Source of the DNA: Paenibacillus borealis
GTDB taxonomy: Bacteria; Bacillota; Bacilli; Paenibacillales; Paenibacillaceae
NCBI RefSeq assembly: GCF_000758665.1
Contig: NZ_CP009285.1
Coordinates: 2,418,001-2,482,000, forward strand
DNA length: 64,000 bases
Reading direction: 5' to 3'
The notes below the pieces were generated by a model. That model saw only the letters and a program-made list of their open reading frames with translations, was not told the DNA's origin and made no database searches. The translations under genes and the position numbers were made by a program. Positions within the stretch are counted from its first letter, which is position 1. Each line of letters begins with the position of its first letter. Below, piece by piece: positions 1 to 64,000 of this stretch.

Positions 1-382
1 CTTCATTCACCTGGCACGGCTGATGCAGGAGCTGCATCCCGGTGTGCCAATCGTCTCCATTCCGGGGATTTCCTCGGTCCTTGGCGCGGCGGCTGCCCTG
101 GAGCAGCCCTTGGCGGACGGAGATCAGCGGGTGGGAATTATTCCGGCGACTGATGACCGAGACGCACTGAAGGAAGCGCTGCTGCATCACGATACGGTGG
201 TGTTCCTTAAGGTGGCCAAGGTGCTGGATCTGGTGCTGGATGTGCTGGATGAACTGGGGCTGTCCGGCAAAGCATCCGTCGTTACCAAGGTAACCTCTCC
301 ATATGAAACCGTATGGCGCGATGCGCGGGATCTGCGGGGCAAGGAACTGGAGTACTTAAGTCTGATGGTGGTGAGCAAATGA
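1..382 (+). CDS. cbiL: Cobalt-factor/precorrin-2 C20-methyltransferase, C-terminal part
   Basis: The gene is cut by the window edge; the reading frame is open from base 2 and stops with TGA at 380-382. CbiL/CobI transfers a methyl group from S-adenosylmethionine to C20 of (cobalt-)precorrin-2 during corrin ring synthesis in the cytoplasm. The visible part carries the family's PGISS turn followed by an Ala-rich helix and the 'PLADGDQR...IIPA' stretch typical of this methyltransferase, then the strand/helix pattern of the C-terminal tetrapyrrole-methylase lobe. Its stop overlaps the start of cobM by four bases (ATGA), so the two are translationally coupled. Another tetrapyrrole methylase is possible, but the motif spacing fits CbiL best. 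Confidence 0.8.
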   Translation, partial: FIHLARLMQELHPGVPIVSIPGISSVLGAAAALEQPLADGDQRVGIIPATDDRDALKEALLHHDTVVFLKVAKVLDLVLDVLDELGLSGKASVVTKVTSPYETVWRDARDLRGKELEYLSLMVVSK

Positions 383-1182
383 CAGATATCGTGCTTGAAC
401 CTAAAGTATATATTGTGGGTGCCGGTCCCGGAGATCCGGAGCTGATTACAGTAAAAGGCAGCCGGATTCTGCGCTCGGCGGACGTGGTGCTCTATGCCGA
501 TTCACTCGTCAGTGAGGAGCTGATCCACAGCGCGAAGCCCGGTGCAGAGATACTGCGAAGCTCAGGACTGGATCTGGAGCAGCAGGTGGAGCTAATGGCG
601 GCAGCAGTCCAGTCCGGTAAAAGCGTAGCCCGCGTCCACACGGGCGACCCGTCCATGTACGGCGCGATTCTGGAGCAGATGTCGCTGCTGAAGCTGTGCG
701 GCGTCCGCTATGAAATCGTGCCGGGTGTAAGCTCGGTCTTTGCATCCGCAGCGGCGCTTGGCGCAGAGCTGACCGTGCCGGAGCTGACGCAGACGGTGAT
801 TCTGACCCGCGCGGAAGGACGCACACCGGTGCCGGAGCGTGAGCAGCTGCGCAAGCTGGCCGAGCATCACTGTACAGTAGCGCTCTTCCTGAGTGCTTCA
901 CTGGCCGGGCATGCGGCCGGGGAATTCCTGGCTGCCGGCTGGAGTCCGGATACACCGGTTGCTGTAGTGAAGCGGGCTACCTGGCCGGATCAGCAGATTC
1001 TGCGGACAACGGTGCAGAATTTGGAGGCAGATCTGCGTGATGCGGGCATCACCATGCATGCCATGATCCTGGCCGGATGGGCGCTGGACCCCGGACTGAC
1101 GGACCGCGATCAGCACCGCTCCAAGCTCTATGATAAGGCGTTTACCCATGGCTGCCGGGAAGGAACAGGCTCTGGTGAGTAA
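379..1182 (+). CDS. cobM: Precorrin-4 / cobalt-precorrin-4 C11-methyltransferase
   Basis: 267 residues, usual size for CobM/CbiF. It methylates C11 of (cobalt-)precorrin-4 with S-adenosylmethionine. The N-terminus has the signature GAGPGDPELITVKG of tetrapyrrole methylases (about residues 13-26), then the 'VLYADSLVSEEL' segment, the 'HTGDPSMYGA' cofactor loop and the 'PGVSSVFASAAAL' turn that together mark C11-methyltransferases. I chose ATG 379, which overlaps the upstream stop, because an earlier in-frame ATG would lie deep inside cbiL. It is followed by cbiG, whose start falls just inside the 3' end, continuing the cobalamin operon. Confidence 0.92.
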   Translation: MTDIVLEPKVYIVGAGPGDPELITVKGSRILRSADVVLYADSLVSEELIHSAKPGAEILRSSGLDLEQQVELMAAAVQSGKSVARVHTGDPSMYGAILEQMSLLKLCGVRYEIVPGVSSVFASAAALGAELTVPELTQTVILTRAEGRTPVPEREQLRKLAEHHCTVALFLSASLAGHAAGEFLAAGWSPDTPVAVVKRATWPDQQILRTTVQNLEADLRDAGITMHAMILAGWALDPGLTDRDQHRSKLYDKAFTHGCREGTGSGE

Positions 1183-2284
1183 GCGGCGGTATGCAGCTGT
1201 AGCCATCACGCGAAATGGCATCGGGCTGGCGCTGAAGCTGGGGGCGGGGCTTGGGGAGACGGAGGTTTTTTGTTATGCCAAGTATAGCGGCGGGGTGGAG
1301 GCGCGGCCTGGGGAGATTACGATTTTTGACGGGCCGGTCAAAGAATTACTTCCGGAGCTCTTCCGTAACTATGAAGGGGTAATTCTATTCTTCTCGCTGG
1401 GCGCTGCGGTCCGGCTCATTGCTCCGCTGCTGCAGGATAAAAGAATTGATCCCGCCGTCATCGTCACCGATGAGCGCGGGGAGCATGTCATCAGCATGCT
1501 GTCCGGCCATCTTGGGGGGGCCAACAGGCTGACGCTGCAGATCGCTGGGCTGCTCGGCAGTCATCCGGTCATTACGACGGCTTCCGATGTGCAGGGCACC
1601 TTCGCTGTGGATCTGCTGGGCCGGGAATACGGCTGGCGCGCGGACAGCTTTACCCGTATGAAAAGTGTCAGTGCTGCGCTCGTTAACGGGGAACCGGTAG
1701 CTTTTGTCCAGGAGAGCGGAGAGCCGGGTTGGCTGCCGCCGGATGCAGTGCTGCCGGAGCATGTGCGGTTATTCGCCAGCAGGGATGAGCTGCGGAATAG
1801 CGGCTTCAGCTTCAGCGCAGCAATTGTGGTGAGTGACCGGCTGACGGATGGTGAGGAGCCGGAGGAAGCTGCACTAGCTGAATGCTCTGTAGTGTATCGT
1901 CCGCGCAGCCTGGTGCTTGGGCTGGGCTGTAACCGCGGAACCTCTGCGGAGGAGCTTGAAGCTGTAGTGCTGCATACGCTGGCAGAACTGAGGCTATCGC
2001 TATACAGTGTGCGGAATGTGGCGACTGCCGGAATAAAGGGCGACGAGGCCGGATTGCTGGCTCTGTGTGCCAAATACGGCTGGGAGCTGGTTTTGTACTC
2101 ACCGGATCAGCTGAATACAATCGTACTGGACAATCCTTCGGAGGTAGTATTCAGAGCGACCGGAGCGTACGGAGTCTGTGAGCCTGCTGCATTGTTGTCT
2201 TCAGGCGCGCAGGCGCTACTGCAGAGTAAGCAAAAAAACGGAAATGTGACAATCGCCGTAGCGCGGGTTGTCTTTGCGGATTAG
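1175..2284 (+). CDS. cbiG: Cobalt-precorrin-5A hydrolase CbiG
   Basis: CbiG opens the delta-lactone of cobalt-precorrin-5A and releases the C2 unit as acetaldehyde, the ring-contraction step of the oxygen-independent pathway. The 369-residue protein begins with the family's 'AAVAITRNGIGLALKL' segment, then a CbiG N-terminal domain, a central 'GLGCNRGTSAEEL' loop (about residue 248) and the C-terminal domain ending in 'GVCEPAALL'. The start is probably GTG 1175, with GGAAGGA ten bases upstream and an eight-base overlap with cobM; ATG 1148 would add nine residues. The presence of cbiG rather than cobG points to cobalt-early (anaerobic) cobalamin synthesis. Confidence 0.9.
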   Translation: MSKRRYAAVAITRNGIGLALKLGAGLGETEVFCYAKYSGGVEARPGEITIFDGPVKELLPELFRNYEGVILFFSLGAAVRLIAPLLQDKRIDPAVIVTDERGEHVISMLSGHLGGANRLTLQIAGLLGSHPVITTASDVQGTFAVDLLGREYGWRADSFTRMKSVSAALVNGEPVAFVQESGEPGWLPPDAVLPEHVRLFASRDELRNSGFSFSAAIVVSDRLTDGEEPEEAALAECSVVYRPRSLVLGLGCNRGTSAEELEAVVLHTLAELRLSLYSVRNVATAGIKGDEAGLLALCAKYGWELVLYSPDQLNTIVLDNPSEVVFRATGAYGVCEPAALLSSGAQALLQSKQKNGNVTIAVARVVFAD

Positions 2285-2299
2285 AGCGGGGGAGAAGCG

Positions 2300-3940
2300 G
2301 TGAGTGAGACATGGAATGAAATGAAGGACCGGGAGCCTTTAATGCAGAAACGCCCCCGCTTTGTAGTGGCGGGCACAGGCAGCGGGTCCGGCAAAACGAC
2401 AGTCACGCTGGGACTGATGCGGGCGTTTGCCCGGCGCGGCTTGAAGGTTCAGGGCTTCAAATGCGGACCTGACTATATCGACCCCGCATATCATAGTGCA
2501 GTTACTGGCCGCCCCTCCCGCAACCTGGATTCTTGGATGACCTCAAGCAGCTATATGCAGGAGTATTTCCTGAGCACATCGGAGGAGGCGGACCTGTCGG
2601 TCATTGAAGGCGTAATGGGATTGTATGACGGCAAAGAGGACACTGCACTCACCGGATCAACGGCCGAAATCGCCATCCTGACGGACAGTCCGGTGCTGCT
2701 TGTAGTCGATGTCCGCAGTATGGGACGCAGTGCTGCGGCCATTGTCCTGGGCTTTCAGCAGCTGGAGCCGCAGGTGCGGATAGCTGCGGTTATCGTGAAC
2801 CGCTGCGGCAGTGAGGGGCACTACCGGATGGTCCGGGCAGCGGTTGAAGCGGCCTGCGGCATTCCGGTCATCGGCTGGCTGCCGCGGGACGGCGGCCTTG
2901 ATATCCCGGAGCGCCATCTGGGGCTGCTTCCGGCAGTAGAGCGCGGAGAGCTGGAGCCGCTGTTCGAACATGCCGCCGGTCTGCTGGCGCAAGGCACCGA
3001 TCTGGAGCGGCTGCTGGAGCTTGCTGCTGCTGCGCCTGCATTGCAGTACCCACCGGTACTGGAAACGGTGCTGCAGGCAGAAGGGGCTCGGCTGAATTGC
3101 CCGGGTATACCGGAGCAAGCAGAGCAGGCGTGTAAGGGAACTGATACTTCAGGTTTGAGCTGTCCGCAAGCAATAGACCCTGCATCATATGAGCAGCCGC
3201 GGGCAGCGGGATCTCCTTTGCCTTCTCCGGCAGTACTGGAAATGCTAGCGGATACGAACGGGCCGGCGTCCACTCCCATGCAGCCGGTCATTGCCATTGC
3301 CCGGGATGCGGCATTCAATTTCTATTATGCTGATAATCTGGAGCTGCTCGTGCGGGCGGGTGCGCGGCTGGTTACGTTCAGCCCGCTGAGCGGAGAGGGA
3401 ATCCCCCCGGAAGCCGATGGAATCTATATCGGCGGCGGGTTTCCGGAGGAATTCGCAGCCGTGATTGCAGCGAATTCGCTCTTCCTGGACGGCTTAAGAG
3501 CTGCAGCTGCAGACGGAATGCCGCTGTATGCGGAATGCGGCGGCTATATGATTCTGGCCCGCAGCCTGACCGACCGCTCCGGCGCTGTGCATGAGATGGC
3601 CGGAATCATTCCGGCACATACCGTAATGCAGGAGCGCCGTGCCGCTCTCGGATACCGTGAGGTGACAGCACTCCACGATTGCCTGTTGCTGAAGCAGGGC
3701 GGGCGTCTGCGCGGCCATGAATTCCATTATTCCAGCATGAGCTACACTCCTGGTGAAGCCCGGACGTATGCCTATGAGAGCAAAGGCAGAGGGGGCAGTC
3801 ATCCTGAGGGCTACATCAGTGGCAACATTATGGCTGCTTATGCGCATATTCATTTGGCTTCCCACCTCCCGGCTGCCGGGCGGCTGGTGGAAGCCTGCCG
3901 TACGTATCGGGAACAGAAGCACACCGCGCAGCGGCCCTGA
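2300..3940 (+). CDS. cbiA: Cobyrinic acid a,c-diamide synthase
   Basis: ATP- and glutamine-dependent amidation of carboxylates a and c of cobyrinic acid. GTG start 2300 follows a GGGGGAGAAG ribosome site directly after cbiG. Seen: a P-loop 'GTGSGSGKTT' near residue 27, the 'FKCGPDYIDP' motif, 'EGVMGLYDG', and a C-terminal class I-like glutaminase domain with the nucleophile Cys in 'AECGGYM' (about residue 413) and the 'GGGFPEEF' loop. At 546 residues it is longer than the usual 450-470. The excess is an unconserved, Ala/Pro/Gln-rich stretch at about residues 235-325 between the synthetase and glutaminase domains, which looks like an expanded linker. Last gene of the cobalamin run; no clear terminator follows. 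Confidence 0.92.
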   Translation: MSETWNEMKDREPLMQKRPRFVVAGTGSGSGKTTVTLGLMRAFARRGLKVQGFKCGPDYIDPAYHSAVTGRPSRNLDSWMTSSSYMQEYFLSTSEEADLSVIEGVMGLYDGKEDTALTGSTAEIAILTDSPVLLVVDVRSMGRSAAAIVLGFQQLEPQVRIAAVIVNRCGSEGHYRMVRAAVEAACGIPVIGWLPRDGGLDIPERHLGLLPAVERGELEPLFEHAAGLLAQGTDLERLLELAAAAPALQYPPVLETVLQAEGARLNCPGIPEQAEQACKGTDTSGLSCPQAIDPASYEQPRAAGSPLPSPAVLEMLADTNGPASTPMQPVIAIARDAAFNFYYADNLELLVRAGARLVTFSPLSGEGIPPEADGIYIGGGFPEEFAAVIAANSLFLDGLRAAAADGMPLYAECGGYMILARSLTDRSGAVHEMAGIIPAHTVMQERRAALGYREVTALHDCLLLKQGGRLRGHEFHYSSMSYTPGEARTYAYESKGRGGSHPEGYISGNIMAAYAHIHLASHLPAAGRLVEACRTYREQKHTAQRP

Positions 3941-4251
3941 ACATCGGTCGCAGCCTCTCTGGCACTACAAATGGAAGCGGCGCGGATACCCGGATCATGT
4001 CAACAATGATCTGTTGGTTTTCGTGCAATCAAACGGCTGGAAATCCGCCATTTTCTACATTCTGTTGTATTTCCTGCAATTGATTTTTGGATTTTTTCTG
4101 TAAAATAGGAGATTGCTCGAAATCTATTGCAGTAAATACATTAGAGTCCAATTATGGGACGTTTTTAACGGAATCTGATGTACATAATACAATCAGCCTG
4201 GCAGCCTTGAAATCTATATCCGTCTTTTCTGACGCCATGTATGTCAACCGC
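3941..4251. other. Intergenic region after cbiA
   Basis: About 310 bases with no convincing gene or terminator. It holds two AT-rich stretches of the 'ttgtatttcctgcaatt' type (4064-4083 and around 4120-4144) related to the dispersed TTGTAYTTYGTACAA repeat described for other intergenic regions of this window. Confidence 0.5.
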
Positions 4252-4280
4252 TTGTCATACAGCTGAAGGCCACGTATAAT
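4252..4280 (+). promoter_or_regulatory. SigA-type promoter for the ROK kinase gene
   Basis: TTGTCA (4252-4257), a 17-base spacer and a perfect TATAAT (4275-4280). Transcription would begin near 4287, giving an unusually long leader of about 215 bases before the kinase start. Confidence 0.7.
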
Positions 4281-4286
4281 AAAAAA

Positions 4287-4504
4287 TAGAGAGCGCTTTA
4301 TTGACCGTAAGGCTAACGCAAATACAGCCCTTATGCGGCAATGCGTCTGAGTATTAAGCCTTGCGTTTTAAGTCTTATTTGTGTGCACTTAACATGAGAG
4401 TAGCCATTAACACAAGGACCGGAGTTTCAATTTCTGTGTTAATAAGCAACAGCGCAATTATCTAAATACTAAATATGATTGTACGGAGAAGGGAGAACAC
4501 TGCA
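4287..4504 (+). other. Long structured 5' leader of the ROK kinase gene
   Basis: The leader contains an 8-bp inverted repeat TTAACACA/TGTGTTAA (4407-4414 and 4435-4442) and a more distant pairing AACGCAA/TTGCGTT near 4317 and 4364. There is no U-tract, so this is not an intrinsic terminator. It matches no riboswitch class that I recognise. Confidence 0.4.
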
Positions 4505-5386
4505 GTGGGATTATTGGGAGCGGTTGAAGCAGGCGGAACAAAGTTTGTATGCGGAATCGGAAATGAGGACGGGACGATTATCGACCGGGTGAGCTTCCCG
4601 ACTACTACCCCTCAGGAAACGATGGGGCTGGTATTGGATTACTTCACCGGTAAAGGAGTGGAAGCCATTGGCATCGGTTCCTTTGGACCGATTGACCCGG
4701 TGATCGGCAGCGCTACCTACGGGTATATTACAACGACACCGAAACCCCACTGGGGCGGTTATAATCTGGTAGGAGCCGTGGCTGAGCATTTCGATGTACC
4801 GATCGGTTTCGATACAGATGTGAACGGAGCAGCCCTGGGAGAGTACACATGGGGAGCTGCTCAAGGACTGGACAGCTGCCTCTACATCACGGTAGGCACC
4901 GGCATCGGCGCCGGTGCAGTGGTCGGCGGGAAGCTGGTCCACGGGCTGTCCCATCCTGAGATGGGACATATTCTGGTCCGCCGCCATCCGGAGGATCACT
5001 ATGAAGGCTTCTGCCCTTATCATGGCGATTGCCTGGAAGGCCTGGCGGCAGGCCCGGCGATCGGCAAACGCTGGGGCAAGCCGGCGGGGGAGCTGCCGGC
5101 AGATCATCCGGCCTGGGCGATGGAGGCCCACTATCTGGCCCACGCCCTGATGAACTATGTGCTGATCCTCTCGCCGCAGAGAATCGTGATGGGCGGCGGT
5201 GTGATGAAGCAGAGCCAGCTCTTCCCGCTGATCCATACCAAGCTGCAGGAACTGCTTAGCGGATATGTGCAGCATCCGGCGCTCAATGAAGCCATCGGCA
5301 GCTATATTGTCCCTCCACAGCTCGGGGATAACGCCGGACTCTCAGGTTCGCTTGGACTCGCCAAGCTGGCACTTGACCGCCGGTAG
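4505..5386 (+). CDS. ROK-family fructokinase
   Basis: Probable ATP-dependent fructokinase of the zinc-containing ROK group (B. subtilis YdhR/GmuE type), feeding fructose 6-phosphate to glycolysis. The N-terminal 'GAVEAGGTKFVC' is the ROK phosphate loop; 'DTDVNGAALGEYTWGA' (about residue 103) holds the catalytic Asp; 'HPEMGH...CPYHGDCLEGLAAGPA' gives the His and Cys ligands of the structural zinc. GTG 4505 is chosen because GAAGGGAG lies about ten bases upstream; the in-frame ATG 4475 has no ribosome site. 293 residues, normal for the family. It stands alone with its own promoter and long leader. Substrate could be another hexose such as mannose. Confidence 0.87.
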   Translation: MGLLGAVEAGGTKFVCGIGNEDGTIIDRVSFPTTTPQETMGLVLDYFTGKGVEAIGIGSFGPIDPVIGSATYGYITTTPKPHWGGYNLVGAVAEHFDVPIGFDTDVNGAALGEYTWGAAQGLDSCLYITVGTGIGAGAVVGGKLVHGLSHPEMGHILVRRHPEDHYEGFCPYHGDCLEGLAAGPAIGKRWGKPAGELPADHPAWAMEAHYLAHALMNYVLILSPQRIVMGGGVMKQSQLFPLIHTKLQELLSGYVQHPALNEAIGSYIVPPQLGDNAGLSGSLGLAKLALDRR

Positions 5387-5405
5387 GGCGTCCTGTAAAA
5401 AGGCA

Positions 5406-5433
5406 TTGACTGTTTCGTAATATGTGGTATCCT
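5406..5433 (+). promoter_or_regulatory. Candidate SigA promoter
   Basis: TTGACT (5406-5411), 16-base spacer, TATCCT (5428-5433). A strong hairpin terminator follows only about 25 bases after the expected start, so this could drive a very short RNA or a conditionally terminated leader of the HRDC gene. Confidence 0.45.
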
Positions 5434-5462
5434 AGGTTTTAACAGTATAGCATTTAAGAGGA

Positions 5463-5507
5463 AGCACCTCTTTCACGAATTTCGTGGGAGAGGTGCTTTT
5501 TTTGTGT
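5463..5507 (+). terminator. Intrinsic terminator
   Basis: AGCACCTC...GAGGTGCT stem with an extended inner stem around CACGAA/TTCGTG, followed by seven T. It ends the kinase transcript or acts as an attenuator ahead of the next gene. Confidence 0.85.
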
Positions 5508-5644
5508 GCGAAGATAAGAATTTATAGGCTTCCCGCAATAAATAATTCTTATCTTTCCCGCTGAAACGGTACCGGGCGGGGACAGGGAATCCGGTCCGCA
5601 CAAATGATCATGCATGCTGTAAGACGATGAAGGTAGGGATTTAT

Positions 5645-6661
5645 ATGCAGATCGTATTTATGAACCGGTTGTCCAGAATGTCAGGAGTGGACCAGGAAGT
5701 ATTTGCCCAATTGTGGATTGGAGAGGAGGAGGGACTGTGGCGTCTAGGCTGGCGCGACTTCTCAGGGGAGCAGGAAATGGGCGACAGCTTATGGTATGAA
5801 GGCGGTTCTTGGAGTGAAATGCTGTGTGTGTACCGGCATGAGCTGGCAATGAAGATGGGAGACGGTTACCGTCCCCTGATTGATGGTGTATTTCATGAAG
5901 ATGAGCATCTTAGCAGCCGCGGACAGGAGCAGCTTAAACTGCAGTATTACAGTGAGCAGCACGGGAATGAAACGGTCTATGAGGAGCTGTGCTCCTGGCG
6001 CAGGGGGAAGGCCTCCAGCGAACGCAAGGCACCTTATATCCTGGCCAGCAACCGTCTGCTGCGGATGATCAGTGCATTTCTGCCTCATACGGCGGAAGAG
6101 CTGCTGCAGATTCCCGGAGTAGGTGAAGGTAAAGCCTCGCAATATGGTGCCGACTGGCTCAGTATTACCTCCGGTGTGCAGCGTGAACATCAATATCCGC
6201 TGGGCTGGGTAAGTGATTCGATCGACGAAGAGAGCTTTGTTTCGTGGCTGTACAAACAGAAGGAGCTCAAATACAAGAAGCAGCTGGAGCGGCTGCGGCT
6301 GCGGCGTGTACTGCTTCAGGGCATTGAAGGCGGACAAGGCATGGAGCAGCTCAAAGGGCTCAGCGGAGTCTCCAGACGCGAAGTCCTCGAAGCCGTAGAA
6401 GAGCTGGAGAAGGACGGCTATTCCGTCGAGAAGCTCATTGCTCTTGAACTCAGTGAAGTTACTTCCCAGGAACTGAACAATATATGGACAGCCTATGAAC
6501 TGATCGGAGATACGTTCCTGAAGCCGGTACTCTACAAAGCCTATGGCGAGGACTTCTCCCCTGCTGAAGGCCTGGATATGTACTATGAGCGTCTGCGGCT
6601 GATCCGTATCCGCTTCCGCCGGGAGCAGCCGGCCGCGTTGGGACTGGCTACGAATCTGTAA
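5645..6661 (+). CDS. HRDC-domain protein, function unknown
   Basis: 338 residues. A helicase-and-RNaseD C-terminal (HRDC) domain is visible at about residues 130-185: 'ILASNRLLRMISAFLPHTAEELLQIPGVGEGKASQYG'-like sequence with the typical hydrophobic helices and the 'PGVGEGKA' turn. The C-terminal 140 residues are helical and charged, resembling the helix-turn-helix tail of RecQ-like or YpbB-like proteins. There are no helicase motifs, so it is not a helicase itself; nucleic-acid binding is inferred. ATG 5645 is preferred over ATG 5627 because AAGGTAGGGA sits at the right distance. Single gene, closed by a strong terminator. Confidence 0.75.
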   Translation: MQIVFMNRLSRMSGVDQEVFAQLWIGEEEGLWRLGWRDFSGEQEMGDSLWYEGGSWSEMLCVYRHELAMKMGDGYRPLIDGVFHEDEHLSSRGQEQLKLQYYSEQHGNETVYEELCSWRRGKASSERKAPYILASNRLLRMISAFLPHTAEELLQIPGVGEGKASQYGADWLSITSGVQREHQYPLGWVSDSIDEESFVSWLYKQKELKYKKQLERLRLRRVLLQGIEGGQGMEQLKGLSGVSRREVLEAVEELEKDGYSVEKLIALELSEVTSQELNNIWTAYELIGDTFLKPVLYKAYGEDFSPAEGLDMYYERLRLIRIRFRREQPAALGLATNL

Positions 6662-6686
6662 GAAGCAGCGTTCTTCCCCGGATTAA

Positions 6687-6740
6687 CCCTGCACAGCTTG
6701 CTTTTCCTTTCGCGAGAGAGGAAGCGCGCTGCAGGGTTTT
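6687..6740 (+). terminator. Intrinsic terminator
   Basis: Long hairpin CCCTGCA...TGCAGGG with a second paired block TTCCTTTC/GAGAGGAA-like inside, followed by TTTT. Ends the HRDC gene. Confidence 0.8.
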
Positions 6741-6831
6741 ATCTGCGAGCGGCAGTGTCTTGCAGGTTATTAGGAGAAAGGGGCAATTAGCGTTACTATA
6801 CCTGTATGCAGTTAATAAAGGAGTGAGACAG

Positions 6832-7773
6832 ATGATAGTAACGCTGACGGTTAATCCAAGTGTCGATGCCAGTACGGGCATAGGTCAGGTGGTCCCGGAT
6901 CATAAGCTGCGCTGCCGCGAGGCGTCTTATAAACCGGGCGGCGGCGGTGTGAATGTGTCCCGGGCGATTCACAGGCTGGGCGGGGATTCCCTGGCACTGT
7001 ATGCCTCGGGCGGACTTCACGGACAATTGCTGCACCATATGCTGGAACAGGAGGGCGTAAGGCACCAGGAGATTCCGATTAGCGGGCAGACAAGGGAGAA
7101 TCTGATTGTCGTGGAGGAATCCACCGGGCAGCAGTACCGGTTCGATATGCCGGGCCCGCGGTTCATCGAAGGGGACTGGAAGGAGTGTCTGGAGCAATTA
7201 ACGGCGCTGCCGGACAAGCCGGCTTATATCGTAGCCAGCGGCAGTCTGCCCCCAGGCTGTCCCGCTGATTTCTATGCGCGTGTCATTGAAGCGGCGAAGC
7301 CATGGAAGGCACGGGTCATTGTGGATACTTCCGGGGAAGCGCTGCAGCTTGCAGCTGATGCCGGAGTCTACCTGTTGAAGCCGAACGCCCGTGAGCTTGA
7401 AGATTTGTCGGGCCATGCTATATCCGGTGATGAGGAAGTAAAGGCAGCCGCGCTGCAGCTGATTGAAGAAGGGCGGACGGAAGTAGTAGTCGTCTCACTC
7501 GGCGGGGACGGGGCGCTGCTGATTACCAGAGACGGCTGTGAGCACCTGCGGGCACCTGAAGTTCCCGTGCTCAGCGTCGTCGGCGCGGGCGACAGTCTGG
7601 TAGCCGGGCTGGTGTATAGTCTGGAACGGGGCTGGCCGCTGCGCAGAGCCGTTCAGTTCGGCATCGCCTCCGGAGCTGCTGCAGTCATGAATCCGGAGCG
7701 CCAGCTGTGCAAGCGCGAGGATACGGAGCGGTTGTTTGCCGGCATGGATACCGGTGCAGCCGGACATATGTAA
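6832..7773 (+). CDS. pfkB: PfkB-family 6-phosphofructokinase (1-phosphofructokinase type)
   Basis: Sugar-phosphate kinase of the ribokinase fold. Many segments match the E. coli minor phosphofructokinase PfkB: 'TLTVNPSVDAS', 'LRCREASYKPGGGGVNVSRAI', 'TRENL...QYRFDMPG', 'GSLPPG', 'IVDTSGEAL', 'LLKPNARELE', 'VVSLGGDGAL' and 'VVGAGDSLVAG', where the GAGD Asp is the catalytic base. Expected reaction: fructose 6-phosphate plus ATP to fructose 1,6-bisphosphate; use of fructose 1-phosphate or tagatose 6-phosphate cannot be excluded. There is no adjacent fructose PTS, which argues against a dedicated FruK. ATG 6832 follows AAAGGAG; the frame extends upstream without a ribosome site. 313 residues, normal length. 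Confidence 0.88.
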   Translation: MIVTLTVNPSVDASTGIGQVVPDHKLRCREASYKPGGGGVNVSRAIHRLGGDSLALYASGGLHGQLLHHMLEQEGVRHQEIPISGQTRENLIVVEESTGQQYRFDMPGPRFIEGDWKECLEQLTALPDKPAYIVASGSLPPGCPADFYARVIEAAKPWKARVIVDTSGEALQLAADAGVYLLKPNARELEDLSGHAISGDEEVKAAALQLIEEGRTEVVVVSLGGDGALLITRDGCEHLRAPEVPVLSVVGAGDSLVAGLVYSLERGWPLRRAVQFGIASGAAAVMNPERQLCKREDTERLFAGMDTGAAGHM

Positions 7774-7794
7774 GTTTTGTGGCCGCCATTTACC

Positions 7795-7842
7795 AAAAAG
7801 ACGAAGGCTTCCCTATACCCTGAGGTATCCGGTGCCTTCGTC
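7795..7842 (-). terminator. Intrinsic terminator of corA
   Basis: On the minus strand GACGAAGGC...GCCTTCGTC (7800-7842) is followed by CTTTTT (7795-7800). On the plus strand the hairpin lies just after pfkB and may also serve it, though without a T-run. Confidence 0.8.
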
Positions 7843-7864
7843 CTGCGTATTCGTCCGCCCAGTT

Positions 7865-8800
7865 TCATAGCCAATCCTTCTTGCGGAAGATCACCAGCAT
7901 TCCGCAGCCGAGCGTCACCATAACGGCGATGACTCCATAATAGCCGTACTGGGAATGGGTCTCGGGTATATTGTCAAAGTTCATGCCGTAGATTCCGGTG
8001 ATGACGGTCAGCGGCATGAATATTGTAGTAATTGCCGTAAATACTCTCATAATTTCATTGGCGCGGTTAGCGATACTGGACTGATAAGCTTCACGTAAGT
8101 TGCCCATGAGATCGCGGTACGTTTCAAAGGTTTCAGAGATCTTGACCGCATTTTCATAGATATCGCTGAAATACTTCTGCAGCTGATCGTCGATCAGGCG
8201 GAGGTCTTTCTTGTTGAGCGTGTTGATAACTTCCTTCTGCGGGCCGAGCATCTTCTTTAGCCAGAGAATTTCACTGCGCAGACCGATGATCTCGCTTAGA
8301 TGCGATTTCTTGGTGTGCATGAGGATATCCTCCTCCAGCTTCTCGATCCGCGCTTCAATCCGGTCACCGACGGAGAAGAAGTTGTCAACCACAAGGTCGA
8401 TTAACAGGTACAGGAAACGGTCCGGTTCACTGACCTCCTGCTCCCACAGGATGGGCTTCAGGACGCGCAGCTCATGGATCTTCTGCTTCGTAACGGTAAT
8501 GATGAAATGTCTGCCCAGGAATACGTTGAGCGCACGGAGGAAGATTTCCTCGTCATCAAACCGGATGCTGTTAACTACGATGAAATAATGGCTCTCATAA
8601 ATCTCCAGCTTCGGGCGCTGATCCTCTTCACTGAGACAGTCCTCCACGGCCAGATCATGCAGATTGTACAAAGGCTGGAGCTCCACGAGATCCTCAACAT
8701 CTGCATCAATCCAGTAGAAACCCTCAGCGGGTGCGGTAAGTGTATCCTCAATATTGTCAATAGTCGTAAAAACCCCTGCGTTCACCAGCCGGATTTTCAT
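7865..8800 (-). CDS. corA: CorA magnesium/divalent cation channel
   Basis: CorA forms a pentameric inner-membrane channel for Mg2+ (also Co2+, Ni2+). The 311-residue product has the long soluble N-terminal domain, the extended stalk helix rich in Glu/Lys (about 150-240) and two C-terminal membrane helices; the first ends in the selectivity signature 'GIYGMNF' (GMN near residue 270) and the second ends in the basic tail 'FRKKDWL'. The start is ATG 8800, eight bases after AAGGAG; GTG 8809 would sit directly on the ribosome site. Transcription appears to start far upstream (about 9056) through a leader with a small ORF and a terminator candidate. Confidence 0.95.
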   Translation of the reverse strand: MKIRLVNAGVFTTIDNIEDTLTAPAEGFYWIDADVEDLVELQPLYNLHDLAVEDCLSEEDQRPKLEIYESHYFIVVNSIRFDDEEIFLRALNVFLGRHFIITVTKQKIHELRVLKPILWEQEVSEPDRFLYLLIDLVVDNFFSVGDRIEARIEKLEEDILMHTKKSHLSEIIGLRSEILWLKKMLGPQKEVINTLNKKDLRLIDDQLQKYFSDIYENAVKISETFETYRDLMGNLREAYQSSIANRANEIMRVFTAITTIFMPLTVITGIYGMNFDNIPETHSQYGYYGVIAVMVTLGCGMLVIFRKKDWL

Positions 8801-8817
8801 CTGATTCACTCCTTCTG

Positions 8818-8837
8818 TCCCTGGTCTTCTCCAGGGA
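8818..8837 (-). promoter_or_regulatory. Hairpin next to the corA ribosome-binding site
   Basis: TCCCTGG/CCAGGGA, 7 bp with a 6-base loop, lies about five bases before the AAGGAG of corA and could modulate its translation. Confidence 0.4.
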
Positions 8838-8858
8838 TATGCTAATTAAAGCACAGAG

Positions 8859-8954
8859 AAAAAATCAGCTTGGCCGGTGGTACAATCATTGATGAAGGCC
8901 AAAAGACGGTCCGAGAGCATGAAGAAGAACTGCCCCCGCCGCCGGCAAGCTGAT
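8859..8954 (-). terminator. Candidate attenuator terminator in the corA leader
   Basis: On the minus strand ATCAGCTTGCCGGCGG (8954-8939) can pair with CCACCGGCCAAGCTGAT (8880-8864) with one bulge and one G-U pair, followed at once by a six-U tract (8864-8859). A competing short pairing TTGGCC/GGCCAA (8903-8898 with 8875-8870) uses the same 3' arm. The 58-base loop contains the last part and stop codon of a small leader ORF, so ribosome position could decide termination. Confidence 0.5.
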
Positions 8955-9014
8955 GTTAATCCTGTGTGGTTGTTCTTTCTGCACGCTTATTCGCGAGCCC
9001 GGGTCGCCTTCCAT
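8886..9014 (-). CDS. Small leader ORF upstream of corA (42 residues)
   Basis: ATG at 9014 is preceded by AGAGGTGAGAGAAG and the frame runs 42 codons to TGA at 8888-8886, 85 bases before the corA start. The peptide starts MEGDPGSRIS and ends PSFGLHQ; it contains five prolines and no recognisable domain. Its 3' half forms one arm of the candidate terminator. By analogy with the mgtL and corL leader peptides of enterobacteria it could couple translation to Mg2+ level, but this is inference. A plus-strand frame over the same bases has no ribosome site and is less likely. Confidence 0.4.
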   Translation of the reverse strand: MEGDPGSRISVQKEQPHRINISLPAAGAVLLHALGPSFGLHQ

Positions 9015-9062
9015 TCTTCTCTCACCTCTTCTTTTCGCCGTTTATGGTTGAAACACTTGTCT

Positions 9063-9091
9063 AGTATAACGCCGGGGTATGCCTCTTTCAA
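9063..9091 (-). promoter_or_regulatory. SigA-type promoter of the corA leader
   Basis: On the minus strand TTGAAA (9091-9086), 17-base spacer, TATACT (9068-9063). Predicted start near 9056, which places the small leader ORF and the attenuator inside the corA transcript. Confidence 0.65.
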
Positions 9092-9136
9092 GAGAAATTC
9101 TTTTCATTCTCCGGGCCCCTTAAGCATTGTATGGAC

Positions 9137-9166
9137 TTGACGAAAAGGAGGTTCATGATTTAAAGT
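9137..9166 (+). promoter_or_regulatory. Possible promoter of the SAM-riboswitch transcript
   Basis: TTGACG (9137-9142), 18-base spacer, TAAAGT (9161-9166). It is followed by an 8-bp hairpin closed by a TTCG tetraloop (AAAGTATC/GATACTTT, 9178-9197) before the aptamer begins. Confidence 0.4.
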
Positions 9167-9224
9167 GAATTTTAAGAAAAGTATCTTCGGATACTTTGGG
9201 ATAACCCAACTGAATACAGCTAAA

Positions 9225-9365
9225 TCTTATCAAGAGCAGGTGGAGGGACTAGCCCGATGAAACCCGGCAACCGGCGTGTGAACGCACGGTGCTAATTCTT
9301 GCGGAAGCTTTGCAGGACGTTATTCGTCCGGCGGAAGTTCTCTGGCAGATGAGAGAGGCGCATAT
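9225..9365 (+). ncRNA. SAM-I (S-box) riboswitch
   Basis: Classic S-box signature: 'cttatcaagagcaggtgga' and 'gggactagcccgatgaaacc', then 'cggcaacc', a variable P3/P4 region with 'cacggtgctaattc', and the closing 'tggcagatgagag'. It binds S-adenosylmethionine and promotes termination in the hairpin at 9380. It lies directly before metA, so methionine synthesis is switched off when SAM is plentiful. Confidence 0.97.
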
Positions 9366-9379
9366 GACTGCAGATATAT

Positions 9380-9410
9380 GACCTTTCTCGCCCGGGAAAG
9401 GTCTTTTTTC
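9380..9410 (+). terminator. Riboswitch-controlled terminator
   Basis: GACCTTTC...GAAAGGTC with a short CGCCCG loop, then TTTTTT. Expression platform of the SAM-I riboswitch. Confidence 0.92.
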
Positions 9411-9474
9411 GTTGCTCAGCAAGACATTTTACCGCCAAGCGGAACCTAATTTCAGTTAAGGAGTGAATACAGCA

Positions 9475-10392
9475 ATGCCTATTAAAATTCCCGACAGCCT
9501 TCCGGCCAAAGAAATATTATCCGGTGAGAATATATTTGTAATGGATGAAAGCCATGCCTTTCATCAGGATATCCGTCCTCTGCGGATCGCCATCCTGAAT
9601 CTGATGCCGACCAAGGAAACCACTGAAACGCAGCTGCTGCGCCTTATCGGGAACTCGCCGCTTCAGGTGGACGTTGTTCTGCTGCATCCCAGCTCCCATA
9701 CCTCGAAGAATACTTCGGCAGAGCACTTAAAGAGCTTTTACACAACCTTTGATGAGATCAGCGACCGCCGTTTTGACGGCCTGATCGTAACCGGTGCTCC
9801 GGTAGAACAGATGGAGTTCGAGGATGTTAACTACTGGGAAGAGCTGAAAGTGATTTTTGAATGGAGCAAGAAGAATGTAACCTCGACCATGCATATCTGT
9901 TGGGCCGCGCAGGCAGGGCTGTATTACCACTTCGGCGTGCGCAAGGTGAGTCTGCCGGATAAATGCTTTGGAGTGTTTCCGCATACGCTGAGCCATAATA
10001 ATGTGAAACTGCTGCGCGGCTTCGACGAAGTATTCCATGTGCCGCATTCCCGTCATACCGATGTCTCCCGCGAAGATATAGAGAACAATCCGGATCTGCA
10101 GATTCTGGCGGAATCGGAGGAAGCCGGGGTATACCTGGTCTCTACGCATGACGGCAAGCAGATTTTTGTGACCGGACATTCGGAATATGACCCGTTCTCC
10201 CTGAAATGGGAGTATGACCGGGATATTGCCAAAGGCATGGATATAGAGATTCCGAAGCACTATTATCCAAAAGATGATCCGACGCGTACCCCACCGGCCG
10301 TCTGGCGCGCCCATGCCAACTTATTATTCGCTAATTGGCTCAATTACTATGTATACCAGGAGACACCCTACGATATCGGAGCGTTTATTTAA
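9475..10392 (+). CDS. metA: Homoserine O-acetyltransferase MetA
   Basis: First committed step of methionine synthesis from homoserine. The 305-residue protein begins [11 protein letters not shown] as usual for MetA. Counting from ATG 9475, the catalytic Cys is C142 in 'HICWAAQ' and the His/Glu pair is H235/E237 in 'GHSEYD'. Residue 111 is Glu in 'GAPVEQ'; in this family Glu111 correlates with acetyl-CoA use and Gly111 with succinyl-CoA, so the enzyme is predicted to be an acetyltransferase despite the family name. AAGGAG lies about 12 bases before the ATG; an in-frame GTG 9463 overlaps it. Controlled by the SAM-I riboswitch upstream and followed by metI. Confidence 0.95.
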
Positions 10393-10442
10393 AAGCTTTA
10401 TTTAAATATAGAAGCAAAGTTTACGCGCACAACACATAGCCT

Positions 10443-10509
10443 ATGCTTCCGAAGCGAGTTTTGCCGAAGAATGATCAGGTTGTGTACGCTATACAAAACT
10501 TTTGGGAGG
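10443..10509 (+). promoter_or_regulatory. Leader repeat element before metI
   Basis: The element starts ATGCTTCCGAAGCGAG (10443-10458); AGTTTTG (10457-10463) can pair with CAAAACT (10494-10500), placing the ribosome site GGGAGG (10504-10509) immediately after the stem. A second copy of the same 16-base core, again followed by a hairpin, is at 59463-59495. Confidence 0.45.
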
Positions 10510-10517
10510 CAATGGAA

Positions 10518-11684
10518 ATGGACGAGAAACTGAAAATTGAGAGCAGACTGGCACAGATTGGTTCAATGGAGGACCCCGCCACAGGGGCAATTAATTATCC
10601 GGTTTACAACGCGACGGCATTCCGTCACCCGAGACTTGGACAGAGCACGGGCTTTGATTATATCCGCACCAAAAATCCTACCCGCTCAGTACTCGAAGAC
10701 GCGGCAGCGGCGCTGGAATCGGGCGATGCCGGCTTCGCCTGCGCCTCTGGTATGGCTGCACTGACCACTGTGTTTGCTCTGTTCGGACAAGGTGATCATC
10801 TCGTTGTCTCGCTGGACCTGTACGGCGGAACTTACCGCCTGCTGGAACGGATTCTCTCCAAATACGGCATCAGCGCCTCCTATGTGGATACGAATGATCT
10901 GGATGCTCTGGAAGCAGCGCGCCAGCCGGGCACCAAAGGCGTATTCATTGAGACACCTACGAATCCGCTGATGATGATTACGGATATCGAAGCGGTATGT
11001 ACATGGGCCCGCCACCACGGGCTGCTCACCATTGTCGATAATACACTGCTCACCCCGTTCTTCCAGCGTCCGATTGAGCTTGGAGCAGACATCATCGTAC
11101 ATAGTGCGACTAAATATCTGGGCGGACATAACGATGTGCTGGCTGGTCTGATTGTAACCAAAGGTGCGGAGCTGTCCGCTGAAATGGCGGTCCTGCATAA
11201 CTCACTGGGCGCCGTACTTGCCCCGAACGACAGCTACCAGCTGATGAAGGGGATGAAGACACTTGCCCTGCGCATGGAGCGGCATGAGAGTAATGCGCTG
11301 GCTATCGCCCGTTATCTGCTGGAGCATCCGGCCATTGCCGAAGTCTTCCATCCGGGTCTGCCGGATCATCCGGGGTATGAAATCCAGAACCGGCAGTCCT
11401 CCGGCAACACCGGAATCTTCTCCTTCAAGGTGAAGGATGCCAGAACTGTAGAGCCGCTGCTCCGCCATATCCGCCTGATTGCCTTCGCCGAGAGCCTTGG
11501 CGGTGTGGAATCGCTCATGACCTATCCGGCTGTGCAGACTCACGCCGATATTCCGGCAGAAATCCGCGATGCGGTTGGCGTGGATGACCGGCTGCTGCGT
11601 TTCTCGGTCGGCATCGAGCATGTGGACGATCTGATCGCAGATCTGGTACAGGCACTGGAAGCCGCGCGTACTGAGCTGGAATAG
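10518..11684 (+). CDS. metI: Cystathionine gamma-synthase / O-acetylhomoserine thiolyase
   Basis: PLP enzyme of the Cys/Met metabolism family that joins O-acetylhomoserine with cysteine (or sulfide), the step after MetA. Sequence blocks closely follow B. subtilis MetI: 'STGFDYIRTKNPTR', 'ALESGDAGFACASGMAA', 'DLYGGTYRL', 'ETPTNPLM', and the PLP-binding 'HSATKYLGGH' with Lys199. 388 residues. I chose ATG 10518, nine bases after GGGAGG; ATG 10512 would be too close. It lies 125 bases after metA with no terminator between, so it probably shares the riboswitch-controlled transcript, and it carries an added leader hairpin of its own. Confidence 0.93.
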   Translation: MDEKLKIESRLAQIGSMEDPATGAINYPVYNATAFRHPRLGQSTGFDYIRTKNPTRSVLEDAAAALESGDAGFACASGMAALTTVFALFGQGDHLVVSLDLYGGTYRLLERILSKYGISASYVDTNDLDALEAARQPGTKGVFIETPTNPLMMITDIEAVCTWARHHGLLTIVDNTLLTPFFQRPIELGADIIVHSATKYLGGHNDVLAGLIVTKGAELSAEMAVLHNSLGAVLAPNDSYQLMKGMKTLALRMERHESNALAIARYLLEHPAIAEVFHPGLPDHPGYEIQNRQSSGNTGIFSFKVKDARTVEPLLRHIRLIAFAESLGGVESLMTYPAVQTHADIPAEIRDAVGVDDRLLRFSVGIEHVDDLIADLVQALEAARTELE

Positions 11685-11729
11685 CCGTCGTTCGACCTAA
11701 GCAGCCAGATAGAATCACAGTATACATGG

Positions 11730-11760
11730 AACAGCAGCGCCATCGGGGTGCTGCTGTTTT
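11730..11760 (+). terminator. Intrinsic terminator after metI
   Basis: AACAGCAGC...GCTGCTGTT hairpin followed by TTATTT. Ends the metA-metI unit. Confidence 0.85.
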
Positions 11761-11879
11761 ATTTGGCGAAAGATTTTTCAAGCTCATCCGATTGTGATAC
11801 GATGGGAGAACGAGTTTGTTTATTTTTTAAATTAAATTCATCTACTATACTTCATAGGATTAAGAGGAGGCTGCGAACG

Positions 11880-13016
11880 TTGAGTGCAATTGATCTTATT
11901 CTGGATAAGACACTTAAAGGTGAACGTCTTCAATTAGAAGACACCATCCGGCTGTTCGAAAGCAATGAAATTGAGAAAATGGGCGCTGCTGCGGATATTA
12001 TCATGAAGCGCTGGCATCCGGACCCGCTGGCTACATTCGTGATCGGCCGCAATATTAACTACACCAATGTATGTGATGTATATTGCCGCTTCTGCGCTTT
12101 CTACCGCAGACCCGGTTCAGAGGAAGGGTATGTGCTTCCCGATGAAACTATCTATCAGAAGATAGCCGAGACGATCAGCGTGAACGGGACTGAAATTCTG
12201 ATGCAGGGCGGCACGAACCCGAATCTGCCGTTCAGCTATTACACGGATATCCTGCGCGGAATTAAGCAGCGGTTCCCGGAAATTACGATGCATTCGTTCT
12301 CACCGGCGGAAATCATGAAGATGGTCGAGGTATCCGGCCTGCCGCTGGAACAGGTCATGCGTGAGATTCACGCCGCCGGCCTGGATTCGCTGCCCGGCGG
12401 GGGAGCGGAGATTCTCGATGACCGCACGCGCCGCAAGATCAGCCGGCTCAAAGGCTCCTGGCGGGAGTGGATGGATGTTATGCAGACTGCACACCGGATC
12501 GGCATGAACACGACAGCCACGATGGTGATCGGTCTGGGCGAGAGTATGGAAGAGCGGGCGCTGCATCTGCTGCGTGTCCGTGAAGCCCAGGACGAGTGCA
12601 TTGCGAACAAATACGACTCCGAAGGATTCCTGGCCTTCATCTCCTGGACCTTCCAGCCGGATAATACGAACCTCAAGCTGGACCGGCAGACCCCGGAAGA
12701 ATACCTCAAGACCGTGGCGATCAGCCGCCTGGTGCTTGATAATATCAAGAACTTCCAGTCCTCCTGGGTCACGATGGGCCCTGAGGTCGGCAAGCTCTCC
12801 CTGCAATACGGCTGTAATGACTTCGGCAGCACGATGATCGAGGAGAACGTAGTTTCCTCCGCGGGTGCAACTTACAAGGTCAACATTGAGTCAATCACCC
12901 AGCTGATCCGCGAAGCAGGCAAGATCCCGGCGCAGCGCAACACGCGTTATGACATCCTGCGGACGTTCGAGGACGCCAATGCTAAGATTGACAATGACTT
13001 CATCATGCAGAACTAG
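11880..13016 (+). CDS. mqnC: Cyclic dehypoxanthinyl futalosine synthase MqnC
   Basis: Radical SAM enzyme of the futalosine route to menaquinone; it cyclises dehypoxanthinyl futalosine. The radical SAM cluster motif CDVYCRFC (CxxxCxxC) is at about residue 64, preceded by 'NYTNVC', with 'MQGGTNPNLP', 'MHSFSPAEI', 'DSLPGGGAEIL' and 'WTFQPDNT' typical of the MqnC/CofH group. The start is TTG 11880, nine bases after AGGAGG, giving 378 residues; longer frames upstream lack a ribosome site and run through AT-rich leader. Other mqn genes are not adjacent. MqnE is the main alternative, but the 'SLPGGGAE' loop and length fit MqnC. Confidence 0.87.
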   Translation: MSAIDLILDKTLKGERLQLEDTIRLFESNEIEKMGAAADIIMKRWHPDPLATFVIGRNINYTNVCDVYCRFCAFYRRPGSEEGYVLPDETIYQKIAETISVNGTEILMQGGTNPNLPFSYYTDILRGIKQRFPEITMHSFSPAEIMKMVEVSGLPLEQVMREIHAAGLDSLPGGGAEILDDRTRRKISRLKGSWREWMDVMQTAHRIGMNTTATMVIGLGESMEERALHLLRVREAQDECIANKYDSEGFLAFISWTFQPDNTNLKLDRQTPEEYLKTVAISRLVLDNIKNFQSSWVTMGPEVGKLSLQYGCNDFGSTMIEENVVSSAGATYKVNIESITQLIREAGKIPAQRNTRYDILRTFEDANAKIDNDFIMQN

Positions 13017-13054
13017 AGGGTAGAACGACACCTGATACGGTGTTAGCCCTGCTA

Positions 13055-13118
13055 GGGTAAAAATGGGTAAAAACGGGTAAAAACTACACTTTATGTAGTT
13101 TTTACCCGTTTATTTTTA
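13055..13118 (+). terminator. Terminator with tandem GGGTAAAAAY repeats
   Basis: An 18-bp perfect stem, AAACGGGTAAAAACTACA (13071-13088) with its exact complement (13094-13111), loop CTTTA, then TTTATTTTTA. The 5' arm is the last of three 10-base direct repeats GGGTAAAAAY starting at 13055. Terminates mqnC, and the opposite strand can read it too. Confidence 0.85.
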
Positions 13119-13253
13119 CTATTTTAACTACAACCTTTATTCAATTGAATATGCGTTCGTTGTCGTCTGGAAAAGGTTCAATTATCCATACAATCAATTA
13201 TATGTTAATATCTGATTGTGAAATCACTTAAATAAGCTTATGGGAGGCTGAAG

Positions 13254-13852
13254 ATGAAACGAATATCATTTGAACGCCCAACAGATCACTATGATGAAGG
13301 AATTACCGGTATTGATGAAGAAATTTGTTCTTTGATCAAGCAGAGGAAGGAAATCTCAGGTAATAATCCAGGTTATCCTCCGTTTGAGTATATTTCTAAA
13401 TGGTCAGAGACTTACGGACTCTATGAGGATTTCTTAAAATCGTTATTTGGAAGTATGATGAATGAAAAACAATATAAACCAACGATTGAACCATCGGGAT
13501 TCAGACAACACATTCCAATCCTGAAGTCAGTCGTGATAGGGAGCGCTTCTATACTCTGACTTCTATACGGCAATACACAAATGCAAGTGTACTGACACTT
13601 AATATAGATTGGGACAATGAGCCGGAGAATGATTTCAAATCCCATCAACATAGCCACTATGAGCTCTATATTAGCGAACAATATGACTCCCGCATGACTA
13701 GTGGGGGGAGCAGATCTGATCATGCTTCTTATAAATACGTTGTCTCCCCCGCATTACCTGACAATGCTTCAGGATTGCAATTTAGGTTCACACAATACAT
13801 CAACCCTTTCAAGAAGAGTGAGATAGGGGATGAAATCGTATTTGAGATTTAG
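13254..13852 (+). pseudogene. Frameshifted hypothetical gene
   Basis: A ribosome site (GGGAGG) precedes ATG 13254; the first frame reads 101 residues beginning MKRISFERPTDHYDEG, with 'IDEEICSLIKQRKEIS' and 'YEDFLKSLFG', and stops at 13557-13559. From about 13529 a different frame (-1) continues as a coherent polar sequence ('RDRERFYTLTSIRQYTNASV', '...GDEIVFEI') to TAG 13850-13852. Together they would make one protein of about 199 residues. The breakpoint is near 13530, after 'IPILKS'. I do not recognise a function; the N-terminal helical segment looks like a family of short Firmicute proteins of unknown role. It may be a true pseudogene or one sequencing error. AT-rich relative to neighbours. 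Confidence 0.6.
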
Positions 13853-14114
13853 TAAAAGTGTGAAAGATAGCCCTTCTACACATATTAGGTGTAAGAGGGC
13901 TATTTATCTTGCCCGAGAGAGTTGATCTAGCAACTATTCCACCGGTAACGTTAGCATTAGCTACGTGTAAGCCAATTGAATTCGGATTTTCGCATACCCG
14001 TATAGTATCAAAAGTGAGCATTTCCCTAAACCAGCGGATATCCTTCCGGCTTTTGTTCCGGTTCCCGTCTTTGATCCAAAGTAATTCTTCATGTGTGTTC
14101 TTTCCCTCGTCCAT
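13809..14114 (-). CDS. Small hypothetical protein, uncertain 3' end
   Basis: ATG 14114 on the minus strand follows AAAGGAGGG at good spacing, which is the main support. The first 70 residues (beginning MDEGKNTHEELLWIKDGN, then 'WFREMLTFDTIRV' and 'NVTGGIVARSTLSGK') look like an ordinary small cytoplasmic protein. The last 30 residues are read through the terminator hairpin at 13865-13905 and then overlap the frameshifted gene on the other strand by about 40 bases, so the original stop codon may have been lost. No function recognised. Confidence 0.4.
   Translation of the reverse strand: MDEGKNTHEELLWIKDGNRNKSRKDIRWFREMLTFDTIRVCENPNSIGLHVANANVTGGIVARSTLSGKINSPLTPNMCRRAIFHTFTKSQIRFHPLSHSS
13865..13905. 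terminator. Bidirectional terminator hairpin
   Basis: AGATAGCCCTTCTACAC pairs with GTGTAAGAGGGCTATTTAT around an ATATTAG loop. It ends the frameshifted gene and faces the small gene on the other strand. Confidence 0.65.
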
Positions 14115-14355
14115 AGTTAACCCTCCTTTTACAATTGTAAAAAACCTCATATCCGTCATATGGTTATGCAACAGGAATTGAACCCTGAGAATAGTCCCGC
14201 AATAAAGCCTGGTTTTTACATTGGGTAAATCATCCATATTATACTTTTACATAACTCTTTATTCTAGTTAACCCAGTCTGATAGATGGAAGTGTGGCGAT
14301 ATGTTACGCTTTGACGGTCAATTTAAAGAGATTAACTGGGAGGGTATAAGATTCT

Positions 14356-17300
14356 ATGGTACAAAAACGTTGGAATAAGCCTATTGCTTCAATATTGGCT
14401 ACCACTGTGATTACAGCACAGGTGCTGGGCGGAGTTGTTGCCGGTTCAGTACTGGGAGCCGGGAAGGCAGCAGCTGAACCTGCGTCAGGTGCAATTAACC
14501 TGCGGCTGATGAGTACTACAGATGTGCATACCAATGCGATGGGCTGGGATTACTTTAAGAACCAGCCGTCTCTGACGGTCGGACTGGACCGGACGGCAAC
14601 GCTGGTGAAGCAGGCCAGAACTGAAGTAGGGGACCCTGCACAGGCAGGTTTAAACAACCTTTTGCTCGACAACGGAGATTTGATTCAGGGTACACCTCTG
14701 GGTACGTATGCTTCGAAGCAGGTTGATGCAGACGGCAAGACTATACAGAAGAATCCGATGATTGCAGCGTTGAATACCATGAAATATGATGCTGCGACAC
14801 TCGGCAACCATGAATTCAATTATGGACTTCCCTATCTGGAGAGCATTACCTCTGCCACTTCAGCAACATATGAGTATACGGACATTCCTTTTATTAATGC
14901 GAATGTGTATGCCGTAGACGGGGACGAGGATGATTCCAATAACCCGAACTACTTCACTCCTTATAAAATACTCGACAAGACAGTTACCGACAGCAATGGC
15001 GCTACCCAACATGTTAAGGTCGGCCTGATTGGTCTCGTTACTCCGCAGATTATGGATTGGGACAAGGTCAACCTGGAAGGTAAAGTCATTACTAAGGACA
15101 TCGCTGAAACGGCCGCTAAATTCATTCCTCAGATGAAGGAAGACGGTGCGGATATTATCGTTGCGATGGCGCATACCGGATATGATAACAATGCAATACC
15201 CGGAACCAAATCTGAAAATGACATCAAAGCACTAAGCCTGGTGCCAGGTATTGATGCCATTACGTTCTCGCATACCCATAAGGTATTCCCGGCTGCGACT
15301 TTGGAAGCGCTGGACGCATCGTTCAAGACTTCTGACGGTAAGGCGGCGCTGCCCGGCATCGATAACGCCAAAGGCCAGATCAATAATGTTCCAGCCGTTC
15401 AGGCGGGATTCGGCGGCGCTAACCTGGGTCTGATCGACCTGGCAATCGTTCCTGACCCTCAGCGGAGCGGACACTTTATGGTGGACAAGAGTGCTTCGGT
15501 TTCATCCACCCGTTCGATCTACAGAACGGAGAACAAAGTAAATATCGCCAACGTAGAGCCGGATGCTGAGCTGGATGCAGCAATTGCCGCAGATCACCAG
15601 GCTACGGTTGCTTATGTAAATCAACCGCTTGGACGTACAGATGTGCCGATGAACAGCTTTTTCGCTATGGTGCAGGATGATCCGACCGTTCAGATCGTAA
15701 CCTATGCCCAGAAAAACTATGTCGAGAAGCTGATCAATAGTGATCCTAACCTGACTGCCTACCAGGGAATGCCTATCCTGAGTGTTGGCGCACCCTTCAA
15801 GGCCGGACGCAATAACCCGGATGAGTATACCGAGATTGAAGCAGGGGATCTGACTATCCGCAGCGCAAGCGACCTTTATCTCTATGACAATACGCTCAAG
15901 GCCATTAAGGTCAAGGGTAAGACTGTCAAAGAATGGGTTGAAATGAGTGCTGGTGCCTATAACCGCATTGATCCTGCAGTGACTACGGAGCAGCCGCTGC
16001 TGAACTCCGCATTCTCCGTATTTAATTTCGACGTTATCGACGGTATTAAATACACGATTGATGTTACTAAAAATGCAAGATACAAGCCTGACGGTACGGT
16101 GAATGACCTCACTTCTGAGCGGGTTACCTCCATTACCTATGATGACAAGCCGCTGGATATGAATCAGGACTTCATCGTAGTTACCAACAACTACCGGGCA
16201 AGCGGCGGCGGAAATTTCCCGGGTGTCAAAACAGGCGCTGCCGGTCTTACGATGGTGCTGGATACACTGGAAGAAAATCGTCAGATTCTGATGGATTACA
16301 TCAAGGAAGCAGGAAACGTTAACCATCCGGCCGATAATAACTGGTCGATTGCTCCGATCAAAGGCGATGTCAAGGTTACCTTTACTTCTTCACCTAAGGC
16401 TAAGAATGCACTTCCTAAACATGATAATATTACCGATACCGGAACCCAGAATCTCCGGGGCGACGAGATTTACAATCTCGACCTTAGCGGAAGCGTCAAA
16501 GTCCATCTGCTGGGCATCAATGACCTTCACGGACAATTGGATACGACATCCTTTGTAACTGTGGGCACTGAAAGCAAGCCTGTAGGAACTGCAGCGATTC
16601 TGGCAACCTACCTGAAGAATGCCCGTGCCAAATACGATAACACCCTGCTGGTTCACAACGGAGACTCCGTCGGTGCTTCTGCTCCGGTATCCTCCATGGA
16701 GCGTGACAAGCCGACTCTTGAATGGTTGAACATGATGAAGTTCGATGTGGGAACCTTGGGGAACCACGAATTCGACCAGGGTGTTGAAGCGTTGAAGGCA
16801 CAAATTTTCGGCGGCGCTGACCCGGTTAACCCGAGCATTGTCCATGCGCCCATGAATTTCGATTACATTAATGCCAATGCGATCGACATGAAGACTGGAG
16901 AGCCGCTGATCAAACCTTACACGATTAAAGAAATCGGCGGTGTAAAAATCGGGTTTATCGGCGTAGTGACCAAGGCAACACCAAGTAAGGTATCTCCTGC
17001 CGGTACAGCCGGTGTGAAATTCCTGAGTGCTGAGGAAGAAGTAGCTGCCATCGAAAAGTATGCTGCAGAGCTCAAAGGTAAAGGTGTCAACACGATCATC
17101 GTGCTCGCCCATGATCCGGCAACCACGAAGGTTGATGCTGCAACTAAGAAAAATGTATCCACAGGTGAAGCTGTAGATTTGGCGAACGCACTCCCGGCCG
17201 ATTCTCCGGTGGATGTTATTGTGGCTGGTGATAATCATGCCTACGCTAACGATATGGTGAACGGCAAACTGGTCGTTCAGGCCTATTCTTACGGTACTGC

Positions 17301-18774
17301 GTATGAAGATATCCGCTTGGCCATTGATCCTGAGACAGGAAAGGTCAAGAACAAATCTGCAGAAGTAATTACTACCTTCCAGGAGAATGTTACGCCGGAT
17401 GCTGAAACAAAAGCACTGGTTGATCATTATCTGGCTCTGCATCCGGAACTGGCTAAGCCTGTAGGCACTACAGATGGCACAGTTACCCGTACAGACGTAT
17501 ATCTCAAGGAAGCTCCTCTGGGCAACCTGATTGCGGATGCTATGCGTCAGGCTGATTTCAAAGATGGCGCTGCTGCTCCTGCTGACTTTGCGTTTATGAA
17601 TCCGGGCGGTATCCGTGCCGATCTTCCTAAGGGTAATGTTCTCTTCGGTGATCTGGCCAAGATCCAGCCCTTCGGCAATACGCTGGTGAAGCTGACGCTT
17701 ACCGGCGAACAAATCAAAACCTTGCTGCAGCAGCAATGGGCTGTTAAGGCTGACGGAACTGCAGACACCAAGACACTGCAAATTTCCGGGCTGAAATATA
17801 CGGCCAACATGTATCTGCCGGTTACCAGCCGTGTAGCTAACCTGACCAAAAGTGATGGAACACCGATTGACATGTCCAAGAGCTATACAGCTGTCGTTAA
17901 TAACTTCATGGCTGCAGGCGGAGACAACTATAAGGTATTGACTGAGGCAAGTAAATCGCTGGCCGGACCGATCGATCTGGATGTATTCTATGATTACATC
18001 GTGAAGACATTCAATGGCGGAGCTATCACCGCTGCAATTGAAGGACGGATTAACAATGTTGAGAAAGATCCGGGAACGGGCAACCCTAACCCTAACCCGG
18101 GACCTGCTGTAACAGCAACACCTAAGCCTACCGCTACACCTTCAGCGACACCTAGCCCGGCAGCATCAGCTACTCCGGCTCCGGCTGCAACCACGACTCC
18201 AATACAGAGCCCGGCCGTTCCTGTTACTGCATTCAAGGATTTGGGCAAGGTAGCGTGGGCTGCAGAAGCTATTAATGCACTGGCGGCAAAAGGTATTGTA
18301 AAAGGCATCGACGGTACGAACTTCGCACCCGTGAAGAGTGTAACCCGTGCTGAATTCGTAACTATGCTCGTTCGTTCGCTTAACTTGAGCAATACCGCAA
18401 CAGCAACTACTTTCACTGATGTGAAACAAGGTGTCTGGTATACAGATACGATCGCTGCTGCCGTAAACGCCGGTTTGGTGAGAGGTTCAGGCAACGGTAA
18501 ATTCGAGCCGGGCCGTGAAATCACCCGTGAGGAAATGGCGATTATGATCGCTAATGCCCTCAAGGATCAGCTGCAGCCGGTTGACCCTGCTGCTCTGGAT
18601 AAGTTCGCTGACAAGGCCAAGATTGCGGCTTATGCGCAGCAGCCTGTAGCACAGCTGACCCAGCTGGGTATTGTCAACGGTGTGGATGCCCAGAAATTCG
18701 CGCCGAAAAGTATTGCGAACCGCGCCCAGGCAGCGGTCATTATCTACCGGATGCTGGAGAACAAAGCTTCCTGA
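14356..18774 (+). CDS. yfkN: SLH-anchored bifunctional 2',3'-cyclic-nucleotide phosphodiesterase / 5'-nucleotidase
   Basis: 1472-residue exported enzyme built like B. subtilis YfkN. Order: signal peptide (1-40, ending AGKAAAEP); first metallophosphatase domain (about 47-315, 'TTDVHTN', 'DNGDLIQGTP', 'GNHEFNYG', 'SHTHKV'); first 5'-nucleotidase C-domain (about 420-625, 'NNYRASGGGNFPG'); second metallophosphatase (about 713-970, 'INDLHGQL', 'HNGDSVG', 'GNHEFDQG'); second nucleotidase C-domain (about 1030-1230, 'NNFMAAGGDNY'); a Pro/Thr/Ala linker (about 1240-1290); three S-layer-homology repeats (about 1293-1470). It should release phosphate and nucleosides from extracellular nucleotides. Anchoring by SLH repeats instead of a sortase signal fits an S-layer species. 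GGGAGGG precedes ATG 14356. Monocistronic, with a strong terminator. Confidence 0.93.
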   Translation: MVQKRWNKPIASILATTVITAQVLGGVVAGSVLGAGKAAAEPASGAINLRLMSTTDVHTNAMGWDYFKNQPSLTVGLDRTATLVKQARTEVGDPAQAGLNNLLLDNGDLIQGTPLGTYASKQVDADGKTIQKNPMIAALNTMKYDAATLGNHEFNYGLPYLESITSATSATYEYTDIPFINANVYAVDGDEDDSNNPNYFTPYKILDKTVTDSNGATQHVKVGLIGLVTPQIMDWDKVNLEGKVITKDIAETAAKFIPQMKEDGADIIVAMAHTGYDNNAIPGTKSENDIKALSLVPGIDAITFSHTHKVFPAATLEALDASFKTSDGKAALPGIDNAKGQINNVPAVQAGFGGANLGLIDLAIVPDPQRSGHFMVDKSASVSSTRSIYRTENKVNIANVEPDAELDAAIAADHQATVAYVNQPLGRTDVPMNSFFAMVQDDPTVQIVTYAQKNYVEKLINSDPNLTAYQGMPILSVGAPFKAGRNNPDEYTEIEAGDLTIRSASDLYLYDNTLKAIKVKGKTVKEWVEMSAGAYNRIDPAVTTEQPLLNSAFSVFNFDVIDGIKYTIDVTKNARYKPDGTVNDLTSERVTSITYDDKPLDMNQDFIVVTNNYRASGGGNFPGVKTGAAGLTMVLDTLEENRQILMDYIKEAGNVNHPADNNWSIAPIKGDVKVTFTSSPKAKNALPKHDNITDTGTQNLRGDEIYNLDLSGSVKVHLLGINDLHGQLDTTSFVTVGTESKPVGTAAILATYLKNARAKYDNTLLVHNGDSVGASAPVSSMERDKPTLEWLNMMKFDVGTLGNHEFDQGVEALKAQIFGGADPVNPSIVHAPMNFDYINANAIDMKTGEPLIKPYTIKEIGGVKIGFIGVVTKATPSKVSPAGTAGVKFLSAEEEVAAIEKYAAELKGKGVNTIIVLAHDPATTKVDAATKKNVSTGEAVDLANALPADSPVDVIVAGDNHAYANDMVNGKLVVQAYSYGTAYEDIRLAIDPETGKVKNKSAEVITTFQENVTPDAETKALVDHYLALHPELAKPVGTTDGTVTRTDVYLKEAPLGNLIADAMRQADFKDGAAAPADFAFMNPGGIRADLPKGNVLFGDLAKIQPFGNTLVKLTLTGEQIKTLLQQQWAVKADGTADTKTLQISGLKYTANMYLPVTSRVANLTKSDGTPIDMSKSYTAVVNNFMAAGGDNYKVLTEASKSLAGPIDLDVFYDYIVKTFNGGAITAAIEGRINNVEKDPGTGNPNPNPGPAVTATPKPTATPSATPSPAASATPAPAATTTPIQSPAVPVTAFKDLGKVAWAAEAINALAAKGIVKGIDGTNFAPVKSVTRAEFVTMLVRSLNLSNTATATTFTDVKQGVWYTDTIAAAVNAGLVRGSGNGKFEPGREITREEMAIMIANALKDQLQPVDPAALDKFADKAKIAAYAQQPVAQLTQLGIVNGVDAQKFAPKSIANRAQAAVIIYRMLENKAS

Positions 18775-18790
18775 TTTCAAAATTAATAAC

Positions 18791-18825
18791 AAAAGGCCCG
18801 TGCACATTGTGCACGGGCCTTTCGC
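18791..18825 (+). terminator. Intrinsic terminator after the nucleotidase gene
   Basis: AAAGGCCCGTGCACA/TGTGCACGGGCCTTT with a three-base TTG loop or shorter; nearly perfect 14-15-bp stem. Confidence 0.88.
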
Positions 18826-18915
18826 TGCGGGCTGCATTTACAGCTGCGCAGTGTTAATCGCTTAACACAGAATACAGAGGATCAGGCTTGTCCAGCCCAG
18901 ACAACAAGCGTCCCG

Positions 18916-19098
18916 TTATTTCACTGCAGCTTCCCATTTGCAGCGGATGGGGGAGACGATCGCATTTTCTTTTTTGAGCTCGGTGAAGGCCTTGTCGACC
19001 GCTTTGCGTTCCAGTCCCGAGAGCTTTTCGACTTCTCCAGCGGTTACAGGAGCCGGTGAAGCTTTAATGATTTCCAGTACTTGATCCTTAACACTCAT
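18916..19098 (-). CDS. Small winged-helix-like transcriptional regulator
   Basis: 60 residues, complete, with AAAGGA upstream of ATG 19098 on the minus strand. The pattern 'VLEIIKASPAPVTAGEVEKLSG', 'KAVDKAFTELKKENAIVSP', 'RCKWEA' is a compact winged helix: helix 1, a turn, recognition helix, and a short wing. Related tiny HTH proteins occur widely in Firmicutes without assigned function. It lies convergent to the nucleotidase gene and stands alone. DNA binding is inferred from the fold pattern only. Confidence 0.65.
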   Translation of the reverse strand: MSVKDQVLEIIKASPAPVTAGEVEKLSGLERKAVDKAFTELKKENAIVSPIRCKWEAAVK

Positions 19099-19283
19099 GA
19101 GTTACACATCCTTTGTTAGTTATGAATGGGTCTATCCTGATGCTTCGTAACATTCGTATTGTCAGGCAAATTATAAAAGAAAAACGGTAAACAGGCAGTG
19201 ATATTTTTATATTATCAGTTTACAGTTGTATCCAAAAGTGATATCATAATTATATCAAATACATATCTAATGGAGGTGCCTTT

Positions 19284-20126
19284 ATGAAAGAAAAAACATT
19301 GCATCCTGTCAGCGGATTCTGGGTTGTGGCTCTAATCGCCATTTGTATCGGAGGCGGAATTTACGGTGCAGTTCAGGAATATGTGGCCTTGCCTGTTATC
19401 CTGTTTGTTGCAGCCGGTATTCTATGTACGAGTGTTACCGTAGTCCAGCCCAACAAGTCAGTGGTCGTAACCTTCTTTGGCCAATATGTCGGCACGATTG
19501 CAACCAGCGGGTTGTTCGCAGTAATCCCGTTCAGCATCCGCAAGACCGTATCGCTGCGGGTCCGCAACTTCAACAGCGTGAAGCTGAAGGTCAATGATGT
19601 GGAAGGAAATCCGATTGAGATTGCTGCAGTGATTGTATTCAAGGTCATTAACTCGGCCAAAGCGCTGTTTGATGTAGATAAGTATATGGCGTTTGTGGAA
19701 ATTCAGAGTGAAACGGCGCTGCGTCATGTGGCGAGCAAATACCCCTACGATAACTTCAATGAGACCGGCATGTCCCTGCGGGCCAATGCCGATGAGATTG
19801 CCAAAGAGCTGGCGGTGGAGCTGCAGGAGCGACTGTCCCTATCCGGTGTAGAAGTGATCGAAGCACGCCTGACCCATCTGGCCTATTCCACAGAGATTGC
19901 CAGTACAATGCTGCAGCGCCAGCAGGCTTCGGCGATTCTGTCTGCACGCCAGATCATCGTGGAAGGCGCTGTCGGCATGGTGGATCTGGCGATCCGTCAA
20001 CTCAAAGAGAGCGGTGTAGTTGAACTGGACGAAGAACGCAAGGCGGCGATGATCAACAATCTGATGGTGGCGATTGTGTCGGAGCGCGGTGCGAGCCCGG
20101 TCATTAACGCCGGCTCGTTGTACTAA
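19284..20126 (+). CDS. SPFH/Band 7 membrane protein
   Basis: 280 residues with two adjacent hydrophobic N-terminal segments (about 12-30 and 36-55) followed by a Band 7/SPFH domain ('[20 protein letters not shown]', '[31 protein letters not shown]') and a helical C-terminal part ending '[19 protein letters not shown]'. SPFH proteins oligomerise at membranes and often act as scaffolds or partners of proteases. GGAGGTG lies before ATG 19284. It is followed 12 bases downstream by a small ribbon-helix-helix gene, and the pair appears to be one operon. Confidence 0.85.
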
Positions 20127-20138
20127 GGCGGTAATATT

Positions 20139-20312
20139 ATGGCGGCCAAAAAAAGCTTTCCGCTGCGGATCGATCCCGAACTGCACGAAGCGCTGGAACG
20201 TTGGGCGGGAGAAGAATTTCGCAGCGTAAACGGACATATCGAATACTTGCTGCGTGAGTCTTTGAAGCGCGCAGGCCGCTTGCCGGGTAAGAAACGCCGG
20301 GAAGAAGAATGA
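20139..20312 (+). CDS. Arc-type ribbon-helix-helix protein
   Basis: 57 residues, start ATG 20139, stop TGA 20310-20312, 12 bases after the SPFH gene. The sequence '[17 protein letters not shown]' followed by '[18 protein letters not shown]' is the strand-helix-helix pattern of Arc/MetJ proteins, with a basic tail (GKKRREEE). No toxin partner is visible. In several Firmicutes a protein of this type travels with an SPFH protein; the functional link is unknown. It may act as an adaptor or DNA-binding partner rather than an antitoxin. Confidence 0.75.
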
Positions 20313-20354
20313 ACAGCCTGGGGCGGCGGCGCTTCAGACTTATAAGACTTACTA

Positions 20355-20394
20355 AACCGGCTGTGCCGTCCCTGGGAGGAGGGCACAGCCGGTT
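20355..20394 (+). terminator. Strong hairpin after the SPFH operon
   Basis: AACCGGCTGTGCC pairs with GGCACAGCCGGTT (13 bp). No T-run follows, so it is a weak intrinsic terminator at best; the thrS promoter starts five bases later. Confidence 0.55.
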
Positions 20395-20398
20395 CCAC

Positions 20399-20427
20399 TT
20401 GACGGAAGATAAGCTGAGATTTATAAT
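20399..20427 (+). promoter_or_regulatory. SigA-type promoter of thrS
   Basis: TTGACG (20399-20404), 17-base spacer, TATAAT (20422-20427). Start expected near 20434, at the beginning of the T-box leader. Confidence 0.78.
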
Positions 20428-20433
20428 TACCGT

Positions 20434-20758
20434 AATTCACGTTATCAGCTTCGACAAAGATATGAATCGATGTTCAGGACCGCTTCAGAGAGAGGAAACC
20501 TCAGGCTGCAATTTCCTCCGGTACCGGCTTTTGATTTACCCCTTTGTAGCTGCGGTTATGAACTCCTGGGAATGTCCGTTTACGGACATCATTACAGCAG
20601 GATAGTAAGCACCGCCGGTTCATGGCCGTTATCTCCATGCTGACTAAGGATTCTATTCTGCAATGCCGCTGCTCTGCAGCAGCTTTTGTATAATAGTATC
20701 GAATTTGGGTGGAACCACGGGTGCAATCACTCGTCCCTTTGCGGGACGGGTGTTTTTT
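20434..20758 (+). ncRNA. T-box leader, threonine-specific
   Basis: The T-box sequence 'GGGTGGAACCACGGG' (20706-20720) is followed by a terminator hairpin ACTCGTCCC/GGGACGGGT (20729-20751) and TTTTTT. Stem I can be closed by ACAAAG (20454-20459) with CTTTGT (20542-20547), with the 'AGAGAGGAAACCTCAGGCTG' distal region inside. Just 5' of the closing strand lies ACC (20538-20540), a threonine codon in the expected specifier position. Uncharged tRNA-Thr would stabilise the antiterminator and allow thrS expression. The T-box call is firm; the specifier assignment is my own folding. Confidence 0.93.
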
Positions 20759-20791
20759 GTGTGCAGAAGCTAACTTTTAGGAGGAAGAACA

Positions 20792-22729
20792 ATGTCAGTA
20801 AATATCAAACTTCCGGACGGTTCGGTCCGGGAATATGCAGACGGCAGCAGCATTGATGATGTAGCAGCCTCGATCAGCAGCGGACTGCGCAAGAATGCCG
20901 CAGCAGGTAAAATCAACGGAATCGTTGTGGATCTGTCCACTCAGCTGCAGGAAGGCGATCTTGTAGAGATCGTTACCCTGGATTCCCCGGAAGGCCTGGA
21001 AGTGATGCGTCACAGTACAGCTCACCTTATGGCCCAGGCGGTAAGACGCCTGTTCGGGACTATGGAAGTTAAGCTCGGAGTAGGTCCGGTAATTGAAGAC
21101 GGCTTCTATTATGATATGGATCTGGAGCATCCGCTTAATCCGGAGGATCTGCTGAAGATCGAGAAGGAAATGGAACGTATCGTTTCAGAGAACCTGCCGA
21201 TTGTCCGCCATGAGGTGAGCCGTCAGGAAGCACTGGACAGATTCGGTGAGCTGGCTGATCCCTACAAGCTTGAGCTGATTCAGGCGTTGCCGGAAGACAG
21301 CGTGATTACAATCTATGAACAGGGCGAATTCTTCGACCTCTGCCGTGGTCCGCATTTGCCGTCCACAGCCAAGATCAAAGTGTTCAAGCTGATGAACGTA
21401 GCCGGTGCCTACTGGCGCGGAGACAGCAAGAATAAGATGCTGCAGCGTGTATACGGAACTGCCTGGATCAAGAAGGCTCAGCTTGACGAGCATCTGCGCC
21501 TGCTGGAGGAAGCGAAGAAACGCGATCACCGTAAGCTGGGCAAGGAACTGGAAATATTCACGTTCAACCAGCTGGTTGGACAAGGCCTGCCGATCTGGCT
21601 GCCTAAGGGCGCCAAGCTGCGCAGCATTCTGGAGCGCTATATTGTAGATCTGGAAGCCAGCCTTGGTTACCAGCATGTATACACTCCTGTACTGGGTAAC
21701 GTAGAGCTGTACAAGACTTCGGGACACTGGGAGCATTATCAGGAAGACATGTTCCCTAAGATGACGATCGATAATGAGGAGTTCGTGCTCCGCCCAATGA
21801 ACTGCCCGCATCACATGATGATTTATAAGAGCTCAATGCACAGCTACCGCGATCTGCCGATCCGTATTGCCGAGCTGGGTATCCAGCACCGTTATGAGAT
21901 GTCGGGCGCCCTGACTGGCCTGCACCGTGTCCGTTCAATGACGCTGAATGACTCCCATATCTTCTGCCGTCTGGACCAGATCAAAGGCGAGTTCATCCGC
22001 GTGCTTGAGCTGATCAAGCAGGTATACAGCGACTTTGGGATTGAGGATTACCGTTTCCGCCTCTCTTACCGGGATCCTAAGGATACAGAGAAGTATTATG
22101 CCAATGATGAAATGTGGGAGACTGCACAGCGTATGCTGCGCGAGGTTGTCGAAGAAGCCGGCCTGCCGTTCTACGAAGCCGAAGGCGAAGCAGCCTTCTA
22201 TGGCCCGAAGCTGGATGTTCAGATCAAAACTGTACTGGGCAAGGAAGAAACCCTGTCGACTGTACAGATCGACTTCCTGCTGCCTGAACGCTTTGAGCTG
22301 GAATACGTCGGCGATGACGGACAGAAGCACCGCCCGGTTGTCCTGCACCGCGGGATTCTTGGAACCATGGAACGTTTCGTAGCGTTCCTGCTGGAGAACT
22401 TTGCCGGCTCACTGCCGCTGTGGCTGTCGCCGCAGCAGGTGAAGATTATTCCGGTATCCTCGGCCTTTGATGAATATGCCAAGGAAGTGGCTGCCAAGCT
22501 GCTGCGCAGCGGCATCCGCGCCGAAGTCGACTTGCGCAATGAGAAAATGGGTTACAAAATCCGTGAAGCACAGCTGGAGAAACTTCCATATATGTTCGTT
22601 GTAGGTGAGAATGAAATGAATGCCGGCAGCGTGTCGATCCGCAAACGCGGTGAAGGCGACATCGGTGCCAAACCGCTGCAGGAAGTCATCGATGCGCTTG
22701 GGCAGGAAATTGCCGGACGCGTAATCTAA
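20792..22729 (+). CDS. thrS: Threonine--tRNA ligase
   Basis: 645-residue class II aminoacyl-tRNA synthetase. N-terminal TGS domain (about 1-62), editing/tRNA-SAD domain (about 63-225, with '[11 protein letters not shown]' holding HxxxH), catalytic core with motif '[12 protein letters not shown]' (zinc-binding Cys), motif 2 '[17 protein letters not shown]', motif 3 '[17 protein letters not shown]', and a C-terminal anticodon-binding domain (about 540-645). ATG 20792 follows AGGAGGAAG. Normal length, controlled by the T-box leader directly upstream. Confidence 0.98.
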
Positions 22730-22869
22730 AGCTTTCACAAGCTGTAAATCATACGTATAATTACCAAAAAGCAACCTCTGCTATAAGCCGCGTGGAACCG
22801 CTATTGCCGGGTTTCATGTATAAAATTTTGTGAAACGGGAAACCTTCGCTATATGGGGAGGTTTAACTA

Positions 22870-23631
22870 ATGAACAAAATGGGCTTATACCAGAGGTTTT
22901 GGTGTCTTTTCGTCACAATCGTGCTTCTGCTGACAGCAGCCGGGGTCTATCCGGATTATTCGCGCAAATCGGCACAGGCAAGAGGGACGGAAGACACTGC
23001 AGGACAACTTAGCGTTATCAGCACGAAGTCTCAGGTTCAACGTCAAGAGGCAGGTTCAGCATCCCGTCTGGGAGGCTCTTCGAGATTAAGCCGTCCGGTT
23101 ACCGTTCAGGCTCCTAAGCCTACACAGGTGCCGGAAGCCAAGCCGAAGGCGAAGGCGGCCGTCAAGCAGCCGGATTCGGTACCGGTAGCTGCACCTGCGC
23201 CGGAGCAGATCATCACTTCAATGAAAGTAACAGCGACCGGCTATACGGCCGGATACGAATCCACAGGCAAGACCGCGAAGCATCCGCAGTACGGGATTAC
23301 GTATTCTGGAGTCAAGGTACGCCGGGACAAGAATGCCGTATCAACGATTGCTGCGGACCCGAAAGTTCTGCCTTTGGGAAGTATTTTATATATACCGGGT
23401 TATGGATATGCTATTGTGGCCGACACCGGTTCGGCGATTAAAGGGCGGAAGATTGACCTGTACTTCAGCACCACCAAGCAGGTGTATAAGGAATGGGGTA
23501 AGAAGACGGTTGTCGTCCAGCTCATCAAACGCGGCAATGGAAAATGTACGGAAAGTATGCTGAAAAGTCTTGGACATGCCATCCAGACCTATAATGCAGT
23601 GCCGCAATATTTGCTGGAAGAGGTTATTTAA
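22870..23631 (+). CDS. Exported 3D-domain protein
   Basis: 253 residues. An uncleaved or cleavable N-terminal hydrophobic segment (about 10-28, '[13 protein letters not shown]') is followed by a low-complexity Ala/Pro/Lys linker and a C-terminal 3D domain (about 115-205): '[12 protein letters not shown]', '[23 protein letters not shown]', '[17 protein letters not shown]', carrying the three conserved Asp residues. Such domains occur in murein lytic transglycosylases of the RpfB/YocH/MltA-like group, so cell-wall cleavage outside the membrane is likely. GGGGAGG precedes ATG 22870. A short hairpin (GTTTCA/TGAAAC) lies in the leader. Confidence 0.85.
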
Positions 23632-23761
23632 GGGCCGGACCGGCCTTACTGAGTTTGAATTATTTTTCACGTAAGCATGCATAATACGGCTTCACTTTTC
23701 CCATAATATCGACTGGGGCAAGCGACTTGCCTCTTCCGAGATGAGGGAGGTGAACAATTCC

Positions 23762-23905
23762 GTGGCTAATTCCAAAAAACCAAAGGTACAAGAGAACTAC
23801 AAAACACCGAATGAAAAATACAATGCTGAGTTTGCCGTTGAGAACGACGGTGCAACTACTAAGAGCAACACGTTCTCCAAACCGGCACAGAAACCGCAGC
23901 AGTAA
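23762..23905 (+). CDS. Small hydrophilic protein
   Basis: 47 residues from GTG 23762 to TAA 23903-23905, with GGGAGGTGA about ten bases upstream. The product is polar and Lys/Asn/Gln-rich, starting MANSKKPKVQENY and ending SKPAQKPQQ, with 'NAEFAVENDG' in the middle. It resembles short disordered or spore-associated proteins but I do not recognise a family. A terminator hairpin follows. Confidence 0.65.
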   Translation: MANSKKPKVQENYKTPNEKYNAEFAVENDGATTKSNTFSKPAQKPQQ

Positions 23906-23940
23906 TGCTGCAATAACCGGTATGAGCATCTGAAGCATCA

Positions 23941-23987
23941 AGGCTGTCCTCTCACGTCCCGATTATGGGCTGAAGGGCAGCTTTTTT
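23941..23987 (+). terminator. Intrinsic terminator
   Basis: AGGCTGTCCT pairs imperfectly with AGGGCAGCT, followed by six T. Confidence 0.65.
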
Positions 23988-24146
23988 ATTGGTATCATAA
24001 AATTACTGAATATCCCAGTTTCCTCGGTCTGGAGACTGAGGCCTGTTTCCTTCTCACGCCGCTGTTCCCCGCTGCTTTCTTCCTGTAGACTAAGACTATA
24101 AGCGTGAAGAAGTAAGAGTTACACTAACTGCTAGGGGGAAAGACAT

Positions 24147-25238
24147 ATGAAACGAAGGTTCACCAGCCAGGTTCTCGGCGGACTGATTCTTATCGGACTC
24201 GGCGGACTGTTCCTGCTGAGACAGATGGGCTACACGGATTTCAGCCTGGGTTCACTGATCTCTACGTATTGGCCGGTTATTCTGATTATATTGGGGGTTA
24301 AACGCTTTCTCTCCCCGGATGATGAGCATTCAAGATTCTCTGCAACACTAGGCGGATTTTTCTTTCTGGCCATCGGCGTGTTTTTCCTGGGACGGAATCT
24401 GGACTGGTTTGATTTTTCGGCAGGCGATTTCTTCAAAATGCTGATCCCGGTTATGCTGATCGGCGGCGGTTTAGCCGTTATTTTCAAGCCGCGGGGCACA
24501 ACTCCGCCCATTCCTCCGGCACCGCCTGCACCACCGAATTTCTATCCGCCCGGACCGGGCAAAAGCCCGCTCGATGCGCAGCCGCCTGCACCGCTGGAAT
24601 CGACGCTGGATGAGCAGTTTGAGCAGAAGTTCGGCAAATCTGCCGGCACCGGTACCGGCGGTCGGGACTGGAACGATTATCTGCATAAAGACACAGAAGA
24701 TGAAGACGGAGAACAGGGGAAGGCCCATTCTTCGGCGGATGCCCGCTGGCAGGAGAAGCAGGAACGCCATGAACGCAGACGCCAGGAGCGTCAGGAGCGC
24801 CATGCCCGCCGCCACGGCGAATGGCATGAGGAGTTTCAGGATTCCGGGCAGGACAAAGAAACAACGAACCGCTCGGCTTTTATCGGCGATGTCCATATGG
24901 GCCGTGAGCATTTTCAATTAAAGCAAACCAATATTTCGCAGTTTATCGGGGATACAGTGCTCGATCTGACCAATGCGCAAATTCCTTACGGCGAGACCAA
25001 AATCAACATCTCCGCTTTTGTCGGTGATATTAAGGTTTATATACCGGATGATATGAATCTCGGTGTATCGGTTAACGGCAGCTCGTTCATTGGTGATATG
25101 CAGGTGCTTGAGCAGTCGCGCAGCGGGTTCATGAGCAATGTGCAGTGCAAGACGCCTTATTATAAGGAAGCAGGTAAAAAAGTCCGCATTAACGTCAGCT
25201 GCTTCATCGGTGACATTAAAGTCAAAACGGTGGGCTAA
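24147..25238 (+). CDS. liaF: LiaF-like membrane protein, inhibitor of LiaS
   Basis: 363 residues. N-terminal half has four short hydrophobic segments (about 10-25, 33-50, 70-85, 93-110) of the DUF5668/LiaF type. A Pro-rich then highly charged region (about 118-240, many Arg/Glu/His) leads to the conserved C-terminal LiaF domain with repeated 'FIGD' turns: 'FIGDVHMG', 'FIGDTVLDL', 'FVGDIKVYIP', 'FIGDMQV', 'FIGDIKVK'. LiaF keeps the sensor kinase LiaS off until cell-envelope stress. GGGGGAAAG before ATG 24147. The stop codon directly abuts liaS. The charged linker is longer than in B. subtilis LiaF. Confidence 0.9.
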   Translation: MKRRFTSQVLGGLILIGLGGLFLLRQMGYTDFSLGSLISTYWPVILIILGVKRFLSPDDEHSRFSATLGGFFFLAIGVFFLGRNLDWFDFSAGDFFKMLIPVMLIGGGLAVIFKPRGTTPPIPPAPPAPPNFYPPGPGKSPLDAQPPAPLESTLDEQFEQKFGKSAGTGTGGRDWNDYLHKDTEDEDGEQGKAHSSADARWQEKQERHERRRQERQERHARRHGEWHEEFQDSGQDKETTNRSAFIGDVHMGREHFQLKQTNISQFIGDTVLDLTNAQIPYGETKINISAFVGDIKVYIPDDMNLGVSVNGSSFIGDMQVLEQSRSGFMSNVQCKTPYYKEAGKKVRINVSCFIGDIKVKTVG

Positions 25239-26309
25239 ATGGGGACGATCTTCAGCAATACCAAATGGATGCTGCTGGTGTATTTCCTGCTTAGCGGAGG
25301 TGTAACCGCCTTACTGATGTATGCCGGGACATGCCTGGGCTATATCCAGGTGGTAGATACGAGCATGTGGCTGTATCTGTGTCTGGGGATTGTGCTCTTC
25401 ACAGTCATTATCGGCTATATCGCCGGACAGCGGATTCAGCGGCGGATCGACCATCTGGACCTGAATATGCTGCAGGTAGCCAAAGGCAATCTGTCCGTGC
25501 GGATGCCGGAGAGCGAAGACCAGTCCTTTGCCCGGGTATACCATGAATTCAATATTATGATGGATACTGTGGAGAAGAAGATGAAGCTCCTGCAGCAGCT
25601 GGGTGAACAGGAAGTTATTGAGAAGGAAAAGGCGGCGGAGAGCGCGGTACTGGAAGAGAGGAGGCGTATGGCCCGGGATTTGCATGATACGGTGAGCCAG
25701 CAGCTGTTCGCGATTCATATGTCCGCTTCTTCGCTGCCTAAAGTGCTTGAACGGAGCGCGGAGCATGGGCAGACGGTGATGGACCAGCTGATCAGCATGT
25801 CCCAGATGGCGCAGAAGCAGATGAGGGCGCTGATCGCACAGCTGCGTCCGGTGGAGCTGGAAGGGCGTAATCTGTTCGAGGCGCTGGAGAAGTGGTTCCC
25901 GGATTATTGCCGCCAGAACGGGCTCAAAGGGGTCAAAGAGCTTGAACTGCAGGGTGAGCTGTCCGAAGCGATTGAGCATCAGCTGTTCCTGATTATTCAG
26001 GAGTCGATGGCGAACATCGTCAAGCATGCCGGAGCGCGGGTAGTCAGCTTGTCGCTGCGCGAAGTGCCGCGTCAGGTTGTGCTGAGCATCAGCGATGACG
26101 GCCAGGGCTTCGAGCAGGTGCAGCATAAACAGGGCTCCTACGGGCTCACCACCATGCGCGAGCGTGCCGAGAAGCTCGGCGGCCAGGTAGAGATTATCAG
26201 CCGCAAGGGTGCGGGAACGACGATCCGCGTACATATTCCAAAGTTTGTGCAGGGCATCCCGGAGCCGGTTGATGCCGAATCTGAGCCTGATAGGGGGAGT
26301 ACAGAATGA
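25239..26309 (+). CDS. liaS: LiaS-like sensor histidine kinase
   Basis: 356 residues, HisKA_3 (NarX/DesK) type. Two membrane helices (about 11-30 and 44-62) with a very short outside loop, typical of intramembrane-sensing kinases; HAMP (about 63-115); phosphoacceptor His149 in 'RMARDLHDTVSQQLF'; HATPase_c with 'QESMANIVKHAGA', 'ISDDGQGF' and 'GLTTMRERAEKLGG'. Predicted to respond to envelope damage such as lipid II-binding antibiotics and to phosphorylate LiaR. The start abuts the liaF stop and the end overlaps liaR by four bases (ATGA). Confidence 0.92.
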   Translation: MGTIFSNTKWMLLVYFLLSGGVTALLMYAGTCLGYIQVVDTSMWLYLCLGIVLFTVIIGYIAGQRIQRRIDHLDLNMLQVAKGNLSVRMPESEDQSFARVYHEFNIMMDTVEKKMKLLQQLGEQEVIEKEKAAESAVLEERRRMARDLHDTVSQQLFAIHMSASSLPKVLERSAEHGQTVMDQLISMSQMAQKQMRALIAQLRPVELEGRNLFEALEKWFPDYCRQNGLKGVKELELQGELSEAIEHQLFLIIQESMANIVKHAGARVVSLSLREVPRQVVLSISDDGQGFEQVQHKQGSYGLTTMRERAEKLGGQVEIISRKGAGTTIRVHIPKFVQGIPEPVDAESEPDRGSTE

Positions 26310-26959
26310 GTCTCATTAAAGTGCTGCTGGTGGATGATCATGATATGGTACGGATGGGTCTCAAAACATATCTGATGCTTGATCCGATGTTTGAAGTTAT
26401 AGGTGAGGCGGCTAATGGCCATGAAGCGCTTGGCATGCTGCGTGAGCTGGGGCATGAGGCAATGCCGGATCTGGTGCTGATGGATTTGATGATGCCGGTC
26501 ATGAACGGGGCGGAGACAACGCGCGCAGTGCTGGCCGAATTCCCGGGGCTCAAAATTGTCATCCTCACCAGCTTCCTGGAGGATGATCTCGTTGTAGACG
26601 CGATCGAGGCAGGGGCTGTCAGCTATGTGCTCAAAACCGTCTCGGCAGAAGAGCTGATCTACGCGCTGCAAGGCGCTTACCGCGGCATGCCGGTAATGAC
26701 CGGCGATGTCTCGCAGGCACTGACCCGCGGCATCCGCCAGCGTACCGTACAGGGCGACTCTTCCGGCTTGACCGAGCGGGAGAAGGAAGTGCTCCTGCTG
26801 ATCGCCGAGGGCAAAACCAATAAGGATATCGGCGAGGAGCTGCATATCAGCATCAAGACAGTGAAGACGCATGTCAGCAACCTGCTGATGAAATGTGAGC
26901 TGGATGACCGGACCCAGCTGGCCATCTACGCCCACCGCAAGGGCTGGGCTCAGAGTTAG
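26306..26959 (+). CDS. liaR: LiaR-like response regulator
   Basis: 217 residues, NarL/FixJ family. Receiver domain with the acidic pair in 'LLVDDHDMV', phosphoacceptor Asp60 in 'DLVLMDLMMP', Thr/Ser and Lys in 'ILTSF' and 'YVLKTV', then a LuxR-type HTH (about 150-210, 'LTEREKEVLLLIAEGKTNKDIGEELHIS'-like). ATG 26306 overlaps liaS; no target lia operon lies in the window. Confidence 0.93.
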   Translation: MSLIKVLLVDDHDMVRMGLKTYLMLDPMFEVIGEAANGHEALGMLRELGHEAMPDLVLMDLMMPVMNGAETTRAVLAEFPGLKIVILTSFLEDDLVVDAIEAGAVSYVLKTVSAEELIYALQGAYRGMPVMTGDVSQALTRGIRQRTVQGDSSGLTEREKEVLLLIAEGKTNKDIGEELHISIKTVKTHVSNLLMKCELDDRTQLAIYAHRKGWAQS

Positions 26960-27492
26960 CTTCTCCACCCGGCGAATCCTGCATTAAATACAACATTTTC
27001 CTCTCTATATCATCAATAATTCAAAAATGTTGCACAAAAGGCAGTATTTCATCTCCATTCAGGCGCCTCAACGGGTCAATTCTTGTATTTCGTACAACAA
27101 TTCTCCCTAACACCCTGGTATTTAGGAAGCAAAGTTGCAGTACGTACAACATTCGTACCTTTACAGTGTGAACTTTAGATCTCGTTCGCCGATGACGATA
27201 CAGGTGTGAGAATTTTAATGGTTCTGCTGGTTACATAAACATTAAGCGGTAAGTTAGCCCCGGCGCATAGCGCCGGGGCTTTGCGCTTGTCCTCAAAGGC
27301 CGCCAATTGCCTCAACAGCCTCAACAACCGCATTTCCTGCGGTTCTCCCTCCCAATCTCTTTTAATTTGCCCATATCTTTTATCTCCGCTTAAATTGTTT
27401 TTAATGTGACCTTAAGGTTTAAAGTACAAAATAAGAACAAGAAAACAAATAACACTTTGCCGGATGCGGCAGAGCGCGGGAGGAAAGAAAAC
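26960..27492 (+). other. Intergenic region between liaR and htrA
   Basis: About 530 bases. The first 200 hold a cluster of repeat-like motifs: 'aaatacaacatttt' (26988), 'aatgttgcacaaaa' (27023), 'TTGTATTTCGTACAACA' (27083-27099) and 'gttgcagtacgtacaacatt' (27134-27153). A perfect hairpin AGCCCCGGCGC/GCGCCGGGGCT (27256-27280) follows, flanked by 'ttgcgcttg', possibly a terminator of a short transcript. No gene seen. Confidence 0.5.
27256..27284 (+). terminator. GC-rich hairpin, possible terminator
   Basis: 11-bp perfect stem with a three-base ATA loop followed only by TT, so termination is uncertain. Confidence 0.5.
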
Positions 27493-29178
27493 ATGGACGA
27501 TAACAAAAACAACTACAATCGTGAGAACAACTTTAATCGTGATAATGAACCGGGACCGCAGCGGGAATGGGACAGTAATGATAGCAGTAACTTTGATAAC
27601 AATGGCAATAACAACAACACTAACAGTAACTCATCAACCGAAGCAGGCTCTTCATACTACTATTCCTATGGGCCGTTCAAATCCTTGAACAACGACGAGA
27701 TGAACAGTGATGATCCGCAGCACTATAACCGCCGGGAGCCGGAGCGTGTAGAGATCTCACCTCCGCAGCCGGTCAAGCCTTTACCGTACAGCACTTCGCT
27801 TCGTACAACAGGATATGACGGAAATGGCGGACGCGGCGGCAACCCTCCTGAGGGGGGCAATGGCTGGCAGTATAACCGTAAGCCGAAGAAGCCGGTCAAA
27901 GCGGTATTAATTTCTTTTCTTGCCGGAATGATCGTATTATCGGGTTCGATGTTCATGGCAGACCGCGGCAATTGGTTCACAGGTGATCAGGCAGTAACAG
28001 CAGCTATTACGAATACAGCAGCCAAAACAGCAAATGGAAGTGCTACTATTACGCCTTCCACTTCCACCACTGCACTGGTCACCGGATCAGGTGATGTATC
28101 CAGCGTAGTGGACGGTGTAGGACCGGCAGTTGTCAAAATCGAGACGCTGGTAAAATCAAGCAGCAGAAGCAGCAGTAACCCGAATATGAGTGATCCGTTC
28201 TCACAGTTCTTCTTCGGTGATCAGTTCGGCGGCAGCGGATCTTCCGGCTCCAATTCAGAATCCCAGCCGGAATCAAACAATTCGGATTCTTCCCAGCTGA
28301 CTCCTTATGGCATCGGCACAGGCTTCATTTATAATTCAGACGGCTATATTCTGACCAACCAGCATGTGGTGGATAATGCCGATGTCATCCAGGTTACGGT
28401 TGACGGCAATACTAAACCTTATGAAGCGAAATTGCTCGGCTCCAGCAAGGATCTGGACTTGGCCGTGCTCAAAATTGAAGGAACCGACTTCCCTACAGTG
28501 GCACTCGGTGATTCCGACAGCATTAAGGTAGGCTCTGAAGTCGTTGCCATTGGTAACCCGCAGGGCTTCGACCACACTGTTACAGCAGGTGTACTCAGCG
28601 CCAAGGGACGCAGTATTGATATTAATGAAGAAGACGGAAGCGGCACACGCAATTACAAGAATCTGCTGCAGACAGACGCTTCGATTAATCCGGGGAATTC
28701 GGGCGGACCTCTGCTTAATATGAATGGTCAGGTCATCGGGATGAATGTGGCGGTTAGCACAGACTCCCAGGGTATCGGTTTTGCCATCGCGGTCAATACC
28801 ATTAAAGAAGTTGTAGAGAAGCTGGAAGCCAATCAGGAAATTCCGAAAGAACCGGTACCCTTCATCGGCGCCTCGCTGATGACCATTACCGATGAAGTGG
28901 CTAAGCAAATGGGCACAGACCTCAAAGAAGGCTCCGTAGTCGCCGAGATTGTCTTCAAGTCTCCTGCGTATACCGCCGACCTGCGCCCTTACGATATCAT
29001 TACAGGTGTAAACGGTACGAACTATGCCACCAGCCAGGATCTGATTACTTATATCCAGACGCTCAAGGTAGGCGATCAGGTAACACTGAATGTGGTGCGT
29101 GACGGCAAGAAGCTGGACCTTCCGGTAACGATCGGCAACAAAAATGATTTTGACACGACTCAAACGCAGAAGCAATAA
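27493..29178 (+). CDS. htrA: HtrA-like membrane-anchored serine protease
   Basis: 561 residues. A long disordered N-terminal cytoplasmic part (about 1-135, Asn/Asp/Arg-rich) precedes one membrane helix (about 137-157, 'VLISFLAGMIVLSGSMF'). The trypsin-like domain outside the membrane has His291 ('TNQHVVDN'), Asp322 ('DLDLAVLKI') and Ser403 ('GNSGGPL'), followed by one PDZ domain (about 455-545). It degrades or refolds damaged exported proteins. ATG 27493 follows GGGAGGAAAG; an upstream in-frame ATG 27406 lacks a ribosome site. It is followed by a terminator and then a two-component pair, an arrangement suggesting joint roles in secretion stress. Confidence 0.93.
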   Translation: MDDNKNNYNRENNFNRDNEPGPQREWDSNDSSNFDNNGNNNNTNSNSSTEAGSSYYYSYGPFKSLNNDEMNSDDPQHYNRREPERVEISPPQPVKPLPYSTSLRTTGYDGNGGRGGNPPEGGNGWQYNRKPKKPVKAVLISFLAGMIVLSGSMFMADRGNWFTGDQAVTAAITNTAAKTANGSATITPSTSTTALVTGSGDVSSVVDGVGPAVVKIETLVKSSSRSSSNPNMSDPFSQFFFGDQFGGSGSSGSNSESQPESNNSDSSQLTPYGIGTGFIYNSDGYILTNQHVVDNADVIQVTVDGNTKPYEAKLLGSSKDLDLAVLKIEGTDFPTVALGDSDSIKVGSEVVAIGNPQGFDHTVTAGVLSAKGRSIDINEEDGSGTRNYKNLLQTDASINPGNSGGPLLNMNGQVIGMNVAVSTDSQGIGFAIAVNTIKEVVEKLEANQEIPKEPVPFIGASLMTITDEVAKQMGTDLKEGSVVAEIVFKSPAYTADLRPYDIITGVNGTNYATSQDLITYIQTLKVGDQVTLNVVRDGKKLDLPVTIGNKNDFDTTQTQKQ

Positions 29179-29203
29179 ACACACCGGACGGTGAGCGGCA
29201 CAG

Positions 29204-29228
29204 CGGAAGGGGAGACCCTTCCGTTTTT
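29204..29228 (+). terminator. Intrinsic terminator after htrA
   Basis: CGGAAGGG/CCCTTCCG with a GAGA tetraloop and five T. Confidence 0.9.
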
Positions 29229-29306
29229 GCTGCATAGGCTGCGGATGCGGATAAACGGATTCATGATACAATAGAAATATATGAACTCGACAATGGGGGC
29301 TGCTTG

Positions 29307-29993
29307 ATGCGACCGAATATTCTAATTATTGATGATGATGAGAAAATTATATCCATGCTGCGCCGCGGGCTCGCTTTTGAGGGCTATGATGTCAAAACAG
29401 CCGCTAACGGGGCAGACGGGCTGCGTGCTGTATTAAACAGTGATCCCGATGTGGTTATCCTGGATGTAATGATGCCGCAGGTGGACGGGTTCGAGGTCTG
29501 CCGCCGTCTGCGTGAGGGCGGAAGCAGTGTGCCGGTGCTTATGCTGACTGCCAAGGATGAAATTGAACACCGTGTCAAAGGGCTCGATCTGGGTGCGGAT
29601 GATTATCTGGTGAAGCCGTTTGCTCTGGAGGAGCTGCTGGCCCGGGTGCGGGCGCTGCTCCGGCGCAAAAGCGAGCAGGGCGGAGGCTCAGACCAGGCGG
29701 TTTCCTATGAGGATATTACACTGGATGTAGATTCGCGTGAAGTGACGCGTGCCGGCAAACGTCTGGAGCTGACGGCGAAGGAATTCGAACTGCTGCATCT
29801 GTTCATGCAGAACCCGAAGCGGGTGCTGTCCCGTGATCTGATCATGGATAAGATCTGGGGGTACGATTACAGCGGTGAGTCCAATGTGCTTGAGGTATAT
29901 ATCGCAATGCTGCGCCAGAAGACGGAAGAGCATGGCGGCAAAAGGCTGATTCAAACGATCCGGGGAGCCGGCTACATCCTAAGAGGTGACTAA
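29307..29993 (+). CDS. OmpR/PhoB-family response regulator
   Basis: 228 residues. Receiver with acidic residues in 'IIDDDEK', phosphoacceptor Asp53 in 'VVILDVMMPQ', Thr in 'MLTAKD' and Lys in 'LVKPFALEEL'; C-terminal winged helix (about 125-228) with 'ELTAKEFELLHLFMQNP' and 'TIRGAGYIL'. Resembles MprA/CssR-type regulators. ATG 29307 is preferred to the preceding TTG. It pairs with the histidine kinase that starts one base after its stop. Confidence 0.88.
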   Translation: MRPNILIIDDDEKIISMLRRGLAFEGYDVKTAANGADGLRAVLNSDPDVVILDVMMPQVDGFEVCRRLREGGSSVPVLMLTAKDEIEHRVKGLDLGADDYLVKPFALEELLARVRALLRRKSEQGGGSDQAVSYEDITLDVDSREVTRAGKRLELTAKEFELLHLFMQNPKRVLSRDLIMDKIWGYDYSGESNVLEVYIAMLRQKTEEHGGKRLIQTIRGAGYILRGD

Positions 29994-29994
29994 T

Positions 29995-31443
29995 ATGTCT
30001 ATACGTTTGCGGCTGACTGCCTGGTACTCAGGGATTCTGGCCATTATGCTGCTGGTTTTATCGGGCGTAATCTACGGTTTTGTCTATATTAATACGTATG
30101 GGGACTTGAAGGACCGGCTCATAAACCAGGCGAATCAGGTTCAGCTAAAAACGGGTATGAACTATGACGGCACCTTGCAGCCGATACTTGGCGGCCCTGC
30201 GGGTCAAAGCCTGTTTGCCCAAATGTACATTTATGATCTGAACAAGCTGATTCCCAGCTCGAATATGACGGATATCAATCTGGAATTTAAAATTCCTGCC
30301 AAGGAAAACCTTAATAGCCAGCAAGGATTCCAGCAGGCCTCTTACGGCGGCAACCCTTTTCTGATCTATCAGAAAGCAGTTCCGGTTAACGTCAATAACA
30401 GCAGCATGCCTGCAGTTCTTCAGGTTGCTGTCTATACCGGAGAGCAAGTCACTTTACTCAACAGGCTAAAGAACATTCTGCTTGCCGGTTCTTTCGCCAC
30501 GTTGCTCGCAGCCTTCACCTTCGGGCTCTTCCTCGCCCGCAAAGCGATGAGTCCGATCGGCAAGGTTATTGAAGCGGCTAACGGAATTCAGACAGGCACG
30601 GATTTGAGCTCGCGGATTGAATATGACGGGCCGCAGGATGAGATCGGCCGGCTGATCGATACGGTCAACAACATGCTCGGGCGGATGGAAGGCTTCTATA
30701 CAGGGCTGGAGGAGGCTTACGCCACTCAGCGCCGCTTCGTGTCCGATGCTTCGCATGAATTGCGGACACCGCTTACAACAATCCGGGGCAACATAGATCT
30801 GCTGCAGAAGATCTGGGAGATGGAGCCGGATGACAGCCGGATGACGGAGGCGGAAATCCGCCAGCTCTCCATTGAATCCGTGAAAGACATTGCCGATGAA
30901 TCCAAACGTATGAGCCGGCTGGTGGCCGATATGCTCTCTCTGGCCAGGGCGGATACAGGCAGGACCTTTGATATAGAGCCGGTAGCGCTGGAGCCGATGA
31001 TGACCGAAGTGGCCCGCCGGGCTTCTTTCCTGCCCCGCCAGGCCGAGTGGTCTGTGGGCGAGATGGGCCAGTTGAACGGCAAGTATATCCTTGGCAACAA
31101 GGACTACCTGCAGCAGATGCTGTTCATCTTTATTGATAATGCCTTTAAATACACACCTGAAGGTGAAGTCACGCTCGACGCTGTCTTTTACCAGAACCAG
31201 GTGGGGATCCGCATCTCGGATACCGGGATCGGGATGGACAAGGACGAAGTGCCGCATATCTTTGACCGTTTCTACCGTGCCGATGAATCCAGGGGAATTA
31301 CCGAAGGGATCGGTCTTGGATTGTCCATTGCCAAATGGATTATCGATGAACATCAAGGTTCGGTAGAGGTGGTAACCCGTCAGGGTGAAGGGACGACTTT
31401 TGTGATCTGGATGCCGCTTCTCTTTGCCCCGCCGCTGGAATAG
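29995..31443 (+). CDS. Sensor histidine kinase (partner of the regulator at 29307)
   Basis: 482 residues. Membrane helices at about 10-32 and 158-181 enclose an extracellular domain of about 125 residues; HAMP (about 182-240); HisKA with His254 in 'FVSDASHELRTPLTT'; HATPase_c with 'FIDNAFKYTPEG', 'DTGIGMDKDEVPHIFDRFYR' and 'GIGLGLSIAKWI'. Start ATG 29995 behind AGAGGTG; an in-frame GTG 29986 overlaps the regulator. With htrA upstream, a role in sensing secretion or envelope stress is a reasonable inference, not shown by sequence. Confidence 0.9.
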   Translation: MSIRLRLTAWYSGILAIMLLVLSGVIYGFVYINTYGDLKDRLINQANQVQLKTGMNYDGTLQPILGGPAGQSLFAQMYIYDLNKLIPSSNMTDINLEFKIPAKENLNSQQGFQQASYGGNPFLIYQKAVPVNVNNSSMPAVLQVAVYTGEQVTLLNRLKNILLAGSFATLLAAFTFGLFLARKAMSPIGKVIEAANGIQTGTDLSSRIEYDGPQDEIGRLIDTVNNMLGRMEGFYTGLEEAYATQRRFVSDASHELRTPLTTIRGNIDLLQKIWEMEPDDSRMTEAEIRQLSIESVKDIADESKRMSRLVADMLSLARADTGRTFDIEPVALEPMMTEVARRASFLPRQAEWSVGEMGQLNGKYILGNKDYLQQMLFIFIDNAFKYTPEGEVTLDAVFYQNQVGIRISDTGIGMDKDEVPHIFDRFYRADESRGITEGIGLGLSIAKWIIDEHQGSVEVVTRQGEGTTFVIWMPLLFAPPLE

Positions 31444-31500
31444 GGTATAATTAAACGGTTCCTATTACAGCAGTCATTGACAGCAGAAAGCGGTGAATTC

Positions 31501-32457
31501 ATGGAAGTCATCAAAATCTCTCCCCGGGGCTATTGCTATGGCGTCGTCGATGCTATGGTAATGGCACGGCAGGCCGCGCAAAATCTTGATTTGCCACGGC
31601 CGATTTATATATTGGGCATGATTGTGCATAACAGCCATGTCACGAACTCCTTTGAAGACGATGGAATCATTACGCTGGACGGGCATAACCGTCTGGATAT
31701 TCTCGATAAAGTGGACAGCGGAACAGTGATATTTACTGCACACGGAGTCTCACCTGAGGTGCGCAAGATGGCCCGGGCCAAAGGGTTAACTACAGTGGAC
31801 GCTACTTGTCCGGATGTAACAAAAACGCATGACCTCATCAAGGAAAAGGTTGAAGAGGGCTACGAGGTTATCTATATCGGCAAGAAAGGTCATCCTGAAC
31901 CGGAAGGGGCTGTGGGGATCGCTCCTGAACATGTCCATCTTATTGAGAAGGAAGATGAAATTGCCGGTCTCTCGGTCCCTTCTTCGCGTATTGTAATTAC
32001 GAACCAGACCACGATGAGCCAGTGGGATATTAAGCATATTATGAAAAAACTGCTGGAGACCTTCCCGGGAGCCGAGGTCCATAATGAGATCTGTATGGCA
32101 ACCCAGGTCCGCCAGGAAGCGGTAGCGGAGCAGGCTGGCCAATGTGAGCTGGTCATTGTTGTCGGTGACCCGCGCAGCAATAACTCTAACCGCCTGGCAC
32201 AGGTGTCGGAAGAGATTGCCGGCGTACCGGCTCACCGGATCTCAGATGTCTCTGAGTTGAACAGGGATTGGCTGAAGGGGATCACCAAGGTGGGAGTAAC
32301 CTCAGGCGCTTCTACGCCAACACCGATTACCAAAGAAGTCATTAATTACCTGGAACAGTATGATGAAGCGAACCCTGATACGTGGGAGATCAAGCGTACT
32401 GTGAATATGGCGAAGCTTCTGCCGCCTGTGAAGAATAAGAGTGCGAGTGCTACCTAG
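31501..32457 (+). CDS. ispH: 4-hydroxy-3-methylbut-2-enyl diphosphate reductase
   Basis: Last enzyme of the MEP isoprenoid pathway; reduces HMBPP to IPP and DMAPP using a [4Fe-4S] cluster. 318 residues from ATG 31501. The cluster Cys residues are C12 ('RGYCYGV'), C103 ('VDATCPDV') and about C198 ('[11 protein letters not shown]'); 'TAHGVSPEV', '[10 protein letters not shown]' and '[13 protein letters not shown]' are further family signatures. The ribosome site is modest (AAAGCGGTG). The frame extends upstream to a TTG at 31477, less likely. Single gene with its own terminator. Confidence 0.95.
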
Positions 32458-32500
32458 TACTACCTGACTTGATAACAAAGATGAACTTATAGAATTTACC

Positions 32501-32542
32501 AAACGGCAGTGCTGCCTATGCCCGGGCGCTGCCGTTTTTTCC
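32501..32542 (+). terminator. Intrinsic terminator after ispH
   Basis: AACGGCAG...CTGCCGTT hairpin with additional inner pairing, followed by six T in all. Confidence 0.85.
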
Positions 32543-32561
32543 TGTCTACAGCCAATTGGGG

Positions 32562-32590
32562 TTGACTGGAACGGAAACATGCGGTAAAAT
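32562..32590 (+). promoter_or_regulatory. SigA-type promoter of aroF
   Basis: TTGACT (32562-32567), 17-base spacer, TAAAAT (32585-32590). About 95 bases of leader precede the aroF start. Confidence 0.7.
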
Positions 32591-32689
32591 CACTTTAGTG
32601 CTTAAAAGCGTACACGCGTCGTAGCGAGATAGTATCGAGCTGGATTATGCCAGATAATAAGAATAATTATCCAAAAGGGGAGCTATAAT

Positions 32690-33736
32690 ATGATCGTTAT
32701 TACATCCAACCAAACACCGCAGGATCAGGTAAATGATATTATTGCCGTAATTGAAAAGGAAGGCTTGCAGGTACATCTCTCAAGGGGAGCAGATCATACT
32801 GTAATCGGTCTTGTCGGCGGCGTGACTCCGAAGCTGGCCGAGCATCTGCGCCAGATGAAGGGCGTCGAGAACGTCGTGAAGATCACCAAATCCTACAAGC
32901 TGGCCAGCCGTGATTTCCATCCGGAGGATACAGTTATCGATATCCGCGGTGTGAAGATCGGCGGAGAGAATCTCGTTATTATGGGCGGCCCTTGTGCCGT
33001 GGAATCCCCTGAGCAGATTGATGAAATCGCTCGGCTTGTTAAGGCTTCCGGCGGCCAGGTGCTGCGCGGCGGTGCCTTCAAGCCGCGTACCGGACCTTAC
33101 AGCTTCCAGGGCGTAGGTGTGGAAGGTCTTACGATGATGGCTGAAGCCGGTAAACGCCACGGCCTGCTGACCATCACGGAAGTTATGACACCGGAGTATG
33201 TGGATATCTGTGCGGAGCATGCGGATATTCTGCAGGTAGGCACACGTAACATGCAGAACTTTGACCTGCTGCGCAAGCTGGGAACCTGCGGACGCCCCGT
33301 GCTGCTGAAACGCGGGTTCAGTGCGACTTACGATGAGCTCTTGAACGCAGCGGAATACATTCTGGCCGGGGGCAACCGTGATGTCATGTTATGTGAGCGC
33401 GGAATCCGGACCTTTGAAACTTACACACGTAATACGCTGGATCTGTCAGCTATTCCTGTGCTGCAGAATCTCAGCCACTTGCCAGTGATCTCCGACCCGA
33501 GCCATGGTACCGGACGCCGCGAGCTGGTTGCACCTATGGCTAAGGCTTCGGTTGCGGCAGGAGCCAATGGTCTGATCATCGAGATGCATACCGACCCTGA
33601 TAATTCGATGACAGGTGACGGGGTGCAGTCCCTGTTCCCTGAGCAGTTCGACAGCCTGCTTAGAGACCTTGAGAAGCTGGCACCGCTTGTCGGACGCAAG
33701 TTCTCTCCGTCACTGGAAGCAGCACCTGTAGTATAA
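32690..33736 (+). CDS. aroF: 3-deoxy-7-phosphoheptulonate synthase (DAHP synthase)
   Basis: Condenses phosphoenolpyruvate and erythrose 4-phosphate, first step of the shikimate pathway. 348 residues. An N-terminal ferredoxin-like regulatory domain (about 1-70, beginning MIVITSNQTPQDQ and with 'VHLSRGADHTVIGLVGG') is joined to a class I-beta TIM barrel with 'MGGPCAVES', 'LRGGAFKPRTGPYSFQG', 'GTRNMQNFDLL', 'KRGFSATYDE', 'DPSHGTGRR' and 'MHTDPDNSMTGDGVQSL'. The layout matches the Thermotoga-type enzyme that is feedback-inhibited by Tyr/Phe through the N-terminal domain, unlike B. subtilis AroA with its chorismate mutase domain. AAAAGGGGAG precedes ATG 32690. Confidence 0.95.
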   Translation: MIVITSNQTPQDQVNDIIAVIEKEGLQVHLSRGADHTVIGLVGGVTPKLAEHLRQMKGVENVVKITKSYKLASRDFHPEDTVIDIRGVKIGGENLVIMGGPCAVESPEQIDEIARLVKASGGQVLRGGAFKPRTGPYSFQGVGVEGLTMMAEAGKRHGLLTITEVMTPEYVDICAEHADILQVGTRNMQNFDLLRKLGTCGRPVLLKRGFSATYDELLNAAEYILAGGNRDVMLCERGIRTFETYTRNTLDLSAIPVLQNLSHLPVISDPSHGTGRRELVAPMAKASVAAGANGLIIEMHTDPDNSMTGDGVQSLFPEQFDSLLRDLEKLAPLVGRKFSPSLEAAPVV

Positions 33737-33751
33737 ATCTCAGTGTGCAAG

Positions 33752-33808
33752 TAGCCTCCTGCAGGCCCTCTTCTCCCGCTTTGGGCGGAGGAAGGGGGCT
33801 ATTTTTAT
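33752..33808 (+). terminator. Intrinsic terminator after aroF
   Basis: TAGCC..CTC..GGCCCTCTTC with GAGGAAGGGGGCTA; long stem with a central CCCGC/GCGG pairing, then TTTTTATT. Confidence 0.8.
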
Positions 33809-33887
33809 TGAATTCAGGACAAAGGTGACATGGAAATCGGGTGAACAGAGTTTTTTCACCAAAGCGTCAGAATATCTTACATTGTCG

Positions 33888-33938
33888 TAAGAAATACCTG
33901 ACATAAGCATTGACGATGTTAGGTTTGAGATTTATAAT
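33888..33938 (+). promoter_or_regulatory. glnA promoter with inverted-repeat operator candidates
   Basis: TTGACG (33910-33915), 17-base spacer, TATAAT (33933-33938). Overlapping inverted repeats are present: CTTAC..GTAAG upstream (around 33876-33892) and CTGACAT..ATGTTAG spanning the -35 box. They could bind a nitrogen regulator of the GlnR/TnrA type, but they do not match the TGTNA-N7-TNACA consensus well. Confidence 0.65.
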
Positions 33939-34017
33939 GACGACAGCAAAAAAATAAAAACAAGAACATTTGATACTGTGAGCGGCCTAATGTTCGGAAC
34001 TTGGGGAGGAATAAAGC

Positions 34018-35442
34018 ATGTCGGTTGAAAAAGTATTGCAGACGATCAAGGAGAACAATATCGAATGGGTGGATTTCCGGTTTGTAGATTTGGGTGGACG
34101 TGCTCACCACATCTCGCTGCCAGCATCCGCAGTTGAAGAAGAAACCTTTGAGAATGGTGTAGCATTTGATGGTTCTTCCATTACAGGATTCCGTGGGATT
34201 GAAGAATCGGACATGGTAATGATGCCTGATCCAAGCACTACATACATCGATCCTTTTACAGCTCACCCAACGCTTAACATCATGTGTGACATTTTCACAC
34301 CGGATGGCGAACGTTACGAGCGCGACCCGCGCGGTATCGCAGTAAAGGCTGAAGAATTCCTGCAATCCAGCGGTGTAGGTACAGCAGCATTCTTCGCACC
34401 TGAGTCTGAATTCTTCATCTTCGACGATGTTCGTTATGAGAGCGGAATGAACAGCTCTTCCTACTTCGTAGATTCCGAAGAAGCAGCTTGGAACACGGGC
34501 CGTAAAGACGAAGGCGGCAACCTGGCATTCAAAGTAGGCGTTAAGGGCGGATACGTGCCTGTAGCTCCAGTGGATTCCCAACAGGATATCCGCAGTGAAA
34601 TGTGCCGTTTGCTTGCTGAAGCAGGCCTTGAAATCGAACGCCATCACCATGAAGTGGCGACTGCAGGCCAGGCGGAAATCAACTTCCGTTTTGACACCCT
34701 GAAGAAAACAGCTGATAATCTCCTGACTTACAAATACATTGTGCAGAACACTGCACGCCAATACGGCAAGGTAGCAACCTTCATGCCAAAACCGCTGTTC
34801 GGTGATAACGGTAGCGGTATGCACGTTCACCAGTCGATCTTCAACGGCAGCGAGCCATTGTTCTACGAAAAAGGCTCTTATGCTAACCTGAGTGAATTGG
34901 CTCTGCACTACATCGGCGGTATCCTGTATCATGCTCCTGCATTGATCGCGCTGACTAACCCAAGCACCAATTCGTTCAAACGTCTGGTTCCTGGTTATGA
35001 AGCACCAGTTAACCTGGTTTACTCCAAGGGTAACCGTTCCGCTGCTGTCCGTATCCCGGTAGCTGCTGTAACACCTAAGGGCTGTCGTATCGAATTCCGT
35101 ACACCTGACTCCACGGCTAACCCTTACCTGGCATTCTCCGCAATGCTGATGGCTGGTCTGGACGGAATTAAGAAGAAGATCAACCCTGAAGAAATGGGTT
35201 ACGGTCCACTCGACAAGAACATCTACGAATTGTCTGATGCAGACAAAGAGAAGATCCGCAGCGTACCAGGAACACTGGACGAAGCACTTGACGCTTTGGA
35301 AGCTGACTACGAATTCCTTACAGAAGGCGGCGTATTCACTAAGGACTTCATCGATAACTACATCGCTCTGAAGCGTTCCGAAGCCCAAGCCGTTGCGATT
35401 CGTGTTCATCCTCATGAATACTCCCTGTACTTTGATGTATAA
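34018..35442 (+). CDS. glnA: Glutamine synthetase, type I (beta-like)
   Basis: ATP-dependent synthesis of glutamine from glutamate and ammonia. 474 residues, longer than the 444-residue GlnA of B. subtilis and close to the beta group. Signatures: 'FDGSSITGFRGIEESD', 'APESEFFIF', 'HHHEVATAGQAEINF', 'FMPKPLFGDNGSGMHVHQS', 'KRLVPGYEAPVNL', 'IEFRTPDSTANPYLAF'. It contains the internal segment of beta enzymes, and Tyr403 in 'NIYELSD' aligns with the adenylylation tyrosine of the enteric enzyme. No glnR gene is adjacent, unlike the usual glnRA operon. Codons are biased as expected for high expression. Confidence 0.95.
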   Translation: MSVEKVLQTIKENNIEWVDFRFVDLGGRAHHISLPASAVEEETFENGVAFDGSSITGFRGIEESDMVMMPDPSTTYIDPFTAHPTLNIMCDIFTPDGERYERDPRGIAVKAEEFLQSSGVGTAAFFAPESEFFIFDDVRYESGMNSSSYFVDSEEAAWNTGRKDEGGNLAFKVGVKGGYVPVAPVDSQQDIRSEMCRLLAEAGLEIERHHHEVATAGQAEINFRFDTLKKTADNLLTYKYIVQNTARQYGKVATFMPKPLFGDNGSGMHVHQSIFNGSEPLFYEKGSYANLSELALHYIGGILYHAPALIALTNPSTNSFKRLVPGYEAPVNLVYSKGNRSAAVRIPVAAVTPKGCRIEFRTPDSTANPYLAFSAMLMAGLDGIKKKINPEEMGYGPLDKNIYELSDADKEKIRSVPGTLDEALDALEADYEFLTEGGVFTKDFIDNYIALKRSEAQAVAIRVHPHEYSLYFDV

Positions 35443-35472
35443 GATTAGTTAACCTGAATATAGCTTGATGAA

Positions 35473-35511
35473 GAAGCCTCCGGGATCCATTGATTCCGGG
35501 GGCTTTTTTTG
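35473..35511 (+). terminator. Intrinsic terminator after glnA
   Basis: AAGCCTCCGGGATC..GATTCCGGGGGCTT with an ATT-containing loop, seven T. Confidence 0.9.
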
Positions 35512-35998
35512 TTGTGCTCTGGACACCAAAGCTGTACTTGCTCCGCCTCCCAGTTGTGCCAAGCTACTCTGTATCTGTACGGGGAAGTAACTGTTATTGC
35601 CACAAATAGATTGTAGGGTAGCGGCATTGGCGGAAACGGGGCGGTTACAAAGGCTGGGTAGCTAATCGTGCCGGGTTGTTCATTCGAGCACGAAATGAGG
35701 GGGAGATGCTCATTTAAAGGAATCTGAGTCCGCTTGGCTAAAAAATAAGCCGAATTGGATCAAATAACGGATTCTCAGTCCGACTCTCTAACTTAGGGAG
35801 CGTGGAGAGTCCAGTCCGGCATGCTTATGAGCGGTCGTGATTTCGTGATTTTTCGTGTTATTTAATAGAATATATCCTATAAAATCTCAACTTGATCATA
35901 TATAACGTTTACATTTCTTGTGTATTTCAGATGTGTGAAATTTCAGGCGTGTTTTTGCTATATTCAAGTCAGATTTATATAAAATATAAAACTGATAA

Positions 35999-36014
35999 CG
36001 AAAGTGGTTTCGTA
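35999..36014 (+). promoter_or_regulatory. LacI-family operator candidate 1
   Basis: ACGAAAGTGGTTTCGT: perfect 6-base arms ACGAAA/TTTCGT around four bases, about 180 bases before the phosphorylase start. Confidence 0.5.
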
Positions 36015-36127
36015 ATTATTGAAATACACATAAAGGCTGGAATATCAGCTTTTATGGTAATTATTTTGCACATCAAAGAACATGAAAAAACGCTTTACAA
36101 AGATTTATAACGATGCAATAATGAAAA

Positions 36128-36152
36128 ACGAAACCGATTTCGGAAATTTCGA
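36128..36152 (+). promoter_or_regulatory. LacI-family operator candidate 2
   Basis: ACGAAACCGATTTCGG (36128-36143), the same arms and spacing as candidate 1 with one mismatch, overlapping a second near-palindrome CGGAAATTTCGA (36141-36152). A weak -10 (TATTAT) lies just downstream at 36174, so bound repressor would block transcription. Confidence 0.55.
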
Positions 36153-36195
36153 TTAAAAAGCAATCTATCTTTGTATTATAGAGAGGATGAATACA

Positions 36196-38940
36196 GTGAA
36201 TCACGATCACAAGATAAAATCAGGCTGGAGCTTCACCGGAAATAATGGGGATTTCAGACTGGAGCAGCCGGACCGGAGCAGTTTTTTATATTTTCCGCTG
36301 GTGAATGAGGGGGGCATGATGTCTTCGGTCAGCCCGAAGCTGCATGGTCAGGTAACTTCAGGTCATAATACATTCCTTACTCCGCCGCTCTCCGTGGAGG
36401 ATTTGCATAATTCCCGGGCTTCCCGCAATTTCTGGGTATATATCGCAGGACAAGGCGCATGGTCGGCTACGGGTGACTCCGCCCGGCAGAACGCAGCCGT
36501 ATATGGCGAAGCCGCTGACGAATCCCTGCTGGAAGCCGGACTGTTATGGCATAAAGTAACCCGGGAGAATAAGGAGCTGGGGTTAAATGCACAGATTACC
36601 AGCTTCGTCCCCTGCGGCAATGACAAGGTAGAGCTGATGAAGGTTGTGCTGACAAACAGCGGGACGAAGGAGCTCACACTGACTCCGACGGCTGCGATTC
36701 CGCTGTATGCGCGTTCTGCGGATGATCTGCGGGATCACCGGCATGTTACTTCGCTGCTAAACCGGATTTATACTTCCGCTTACGGAGTGGAGGTACAGCC
36801 GGCGCTTTCCTTCGACGAACGCGGACACCGGGTGAATCATACCTCTTATGGGGTGTTTGGTGCTGCTGAAGGCGGAGCGCAGCCTGTCGGCTTCTTCCCG
36901 GTACAGGAGGAATTCATCGGTGAAGGCGGAAGCCTGGACTGGCCGGAAGCGGTGGTGCGTAATCTGGCTCCGGAGATTGGTGAAGGCGGCGGGAGAGTCA
37001 AAGAAGGGTATGAAGCGCTTGGCGGTCTGCGGTTTGCAGAGATTACACTCGCTCCGGGACAGAGCCATTCCTATGTGGTTGTACTTGCGATAGAGAATGA
37101 CAGAATCGGTGTGCCGGTTTTGATGGCCAAGTATGGCTCAACCGCTGCTTTTGATGCGTTATTGGAGGAAAATAAGACCTTCTGGGCGGAAAAAGTGAAT
37201 ACGGTAGAGTTCCATACAGGGGATCATTCCGCTGATGAGTGGATGAAATGGGTAACCCTGCAGCCTGTGCTGCGCAGACTATACGGCAACTCCTTCCTGC
37301 CTTATCATGATTATGGAAGAGGCGGCCGCGGCTGGCGTGATCTCTGGCAGGACTGTCTGGCGCTGCTGATTATGGAGCCTGCCGATGTGCGCAGCCTGCT
37401 GCTCAACAATTATGCCGGCGTCAGAATTGACGGCAGCAATGCGACAATTATAGGGCAGCAGCCTGGTGAATTCATCGCGGACCGTAATAATATTCCCCGG
37501 GTCTGGATGGATCACGGCGCATGGCCGTTCCTGACTACAATGCTGTATCTCGATCAGAGCGGTGATCTGGACTTCCTGTTGCAGGAGCAGACCTATTTCC
37601 GTGATTCCTTCATGAGCCGCTGCAAGGAACGCGATACGTCCTGGGAGCCGGCAGCCGGCAGCAGCCTGCGGACTGCAGCGGGTGAAGTGTATACAGGCAC
37701 CATTCTGGAGCATATTCTGCTGCAGAATCTGGTTCCATTCTTCAATGTGGGTGAGCATAACAATATCCTGCTTGAAGGTGCTGACTGGAATGACGGCCTG
37801 GATATGGCAGCCCAGCGGGGTGAAAGTGTAACCTTTACCGCATTCTATGCGAGCAATCTACTTGATCTCTCCCGGCTACTAATCACGCTTAAGGAACGTA
37901 CCGGCGGAGACACCCTGGAGCTTGCGGAAGAGATGACGCTGCTGCTGGATTCGCTTGGCGAATCCGTTGATTATGAATCTATCACTGCTAAACACGCACT
38001 GCTGGACCGCTTCTATGCCACAGCACCTAATAAGGTTAGCGGAGTCCGCGCTCAGCTGAAGCTTGAGCAGGTTGCAGAGGATCTGGCCCGCAAAGCGGAA
38101 TGGATCTTCGCTCACCTGCGCCGCAATGAATGGGTAGACAGCGGACATGGCGACGGCTGGTTCAACGGCTATTATAATAATGACGGGGAACGTGTAGAAG
38201 GCGAGTTTGCCGGAGGTACCCGTATGACGCTGACCGGGCAGGTCTTCCCGCTGCTGGGTCATGCTGCTGCGCCGGAGCAGATTGCAAGCATTGTCTCGGC
38301 GGTGGAGCGTAATCTGTTCGATGACAAAATCGGCTACCGGCTGAACAGCAACTTCGGCGGCATTCAGCAGAATCTGGGCCGTGCGTTCGGTTTCGCCTTT
38401 GGCCATAAAGAGAATGGGGCCATGTTCAGCCACATGACTGTAATGTACGGCAACGCGCTGTATAAACGCGGATTTGTTAAAGAAGGCCGTAAAGTACTCG
38501 ATTCGCTGTACAGCCTGAGCGCGGACTTTGAAGTCAGCCGGATGTACCCGGGGATTCCGGAATATATCAACGAGCAGGGCAGAGGAATGTATACGTATCT
38601 GACGGGCTCGGCAAGCTGGATGCTGCTGACGATGGTTACGGAAGTATTCGGTGTCAAAGGCAAGCTTGGTGATCTGCTGCTGCAGCCAAAGCTGGTTAAA
38701 GAACAGTTTGATGCTGAAGCCCGGGCATCCATCAAAACTATCTTTGCCGGACGCGAGCTGAAAGTCGTCTATACGGCTACAGGAAGCGCTGAGTATGGAG
38801 AGTACCAAATACACGCTGTGAAGCTGAACGGGGCTGAGGTAACGCTTCAGCGCGTCTCAGAGGGGGTTCTGATCTCCCGCAGTCTGCTGAGTGCCCTTCC
38901 TGAAGGCCAAGTTCATCTGCTTGAGGTGGAACTGGCTTAA
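36196..38940 (+). CDS. Glycoside phosphorylase-like enzyme (GH94/GH36-type domain)
   Basis: 914 residues. N-terminal beta-sandwich 'GT36' domain ('FRLEQPDRSSFLYFPLVNEGGMM'-type opening), helical linker, and an (alpha/alpha)6 barrel with 'GRGWRDLWQDCLALL', 'DGSNATIIGQQPGEF', 'VWMDHGAWPFLTTMLYL', 'EGADWNDGLDMA' (catalytic Asp of glycoside phosphorylases) and a beta C-terminal domain. Expected to phosphorolyse a beta-linked glucosaccharide in the cytoplasm, giving a sugar 1-phosphate; cellobiose, laminaribiose or sophorose type cannot be told apart. GTG 36196 sits nine bases after GAGAGG; ATG 36187 is on the ribosome site. LacI-type operators upstream imply sugar induction. Confidence 0.8.
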   Translation: MNHDHKIKSGWSFTGNNGDFRLEQPDRSSFLYFPLVNEGGMMSSVSPKLHGQVTSGHNTFLTPPLSVEDLHNSRASRNFWVYIAGQGAWSATGDSARQNAAVYGEAADESLLEAGLLWHKVTRENKELGLNAQITSFVPCGNDKVELMKVVLTNSGTKELTLTPTAAIPLYARSADDLRDHRHVTSLLNRIYTSAYGVEVQPALSFDERGHRVNHTSYGVFGAAEGGAQPVGFFPVQEEFIGEGGSLDWPEAVVRNLAPEIGEGGGRVKEGYEALGGLRFAEITLAPGQSHSYVVVLAIENDRIGVPVLMAKYGSTAAFDALLEENKTFWAEKVNTVEFHTGDHSADEWMKWVTLQPVLRRLYGNSFLPYHDYGRGGRGWRDLWQDCLALLIMEPADVRSLLLNNYAGVRIDGSNATIIGQQPGEFIADRNNIPRVWMDHGAWPFLTTMLYLDQSGDLDFLLQEQTYFRDSFMSRCKERDTSWEPAAGSSLRTAAGEVYTGTILEHILLQNLVPFFNVGEHNNILLEGADWNDGLDMAAQRGESVTFTAFYASNLLDLSRLLITLKERTGGDTLELAEEMTLLLDSLGESVDYESITAKHALLDRFYATAPNKVSGVRAQLKLEQVAEDLARKAEWIFAHLRRNEWVDSGHGDGWFNGYYNNDGERVEGEFAGGTRMTLTGQVFPLLGHAAAPEQIASIVSAVERNLFDDKIGYRLNSNFGGIQQNLGRAFGFAFGHKENGAMFSHMTVMYGNALYKRGFVKEGRKVLDSLYSLSADFEVSRMYPGIPEYINEQGRGMYTYLTGSASWMLLTMVTEVFGVKGKLGDLLLQPKLVKEQFDAEARASIKTIFAGRELKVVYTATGSAEYGEYQIHAVKLNGAEVTLQRVSEGVLISRSLLSALPEGQVHLLEVELA

Positions 38941-39034
38941 CGCCGGACCGTAACAATTATAGACGCCTGCTCTGCCGGTCCGCCGGGAGCGGGCGTTTTC
39001 AATGTAAGATTAAGAGCTGGACAGGAACGGATAA

Positions 39035-39052
39035 TTGTATTTCGTACAGCTA
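39035..39052 (+). repeat. TTGTATTTCGTACA repeat copy
   Basis: TTGTATTTCGTACAGCTA, one member of the dispersed palindromic motif TTGTAYTTYGTACAA found in several intergenic regions of this window. Confidence 0.5.
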
Positions 39053-39160
39053 AAAATAGCAAAAAGGTACCCTTAAAGGGATGGAGACCGATATAATTGT
39101 AACGGGGCAAGCCTAGAACTAGCATGACCAAGCATAGAAAGCAGAGAGGATGAGCATTGC

Positions 39161-40045
39161 ATGGCACATATTCTATCAAACGGAATACTTACCGTGGAGA
39201 TCGCAGAGGTAGGGGGATATAGCGGCACCCGCTTTGACTGGAGCGGATTTATTACAGGTGTGACTCTGGAGCAGGGGGGGCATACCTTTTGTGTGCCGGA
39301 GAGCCTGGTGCCGGGACAGGGCAGCGGAGGGATAGGCCTCTGTAATGAATTTGCCATTTCCCGGGCAATTGGCTACGAGGAGGCTGCTGCCGGGGAGTGG
39401 TTCCCGAAGCCGGGCATCGGGCTGCTGCAGAAGCAGAGCGATGAAGCATACGATTTTTTCCGGAATTATCCGCTCATCCCCTTCACCATAAATGAAGAGC
39501 TCAGCCCGCATTCGGTCACGTTCACCGTCCAGCCGATGGAATGCAGGGGATATAGTATGAAGATAGTCAAAACTATCACGCTGAAGGATGACCGGCTGGA
39601 TATTGCCTACGAGATTGAGAATGTAGGGGAGAAGCCGCTGCGCATCGAGGAATACATTCATAACTTTGTAGGAATTAACGGGGCGGCAGTTGGCGGGGAG
39701 TATGTGCTTAAGCTGCCTGGAACCCTCCGAATTGCGGCACCGGAATCCTCCTATACCGACAATTTGCTGAGTGTAACCGGGAACAGTCTTACCTGGACGG
39801 CTGAGCCGGACCGTCCGTTCTACTGCAGACTCGAAGGCTGGGAGAATGCCGGGGCGGATCATTATTGGGAGCTCGTTCACAAGCCAAGCGGTGCCGGAAT
39901 CCGGGAGAGCGGCGATTTTCCCGCGGAACGGATCATCTTATGGGGTGAACAACATGTGATTTCTCCCGAGGTTTTTATTGACATCACCATTTTACCGCGT
40001 CACAGCAAGGGTTGGAAGCGCAGCTATCAATTTTTCGCCTCATGA
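39161..40045 (+). CDS. Aldose 1-epimerase-like protein
   Basis: 294 residues, galactose-mutarotase-like beta-supersandwich: 'GGYSGTRFDWSGFITGV', 'CNEFAISRAIGYEEAAAGEWFPKPGIG', 'IAYEIENVGEKPLRIEEYIHNFVGING', 'RPFYCRLEGW'. The conserved His/Glu residues of true aldose epimerases cannot be placed with certainty, so the substrate is unknown; acting as a mutarotase for the sugar released by the neighbouring phosphorylase is plausible. GAGAGGATG lies about a dozen bases before ATG 39161. Separate from the phosphorylase gene by about 220 bases with a dispersed repeat copy. Confidence 0.65.
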   Translation: MAHILSNGILTVEIAEVGGYSGTRFDWSGFITGVTLEQGGHTFCVPESLVPGQGSGGIGLCNEFAISRAIGYEEAAAGEWFPKPGIGLLQKQSDEAYDFFRNYPLIPFTINEELSPHSVTFTVQPMECRGYSMKIVKTITLKDDRLDIAYEIENVGEKPLRIEEYIHNFVGINGAAVGGEYVLKLPGTLRIAAPESSYTDNLLSVTGNSLTWTAEPDRPFYCRLEGWENAGADHYWELVHKPSGAGIRESGDFPAERIILWGEQHVISPEVFIDITILPRHSKGWKRSYQFFAS

Positions 40046-40154
40046 AGCCTGCCTAGCTTACCTCTTATGTGAATAATTATACTTGCTGCTGTTTAATGTT
40101 ATCTGCTATCATAGCGATATCCATATTCATAGGAGAGAAAGGGTGGGAGTAATT

Positions 40155-41243
40155 TTGAGCAAGAGAGCATACAATTTTAATGCCGGACCGGCGGCACTGC
40201 CGCTTACAGTATTGGAACGTGCACAAGCGGAGTTTGTTGAATTCCGGGAGAGCGGAATGTCTATTATGGAGATGTCGCACCGCGGAGCTATATACGAATC
40301 CGTGCATAATGAAGCTCAGGAACGCCTGCTTTCACTCCTCGGCAATCCGCAAGGCTACAAGGTATTGTTCATTCAAGGCGGAGCAAGCACACAGTTCGCC
40401 ATGGTTCCGATGAACTTTATCTCCGCAGGCCAGGTCGGAAGCTATGTCATGACAGGAAGCTGGGCTGACAAGGCCCTGAAGGAAGCCAAGCTGACAGGCG
40501 GCGGGCATGTTGCCGCATCCTCAGAGGATAAGAAGTTCCTGGCGATTCCAGAGCTTAGCAGCATCAAGGCTGCTGACAATGCCGCATATCTGCATGTTAC
40601 ATCGAATGAAACGATTGAAGGGACACAATACGCAGAGTATCCGGATGCAGGTTCTATTCCGCTGATCGCTGATATGTCCAGTGACATTCTGAGCCGTTCC
40701 TTCGACATCAACAAATTCGGTCTGATCTATGCCGGTGCGCAAAAGAATCTCGGACCTTCAGGCGTCACTGTTGTGATCGCCAAGGAAGAGCTGATCTCCA
40801 GTTCTCCTGCGAATATTCCGACGATTCTGCGGTATGATACGCATTACAAGAATAACTCTCTCTACAATACGCCGCCATCCTTCTCTGTATATATGGTTAA
40901 CGAAGTGTTAAAATGGATTGAGGAACAAGGCGGACTTGCCGGTACTGAAGCCAAGAACCGTGATAAAGCAGGTCTCCTCTATGACTATATCGACGGCAGT
41001 GGCGGCTTCTACCGCGGAGTTGCGGAAGAAGGCAGCCGTTCCATTATGAATGTAACGTTCCGGATGCAATCGGAGGAACTGGAGAAGCAGTTCATCAAAG
41101 CTTCCGAAGCAGAAGGATTTGTCGGCCTCAAAGGCCACCGCAGCGTAGGCGGCTTGCGTGCCTCCATCTATAATGCGGTTCCTCATGAAAGTGTTAAGGC
41201 GCTTGCCGATTTCATGAAGCATTTCCAGCAAACTCAAGGTTAA
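40155..41243 (+). CDS. serC: Phosphoserine aminotransferase
   Basis: PLP enzyme converting 3-phosphohydroxypyruvate to O-phosphoserine in serine synthesis. 362 residues: N-terminal 'SKRAYNFNAGPAALP', 'MEMSHRG', 'GGASTQFAMVPMN', 'SWADKALKEA', 'DMSSDILSR', PLP Lys197 in 'AGAQKNLGPSG', 'NTPPSF', 'VGGLRASIYNA'. Start is TTG 40155 behind AAAGGGTGGGAG; the frame runs further upstream without a fitting ribosome site. Normal family length. Confidence 0.95.
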   Translation: MSKRAYNFNAGPAALPLTVLERAQAEFVEFRESGMSIMEMSHRGAIYESVHNEAQERLLSLLGNPQGYKVLFIQGGASTQFAMVPMNFISAGQVGSYVMTGSWADKALKEAKLTGGGHVAASSEDKKFLAIPELSSIKAADNAAYLHVTSNETIEGTQYAEYPDAGSIPLIADMSSDILSRSFDINKFGLIYAGAQKNLGPSGVTVVIAKEELISSSPANIPTILRYDTHYKNNSLYNTPPSFSVYMVNEVLKWIEEQGGLAGTEAKNRDKAGLLYDYIDGSGGFYRGVAEEGSRSIMNVTFRMQSEELEKQFIKASEAEGFVGLKGHRSVGGLRASIYNAVPHESVKALADFMKHFQQTQG

Positions 41244-41258
41244 TGAAAGAACGCTCTT

Positions 41259-41290
41259 GACCTTCCGCCTGGCGGTGGAGGGTCTTCTTC
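41259..41290 (+). terminator. Intrinsic terminator after serC
   Basis: GACC-TTCCGCC with GGCGG-TGGAGGGTC, then TTCTTCTT. Confidence 0.7.
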
Positions 41291-41392
41291 TTGTCCGCAC
41301 CTTAGGATTCCGGGCTCCGCCTGTTCCTGGAGCAGCACCAAGATTTCATCACAGGGCCAAGTAAGACCCTACAGAGAGGAAGCAGCTGATTT

Positions 41393-41857
41393 ATGGCATT
41401 ACACATTGTGCTGGTGGAACCGGAAATTCCGGCGAACACAGGCAATATCGCCCGCACCTGTGCGGCTACAGGAACCCATCTCCATCTCGTACGTCCCCTC
41501 GGTTTTCGTACAGATGATGCTACACTGAAGCGTGCCGGACTCGATTATTGGCATGCTGTGACCATTGAATATCACGATTCCTTCAGTGAAGTACTGGAGA
41601 AGTATAAGGAAGGCCGGTTCTTCTACGCAACGACGAAGGCAGAGAAGCGGTACAGTGATTTCGCTTTTCAGGATGGAGATTTCTTTGTGTTTGGCAAAGA
41701 AACCAAAGGATTGCCCGCAGATATTCTCGAGGCCGGTAAGGAAACCAGAATGCGCATGCCGATGAGTGAAGCGGTTAGATCGCTCAATCTATCCAATTCT
41801 GCAGCGATTATAGTGTATGAAGCACTCCGGCAGATGGATTTCCCGCAACTTTTCTAA
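41393..41857 (+). CDS. trmL: tRNA (cytidine/uridine-34 2'-O)-methyltransferase TrmL
   Basis: 154-residue SPOUT methyltransferase that methylates the wobble ribose of certain Leu tRNAs. Knot motifs are complete: 'PEIPANTGNIARTCAATG' (motif 1), 'FVFGKETKGLP' (motif 2) and 'SLNLSNSAAIIVYEALRQ' (motif 3). AGAGAGGAAG precedes ATG 41393. Single small gene between serC and an AbrB-like regulator. Confidence 0.93.
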   Translation: MALHIVLVEPEIPANTGNIARTCAATGTHLHLVRPLGFRTDDATLKRAGLDYWHAVTIEYHDSFSEVLEKYKEGRFFYATTKAEKRYSDFAFQDGDFFVFGKETKGLPADILEAGKETRMRMPMSEAVRSLNLSNSAAIIVYEALRQMDFPQLF

Positions 41858-41885
41858 AAGTTGACATCAATTTTTATTTTTTTCA

Positions 41886-41983
41886 GCAGGATTCGACATT
41901 TTAGTAACGAAATAGTTAATTAGTGCCGAAATAAGTAGTATAGAACGTGAACTTAAGAATGGCCAGATCATTCTTAAGTTCAC
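41886..41983 (+). promoter_or_regulatory. Upstream region of the AbrB-like gene: SigH-like promoter and 15-bp inverted repeat
   Basis: GCAGGATTC (41886-41894), 11 bases, then AACGAAA (41906-41912) resembles a SigH promoter with one mismatch in the -10. Downstream is a perfect 15-bp inverted repeat, GTGAACTTAAGAATG (41947-41961) and CATTCTTAAGTTCAC (41969-41983), without a T-run, so an operator or stable leader hairpin is likelier than a terminator. Confidence 0.45.
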
Positions 41984-42031
41984 CTTATGTAGCTACTAAT
42001 TATCAGTTGAACAGGAGAGTGTAAGTTAGAT

Positions 42032-42286
42032 ATGAAACCTGCTGGCGTTGTACGTAAAGTAGATCAGCTGGGTAGAATTGTTCTGCCTAAGTCTCTGCGT
42101 AAAAGGTATTCAATGAATGAAGGCGACCCTGTAGAAATTCTGGTTCAGGGCGACCACATCATTCTGGAGCGTTACCGTCCGAAGTGTGTCTTTTGCGGAT
42201 CGATGGAAGGCGTAAGCGAATATAAAGACCGTTATATTTGTGCAAGCTGCCTTTCGGAAATGACTCAATTGCCAAGACACGCGTAA
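42032..42286 (+). CDS. AbrB-family transition-state regulator with zinc-ribbon tail
   Basis: 84 residues. N-terminal swapped-hairpin AbrB domain (about 1-50): 'GVVRKVDQLGRIVLPKSLRKRY', 'EGDPVEILVQGDHIILERY'. The C-terminal part has two CxxC pairs ('CVFCGS' and 'CASCL') that look like a zinc ribbon, as in clostridial AbrB proteins, not in B. subtilis AbrB. Expected to bind DNA as a dimer or tetramer and to act on growth-phase genes. GGAGAGTG precedes ATG 42032. Upstream is a perfect inverted repeat that could be an autoregulatory site. Confidence 0.88.
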   Translation: MKPAGVVRKVDQLGRIVLPKSLRKRYSMNEGDPVEILVQGDHIILERYRPKCVFCGSMEGVSEYKDRYICASCLSEMTQLPRHA

Positions 42287-42383
42287 GCTGTAACCAGCAT
42301 TATTATCTACATAGGAGAAGCGCTGAACGGTGTCCTGTAACAGGGAGGCTGATTGGAAAAGGCTTTTCTTCACAGCAAAAAAA

Positions 42384-42416
42384 GAGCGCCGCACATCAGT
42401 GCGGCGCTCCTTTTTG
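42384..42416 (+). terminator. Intrinsic terminator, possibly bidirectional
   Basis: GAGCGCCGCAC/GTGCGGCGCTC, 11 bp with ATCA loop, A-run before and T-run after, between the AbrB-like gene and the small membrane-protein gene on the other strand. Confidence 0.9.
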
Positions 42417-42435
42417 TGTAAACGCTCAGCGGGCG

Positions 42436-42540
42436 CTAGAGTCCCTTGGTCTTGTCGTCGTTGTAGGAAGAAGTAAGTATGCCGGCCAGAAAGAGCAGAA
42501 AAACCAGGGTCACGATCCAAAAAGTCAGGGAGAACGACAT
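42436..42540 (-). CDS. 34-residue single-pass membrane protein
   Basis: ATG 42540 on the minus strand has a clear GGAGGTG seven bases upstream; TAG at 42438-42436. The peptide is one hydrophobic helix ('FWIVTLVFLLFLAGIL') with a short N-terminus (MSFSLT) and a charged C-terminal tail (YNDDKTKGL). Convergent with the AbrB-like gene and sharing its terminator. No family recognised; small proteins of this shape often modulate membrane complexes. Confidence 0.65.
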   Translation of the reverse strand: MSFSLTFWIVTLVFLLFLAGILTSSYNDDKTKGL

Positions 42541-42647
42541 GCTGGGCACCTCCGTTAGTGACTGTTATTCGTTAACCTGATTATACGCTTTCATTCCGCA
42601 AAAATAAATGAAAATGTGACTTATGGCATTGACTAATTTCCTGTCGG

Positions 42648-43715
42648 CTATTTAAAGAACAGGAAATTAGTCGGCACACGCCGCAGATTGCCGTCTGAAG
42701 GGTTATTGATAACCTTCCCCCGGAAGATCAGGGATGAAGATCCGCCTCCATCGAGATTGTAGGCATCAATGACCCCAAGATTGTACAGCTTGTCCTGAAG
42801 CTCAGCCAGGGTAGCGCCGGAATTACCATTCTCGTTATAACCGTCGGCCACCAGAATGAGCAGCTGATCATCCTTGTAGTTGCCGATTACGGTGCGCGGC
42901 GCACGCTTTGGAGTAAGCTGCCATTTCTGCGGGATCGCAGTCTTGGTGTGATTCTTCAACAGAACCGGCACGAAGGTGGCGCCGAAAACAGGCTCCAGCT
43001 GATCCAGCTGTGCCTTGCTGCTGAACTTGCCGCCGATCAGCTGTCCGGATTTATTCAGACCAACGAAGCTGAGATCCTTATAGCTGGGCTCAAATCCGTA
43101 TAAATACTGCCCGCCGACTATGGTTGTAGACAGCGGATAACGCTTGCCGTTCTGATCGGCGAACCCGCCGGCATTGATGCCTGCGGATGCACCATAACGG
43201 TTCACGGCCTGCATAGTGGTCTCGGAGGCGCCTGAGCCGTCACCGGCCAGGCTCATTTTCATCGCGGACGGATCTTTCAGTCTGATCTTTAGGGCGTATG
43301 CTTTATAGTTTCCGGGGTTCAGCCGGTACAATTCAATGGTAATCCGGTCACTGGTAATGACATCGGCAGGAATGCCCAGCCTGGATGTGATCCGGTTGTT
43401 GTAAATCCGCTCGGGACGGGAGGTCTGGGCTGTCGCCGTACTGACCAGAGCGTTCATCGCATTCGTAGTCTGCTTGTACAGCAGTGCACTGGCGCTGATC
43501 GAATCGATGGTGTAGGACGCATAGCTCTTGGCTACGGCCAGATCCTGCTTAAGCATGGCGGTCTCAGTCACAGGGCCGGAAACAGCAGTGAACTGTCCGG
43601 TATCCAGTTTGAGGTCGAGCGGCGGCTGATACAGCCACAGGCAGAGCAGCAGTCCGAACAACGGTGCGGTCAGGAGCATGAAGAAGCGGTTTACTCTTTT
43701 GACAGGAGTCATCAT
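42648..43715 (-). CDS. Phosphodiester glycosidase-domain (NAGPA-like) exported protein
   Basis: 355 residues. A membrane anchor (about 12-31, 'FMLLTAPLFGLLLCLWLY') is followed by a helical stalk and a C-terminal NAGPA domain (about 150-355): 'GINAGGFADQNGKRYPLSTTIVGG', 'PRTVIGNYKDDQLLILVADG', 'DAYNLDGGGSSSLIFRGKVINNPS'. The 'NLDGGGSS' motif marks the phosphodiester glycosidase family (BiPL/EpsR-related), which acts on cell-surface glycans or stays as a wall-associated protein. The start overlaps the stop of the coiled-coil gene by four bases, so the two are coupled. Exact substrate unknown. Confidence 0.85.
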   Translation of the reverse strand: MMTPVKRVNRFFMLLTAPLFGLLLCLWLYQPPLDLKLDTGQFTAVSGPVTETAMLKQDLAVAKSYASYTIDSISASALLYKQTTNAMNALVSTATAQTSRPERIYNNRITSRLGIPADVITSDRITIELYRLNPGNYKAYALKIRLKDPSAMKMSLAGDGSGASETTMQAVNRYGASAGINAGGFADQNGKRYPLSTTIVGGQYLYGFEPSYKDLSFVGLNKSGQLIGGKFSSKAQLDQLEPVFGATFVPVLLKNHTKTAIPQKWQLTPKRAPRTVIGNYKDDQLLILVADGYNENGNSGATLAELQDKLYNLGVIDAYNLDGGGSSSLIFRGKVINNPSDGNLRRVPTNFLFFK

Positions 43716-44119
43716 TTGAGCAGGTCCATCTCTTTCTTGAGCGCATCCAGCTGTTTCTTGACCTCGCTTAGTTGCGTATACAGCTTGTTGCTGTTGTCGG
43801 TCTTGTTGCTGGCATTATCTTTGGTGAAGGTCAATAACTCATTGAATGTCTGCACAGTGCTCTGCAGTTCCTTCACCTGTTCGGTCAGCACGGCAATCTT
43901 GGATTCGTAATCGGTCTTCAAAACGGTAAGCTGCTGCTGGCTTTGCGATCCAAGCTCGCTCAGCACCTGATCCTTCAGATGGTTCGTGTAGCTGTACACG
44001 GCATAGACACCGAGTGCGATCATCAAAATCCAGAACAGTAGAAACCATTTTACGGAAGGTCCGCTTCTCTCTGCGCTCCGGCGCGAGTGTACCCGGGTCG
44101 ATTCCGCTAGCGGTTGCAT
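43712..44119 (-). CDS. Membrane-anchored coiled-coil protein
   Basis: 135 residues: basic N-terminus, one membrane helix (about 25-45, 'FLLFWILMIALGVYAVYSY'), then heptad-rich coiled coil to the end ('VLTEQVKELQSTVQTFNELL', 'LSEVKKQLDALKKEMDLL'). GAGGTGATG precedes ATG 44119. Translationally coupled to the NAGPA-like protein, suggesting the two form an envelope complex; function unknown. Confidence 0.75.
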   Translation of the reverse strand: MQPLAESTRVHSRRSAERSGPSVKWFLLFWILMIALGVYAVYSYTNHLKDQVLSELGSQSQQQLTVLKTDYESKIAVLTEQVKELQSTVQTFNELLTFTKDNASNKTDNSNKLYTQLSEVKKQLDALKKEMDLLK

Positions 44120-44400
44120 TTCATCACCTCAAGCTATTAATTTTTCAAGTCCCCATTCTATCAGACTTTTACTATTTTCGCAAAAGTGAAAGAGCTTGTG
44201 AAAACAAGAAAAAGTAATTGCATCCGGTTAAACTACTGCGATACAATTTCTATAGATTGGAATATCTGAGGGGCGTATTCAAGGTAAAAGTAGGAAGAAT
44301 AGACAAGACATCATAGTTCCTTGCTTGCGTGTTAACAGGAAACGCATATCGCGCTTTCCATTCTGGTAAATTATATAGATAGCAGGAGGTCTGGGCATTG

Positions 44401-45054
44401 ATGAAAGTCTGGCGGGTGGTCATCGTGGGATGTCATCCCACAAGTATGCTGGGAACAAAGTTGATTTTGGAAGAAGGGGGAGAGCTGGAGGTTGAAGGTA
44501 TGTATTCCACTTGGAGCGAATGCGTTTCCATAGTGAGGGATACCGGGCCTGACCTGGTACTCAGTGATTATCAGATGCCGGAAGGAACGGTGGAGGATGT
44601 CCTGCCAGAGATGAAGAAGAGCTCACAGGGCTCCCATTTTATAATTATGACCGAAGAAAATGATAAAGAAATGTTTCAGCCGCTGATTGAGCTCGGGGCC
44701 AGCGGAGTGCTGTCCAAGGGGGCGACTCCGGGTCAGCTGCTGCAAATGATTAACGGGATCCGTGAAGGCTTCATCTCGATTCCGCTCGAGTGGATTGAGA
44801 AGGGATTTCGTCCGGTGACCTCCTCCAGAGGGCTGGACGCTGTAATGCAGCTGACACAGACAGAGATGTTTATTATGGAACGCATTGTGCAAGGAATTAC
44901 ATACGATAAGATCGCACTGGAAATTGAAGTCAGCCGCCGCTCGATCGATAACTATCTGCGCAAGATTTATGTTAAGCTGGAAGTATCTACGAGGGCACAG
45001 GCGATCGAGAAATTCGCCCTATTCTCAAGACAGAACAAGCAAATATACGCCTGA
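44401..45054 (+). CDS. ComA-like response regulator with altered receiver
   Basis: 217 residues, NarL/LuxR layout most like ComA. Receiver: beta-1 reads 'VVIVGCHPTS', so the acidic pair (DD) that binds Mg2+ is replaced by Gly10-Cys11; phosphoacceptor Asp56 ('LVLSDYQMP'), Thr84 and Lys106 ('VLSKGA') are kept. LuxR HTH at about 150-210 ('QTEMFIMERIVQGITYDKIALEIEVSRRSIDNYLRKI'-like). No kinase is adjacent. It may work without phosphorylation. AGGAGG precedes either TTG 44398 or ATG 44401. Confidence 0.85.
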   Translation: MKVWRVVIVGCHPTSMLGTKLILEEGGELEVEGMYSTWSECVSIVRDTGPDLVLSDYQMPEGTVEDVLPEMKKSSQGSHFIIMTEENDKEMFQPLIELGASGVLSKGATPGQLLQMINGIREGFISIPLEWIEKGFRPVTSSRGLDAVMQLTQTEMFIMERIVQGITYDKIALEIEVSRRSIDNYLRKIYVKLEVSTRAQAIEKFALFSRQNKQIYA

Positions 45055-45121
45055 TCCCCGTATAACGACATAATGCCGTCCGGGCTGGAATATTCTTAAA
45101 CAAGGGTAAAGGGGGGAGCGT

Positions 45122-46339
45122 ATGAAGTATGAATTCTCTGCGCGCGCACATACGTTGTTGTCTTCACCACTTCTGAGTATCCGCAAACAGACGCGCCGCG
45201 GCACACTGATCTCACTGGCGGAAGAGCTGCCGGCGGAGGAACTATTCCCGTTGCCGTTGCTGTCTGAAGCGGCGTCCACGGTAATTTCAGCAGATGCCGG
45301 GGCTTTGCAGTACGGGGATCCTGAAGGGTATGGCCCGCTGCGGGAATGGCTTACCGGAGATTGGCTCGGAGGCAAAGGGGTTCATGTTGCCGAAGGCGGA
45401 GTTCTTCTGACAACGGGAAGCCAACAAGCTATCGATTTGCTGGCGAGAGTCTATATTGATCCCGGAGACCGGGTTCTGGTCGAGAATCCGACCTCCCCGG
45501 GTATTCTGCAGGCGCTGCGGATGCAGGGTGCAGTTATCATTCCGGTGCAGGGGGATAAGGACGGCCTGCTGCCCGATCATCTGCGCAGCGGAATCCGCCA
45601 GCACCGGCCCAAAATGTTGTTTGCCACGCCGAGCTTTACCAATCCGAGCGGTGTGCTGTGGAGCCTTGCGCGGCGCAAGGAAATTCTTGAGCTGTGCATC
45701 TCGCATAATGTGCTGGTAATAGAGGATGATTCATATGGTGATCTGCATTTCCAGCGTTATGATGAGCGTCCTTCTCTGAGATATCCTTCCCTCTATGCGC
45801 TGGAGAATGTCAGCGAAGGCGGGCATGTGCTGTACATCGGTTCCTTCAGCAAAACCGTTGCGCCGGCGCTGCGGACGGGCTGGGCTGCTGGGAGCCGCGA
45901 GCTGATCGGGATGATGACGGCTGCGAAGCAGATGGCGGACTGGCAATCCAGCTCCCTGAATCAGCGGCTGCTGCATCATCTGCTTAGTGTTAGCGCCTTT
46001 GATCTGCGGGAGCATATCACCCTGCTGAACCGGGAGTACAATACCCGCCTCAAGCTGATGGCGGAGCTTCTGAAGCGTCCGGCCTGGAAGAGCAGCGTGT
46101 ATGACATGCCGGTTGGCGGGATGTTCCTCTGGGTGTCGCTGCCTGAGGGGCTGGATGCCATGGCACTGCTGCGTGTCTCATTGGCTAAAGGTGTAGCCTT
46201 TCTGCCCGGACCGCTCTGCAGTGTAAGCGGAGGATCGGAGCGGATCCGGCTTAACTTCAGCCACCCCGGCCGGGATGAGCTGCTGCTGGGCATGAATCTG
46301 ATGAGCGAAGCGGTGTCGGAGTTTACGGCACGGAGCTGA
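45122..46339 (+). CDS. PLP-dependent class I aminotransferase (MocR-core/LysN-like)
   Basis: 405 residues, fold type I aminotransferase resembling the catalytic domain of MocR regulators and 2-aminoadipate transaminases, without an N-terminal GntR HTH. Seen: 'LQYGDPEGYGPLREWL', 'TTGSQQAIDLLARVYIDPGD', 'PSFTNPSG', 'VIEDDSYGDLHF', PLP Lys244 in 'GSFSKTVAPALRTGW', 'GGMFLWVSLPEG', 'RIRLNFSHP'. AAGGGGGGAG precedes ATG 45122. Starts 67 bases after the ComA-like regulator, possibly co-transcribed. Substrate not predictable. Confidence 0.85.
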   Translation: MKYEFSARAHTLLSSPLLSIRKQTRRGTLISLAEELPAEELFPLPLLSEAASTVISADAGALQYGDPEGYGPLREWLTGDWLGGKGVHVAEGGVLLTTGSQQAIDLLARVYIDPGDRVLVENPTSPGILQALRMQGAVIIPVQGDKDGLLPDHLRSGIRQHRPKMLFATPSFTNPSGVLWSLARRKEILELCISHNVLVIEDDSYGDLHFQRYDERPSLRYPSLYALENVSEGGHVLYIGSFSKTVAPALRTGWAAGSRELIGMMTAAKQMADWQSSSLNQRLLHHLLSVSAFDLREHITLLNREYNTRLKLMAELLKRPAWKSSVYDMPVGGMFLWVSLPEGLDAMALLRVSLAKGVAFLPGPLCSVSGGSERIRLNFSHPGRDELLLGMNLMSEAVSEFTARS

Positions 46340-46370
46340 GGGTAACGGGGATAACGGGAGCATGATATAG

Positions 46371-46422
46371 AAGAAGGATGACTGCTTGCCATGGAATGGC
46401 GAACGGTTGTCCTTCTTTTTTT
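46371..46422 (+). terminator. Intrinsic terminator
   Basis: AAGAAGGA..TCCTTCTT with a paired central CCATGG/..GCC region, followed by TTTTTTT. Ends the aminotransferase gene. Confidence 0.85.
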
Positions 46423-46547
46423 GGACTAAATTTACAAAGATGTCTTTAGAATCGGAAAAATATGAAACTTATCGTGTTGTAGAAGGAACTATACTTGGGC
46501 TGAGTGTCAAATTTATTCCAAACCCAAGGAACCGGAGCTGAAAGAGA

Positions 46548-47144
46548 ATGAAAATAAACAAAACATATAGGTTGGCAGCTTGCATTGCAGTATTGCTACT
46601 GGGAGGATGCAGCAGTAATCCGGAACCGCCGGATGCGGCTGTACCCACCGAAACCGCTGAAGCCGCTGAAGCCGCAGGACCTGCCACTGGCAAAGGAGCA
46701 ACGGGCCTTACGGCTTTAGATACTCCTGTATGTGAGGAACCGGTCAGCAAGCTGCACTACAGCCGGAATCAGCTCCGGGAAATCCGGGAAGCGGCGGATA
46801 AAGCCGGTCTTGAGAACGTATATATTCCTACGATTGGCGGCGGGCCGGATGATTATTTTGAAGAGGCCAAGGTGGACGGAAAGCAGCTGACTCTTCATTT
46901 CATCCGGATGGCGATTGCTGAATCTGTAGAGGAGCTGGAGCCTGCTGCGGCAAACCGGACAGTTACCAGGGTGCAGCTGTCTCCGCAATTGGCAGGAAAG
47001 TGGATTAACGAAGAGGAGAGTACGGTGGGATATTTGTATGGTGAAATAGAAAACACCCATTTTGAAATCTTCTCTGCCAGAATGTTTGACCGGAAGGATT
47101 TTGAGGATGCAGCGGAATCAATGATTCTGCTCCGGCAGGAATAA
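46548..47144 (+). CDS. Lipoprotein of unknown function
   Basis: 198 residues with a lipoprotein signal: basic start, hydrophobic core and lipobox LLGGC with Cys21 as the lipid-modified residue. A short Ala/Glu/Pro-rich linker follows (to about 50), then a small mixed domain containing 'LHYSRNQLREIREAADKAGLENVYIP', 'KQLTLHFIRMAIAES' and a C-terminal 'IENTHFEIFSARMFDRKDF'. No family recognised. [12 protein letters not shown] ribosome site before ATG 46548. Not obviously linked to neighbours. Confidence 0.7.
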   Translation: MKINKTYRLAACIAVLLLGGCSSNPEPPDAAVPTETAEAAEAAGPATGKGATGLTALDTPVCEEPVSKLHYSRNQLREIREAADKAGLENVYIPTIGGGPDDYFEEAKVDGKQLTLHFIRMAIAESVEELEPAAANRTVTRVQLSPQLAGKWINEEESTVGYLYGEIENTHFEIFSARMFDRKDFEDAAESMILLRQE

Positions 47145-47174
47145 TGCAGCTGAGCGGATGCAGCAGATTTTAAT

Positions 47175-47203
47175 TTGAAATTTCCCGGGGGCTGTGTTAG
47201 GCT
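47175..47203 (+). promoter_or_regulatory. Candidate promoter of the GH1 gene
   Basis: TTGAAA (47175-47180), 17-base spacer, TAGGCT (47198-47203). Upstream of the first LicT antiterminator site. Confidence 0.45.
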
Positions 47204-47240
47204 GAAGTCAATTAAATACTCCATAAACACATCGTTTACT

Positions 47241-47341
47241 GGATTGTTACTGGCCGGGCCAGGCAAAACCTAAACTGATGGTGACTGATTTGAACCCTTT
47301 AACCGGGGCTTCAATGACATTGCCATAGGTTTAGGTTTTTC
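47241..47341 (+). promoter_or_regulatory. LicT-type antiterminator (RAT 1) and terminator before the GH1 gene
   Basis: RAT sequence 'GGATTGTTACTGG...CCAGGCAAAACC' (47241-47270) overlaps the left arm of a terminator whose stem is CCTAAAC (47269-47275) with GTTTAGG (47329-47335), then TTTTTC. LicT binding to the RAT would prevent terminator formation in the presence of beta-glucosides. Confidence 0.9.
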
Positions 47342-47372
47342 TGTTTTCCGGGCCTGCTGATCTGAACAATAA

Positions 47373-48848
<1,476 letters not shown>

Positions 48849-48906
48849 CATCATTGGGGCAAGCTTAAGAAGCCCAGACTTCCAATAAACCGTTTTCATA
48901 AAAGTA

Positions 48907-48935
48907 TTGTCATTTTCATAATGATATGCTAAGAT
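48907..48935 (+). promoter_or_regulatory. SigA-type promoter of licT-bglP
   Basis: TTGTCA (48907-48912), 17-base spacer, TAAGAT (48930-48935), about 20 bases before RAT 2. Indicates a separate transcript from the GH1 gene. Confidence 0.65.
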
Positions 48936-48956
48936 GCTGCTACAGGTGAAATAACT

Positions 48957-49029
48957 GGATTGTTACTGTTCATTCAGGCAAAACCAGAAACGGGCATTGT
49001 TGTATGCCGTTTTGGTTTTGCCTTTTTTT
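48957..49029 (+). promoter_or_regulatory. LicT-type antiterminator (RAT 2) and terminator before licT
   Basis: RAT 'GGATTGTTACTGTTCATTCAGGCAAAACC' pattern at 48957-48985; terminator stem AGGCAAAACCAGAAACGGGCAT with ATGCCGTTTTGGTTTTGCCT, then seven T. Places licT under its own product. Confidence 0.92.
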
Positions 49030-49133
49030 AACCTATTAGGAAGTATATATGGGGAGGTCTCCGCAAAGTACCTGAGTTAGCCTCCATGTTATATCCCCAA
49101 TTTGTGGGAGATTTTATTACTCTGACGGTGTAA

Positions 49134-49997
<864 letters not shown>

Positions 49998-50007
49998 TGT
50001 GCAGCAG

Positions 50008-50092
50008 GATTGCTACTCTACCACAGAGGCAAAACCTAAACCTGGACAGTGATGAGGCGTAACTATGCATCACGGCCCGGAGTTTAGGTTTT
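50008..50092 (+). promoter_or_regulatory. LicT-type antiterminator (RAT 3) and terminator before bglP
   Basis: RAT 'GGATTGCTACTCT...AGAGGCAAAACC' at 50008-50037, slightly diverged (GCTAC for GTTAC), overlapping a terminator with AAACCTAAAC/GTTTAGGTTT and TTTTATTTTT. An internal switch inside the licT-bglP transcript. Confidence 0.88.
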
Positions 50093-50146
50093 TATTTTTG
50101 CCAAAATACGGCATAAACACATAATGAATTAAAGGAGTTAGCCCAT

Positions 50147-52045
50147 ATGAATAAAAATGAGCTGTCTAAAGAAATATTGAGACTGGTCGGCGGAGAAGAA
50201 AATATCGATCAGGTGACCCATTGTATGACCCGTCTGCGCTTCAATCTGAATGACAATAACCGTACCGACAAAGCGGCGCTGCAGAAGACGGATGGCGTAA
50301 TGGGAGTTATGATTAACGGCGGGCAATTCCAGGTCATCATCGGTAATGATGTGCCCGTAGTCTACAATGAACTGGTTGGCAATATGTCAGGTTCTCCTGA
50401 GAAGAAGGCAACCGGTGACAAGGTAGACAAGAAGAAGCAGAATGCGCTCAGCAAGCTGTTCGATTTCATCTCCGGTATCTTCACACCGATCCTGCCGGCC
50501 ATTACCGGCGCGGGGATGATCAAGGGAATTGTAGCCCTGCTCGTGGCTCTGGGCTGGATGGGTACAGATAACTCTACTTATGTCATTCTCTCGGCTATCG
50601 GCGACGGCGCCTTCTACTTCCTGCCGATCGTTCTGGCGGTCAGTGCTGCCCGTAAGCTGGGAAGCAATATGTATATCGCTGCAGCAATAGGGGCTGCGAT
50701 TCTGCATCCGACGGTTACGACACTGCTGGGTTCAGGGGACAAGGTCACCTTTGCTTCGCTGCCGGTGGTGGCCGCAACCTATTCTTCGTCCGTGATTCCG
50801 ATTGTCATTGCGGTATGGCTGGCTTCCTACGTGGAAAAAGCGGTAGATAAAATCACCCACGCTTCCCTGAAGCTGATTATTGTTCCAACGGTAACGCTGC
50901 TTGTCATTGTGCCGCTTACCCTGATTGCTGTCGGCCCGCTGGGCGTGATTATCGGAGACGGTCTTACCGGAGGAATTAGCTGGCTGTTTGAAAATACAGG
51001 TCTGTTCGCAGGACTGCTGCTCGGCGGAACGATGTCATTGCTGATCATCACAGGGATGCACTATGCACTGATTCCGATCATGATCGCCTCTATTGCCCAG
51101 CTTGGTTATGACTATATGATTCCTATTATGATGGTTGCTAACTTTGCCCAAGCGGGCAGTGCGCTTGGTGTCTCTCTGAGAACCAAGAACAGCAAGCTGA
51201 AATCCCTATCGATGTCCACAAGTATTACGGCCTTTATGGGGATTACAGAGCCTGCTATGTATGGCGTAAATATGCGCCTTAAGAAACCGTTCATCTCTGC
51301 CCTGATCGGCGGAGCTGTCGGCGGTGCGTTCCTCAGCTTGTTCAAGGTCAAAGCTTATGTTATCGGCGGACTTGCCGGGCTCTCCGGGATCCCGATGGTT
51401 ATTGGAGCAACTTTCGTCTATTCGGTCATCGGTTTTGCGATTGGTGCTGCGGTTGCGGCTGTCGTCACTTATATACTGGGCTTTGAAGATGAGCCGGAAG
51501 CTGCTGCAGCGCCGGTTGTGGAAGCAGCATCTCCAGCAGCAGCAGGCATGCCGGCTGCGTCTATTGTAACCGCAGCCGAGCCTGCGATGGTTAATGAAGA
51601 AGTGTTCAGCCCGATCGCCGGTGCTGTGAAGCCGCTGAGTGAAGTGAATGACCCGGCATTCTCGGAGGAAATCATGGGTAAGGGCTTTGCCATTCAGCCA
51701 TCCGAAGGACGCGTAGTGTCGCCGGTTAACGGAACGGTGTTCTCGCTGTCCAAGAGCGGTCATGCGATTGGTCTGGTCAGTGACAGCGGAGCTGAAATGC
51801 TGATCCACATCGGCATCGATACCGTGAAGCTGAAGGGGCTGCACTTCTCGCCTAAGGTTACCGCCGGAACCAAGGTGTCTGTCGGCGATCTGCTGATGGA
51901 ATTCGACCGTGTAGAGATTGAGAAGGCGGGCTACAGCACCATCACGCCGGTTATTATCACGAACATCCAGCAGTATAACTCGATCCTGCCTTCCGGCCGC
52001 TCCTCTATTAAGGAGAAGGAGCTGCTGTATACGGTGCTTGCTTAA
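50147..52045 (+). CDS. bglP: PTS beta-glucoside transporter EIIBCA
   Basis: 632 residues. EIIB domain (1-90) with phosphorylated Cys26 in 'VTHCMTRLRF'; EIIC membrane domain (about 105-455, about ten hydrophobic segments, 'GITEPAMYGVNMR'); Ala/Pro-rich linker (about 455-485); EIIA domain (about 488-632) with active His554 in 'MLIHIGIDTVKL'. Imports and phosphorylates beta-glucosides and also controls LicT. AAAGGAG precedes ATG 50147. Confidence 0.97.
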   Translation: MNKNELSKEILRLVGGEENIDQVTHCMTRLRFNLNDNNRTDKAALQKTDGVMGVMINGGQFQVIIGNDVPVVYNELVGNMSGSPEKKATGDKVDKKKQNALSKLFDFISGIFTPILPAITGAGMIKGIVALLVALGWMGTDNSTYVILSAIGDGAFYFLPIVLAVSAARKLGSNMYIAAAIGAAILHPTVTTLLGSGDKVTFASLPVVAATYSSSVIPIVIAVWLASYVEKAVDKITHASLKLIIVPTVTLLVIVPLTLIAVGPLGVIIGDGLTGGISWLFENTGLFAGLLLGGTMSLLIITGMHYALIPIMIASIAQLGYDYMIPIMMVANFAQAGSALGVSLRTKNSKLKSLSMSTSITAFMGITEPAMYGVNMRLKKPFISALIGGAVGGAFLSLFKVKAYVIGGLAGLSGIPMVIGATFVYSVIGFAIGAAVAAVVTYILGFEDEPEAAAAPVVEAASPAAAGMPAASIVTAAEPAMVNEEVFSPIAGAVKPLSEVNDPAFSEEIMGKGFAIQPSEGRVVSPVNGTVFSLSKSGHAIGLVSDSGAEMLIHIGIDTVKLKGLHFSPKVTAGTKVSVGDLLMEFDRVEIEKAGYSTITPVIITNIQQYNSILPSGRSSIKEKELLYTVLA

Positions 52046-52403
52046 TTAAAGATTGGCGCGAATACATTAGTTGCTTGACCGGGAGAACCGCCGCCAGCAA
52101 GAGCATGCTATTAATTAGTATAATGTTCCGAGCCGTAGCGGACTGAGGCGCGCTTATTTCTAACAGAAATCTTGGTTTTTGCATACTAACGGACACCAGC
52201 GCACTTATGAGCGGACTTTTAACCCAAATACATCAGCTGAGAAGCAATAAGCGCATACGGTCCGTTAGCCTGGACAAAAGTATTCTTTGCAAGTCAATAA
52301 GGGCATGGAGTCCGTAAGGATACGGGGATCACGGAGAATACGGAGAATACGGGATGGACCTCAAGCTCAAGCCGGACAGTGAAAGTGATGTTTGGCGGAT
52401 AAA
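52046..52403 (+). other. Intergenic region with alternating GTCCGTTA-type repeats
   Basis: Four units of the pattern ATAAGNGC-N4..6-GTCCGTTA, two on each strand: minus 52133-52163 and 52185-52209, plus 52244-52269 and 52294-52318. The segment 'cggagaata' is then repeated directly (52331-52350). No gene seen before the mini-ORF at 52404. Confidence 0.5.
52133..52320. repeat. Cluster of four ATAAGNGC..GTCCGTTA repeat units
   Basis: Unit pairs face each other, e.g. 'ctaacggacaccagcgcac' against 'aataagcgcatacggtccg'. Further copies lie at 56070-56150 and related half-units at 35720-35785. Confidence 0.55.
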
Positions 52404-52460
52404 ATGATGAACTACAAATGCGGCTGCTTGTGCAATTACGGTTGCGGGGTTTGGGCTTGA
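52404..52460 (+). CDS. Cys-rich mini-ORF (18 residues) with its own terminator
   Basis: ATG 52404 to TGA 52458-52460 reads MMNYKCGCLCNYGCGVWA, with four Cys in 14 positions plus Gly, Tyr and Trp. A TTG at 52392 behind GAAAGTGAT would add four residues. Neither start has a strong ribosome site, which is the main doubt. The frame ends just before a strong terminator. It could encode a small secreted, metal-binding or modified peptide, or be chance. No maturation enzyme lies nearby. Confidence 0.3.
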   Translation: MMNYKCGCLCNYGCGVWA

Positions 52461-52473
52461 TTTATGCAATTTT

Positions 52474-52529
52474 AAAAAGGAGTTGTCACCACGCAGCGGT
52501 TCTGCGTTGGGGGACAACTCCTTTTTTTG
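52474..52529. terminator. Strong bidirectional terminator
   Basis: AAAAAGGAGTTGTC pairs with GACAACTCCTTTTTTT, with an inner ACGCAG/CTGCGT stem. The only plus-strand candidate for termination here is the mini-ORF transcript, as bglP ends 430 bases before. Confidence 0.85.
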
Positions 52530-53087
52530 TCTCTAGGAGGTTTGGCTGCTCGCTGCAGCGGAATAGGTGGAAAAAGAGCATTTAATTTCCCTGGAATATT
52601 CGATTCCAGAACTTTAATTGGAAAAAATACACTTACTGGTGCAGAATCCTCCATTAAGAGCCGGAATCCTGAAAATTAGATGACGTTTATCCAACTAAAT
52701 TGTTTGGTCCGGTTAAAGTCATGAAATTAAGTGCTATTATTCCACTTATTGGCTGGCTGTGGAACAGGATTGAGCCTCTCCTGCGTGAATTCTAGGCGCA
52801 GAAGCGCTGGAATAATGCCGGCAGCGTTAGGACGAAGGCATAACATGCTGCCAGCCCGGCACGCTGCGGGCGGGATTATTCAAAGAAGCGAAGGACGGCA
52901 TCGCTGCTGCACGGGGCCTGCGGATGGGGCGGCAATCCTGGATTCACGGCTGGTCAGCGCCAGCGCGGGGTGAATCCATAGCAAGCGCTGCGCCGGGCCT
53001 GCGGGTGGGGCGGCAATCCTGGATTCGCGGCTGGTCAGCGCCAGCGCCCCATGAATCCATCGTACCCGCTCCTGCGGGCCAAGCGGC
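52530..53087 (+). other. Intergenic region, AT-rich then GC-rich
   Basis: 52530-52740 is AT-rich with no gene. From about 52780 base composition jumps to strongly GC-rich and includes an 81-bp tandem duplication. Short frames here have no ribosome sites. Confidence 0.45.
52914..53062 (+). repeat. 81-bp tandem duplication
   Basis: Copy 1 52914-52994, copy 2 from 52995 to about 53062 (partial). They share 'gggcctgcgg', 'tggggcggcaatcctggatt' and 'cggctggtcagcgccagcgc'. The period is 27 codons, but the frame has no ribosome site and ends inside the opposite gene. Confidence 0.8.
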
Positions 53088-53876
53088 CTACAGCTTGCCT
53101 GCGCTGATCTCCGCGATCGCGGCGTATTCGATCAGCGCTGCAGTGCCGGCGGCCGTGAGCGTGTAGCGGCCGCGCCCGACCCGGAAGAACCACGCATAGT
53201 AGTTCTTCTGCAGGTAGGCGGCGGCGCCGGGCACGCCGCTTCTCTTGCGCAGCGCGGCGGGGGTCACGCCGCGCGGGGCCTCGGGCGCGCCGCCCAGCGG
53301 GGCGCGCCCTTCTGCGAGGCCGGCCGCCGCCGCGGCTTCGGCCTCCAGGGCCTGCAGCGCGGCGGCCACGCGCAGCGCCTTCTCGCGGTAGGCCGTCACG
53401 AGCTTGACGCGCGTGCTGCCGCCGGTGTTGTAGTCGCCGCTGCGCTCGCGGAACTCGTAGAGCAGGCGCTCGCGGCGGCGTACGGCGCTGCGGGCCTGCG
53501 GCGGCGCCTCGCCCGGCTCCGCGAGCACCTCGACGAGCGGGGCCTTCGTCTTGTAGAAGACGACGGTGATCAGCCCGAGTCCGAGCCGGCGGCACAGCCC
53601 GCTGAGCTCGCCCCAGCGCTGGTTCACCGCGCCCTTCTTATCCCGGACGCGCTCTACCGCGAGGTAGACGTTCGGGCTGAGACGCAGCCGTTCAATCCCC
53701 TGCAGCAGCAGGGCGAGGTTGAACGATTTTTTCATCTCCACGATCAGCGGCTGATCCTCGTCCTCCCGGATGCCCACCAGATCGCAGGTCCGCACCTCAC
53801 CCTTGATGTCATAGCCCTGCCGCTCAAAAAAACTCTTCAAAGGAGCGTACAGCTCCGTTTCCTGTTTGATCGCCAT
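53088..53876 (-). CDS. DUF2161 protein with PD-(D/E)XK nuclease-like core
   Basis: 262 residues. The N-terminal half (about 5-125) has 'YAPLKSFFERQGYDIKGEVRTCDLVGIR' and 'PLIVEMKKSFNLALLLQGI', giving the D..ExK pattern of a PD-(D/E)XK phosphodiesterase. The C-terminal half is Ala/Gly/Arg-rich ending with a winged-helix-like 'YLQKNYYAWFFRVGRGRYTLT'. DNA or RNA cleavage is inferred from the motif. ATG 53876 lies eight bases after AGGAG. The middle of the gene (53150-53550) is extremely GC-rich compared with all neighbours, suggesting local sequence drift or acquisition. Confidence 0.75.
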   Translation of the reverse strand: MAIKQETELYAPLKSFFERQGYDIKGEVRTCDLVGIREDEDQPLIVEMKKSFNLALLLQGIERLRLSPNVYLAVERVRDKKGAVNQRWGELSGLCRRLGLGLITVVFYKTKAPLVEVLAEPGEAPPQARSAVRRRERLLYEFRERSGDYNTGGSTRVKLVTAYREKALRVAAALQALEAEAAAAAGLAEGRAPLGGAPEAPRGVTPAALRKRSGVPGAAAYLQKNYYAWFFRVGRGRYTLTAAGTAALIEYAAIAEISAGKL

Positions 53877-54045
53877 TGTAGTCACTCCTGCGCTCTTATT
53901 GCAGCGTAATAATTTACAGAAATCATGATTCTCTATTATAGCACAGCAAAAAAGAGGTCAACTATTCCGGGCTCGCCGCATAGGTATGTAATACACTTTC
54001 TAAGCTTGGTGGAGCAAGTAGGAGCGCAAGAGGAGGCAGCGAGCC

Positions 54046-55941
54046 ATGGATATTTTTGAGCGTATAGCTTCGTATCGGGCTGAGAACGACCGTTTGGCGT
54101 GGAGCGGCACTTTCAAGGACTATATAGAACTGCTGAGAAAAGACCCCTCTCCCGCTAAGACGGCTCATTCCCGCGTATACGACATGATCAAGTCACACGG
54201 CGTCGAGGACATCAACGGGCGTAAAAGGTATAAGTTTTTCGAACAGGAAATCTTTGGGCTGGACCGTGCAGTAGAGAAGCTGGTGGAGGAATATTTCCAT
54301 TCCGCCGCCCGGAGACTGGATGTGCGCAAACGGATTCTGCTGCTGATGGGGCCGGTCAGTGGAGGCAAATCAACACTAGTTACGTTGTTAAAACGCGGAC
54401 TGGAGCAATACTCGCGTACAGATGCGGGGGCGGTATATGCCATTGCGGGCTGCCCGATGCATGAAGATCCACTGCATCTGATTCCGCTGGAGCTGCGTCC
54501 GGAGATTGAGCGGGAGCTGGGCGTCCGCATCGAAGGCAATCTCTGCCCGTCCTGCCAGATGCGGCTGAAGAATGAGTATCACAGTGATATTGAACAGGTT
54601 GCGGTTGTCCGTGTATTGTTGTCTGAAGAAGAACGGGTGGGTATCGGTACCTTCAGCCCGTCCGATCCGAAGTCGCAGGATATTGCCGACCTGACGGGCA
54701 GTATCGACTTCTCGACCATTACCGAATTCGGGTCGGAATCCGATCCGCGCGCCTACCGCTTCGACGGGGAGCTGAACAAGGCCAACCGCGGAGTGATGGA
54801 GTTCCAGGAAATGCTGAAATGCGATGAGAAATTCCTGTGGAATCTGCTGTCGCTGACCCAGGAGGGCAACTTCAAGGCCGGGCGCTTCGCCTTAATCTCG
54901 GCGGATGAGATGATCATTGCCCACACGAATGAGACCGAGTATAAATCCTTCATTTCCAATAAAAAGAACGAAGCCCTCCAGTCGCGCATGATCGTCATGC
55001 CGGTTCCTTATAATCTGCGGGTATCGGAAGAGGAGAAAATCTACGCCAAGCTGATCGGCCAGAGCGACATGAAGCATGTGCATATTGCCCCTCATGCGCT
55101 GCGGGCGGCGGCGATCTTCTCGATCCTGACCCGGCTCAAGGAGAGCAAGAAGCAGGGCATGGATCTGATCAAGAAGCTGCGCATGTACGACGGTGAAGAG
55201 GTAGAGGGCTACAAGGAAGCCGATCTCAAGGAAATGCAGACCGAGTATCTGGATGAGGGCATGTCCGGTATCGACCCGCGTTATGTCATCAACCGCATCT
55301 CCAGCGCCTTGATCAAAGGTGACCTGCAGTGCATGAATGCACTGGATGTGCTGCGGGCGATCAAGGACGGTCTGGATCAGCATCCTTCGATCACGAAGGA
55401 GGAACGCGAGCGGTACCTGAACTTCATTTCCATTGCCCGCAAGGAATACGATATTCTCGCCAAAAGCGAGGTGCAGAAGGCGTTTGTGTACTCTTTTGAA
55501 GAATCCGCCAAAACGTTGTTCGAGAACTATCTCGACAATATCGAAGCCTTCTGCAATTGGTCCAAAATTCGTGACCCGCTCACGGACGAGGAGATGGAGC
55601 CGGATGAACGGCTAATGCGCTCCATTGAAGAGCAGATCGGCATTTCCGAGAATGCCAAGAAGGCCTTCCGTGAGGAGATCCTGATCCGCATTTCCGCGTA
55701 CTCTCGCAAAGGCAAAAAGTTCGAATATAACAACCACGACCGCCTGCGCGAAGCCATCGAGAAGAAGCTGTTCACCGACCTGAAGGATATCGTCAAAATC
55801 ACCACCTCCTCCAAAACACCGGATGAGAGCCAGCTGAAGCGCATCAACGAAGTCAGCCGCCGCCTGATCGACGAGCATAACTACTGCCCGATCTGCGCCA
55901 ACGAGCTGCTGAAATATGTCGGAAGCCTGCTGAACCGCTGA
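54046..55941 (+). CDS. prkA: PrkA serine protein kinase (AAA+ type)
   Basis: 631 residues. N-terminal AAA-like domain with P-loop 'GPVSGGKSTL' (Lys108), the PrkA-specific 'HSRVYDMIKSHG' and 'EDPLHLIP' segments, and a C-terminal kinase-like domain ('DPRYVINRISSALIKGD', 'NHDRLREAIEKKLF'). A Cys cluster 'LCPSCQMRL' sits near residue 166 and 'YCPICANELL' near 615. In Bacillus PrkA acts in sporulation; in enterobacteria its homologue YeaG works with YeaH and YcgB (YhbH and SpoVR homologues). GAGGAGGCAG precedes ATG 54046. SpoVR is 5.6 kb away on the other strand; yhbH is absent from the window. Confidence 0.95.
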   Translation: MDIFERIASYRAENDRLAWSGTFKDYIELLRKDPSPAKTAHSRVYDMIKSHGVEDINGRKRYKFFEQEIFGLDRAVEKLVEEYFHSAARRLDVRKRILLLMGPVSGGKSTLVTLLKRGLEQYSRTDAGAVYAIAGCPMHEDPLHLIPLELRPEIERELGVRIEGNLCPSCQMRLKNEYHSDIEQVAVVRVLLSEEERVGIGTFSPSDPKSQDIADLTGSIDFSTITEFGSESDPRAYRFDGELNKANRGVMEFQEMLKCDEKFLWNLLSLTQEGNFKAGRFALISADEMIIAHTNETEYKSFISNKKNEALQSRMIVMPVPYNLRVSEEEKIYAKLIGQSDMKHVHIAPHALRAAAIFSILTRLKESKKQGMDLIKKLRMYDGEEVEGYKEADLKEMQTEYLDEGMSGIDPRYVINRISSALIKGDLQCMNALDVLRAIKDGLDQHPSITKEERERYLNFISIARKEYDILAKSEVQKAFVYSFEESAKTLFENYLDNIEAFCNWSKIRDPLTDEEMEPDERLMRSIEEQIGISENAKKAFREEILIRISAYSRKGKKFEYNNHDRLREAIEKKLFTDLKDIVKITTSSKTPDESQLKRINEVSRRLIDEHNYCPICANELLKYVGSLLNR

Positions 55942-55973
55942 CGGGGACGCAATTTGCATTCGTATAAAAAGCA

Positions 55974-56024
55974 AAAGGGAATATCTCCAGCCCGTATTGT
56001 GGCCGGAAATATTCCCTTTATTTT
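55974..56024 (+). terminator. Intrinsic terminator after prkA
   Basis: AAAAGGGAATAT with ATATTCCCTTTATTTT and an inner CCGG-rich pairing. Confidence 0.85.
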
Positions 56025-56284
56025 GTCTAAGCGGTGTAGTGCCGGTCTAGTGCCAGTTTAGTGCAGCCTCCTTACGGACCGTAACTAGCACCAATCATAA
56101 CTGTCTGCAGAAATAAGCGCTCCCCAGTCCGTTACGCCTAGCCTAGCCCAGTCCCCTTCCTTGATCAAAAAGGAACTTAATCTGGGATTAGGTTGATCTG
56201 AAGGGTGATTGCTCCACGCCTTCAACCCTATCGTAATGGCGGTGCCCCCGGCTCCACCATTTGCAATCTGGCGCTGTACTAGGC
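56025..56284. repeat. Intergenic region with GTCCGTTA-type repeat units
   Basis: Unit 'ccttacggaccgta' (minus, 56070-56090) faces 'aataagcgctccccagtccgtta' (plus, 56112-56134), the same family as at 52133-52320. No gene seen. Confidence 0.5.
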
Positions 56285-57001
56285 TTATTCCTTGGTCTCC
56301 TCGTTCTTACCGCCAATGTTAAAGCCTAATTGTCCGTTATATTTGCCTACCTGCCCGGTAACGCCTAAGCCTGCGCCCTGACCACCGCCGAGCTGCGCCT
56401 TGGCCTGCGCACCAAGCCCATTTTCACCACCGAGCTGCAAATGGGTCTGGAGTCCGGCACCTTGACTTAAGCCCAGGTGGCCGCCTGCATCTACGCTCAG
56501 ACCGTGCTCACCTCCGGCTTGCGCCTCCGCATGGAAATCTGCGCCCTGACCGCCGCCCAGCTGAGAAGTTGCCTGGGCAGCCAGCCCATATTTGCCGAAG
56601 GCCTGGGCATCTGCATTAAGTCCAAGACCCTGGCTGCTGTCCAGATGGGTGTTGCCTTGCGCCTGGATTCCATATGAAGTGTTGCCGATGTGGCCGTTTG
56701 CGTGCATACCTGCTCCGGTGTATGCTGCCGTCCCGCCAGCATTTAAGCCAATACCGTGTTTACCGCCAACTTCGGCTCCGGCATCTACTTGAATTCCCTG
56801 CCCGCTGCCCACATCTGCGTTCATATGACCCTTTACGAGTTCGTTTCTTGCACTTTGGGTTTCTGCTGCCTGAACGGTTTGCCTGGTTTCCGGGCGGGCC
56901 AGATGGTAGTAATGCGCGTAAGGGAAGGAAGTGTAACGCGGAGAATAAGGATCGGCGGATGGATAAGCTTGATTGTTCGTATTTTCGTTCTCAAAGGTCA
57001 T
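56285..57001 (-). CDS. Gly-rich 14-residue-repeat protein
   Basis: 238 residues from ATG 57001, behind GGAGGT; an earlier in-frame ATG 57016 overlaps the ribosome site. After a polar N-terminus (about 1-60, Tyr/Pro/Asn-rich) the rest is about eleven tandem 14-residue units of the form GGxxGxGxxAxxxL, e.g. 'GGGQGAGLGVTGQV', 'GGENGLGAQAKAQL', 'GLSQGAGLQTHLQL'. Such regular Gly/hydrophobic spacing suggests a beta-solenoid or fibrous surface or spore protein. No signal peptide or membrane segment. Divergent from the TetR gene, so possibly controlled by it. Function unknown. Confidence 0.75.
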   Translation of the reverse strand: MTFENENTNNQAYPSADPYSPRYTSFPYAHYYHLARPETRQTVQAAETQSARNELVKGHMNADVGSGQGIQVDAGAEVGGKHGIGLNAGGTAAYTGAGMHANGHIGNTSYGIQAQGNTHLDSSQGLGLNADAQAFGKYGLAAQATSQLGGGQGADFHAEAQAGGEHGLSVDAGGHLGLSQGAGLQTHLQLGGENGLGAQAKAQLGGGQGAGLGVTGQVGKYNGQLGFNIGGKNEETKE

Positions 57002-57040
57002 GAGGGATACCTCCATTATTCAATTCATTACACCAGCCTA

Positions 57041-57057
57041 TTCAACGCAACGTTGAA
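57041..57057. promoter_or_regulatory. Palindromic operator candidate
   Basis: TTCAACG-CAA-CGTTGAA, perfect 7-base arms, in the divergent region between the repeat protein and TetR genes. Confidence 0.5.
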
Positions 57058-57117
57058 GTGATACGGTTCTGGAGAGTTAAAAGTGTGTTGTAATGACAGC
57101 AGCGCTGTGCTACATTA

Positions 57118-57143
57118 TGAATGAATTGAATATTATTCACTCA
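57118..57143 (+). promoter_or_regulatory. Operator copy A before the TetR gene
   Basis: TGAATGAA-N10-TTCACTCA, one mismatch from a perfect palindrome, 19 bases before the TetR start. Same arms and spacing as copy B at 57836-57861. Confidence 0.6.
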
Positions 57144-57161
57144 GGCGCGGAGGGCTTACGG

Positions 57162-57749
57162 ATGGAAGATAAGAAGGCAGAGATTTTCAGATGCGGGCAA
57201 GAGCTGTTCAGCTCCAAAGGCTTCAAGGACACCAACGTGTCCGACATTACCAAAATGTGCGGAATCGCCGTGGGCACGTTCTACAATTATTACGCCTCGA
57301 AAGAGAAACTGTTCATAGATATTTATCTGCAGGAGAACGAGAAGCTGAAGCGGAGCATCCTGCAGTCTTCGGTCAATCTGGACGATGAGCCTGCCAAGGT
57401 GCTCAAAGAAATCATGGCGCTTAATTACAGCGGGATCAATTCGAATCCAATCCTGAAGGAATGGTACAACAAAGCACTCTTCAGTAAGCTGGAGAAGGAA
57501 TTCTATGAGCACGGCGGTATAGAGGGCATTCATGAGATGATGAACAGCGGCACGCTGGAATTAATCCGGCACTGGAAGAACAAGGGGAAGATTAGAGAGG
57601 ATCTGGAGGACGGCATGATTCTTGCCTTGTTCAACTCCGTGCCGTATATCGACATTCACAAGGAAGAGATCGGGGTTAGCTATTTCCCGCAGGTGCTGGA
57701 TTATTTAGTCGAATTTATCATGAAAGGCTTGACGGATATACAGCATTGA
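57162..57749 (+). CDS. TetR-family transcriptional regulator
   Basis: 195 residues. N-terminal HTH (about 8-50): 'IFRCGQELFSSKGFKDTNVSDIT', 'GIAVGTFYNYYASKEKLF'. The C-terminal ligand domain is helical and lacks a recognisable subfamily. ATG 57162 follows GGAGGG; the frame continues upstream but without a ribosome site. It sits between a 14-residue-repeat gene (divergent) and a flavodoxin gene (same direction), and an identical 26-bp operator type precedes both it and the flavodoxin, so autorepression and control of the flavodoxin are likely. Confidence 0.88.
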   Translation: MEDKKAEIFRCGQELFSSKGFKDTNVSDITKMCGIAVGTFYNYYASKEKLFIDIYLQENEKLKRSILQSSVNLDDEPAKVLKEIMALNYSGINSNPILKEWYNKALFSKLEKEFYEHGGIEGIHEMMNSGTLELIRHWKNKGKIREDLEDGMILALFNSVPYIDIHKEEIGVSYFPQVLDYLVEFIMKGLTDIQH

Positions 57750-57835
57750 CACAGGTCACCGGCATCTTCGTCCGGCGGCAGAATACACTATTAAATGTTC
57801 AGGGAATGTACTGGACATTTTATTTTGGTTTGTGA

Positions 57836-57861
57836 TGAATGAATTATAATAAGTTCATTCA
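57836..57861 (+). promoter_or_regulatory. Operator copy B over the flavodoxin promoter
   Basis: TGAATGAA-N10-TTCATTCA, perfect 8-base arms; the centre contains TATAAT (57845-57850), so binding would cover the -10 box of the flavodoxin gene. Confidence 0.65.
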
Positions 57862-57892
57862 TATTTTAAATATAAAGAATCGAGGCGTCATT

Positions 57893-58345
57893 ATGAAGAC
57901 AATCATTATTTACCGGTCAGGCAGCAGTATGAATACGCAGAAGATTGCAGCCGCCATGGCTGAGGTGCTGGGAGCAGATTTGGCCAAGGTGGAGGACGTT
58001 AAGCCGGAGATGTTATCCGGATATGATTTGATTGGTTTGGGTTCAGGCATTTATGCCTCCAAAATCCACCGCAGGATGTTCAAATTCATCAAGAGGATGC
58101 CGCTCCGGGGCAAGAATGTCTTTATTTTCAGCACATCCGGGTCGGGGGAATTCAAGAATAAAGCGCTGGTTGAGGCCAAGCTGGCGGCTAAAGGCTGTAA
58201 CGTCATCGGTGATTTCAACTGTCCCGGGGAATTCAGCCCGCTGGGCTTCAATCTGGATAAAAAGGGGCATCCCGATGAGCAGGATTTCGCGGCTGCACGT
58301 AAGTTTGCGGCTGGATTATTAGATAAGGATTCATTAATCAGCTAA
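57893..58345 (+). CDS. Flavodoxin-domain protein
   Basis: 150 residues from ATG 57893 behind GAGGCG. Flavodoxin fold: FMN phosphate loop 'YRSGSSMNTQKIAAAMAEVL', 'GYDLIGLGSGIYASKIHRRM' and 'FIFSTSGSGEFKNKAL', close to HemG/protoporphyrinogen-oxidase-like flavodoxins. It should bind FMN and carry electrons; its partner is not evident. A TetR-type operator covers its promoter, suggesting induction by whatever ligand the neighbouring regulator senses, for instance a quinone or other redox stress. Confidence 0.83.
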   Translation: MKTIIIYRSGSSMNTQKIAAAMAEVLGADLAKVEDVKPEMLSGYDLIGLGSGIYASKIHRRMFKFIKRMPLRGKNVFIFSTSGSGEFKNKALVEAKLAAKGCNVIGDFNCPGEFSPLGFNLDKKGHPDEQDFAAARKFAAGLLDKDSLIS

Positions 58346-58423
58346 AGAGATGGCGGGGAAATGCAGCAAAACTGGAACAGCTCTGCAAGCGTCCGGCTGG
58401 TATAATTGCATTAGTTATGTGCT

Positions 58424-59365
58424 ATGGAAAGGCCGGTGGAGCACCTGAATTACAGCAGGGAGATTGAGCGGAGTATTGATTATATTGAGGAGCATCTGCG
58501 GGATAACCTGACGGCGGAAGAGATCGCGTCCCAGGCAGGGTATTCGCTGTATCATTTTTGCCGGATGTTCAGCCAGTGCCGGAAGATGCCGGTTATGGAA
58601 TATGTGCGCAGCCGGAGGCTGTCCCTGGCAGCCGTAGAGCTGTTTAACGGGCGGCGGATTACGGATATTGCGCTGGAGTATGGTTTTGAGACCCCCGGCG
58701 GCTTCGCCAAAGCCTTCCGCAAGGCCTTCGGCTACAGTCCTTCGCAGTATGCGGCACGGATGGACGGCTATCTCCGGGACCGGTCGGTGTATGAAATACG
58801 GGATTATATCAGGGAGCCTGTGATCGTGAACAAACCGGCGTTTAAGGTGGCTGGTTATGGCATAGAGACGGACGTGGAAGCCGGGAATTATACGCAGGAT
58901 GTCGCTTCCTTCTGGTATTACTATGAGGGAGATAATCTGGAGAACAAAATGTATGCCCTGCTAAATCCGCCGAAGCACGGGGAGGTTGGTTTATGTGTGC
59001 CGGCAGAAGGCGGTGGCAATGCCGTCTATCTGCTGGGCGTCATTGTGGAGGATTTCAGCCTTGTGGCTGAGGATATGCTTACGGCTGTTGTGCCTGCGGC
59101 GCAGTATGCCGTGTTCACGACACCTCCCGTAGATGCTACCGATGAGGGAGATCCGGAAGCTTTTGCCCAAGTAGTGAAGAGTACGTGGAGATATATCTTT
59201 GAGGACTGGTTCCCGGGAAGCGGGTATGAGCATGCCGAGGGCAAGCTGAACTTCGAGTTCTATGACGAGCGGTGTCATGCCCGGGTGGATACGGTGATGG
59301 AGATATATGTTCCTGTGATTGAGCGGCGGGAAAATAGAACTCCTGGGGCAAAGGCTGTGCGGTGA
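58424..59365 (+). CDS. AraC-family regulator with GyrI-like effector domain
   Basis: 313 residues. N-terminal double HTH of the AraC/XylS type (about 8-110: 'IDYIEEHLRDNLTAEEIASQAGYSLYHFCRMFSQ', 'RRITDIALEYGFETPGGFAKAFRKAFGYSPSQY'), followed by a C-terminal effector-binding domain (about 125-313, 'PVIVNKPAFKVAGYGIETDVEAGNY'-type) like that of SoxS/Rob-type and GyrI-like regulators. The start ATG 58424 lacks a good ribosome site; GTG 58436 is an alternative. About 80 bases after the flavodoxin gene. Ligand unknown. Confidence 0.83.
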   Translation: MERPVEHLNYSREIERSIDYIEEHLRDNLTAEEIASQAGYSLYHFCRMFSQCRKMPVMEYVRSRRLSLAAVELFNGRRITDIALEYGFETPGGFAKAFRKAFGYSPSQYAARMDGYLRDRSVYEIRDYIREPVIVNKPAFKVAGYGIETDVEAGNYTQDVASFWYYYEGDNLENKMYALLNPPKHGEVGLCVPAEGGGNAVYLLGVIVEDFSLVAEDMLTAVVPAAQYAVFTTPPVDATDEGDPEAFAQVVKSTWRYIFEDWFPGSGYEHAEGKLNFEFYDERCHARVDTVMEIYVPVIERRENRTPGAKAVR

Positions 59366-59406
59366 AGGACGTAACTGCGGGGATTTTGGACTTCCGGTCG
59401 CTGTTA

Positions 59407-59456
59407 AGATTGGATTTCTTCATTTAAACCGCTGGGCAGCGGTGGAAATCCAATCT
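59407..59456. repeat. Inverted repeat AGATTGGATTTC/GAAATCCAATCT
   Basis: 12-bp perfect arms with a 26-base loop that itself contains CCGCTGGGCAGCGG. Followed at once by the metI-type leader core, suggesting one composite dispersed element. Confidence 0.6.
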
Positions 59457-59462
59457 AAACTC

Positions 59463-59495
59463 ATGCTTCCGAAGCGAGCTTTCCTATGGAAAGCT
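59463..59495 (+). repeat. Second copy of the metI leader element
   Basis: ATGCTTCCGAAGCGAG identical to 10443-10458, then AGCTTTCC/GGAAAGCT hairpin. No gene follows here. Confidence 0.55.
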
Positions 59496-59615
59496 TTCAG
59501 GCGAACGCTATCGCTCCTACAGTTCCAAAATCCCCTCCGTTACTCCCACCGCCCAGCCTTTGCCTGCTTATTAGTCCTGTTGTTCCGGCCGCTTGGTGGT
59601 GGCGGCCGCAAGGAA

Positions 59616-59652
59616 GGCCCGCAGCGCACATTCCAATGTGCTGGCGGGCCTG
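59616..59652. repeat. GC-rich palindrome
   Basis: GGCCCGC..GCACATT-CCA-AATGTGC..GCGGGCC type hairpin with two small bulges; no T-run on either side. Confidence 0.5.
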
Positions 59653-59688
59653 GATTTGTAAATCGGTAAACCGCGGCTACGCCCACCG

Positions 59689-59774
59689 GCACTTCGTACA
59701 GGGCGGGTGTAACCACAGCCACAACCAAAACTACAACCACACCCGCCGACACTTCGTACAGGGCCGGGTGTAGC
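59689..59774 (+). repeat. Direct repeat, 60-bp period
   Basis: 'CACTTCGTACAGGGCGGGTGTA' type sequence at 59690 and again at 59750, separated by a C/A-rich stretch. Confidence 0.6.
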
Positions 59775-60089
59775 AAAAACCACCAACCACTTTTACCATG
59801 GATTATTAGCCGGAACTGACTGAATGCCAGCAGTTATGTGTTAGCACAGGTCATCACGCGAGCAAATTCCCCGCTGGGATTCTACTTTTATAAGCTGGTT
59901 GTACTTTGTACAATAGAAACCTCTATATTTGTTACTGAATCGCATTCTGTTGTATTTCGTGCATTAGATTTCTGCGTTTAGAGTAAAAAACAGCCTATTC
60001 TCTAAATTCAATTGTACAAAGCGGTTAGGCCCCCTAATTCCGGAGTCCTCCTCATTAAATCTCGACTTCTCGTAGGATTACGTTTTTTT

Positions 60090-61060
60090 TCATAATGTCC
60101 GGTAAAATGGAGTGCGGTCTGCCAGTTGCATGACCCACTCCGAAAAAACTAGTGGGGGTTTTCGTCTCAAACTCCCGTGTAAACGGCGGTGGTTGTAAAA
60201 ATCCATGTATTGGTCCACAGAGGCATAGGCCTCCTCAAAGGTCTCGTACTCGGTCTTTTGGAACAGATCACGTTCTAGCAAGCTGTGGAACGACTCAATG
60301 TAGGCGTTCATATTCGGTGTCTTTGGCGGAATACGCTCATGTTCTAGCCTCTCTTTTTCGCAAACCTCTCCAAACGCGTGGCTTAGAAACTGGGGGCCAT
60401 TATCGGTACGAATGACCGGCTTGGCCTCCCCGTCTTGGAGCCGGCTTCGCAGTGCCCTTTCTAGTGTCTGAACCACCGCTGCCGCGTCGCACGAGGAACC
60501 CTGGTAGTACCCGACAATGACCCGGTCAAACACATCAATGAGACTCAGAACAAAGAAAAATCGGTCCCGTCCCATTACGTACCCATATTTAATGTCCATC
60601 TGCCAAAGCTGGTTCGGGCCGGTTACAATCCGATTCCGGGCCAGATGGCGCGGATAACGACTGTGAGCCGGACGCTGCTGGTGTAAGATCCCGAGCTCCT
60701 TACAGAGCCGGTACACCTTCTTTTTGTCCAGAATAAGCCCTCTACGGTCCCGTAGGCACTGGGTGAGAAGCTTGTATCCATAGCCATTCTCCTCGCCTTC
60801 AACGAGCTCCATGAGCCACTCTTGAATCTGCTCGTCACTAATCTTCTCTCCGGAAACGTTCAGGGAGTACCCCGGATGAGGACGACCGGGCGAAGCCGGA
60901 GTGGTGGCAATTCCCGTGTGAGTTCCCCGTTGTTTGCGGTCATAGTACGTCGAGGAGGCAATGCCCAAGATACGCAGGACCGTGGCTACGACTTGCCCCT
61001 GCTTAAGGAATCGGTCCGCGATTTCGAGCTTGTCGGATAAGCAGGGTTCTGTTTTTTTAG
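60090..61060 (-). CDS. IS3-family transposase OrfB (DDE integrase core)
   Basis: The frame is open from the slippage site near 61058 to the stop at 60090; a TTG at 60968 would give 292 residues alone. Read from the slip it begins with 'SDKLEIADRFLKQGQVV' and 'RILGIASSTYYDRK', the usual OrfB N-terminus. The rve core has the DDE triad in 'WQMDIKYG', 'IRTDNGPQF' and 'NAYIESFHSLLERD', plus 'YNHRRLHGSL'. It catalyses strand transfer as the OrfAB fusion. Confidence 0.9.
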
Positions 61061-61342
61061 CAATTCACGTAAGATCTCAATTTCTAGTTCTTTCTCGCCT
61101 AACAGCTTCACCGCACTTTGATACTTGTCTTCCACTTCCTGTAGGCGTTTCATTTCAACCAGATGGTCATCGGTCGCCGGGATCTCGTTATCCGGGATCT
61201 CATCCCGGTACATGCGAATCCAGGTACGTATGGTTTCCGGATGCATTTCGTACCGCCGGGCTAACACCCCCACTTTGACACCGGAGAGTGCTTCTTTCAC
61301 AATCTGAAGCTTAATTTCCTCGTAGGCTCGTTTCTTCTTCAT
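60986..61342 (-). CDS. IS3-family transposase OrfA
   Basis: 118 residues: HTH_Tnp_1 domain (about 1-55, 'YEEIKLQIVKEALSGVKVGVLARRYEMHPETIRTWI'-like) and a leucine-zipper region (about 65-98, 'LLGEKELEIEILRELLKKQ'). Binds the IS ends. A run of seven A on the minus strand (61058-61052), read as cta aaa aaa cag, is a slippery site; a -1 slip joins it to OrfB. Confidence 0.9.
   Translation of the reverse strand: MKKKRAYEEIKLQIVKEALSGVKVGVLARRYEMHPETIRTWIRMYRDEIPDNEIPATDDHLVEMKRLQEVEDKYQSAVKLLGEKELEIEILRELLKKQNPAYPTSSKSRTDSLSRGKS
61052..61058 (-). other. A7 slippery heptamer for -1 frameshifting
   Basis: Seven consecutive A on the minus strand inside orfA, placed exactly where frame -1 opens into OrfB. 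Confidence 0.75.
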
Positions 61343-61542
61343 GGGGCTCGCCTCCCTCTTTAACAGTGTAATAAATTGGGGGAGAACTCTCCAGTTCCAT
61401 TAGGGGGCCTAGGAGAAAGTACAATAGATGCTGTCTTTCAGAGGAATTAGTATTATTCTACTGTACAAAGTACAATTGCTAGTATTGTAATCCACCCTTG
61501 AGTGCTCATCGGGCTGAGGTTAACCTGTGATAAGAGGGACCG

Positions 61543-62937
61543 CTACATAAACTTCCGCTGCACCTTTTTGCCGTCATAGGTAAAGAGGGCTTTTTTGTCT
61601 TCCACAACAGTCTGCAGATGCACGGTGCGGCCCCACAATGAGTAGATATGCGGGAGCGTGCGCTCCAGGTATTTGAGATCCAGCTCAATGCTCTCGTAGC
61701 GGTGGGCAATCAGCAGTTCGCCGTTGCGCTCATAGTCGGCATCCTGGATGACAAGGTATGGAGAGCCGCCGTTAACCCGGGCCAGCACAAGCTGGTCGCG
61801 TACATTTTCCCAGGCTTTGTCGGTGATCTTCCATTCCGGGCCTTTTTTCTCAAAGACGTAGAGGTCAAGGTCGTTAACCAATTGCTTCGACAGGTAGCTG
61901 CGGATAAAAGAGATGTCGGAATCCAGCTCGCGCACCTCGAACATTTTGTCCCGGTCCCAGCGGCGTTCAATGTCCTCGAAGATCTTCAAGCCCAGATAAT
62001 ACGGGTTCAGGCTCTGGCGCGAAGGCTGCACCACGGACGAGTTGAGCTTGGCGTATTCCACCGTTTCCTCGGCCGTCAGATCCAGCTCGCGCATGATCCG
62101 CTGATGCCAGTAGGAGGCCCAGCCTTCGTTCATGATCTTGGTCTCCATCTGCGGCCAGAAATAGAGCATTTCGTCGTGCAGCATGGTCATGATGTCGCGT
62201 TGCCAATCCTCAAGCGCAGTGGAATACTGCTGGATGAACCAGACGATATCCTTTTCCGGCTCCGGGGGGAAGGTACGCTTGCCGGCGGTTTCCGGTGTTG
62301 GAGGAACGACAGTGCTCTTTTCCAAATCCCACAGCTCACTGTAGGCATTAGCGGGGCCGGGACCGCCGGGAGGGGAGTCCTTGCGCTCCTTCATTTTGGC
62401 TTCCAGCAGATGCGTCTTGCCCAGCTTGCGCGGCTGGATCAGGCTGGGATCAATATGCTCCTGGATCGCGAGCACGGAATCGATGAAGTTCTCCACCGTA
62501 TCCGTTCCATAGGTAACCGAATAATCTGCGATCCGGTCGGCCGTGGCTGACATGCTCTCGACCATATCCCGGTTGGACATCGAGAAGCGCATATTGTTCT
62601 TGAAGAAGTCGCAGTGCGCCAGCACATGGGCGACAATCAGCTTGTTCTGGACCAGCGTGTTGCCATCGAGCAGGAAGGCGTAGCAGGGGTTCGAGTTAAT
62701 GACGAGCTCGTAAATTTTGCTGAGGCCGAAATCGTATTGCGACTTCATTTTATGAAAAGTCTTACCGAAGCTCCAGTGTCCGAACCGGGTGGGCATCCCG
62801 TAGGCACCGAAGGTATAAATGATATCCGCAGGGCATATCTCATAACGCATCGGATAAAAATCGAGGCCGAAGCCGGTAGCAATCTCCGTAATCTCGGCAA
62901 TCGCCCGTTCCAGCGCTTTAATCTCATCACCGGGCAT
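61543..62937 (-). CDS. spoVR: SpoVR family protein
   Basis: 464 residues, complete SpoVR/YcgB family length. Seen: '[41 protein letters not shown]'-type opening, '[26 protein letters not shown]', '[14 protein letters not shown]', '[15 protein letters not shown]' and '[18 protein letters not shown]'. In Bacillus SpoVR affects spore cortex formation; its biochemical role is unknown. GGAAGGAGAG precedes ATG 62937. Usually clusters with prkA and yhbH; here the cluster is broken up by the repeat protein, TetR, flavodoxin, AraC and the IS element. Confidence 0.95.
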
Positions 62938-63117
62938 GCATCCATCTCTCCTTCCAGCTTGTGAACCGTTCTTCTTATGTATATGGGCGGAGGGGAGGGA
63001 GTATGATGGCGGGATGTTGAACTTGTCTGTACGGCCGGGTGGAAATTAGCAACGATTCGTTTGAACATGGTACAATTAGTTAAAGCTCGTACGATAATCA
63101 GAAGGAGGCCAGACATT

Positions 63118-63681
63118 GTGTCAAATCCGGATGAGAAGAAAATTCATACCTATCAAGATTGGCTAACCTGGGAAGGAACCTGGGAGTTAATTAACGGCAA
63201 AGCCTATAATATGTCTCCAGCTCCAACCTCATTGCATCAATATATTGTAGGAGAACTTCATTTCGCCCTAAGGACATTCTTCCAGAATCGGAGCTGTTAT
63301 GTGTTTGTGGCTCCATTTGATGTGTTCTTCAGTGAAAGTGAAGAGTATCAATCACCCGATCAAGTCACTGAGCCGGATCTTTCCGTTGTCTGTTCTAAGG
63401 ACCAAATATCCAAGAACGGCTGTAACGGTGCCCCAACCCTAATTATTGAAGTGCTGTCACCATCTACTGCACTTAAGGACTTTAATGAGAAGTTCAATTT
63501 ATATCAGAAGCATGGAGTTCCGGAATATTGGATTGTGGATCCTGGGAATCGAACGGTTCATGTATATACTTTGGAGGATGGCAGTTACCAGGTACGTCAT
63601 TTATATACGGAGCAGGAATCGATTAAATCCAACGTATTTAAAGATTTACAAATTCCAATGAACACGTTATTTAGTTTATAA
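63118..63681 (+). CDS. Uma2-family endonuclease-like protein
   Basis: 187 residues from GTG 63118, nine bases after AAGGAGG. Uma2 (DUF820) fold of the PD-(D/E)XK superfamily: 'YQDWLTWEGTWELINGKAYNMSPAPT', 'HQYIVGELHFALRTFF', 'TEPDLSVVCSKDQI', 'PTLIIEVLSPSTALKDFNEKFNLYQKHGVPEYWIVDP'. The Asp/Glu/Lys residues of the predicted active site are present ('EPDLSV', 'IIEVLS', 'EKFNLY'). Such proteins are common in multiple copies in cyanobacteria and some Firmicutes; their targets are unknown. Alone, followed by a terminator. Confidence 0.87.
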   Translation: MSNPDEKKIHTYQDWLTWEGTWELINGKAYNMSPAPTSLHQYIVGELHFALRTFFQNRSCYVFVAPFDVFFSESEEYQSPDQVTEPDLSVVCSKDQISKNGCNGAPTLIIEVLSPSTALKDFNEKFNLYQKHGVPEYWIVDPGNRTVHVYTLEDGSYQVRHLYTEQESIKSNVFKDLQIPMNTLFSL

Positions 63682-63688
63682 CAGCAAC

Positions 63689-63731
63689 TACAATCAGCCG
63701 GCGGGATATATTCTCGGCCGGTTGTTTTTAT
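63689..63731 (+). terminator. Intrinsic terminator
   Basis: ACAATCAGCCGGC..GGCCGGTTGT followed by TTTTTA. Confidence 0.82.
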
Positions 63732-63739
63732 GCTCAGAA

Positions 63740-63926
63740 TCGGGCTATGCTTTAGGGGGAATTAGGATATAGAAAAAGCCTAGCTCATATGCGATATACG
63801 CTAATGGGTTAGGCTATTCGGCATCTGGATCGATTCCCCAAAATATATAATAAGACATTCCAGCGGGATGGACTTCATTATGGCTGTTGTTTATATGTTC
63901 TATCAGATAAAAGGATTTAAAAAAAA
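63740..63926. other. Intergenic tail with hairpin and possible coding remnant
   Basis: AAGCCTAGCTCAT..GGGTTAGGCT (63774-63815) is a hairpin with A-run on the left. On the minus strand bases 63905-63814 read 'FYLIEHINNSHNEVHPAGM' and end 'FWGIDPDAE' at a stop, which looks like the C-terminal end of a protein with no start or body; it may be a gene remnant. Confidence 0.35.
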
Positions 63927-63969
63927 CTCTCCTTGAACGATGTTATATCGTTCGTGGAGAGCTTTTTTT
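63919..63969. terminator. Bidirectional intrinsic terminator
   Basis: CTCTCCTTGAACGAT/ATCGTTCGTGGAGAG (about 14 bp with one mismatch), loop GTTAT, A8 before and T7 after. Confidence 0.85.
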
Positions 63970-64000
63970 GTGCAAAGAATTTCACATGAGCTATAAATTA

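Follow-up and report, generated by a model that had tools for sequence, protein, structure and literature searches.

The window analysed here is the whole stretch of 64,000 nucleotides of Paenibacillus borealis (contig NZ_CP009285.1), and all coordinates are those of the window. Its minus strand carries corA, preceded by a leader with a promoter, an upstream open reading frame (uORF) with its own Shine-Dalgarno (SD) sequence, and several RNA segments that are predicted to pair with one another:

9063..9091, minus strand: sigma-A-type promoter, TTGAAA-17-TATACT, 10 of 12 consensus matches
9022..9028, minus strand: uORF SD sequence, GAGGTGA, 7 nt upstream of the uORF; an SD-like stretch also precedes the uORFs of relatives
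8886..9014, minus strand: uORF, 42 codons, ATG start, MEGDP..., MEGDPGSRISVQKEQPHRINISLPAAGAVLLHALGPSFGLHQ (from the list of open reading frames and the relatives)
9000..9011, minus strand: uORF codons 2-5, Glu-Gly-Asp-Pro (acidic-x-acidic-Pro), candidate ribosome-destabilising signal (from conservation in 237 loci)
8942..8966, minus strand: region 2, within the uORF, CACAGGAUUAACAUCAGCUUGCCGG, putative partner of region 3 (duplex, swap and fold analyses)
8852..8877, minus strand: region 3, CCGGCCAAGCUGAUUUUUUCUCUGUG, putative partner of region 2 or, with 8868-8857, of region 4 (duplex, swap and fold analyses)
8839..8854, minus strand: small hairpin GUGCU/AGCAU between regions 3 and 4 (94.3% of cells paired, 42 sequences)
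8818..8837, minus strand: hairpin UCCCUGG/CCAGGGA adjoining the corA ribosome site (paired cells: 78.9% in one part, 80.7% in the other)
8801..8816, minus strand: region 4, corA SD sequence and spacer, AGAAGGAGUGAAUCAG, partner of region 3 in the proposed OFF state
7865..8800, minus strand: corA, Mg2+/Co2+ channel of 311 amino acids (TIGR00383, 247 bits; PF01544, E 4.9e-69)

A first-pass annotation, made from the sequence alone, had reported the promoter, the 42-codon frame with a good ribosome site and a hairpin CCCUGG/CCAGGG next to the corA ribosome site; the first two were found as described and the hairpin is present in the fold. Promoter-like sites occur twice in the 701-base region (0.7 in shuffles), and by eye a similar TTGAAA...TATACTAGACAAG stands upstream of many relatives. 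The annotation had also seen no M-box consensus, and no M-box above cut-off was found in the window. A hit of the L31-Firmicutes leader (RF03156) at 8809-8858 on the minus strand was rejected as probably due to chance, with 20.2 bits against a gathering threshold of 33.3 and a 16-nt insertion needed for the match; elsewhere in the genome the same family scored 14.4-18.8 bits at nine places, the corA place not among them. The protein bL31 counters intrinsic ribosome destabilisation (IRD) in E. coli. Divergent from the corA leader, on the plus strand at 9224-9355, lies a SAM riboswitch (RF00162, 68.6 bits), which precedes an open reading frame at 9463-10392 that by eye resembles homoserine O-succinyltransferase (metA).

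Distribution and start of the upstream reading frame

DNA upstream of corA was collected from 242 loci, 237 from the order of the window and five from the outgroup family f32. A protein search supplied 110 loci, 20 more came mostly from other families, 11 from a class-wide draw and the remainder from an order-wide draw; the 237 loci include some genomes present in two collections. Tests were run on 108 clusters at 85% identity, reduced to 107 in the accessibility, ribosome-edge and uORF rank tests (one dropped) and to 102 in the duplex shuffle and swap tests (six dropped), the uORF end lying too near corA in the clusters left out. The uORF finder accepts only frames of 20 codons or more that have an SD-like stretch, and openness of the frame is partly built into its counts. 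ATGGANGGNGA was present at 110 of 110 loci of the protein-derived set; in the second set the finder returned 17 of 20, and the remaining three were recognised by eye (one TTG start, two reading MDAEP/MDAGP). In the enlarged set it returned 234 of 242, two of them with wrong starts (L182, L189). Widened after the misses were known, and then admitting MDGNP, MDAGP and MGDDRP, it returned 237 of 242, the five misses being the outgroup family.

The uORF precedes corA, 119 to 366 nt upstream of it, at all 237 loci of the order, the kind of conservation whose absence the first-pass annotation had named as refuting its reading. The order draw gave this corA (E<=1e-100) in 128 of 139 genomes and the uORF in 128 of 128, with loci matched by hand. 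The leader is real and was found at every sampled corA locus of the order. No such uORF was found at any of the five corA loci of family f32 (corA 56-62% identical to the query) or, by eye, before the two other corA paralogues of the genome. At one outgroup locus (L169) inspection by eye showed an SD-preceded open reading frame, MKTSDPDQ, with acidic-Pro-acidic at positions 5-7, possibly by chance. One record titled Neobacillus mesonae (L077) holds a Paenibacillus-type corA (84% identical) with a typical leader; its label may be wrong.

The conserved peptide start, the main clue to the signal, was absent from the first reading. An acidic residue stands at uORF position 2 in 236 of 237 loci, at position 4 in 234 and at both in 233; position 3 is Gly in 231, and a Pro occurs within positions 5-8 in 234. 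Counted by cluster (n=108), the corresponding figures are 107, 105, 104, 102 and 105. The start codon is ATG in 223 of 237. The uORF is constrained in the manner of a coding sequence: GA is nearly invariant in codons 2 and 4, third positions are freer, codon 3 also admits Ala, Ser, Val, Ile and Asp, and an extra residue ahead of the proline is tolerated in frame (MDGDRPRP vs MEGDPSP). Among 107 other SD-preceded open reading frames in the same upstream regions, none had acidic residues at both positions 2 and 4. The coding-like constraint and the lack of the acid pair in these control frames make the signal look like an N-terminal nascent-chain motif. The acid pair is broken at four loci (MDGNP twice, MDAGP and MGDDRP), and the Pro at 5-8 is missing at three. 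Both sampled genomes of genus g95 (L246, L269) have the MDGNP start, with Asn for the second acidic residue, and offer a natural test of the acid requirement.

A strict pattern of the uORF start had one match each in 25 of 59 genomes, 16 of them in front of a known corA place, and a reversed control pattern matched in one genome of the same scan. Among the genomes with no match to the strict pattern are G256, G271, G277 and G281, in which the corA uORF has another SD sequence or start. The window's own genome gave 36 matches against 19 for the reversed control; of the 30 that were inspected, only the one before corA had an SD-like stretch and a length of 20 or more codons while lying outside any long frame. 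Two others in this genome, L146 (17 codons) and L157 (9 codons), have SD-like stretches, are shorter and have no Pro at positions 5-8.

The good SD sequence and the ATG at 223 loci would also fit a uORF that encodes a functional small protein, or whose start merely boosts initiation, the RNA pairings described below then being by-products. This is very improbable: only about five residues are conserved while the length varies from 27 to 47 and the C-terminus drifts, the window's peptide has no Pfam or NCBIfam match, and the corA site is predicted to be freer with native than with shuffled uORF RNA. A regulatory uORF could, on the other hand, answer another signal, namely proline or arginine tRNA charging or general translation stress instead of Mg2+. 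Arg is common at positions 5-7 beside the Pro at 5-8, and mgtP of Salmonella is described as answering charged tRNA-Pro (PMC8092293). Such a signal is rather unlikely, given that Pro at position 5 is found in only 195 of 237 loci, that the acidic positions 2 and 4 are kept more strictly than any single Pro position, and that the controlled gene is a Mg2+ channel.

Competing RNA pairings and the terminator question

Region 3, which is pyrimidine-rich, can pair either with region 2 inside the uORF (2:3) or with region 4 at the corA ribosome site (3:4), with examples in CAUUCCUUAUGC/GCAUAAGGAGUG (L046, L048), GAUCUGUUCUUUUGCGCCC/GGUGCAGAAGGAGUAGAU (L054) and, in the window, CUGAUUUUUUCU/AGAAGGAGUGAAUCAG. 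The 2:3 duplex, of the uORF with the following RNA, outperformed dinucleotide shuffles (p<=0.05) in 64 of 102 clusters, the 3:4 duplex in 32 (5.1 expected for each); this level was missed in 38 and 70 clusters, respectively, and the window's own duplexes fell short of it (p 0.134 for 2:3, p 0.100 for 3:4). Swapping partners between species weakened pairing on average: the native partners outdid the median swap in 95 of 102 clusters for 2:3, in 88 for 3:4, and still in 77 when region 3 was set against the spacer minus the SD core. All three swap tests (2:3, 3:4, spacer alone) gave p<=0.0002 by a permutation that ignores descent among the clusters. The overlap of both duplexes in region 3 was discarded as evidence: it was seen in 100 of 102 clusters, no better than random placement (98.8), because the duplexes are long.

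Within the clade of the window (42 sequences) helix 2:3 is almost invariant and has no changes on both sides. The outer six pairs of 3:4 are paired in 99.6% of cells and the inner four in 66.7%; the 3:4 set together with the hairpins has 19 both-side-changed cells against 10.6 in shuffles, of which the hairpin next to the corA site holds 13 and 3:4 six. RNAalifold on 12 macerans-type leaders gave a covariation term of +0.54, which is no gain, with both-side changes in five of 32 pairs. At the level of compared sequences the conserved uORF, its acidic start and two pairings that have co-evolved are demonstrated; this backs from the relatives the earlier view of rival pairings that share an arm before corA.

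The consequence for the corA start site was predicted by folding, with removal of the uORF as a stand-in for ribosome coverage. Mean predicted accessibility of the corA SD sequence was 0.364 when the uORF RNA was left free from codon 8 onwards and 0.243 with the uORF removed, the former being higher in 89 of 107 clusters (p 5e-11) and 18 going against the trend. Shuffling the uORF gave 0.244, with the native sequence higher in 89 of 107, and shuffling the downstream part raised the uORF-removed value to 0.309 (71 of 107). The native uORF ranked above all 19 of its shuffles in 47 of 107 clusters (5.4 expected) and in the upper half in 92. When the leading edge of a ribosome was moved along the uORF, accessibility was 0.35-0.38 up to nt 42, 0.34 at nt 51, 0.27 at nt 60 and 0.24 at nt 69; early loss of the ribosome would therefore leave region 2 open, and reading on would close it. 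The folding thus predicts that masking of the uORF hides the corA ribosome site. The window's own leader switches under constraint, covering of nt 1-33 giving 2:3 and covering of the whole uORF (nt 1-129) giving 3:4; the two forced states differ by about 2 kcal/mol, and SD-core accessibility hardly changes (0.36 free, 0.35 masked, mean of six SD letters), a weakness in the case for the switch.

Taken as an average over the clusters and not for every cluster, the computations thus yield mutually exclusive folds tied to translation of the uORF. They also yield a predicted sequestration of the corA ribosome site like that of mgtQ, which in the window's own leader appears in the constrained folds and not in the mean SD-core accessibility. 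Comparison and folding both lend good support to the view that translation controls the hiding of the corA ribosome site, a view that is quite likely correct.

The first-pass annotation had read the same region as an intrinsic terminator with an antiterminator. Its stem AUCAGCUUG.CCGG/CCGG.CAAGCUGAU (8954-8942 with 8877-8864), followed by UUUUUU, does exist, with 13 pairs and one bulge in place of the 16 pairs claimed, and its loop of more than 50 nt covers the end of the uORF, stop codon included, as had been stated. The proposed rival TTGGCC/GGCCAA occurs in the window, and exact complementarity is kept in only 18 of the 42 clade sequences, the window among them. Region 3 of the present analysis is the terminator arm of the annotation plus the U-run.

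Transcription attenuation, in which the 2:3 stem and the U-run form an intrinsic terminator and uORF translation decides on its formation, draws support from this stem, from at least five T within 9 nt after GCTGA in 32 of 42 clade members, and from the folding of the 106-nt terminator piece, which at z -3.7 was matched by one of 200 shuffles; for the 257-nt leader as a whole, stability is unremarkable (z -0.6). A terminator scan limited to loops of 3-8 did not return this stem. Across the order a stem with a conserved U-run was not found, and an intrinsic terminator was rejected as the order-wide core, the U-run being a feature of the clade: between uORF end and corA, runs of at least five T occur in 19.4% of the 108 cluster representatives against 17.4% in shuffles, and runs of at least four in 48.1% against 42.1%. 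Other clades have C-rich or interrupted tracts, and the long loop and the poor conservation of the TTGGCC rival also argue against attenuation. Moreover, a terminator that closes corA upon early drop-off would shut off the importer just when low Mg2+ calls for it. Attenuation as the main mechanism is thus unlikely; added termination in the window's clade is kept as a rival. For the supposed 3' arm, an anti-Shine-Dalgarno segment is the better reading; it can pair with the start region of corA as well and happens to be U-rich in this clade. The underlying observation of the annotation is confirmed, and its terminator interpretation only partly supported.

Proposed mechanism and known leaders

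We propose that translation of the uORF operates the leader as a switch for corA. Ribosomes on the uORF would make a short nascent chain that is acidic at positions 2 and 4 and then has a proline (Met-Glu-Gly-Asp-Pro). At low Mg2+ this chain would destabilise its ribosome, as judged from MgtL and MgtQ, and make it drop off after only a few codons. From about nt 45 onwards the uORF RNA would then be free, region 2 would pair with region 3, and region 3, so held, would be kept from reaching the corA ribosome site, with the result that CorA is made. At high Mg2+ the ribosome would read through region 2 and release region 3, which would pair with region 4, the corA SD sequence and spacer, and shut down corA translation. 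The switch as a whole, with drop-off from the uORF at low Mg2+, 2:3 as ON and 3:4 as OFF, is considered probable. Ribosome drop-off, Mg2+ as the signal and the direction of control are inferred by analogy, and for Mg2+ sensing by ribosome destabilisation the analogy is strong enough to make it fairly likely.

The analogy is with enterobacterial leaders. The EPDP start of MgtL (Glu2, Asp4) is a destabilising motif (PMC11282234), and in mgtQ Asp2 and Glu5 favour a stem 2:3 over a stem 3:4 that hides the ribosome-binding site (PMC8092293). The corA leader shows two sequence features of an IRD-type leader, namely a short uORF with its own ribosome site ahead of a Mg2+ transporter gene, and closely spaced N-terminal acidic residues with Pro. 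With mgtQ, located between mgtC and mgtB of Salmonella (PMC8092293), it shares the short uORF before a Mg2+ transporter gene, the acidic residues near the start and, in prediction, a 2:3 pairing that exposes and a 3:4 pairing that hides the downstream ribosome site. The mgtQ uORF differs in having 8 amino acids, with Asp2 and Glu5, and in lying within an operon, whereas the present uORFs have 27-47 amino acids, are acidic at 2 and 4, and stand in front of corA, in its 5' leader, in a Gram-positive order. With MgtL of E. coli and Salmonella mgtA (PMC11282234, PMC11552253) it shares acidic-x-acidic-Pro at residues 2-5 (EPDP there, EGDP here) and, as proposed here, repression by efficient and induction by poor translation. 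In these sources the output of MgtL is Rho-dependent termination, whereas SD hiding is the better supported output here.

The enterobacterial CorL/corA leader and the gammaproteobacterial 'corA motif' (PMC11552253, PMC6429828) also have a uORF (CorL) and alternative folds before corA; for CorL, PMC11552253 reports fewer acidic and Pro residues and a Rho-based mechanism. No Rfam family reaches its cut-off in the window's leader, and so the corA motif (PMC6429828) appears to be another thing. The likeness to the mgtL/corL type, which had been noted in the first reading, is backed by the relatives. By layout, with no claim on descent, the corA leader probably works most like mgtQ, with an MgtL-like start.

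Rho is encoded in this genome (665 bits), so that a contribution of Rho as in MgtL and CorL is conceivable: translation of the uORF would expose or hide a Rho loading site, in addition to or in place of SD hiding, much as MgtL and CorL are reported to act in E. coli (PMC11552253). The pairing between region 3 and the spacer has co-evolved beyond the SD sequence, which a Rho model does not need, and control of this kind is distinctly unlikely.

Magnesium control in the order and meaning of the leader

The textbook example of Mg2+ control in this phylum is the M-box riboswitch. Like the present leader, the M-box (ykoK, RF00380) heads Mg2+ transporter genes in Bacillota; the control proposed for corA differs from it in resting on translation and not on an aptamer. 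The genome has no M-box match above cut-off and no MgtE. Stricter filters left 17 of the 139 sampled genomes of the order with an M-box, two among the 11 that lack this corA and 15 among the 128 that carry it; from these counts, M-box and corA as mutual replacements were rejected, there being no clear exchange, and the M-box is rare in the order and not swapped one for one with corA. In genus g97, the two genomes G191 and G218 combine an M-box with the absence of this corA (E<=1e-100).

Among the open-access matches listed, nothing was found on a Paenibacillus corA leader or on a Gram-positive IRD leader. Mg2+ sensing by ribosome destabilisation is described, among those matches, for enterobacterial leaders; PMC11282234 mentions ribosome destabilisation in itself for eukaryotes too. 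That a Gram-positive order has independently evolved IRD Mg2+ sensing as the standard control of corA, with the M-box rare there, the ribosome as the sensor and the hiding or freeing of the corA ribosome site as the readout, is a view for which we see the chances as even. The acidic-x-acidic-Pro start recurs here before a different transporter and in a Gram-positive order, and if the proposal is true the ribosome's own dependence on Mg2+ would have been put to use as a sensor more than once. The leaders would then provide about a hundred divergent natural variants for working out which properties render a nascent chain destabilising, and Bacillus-type translation systems would allow a clean test.
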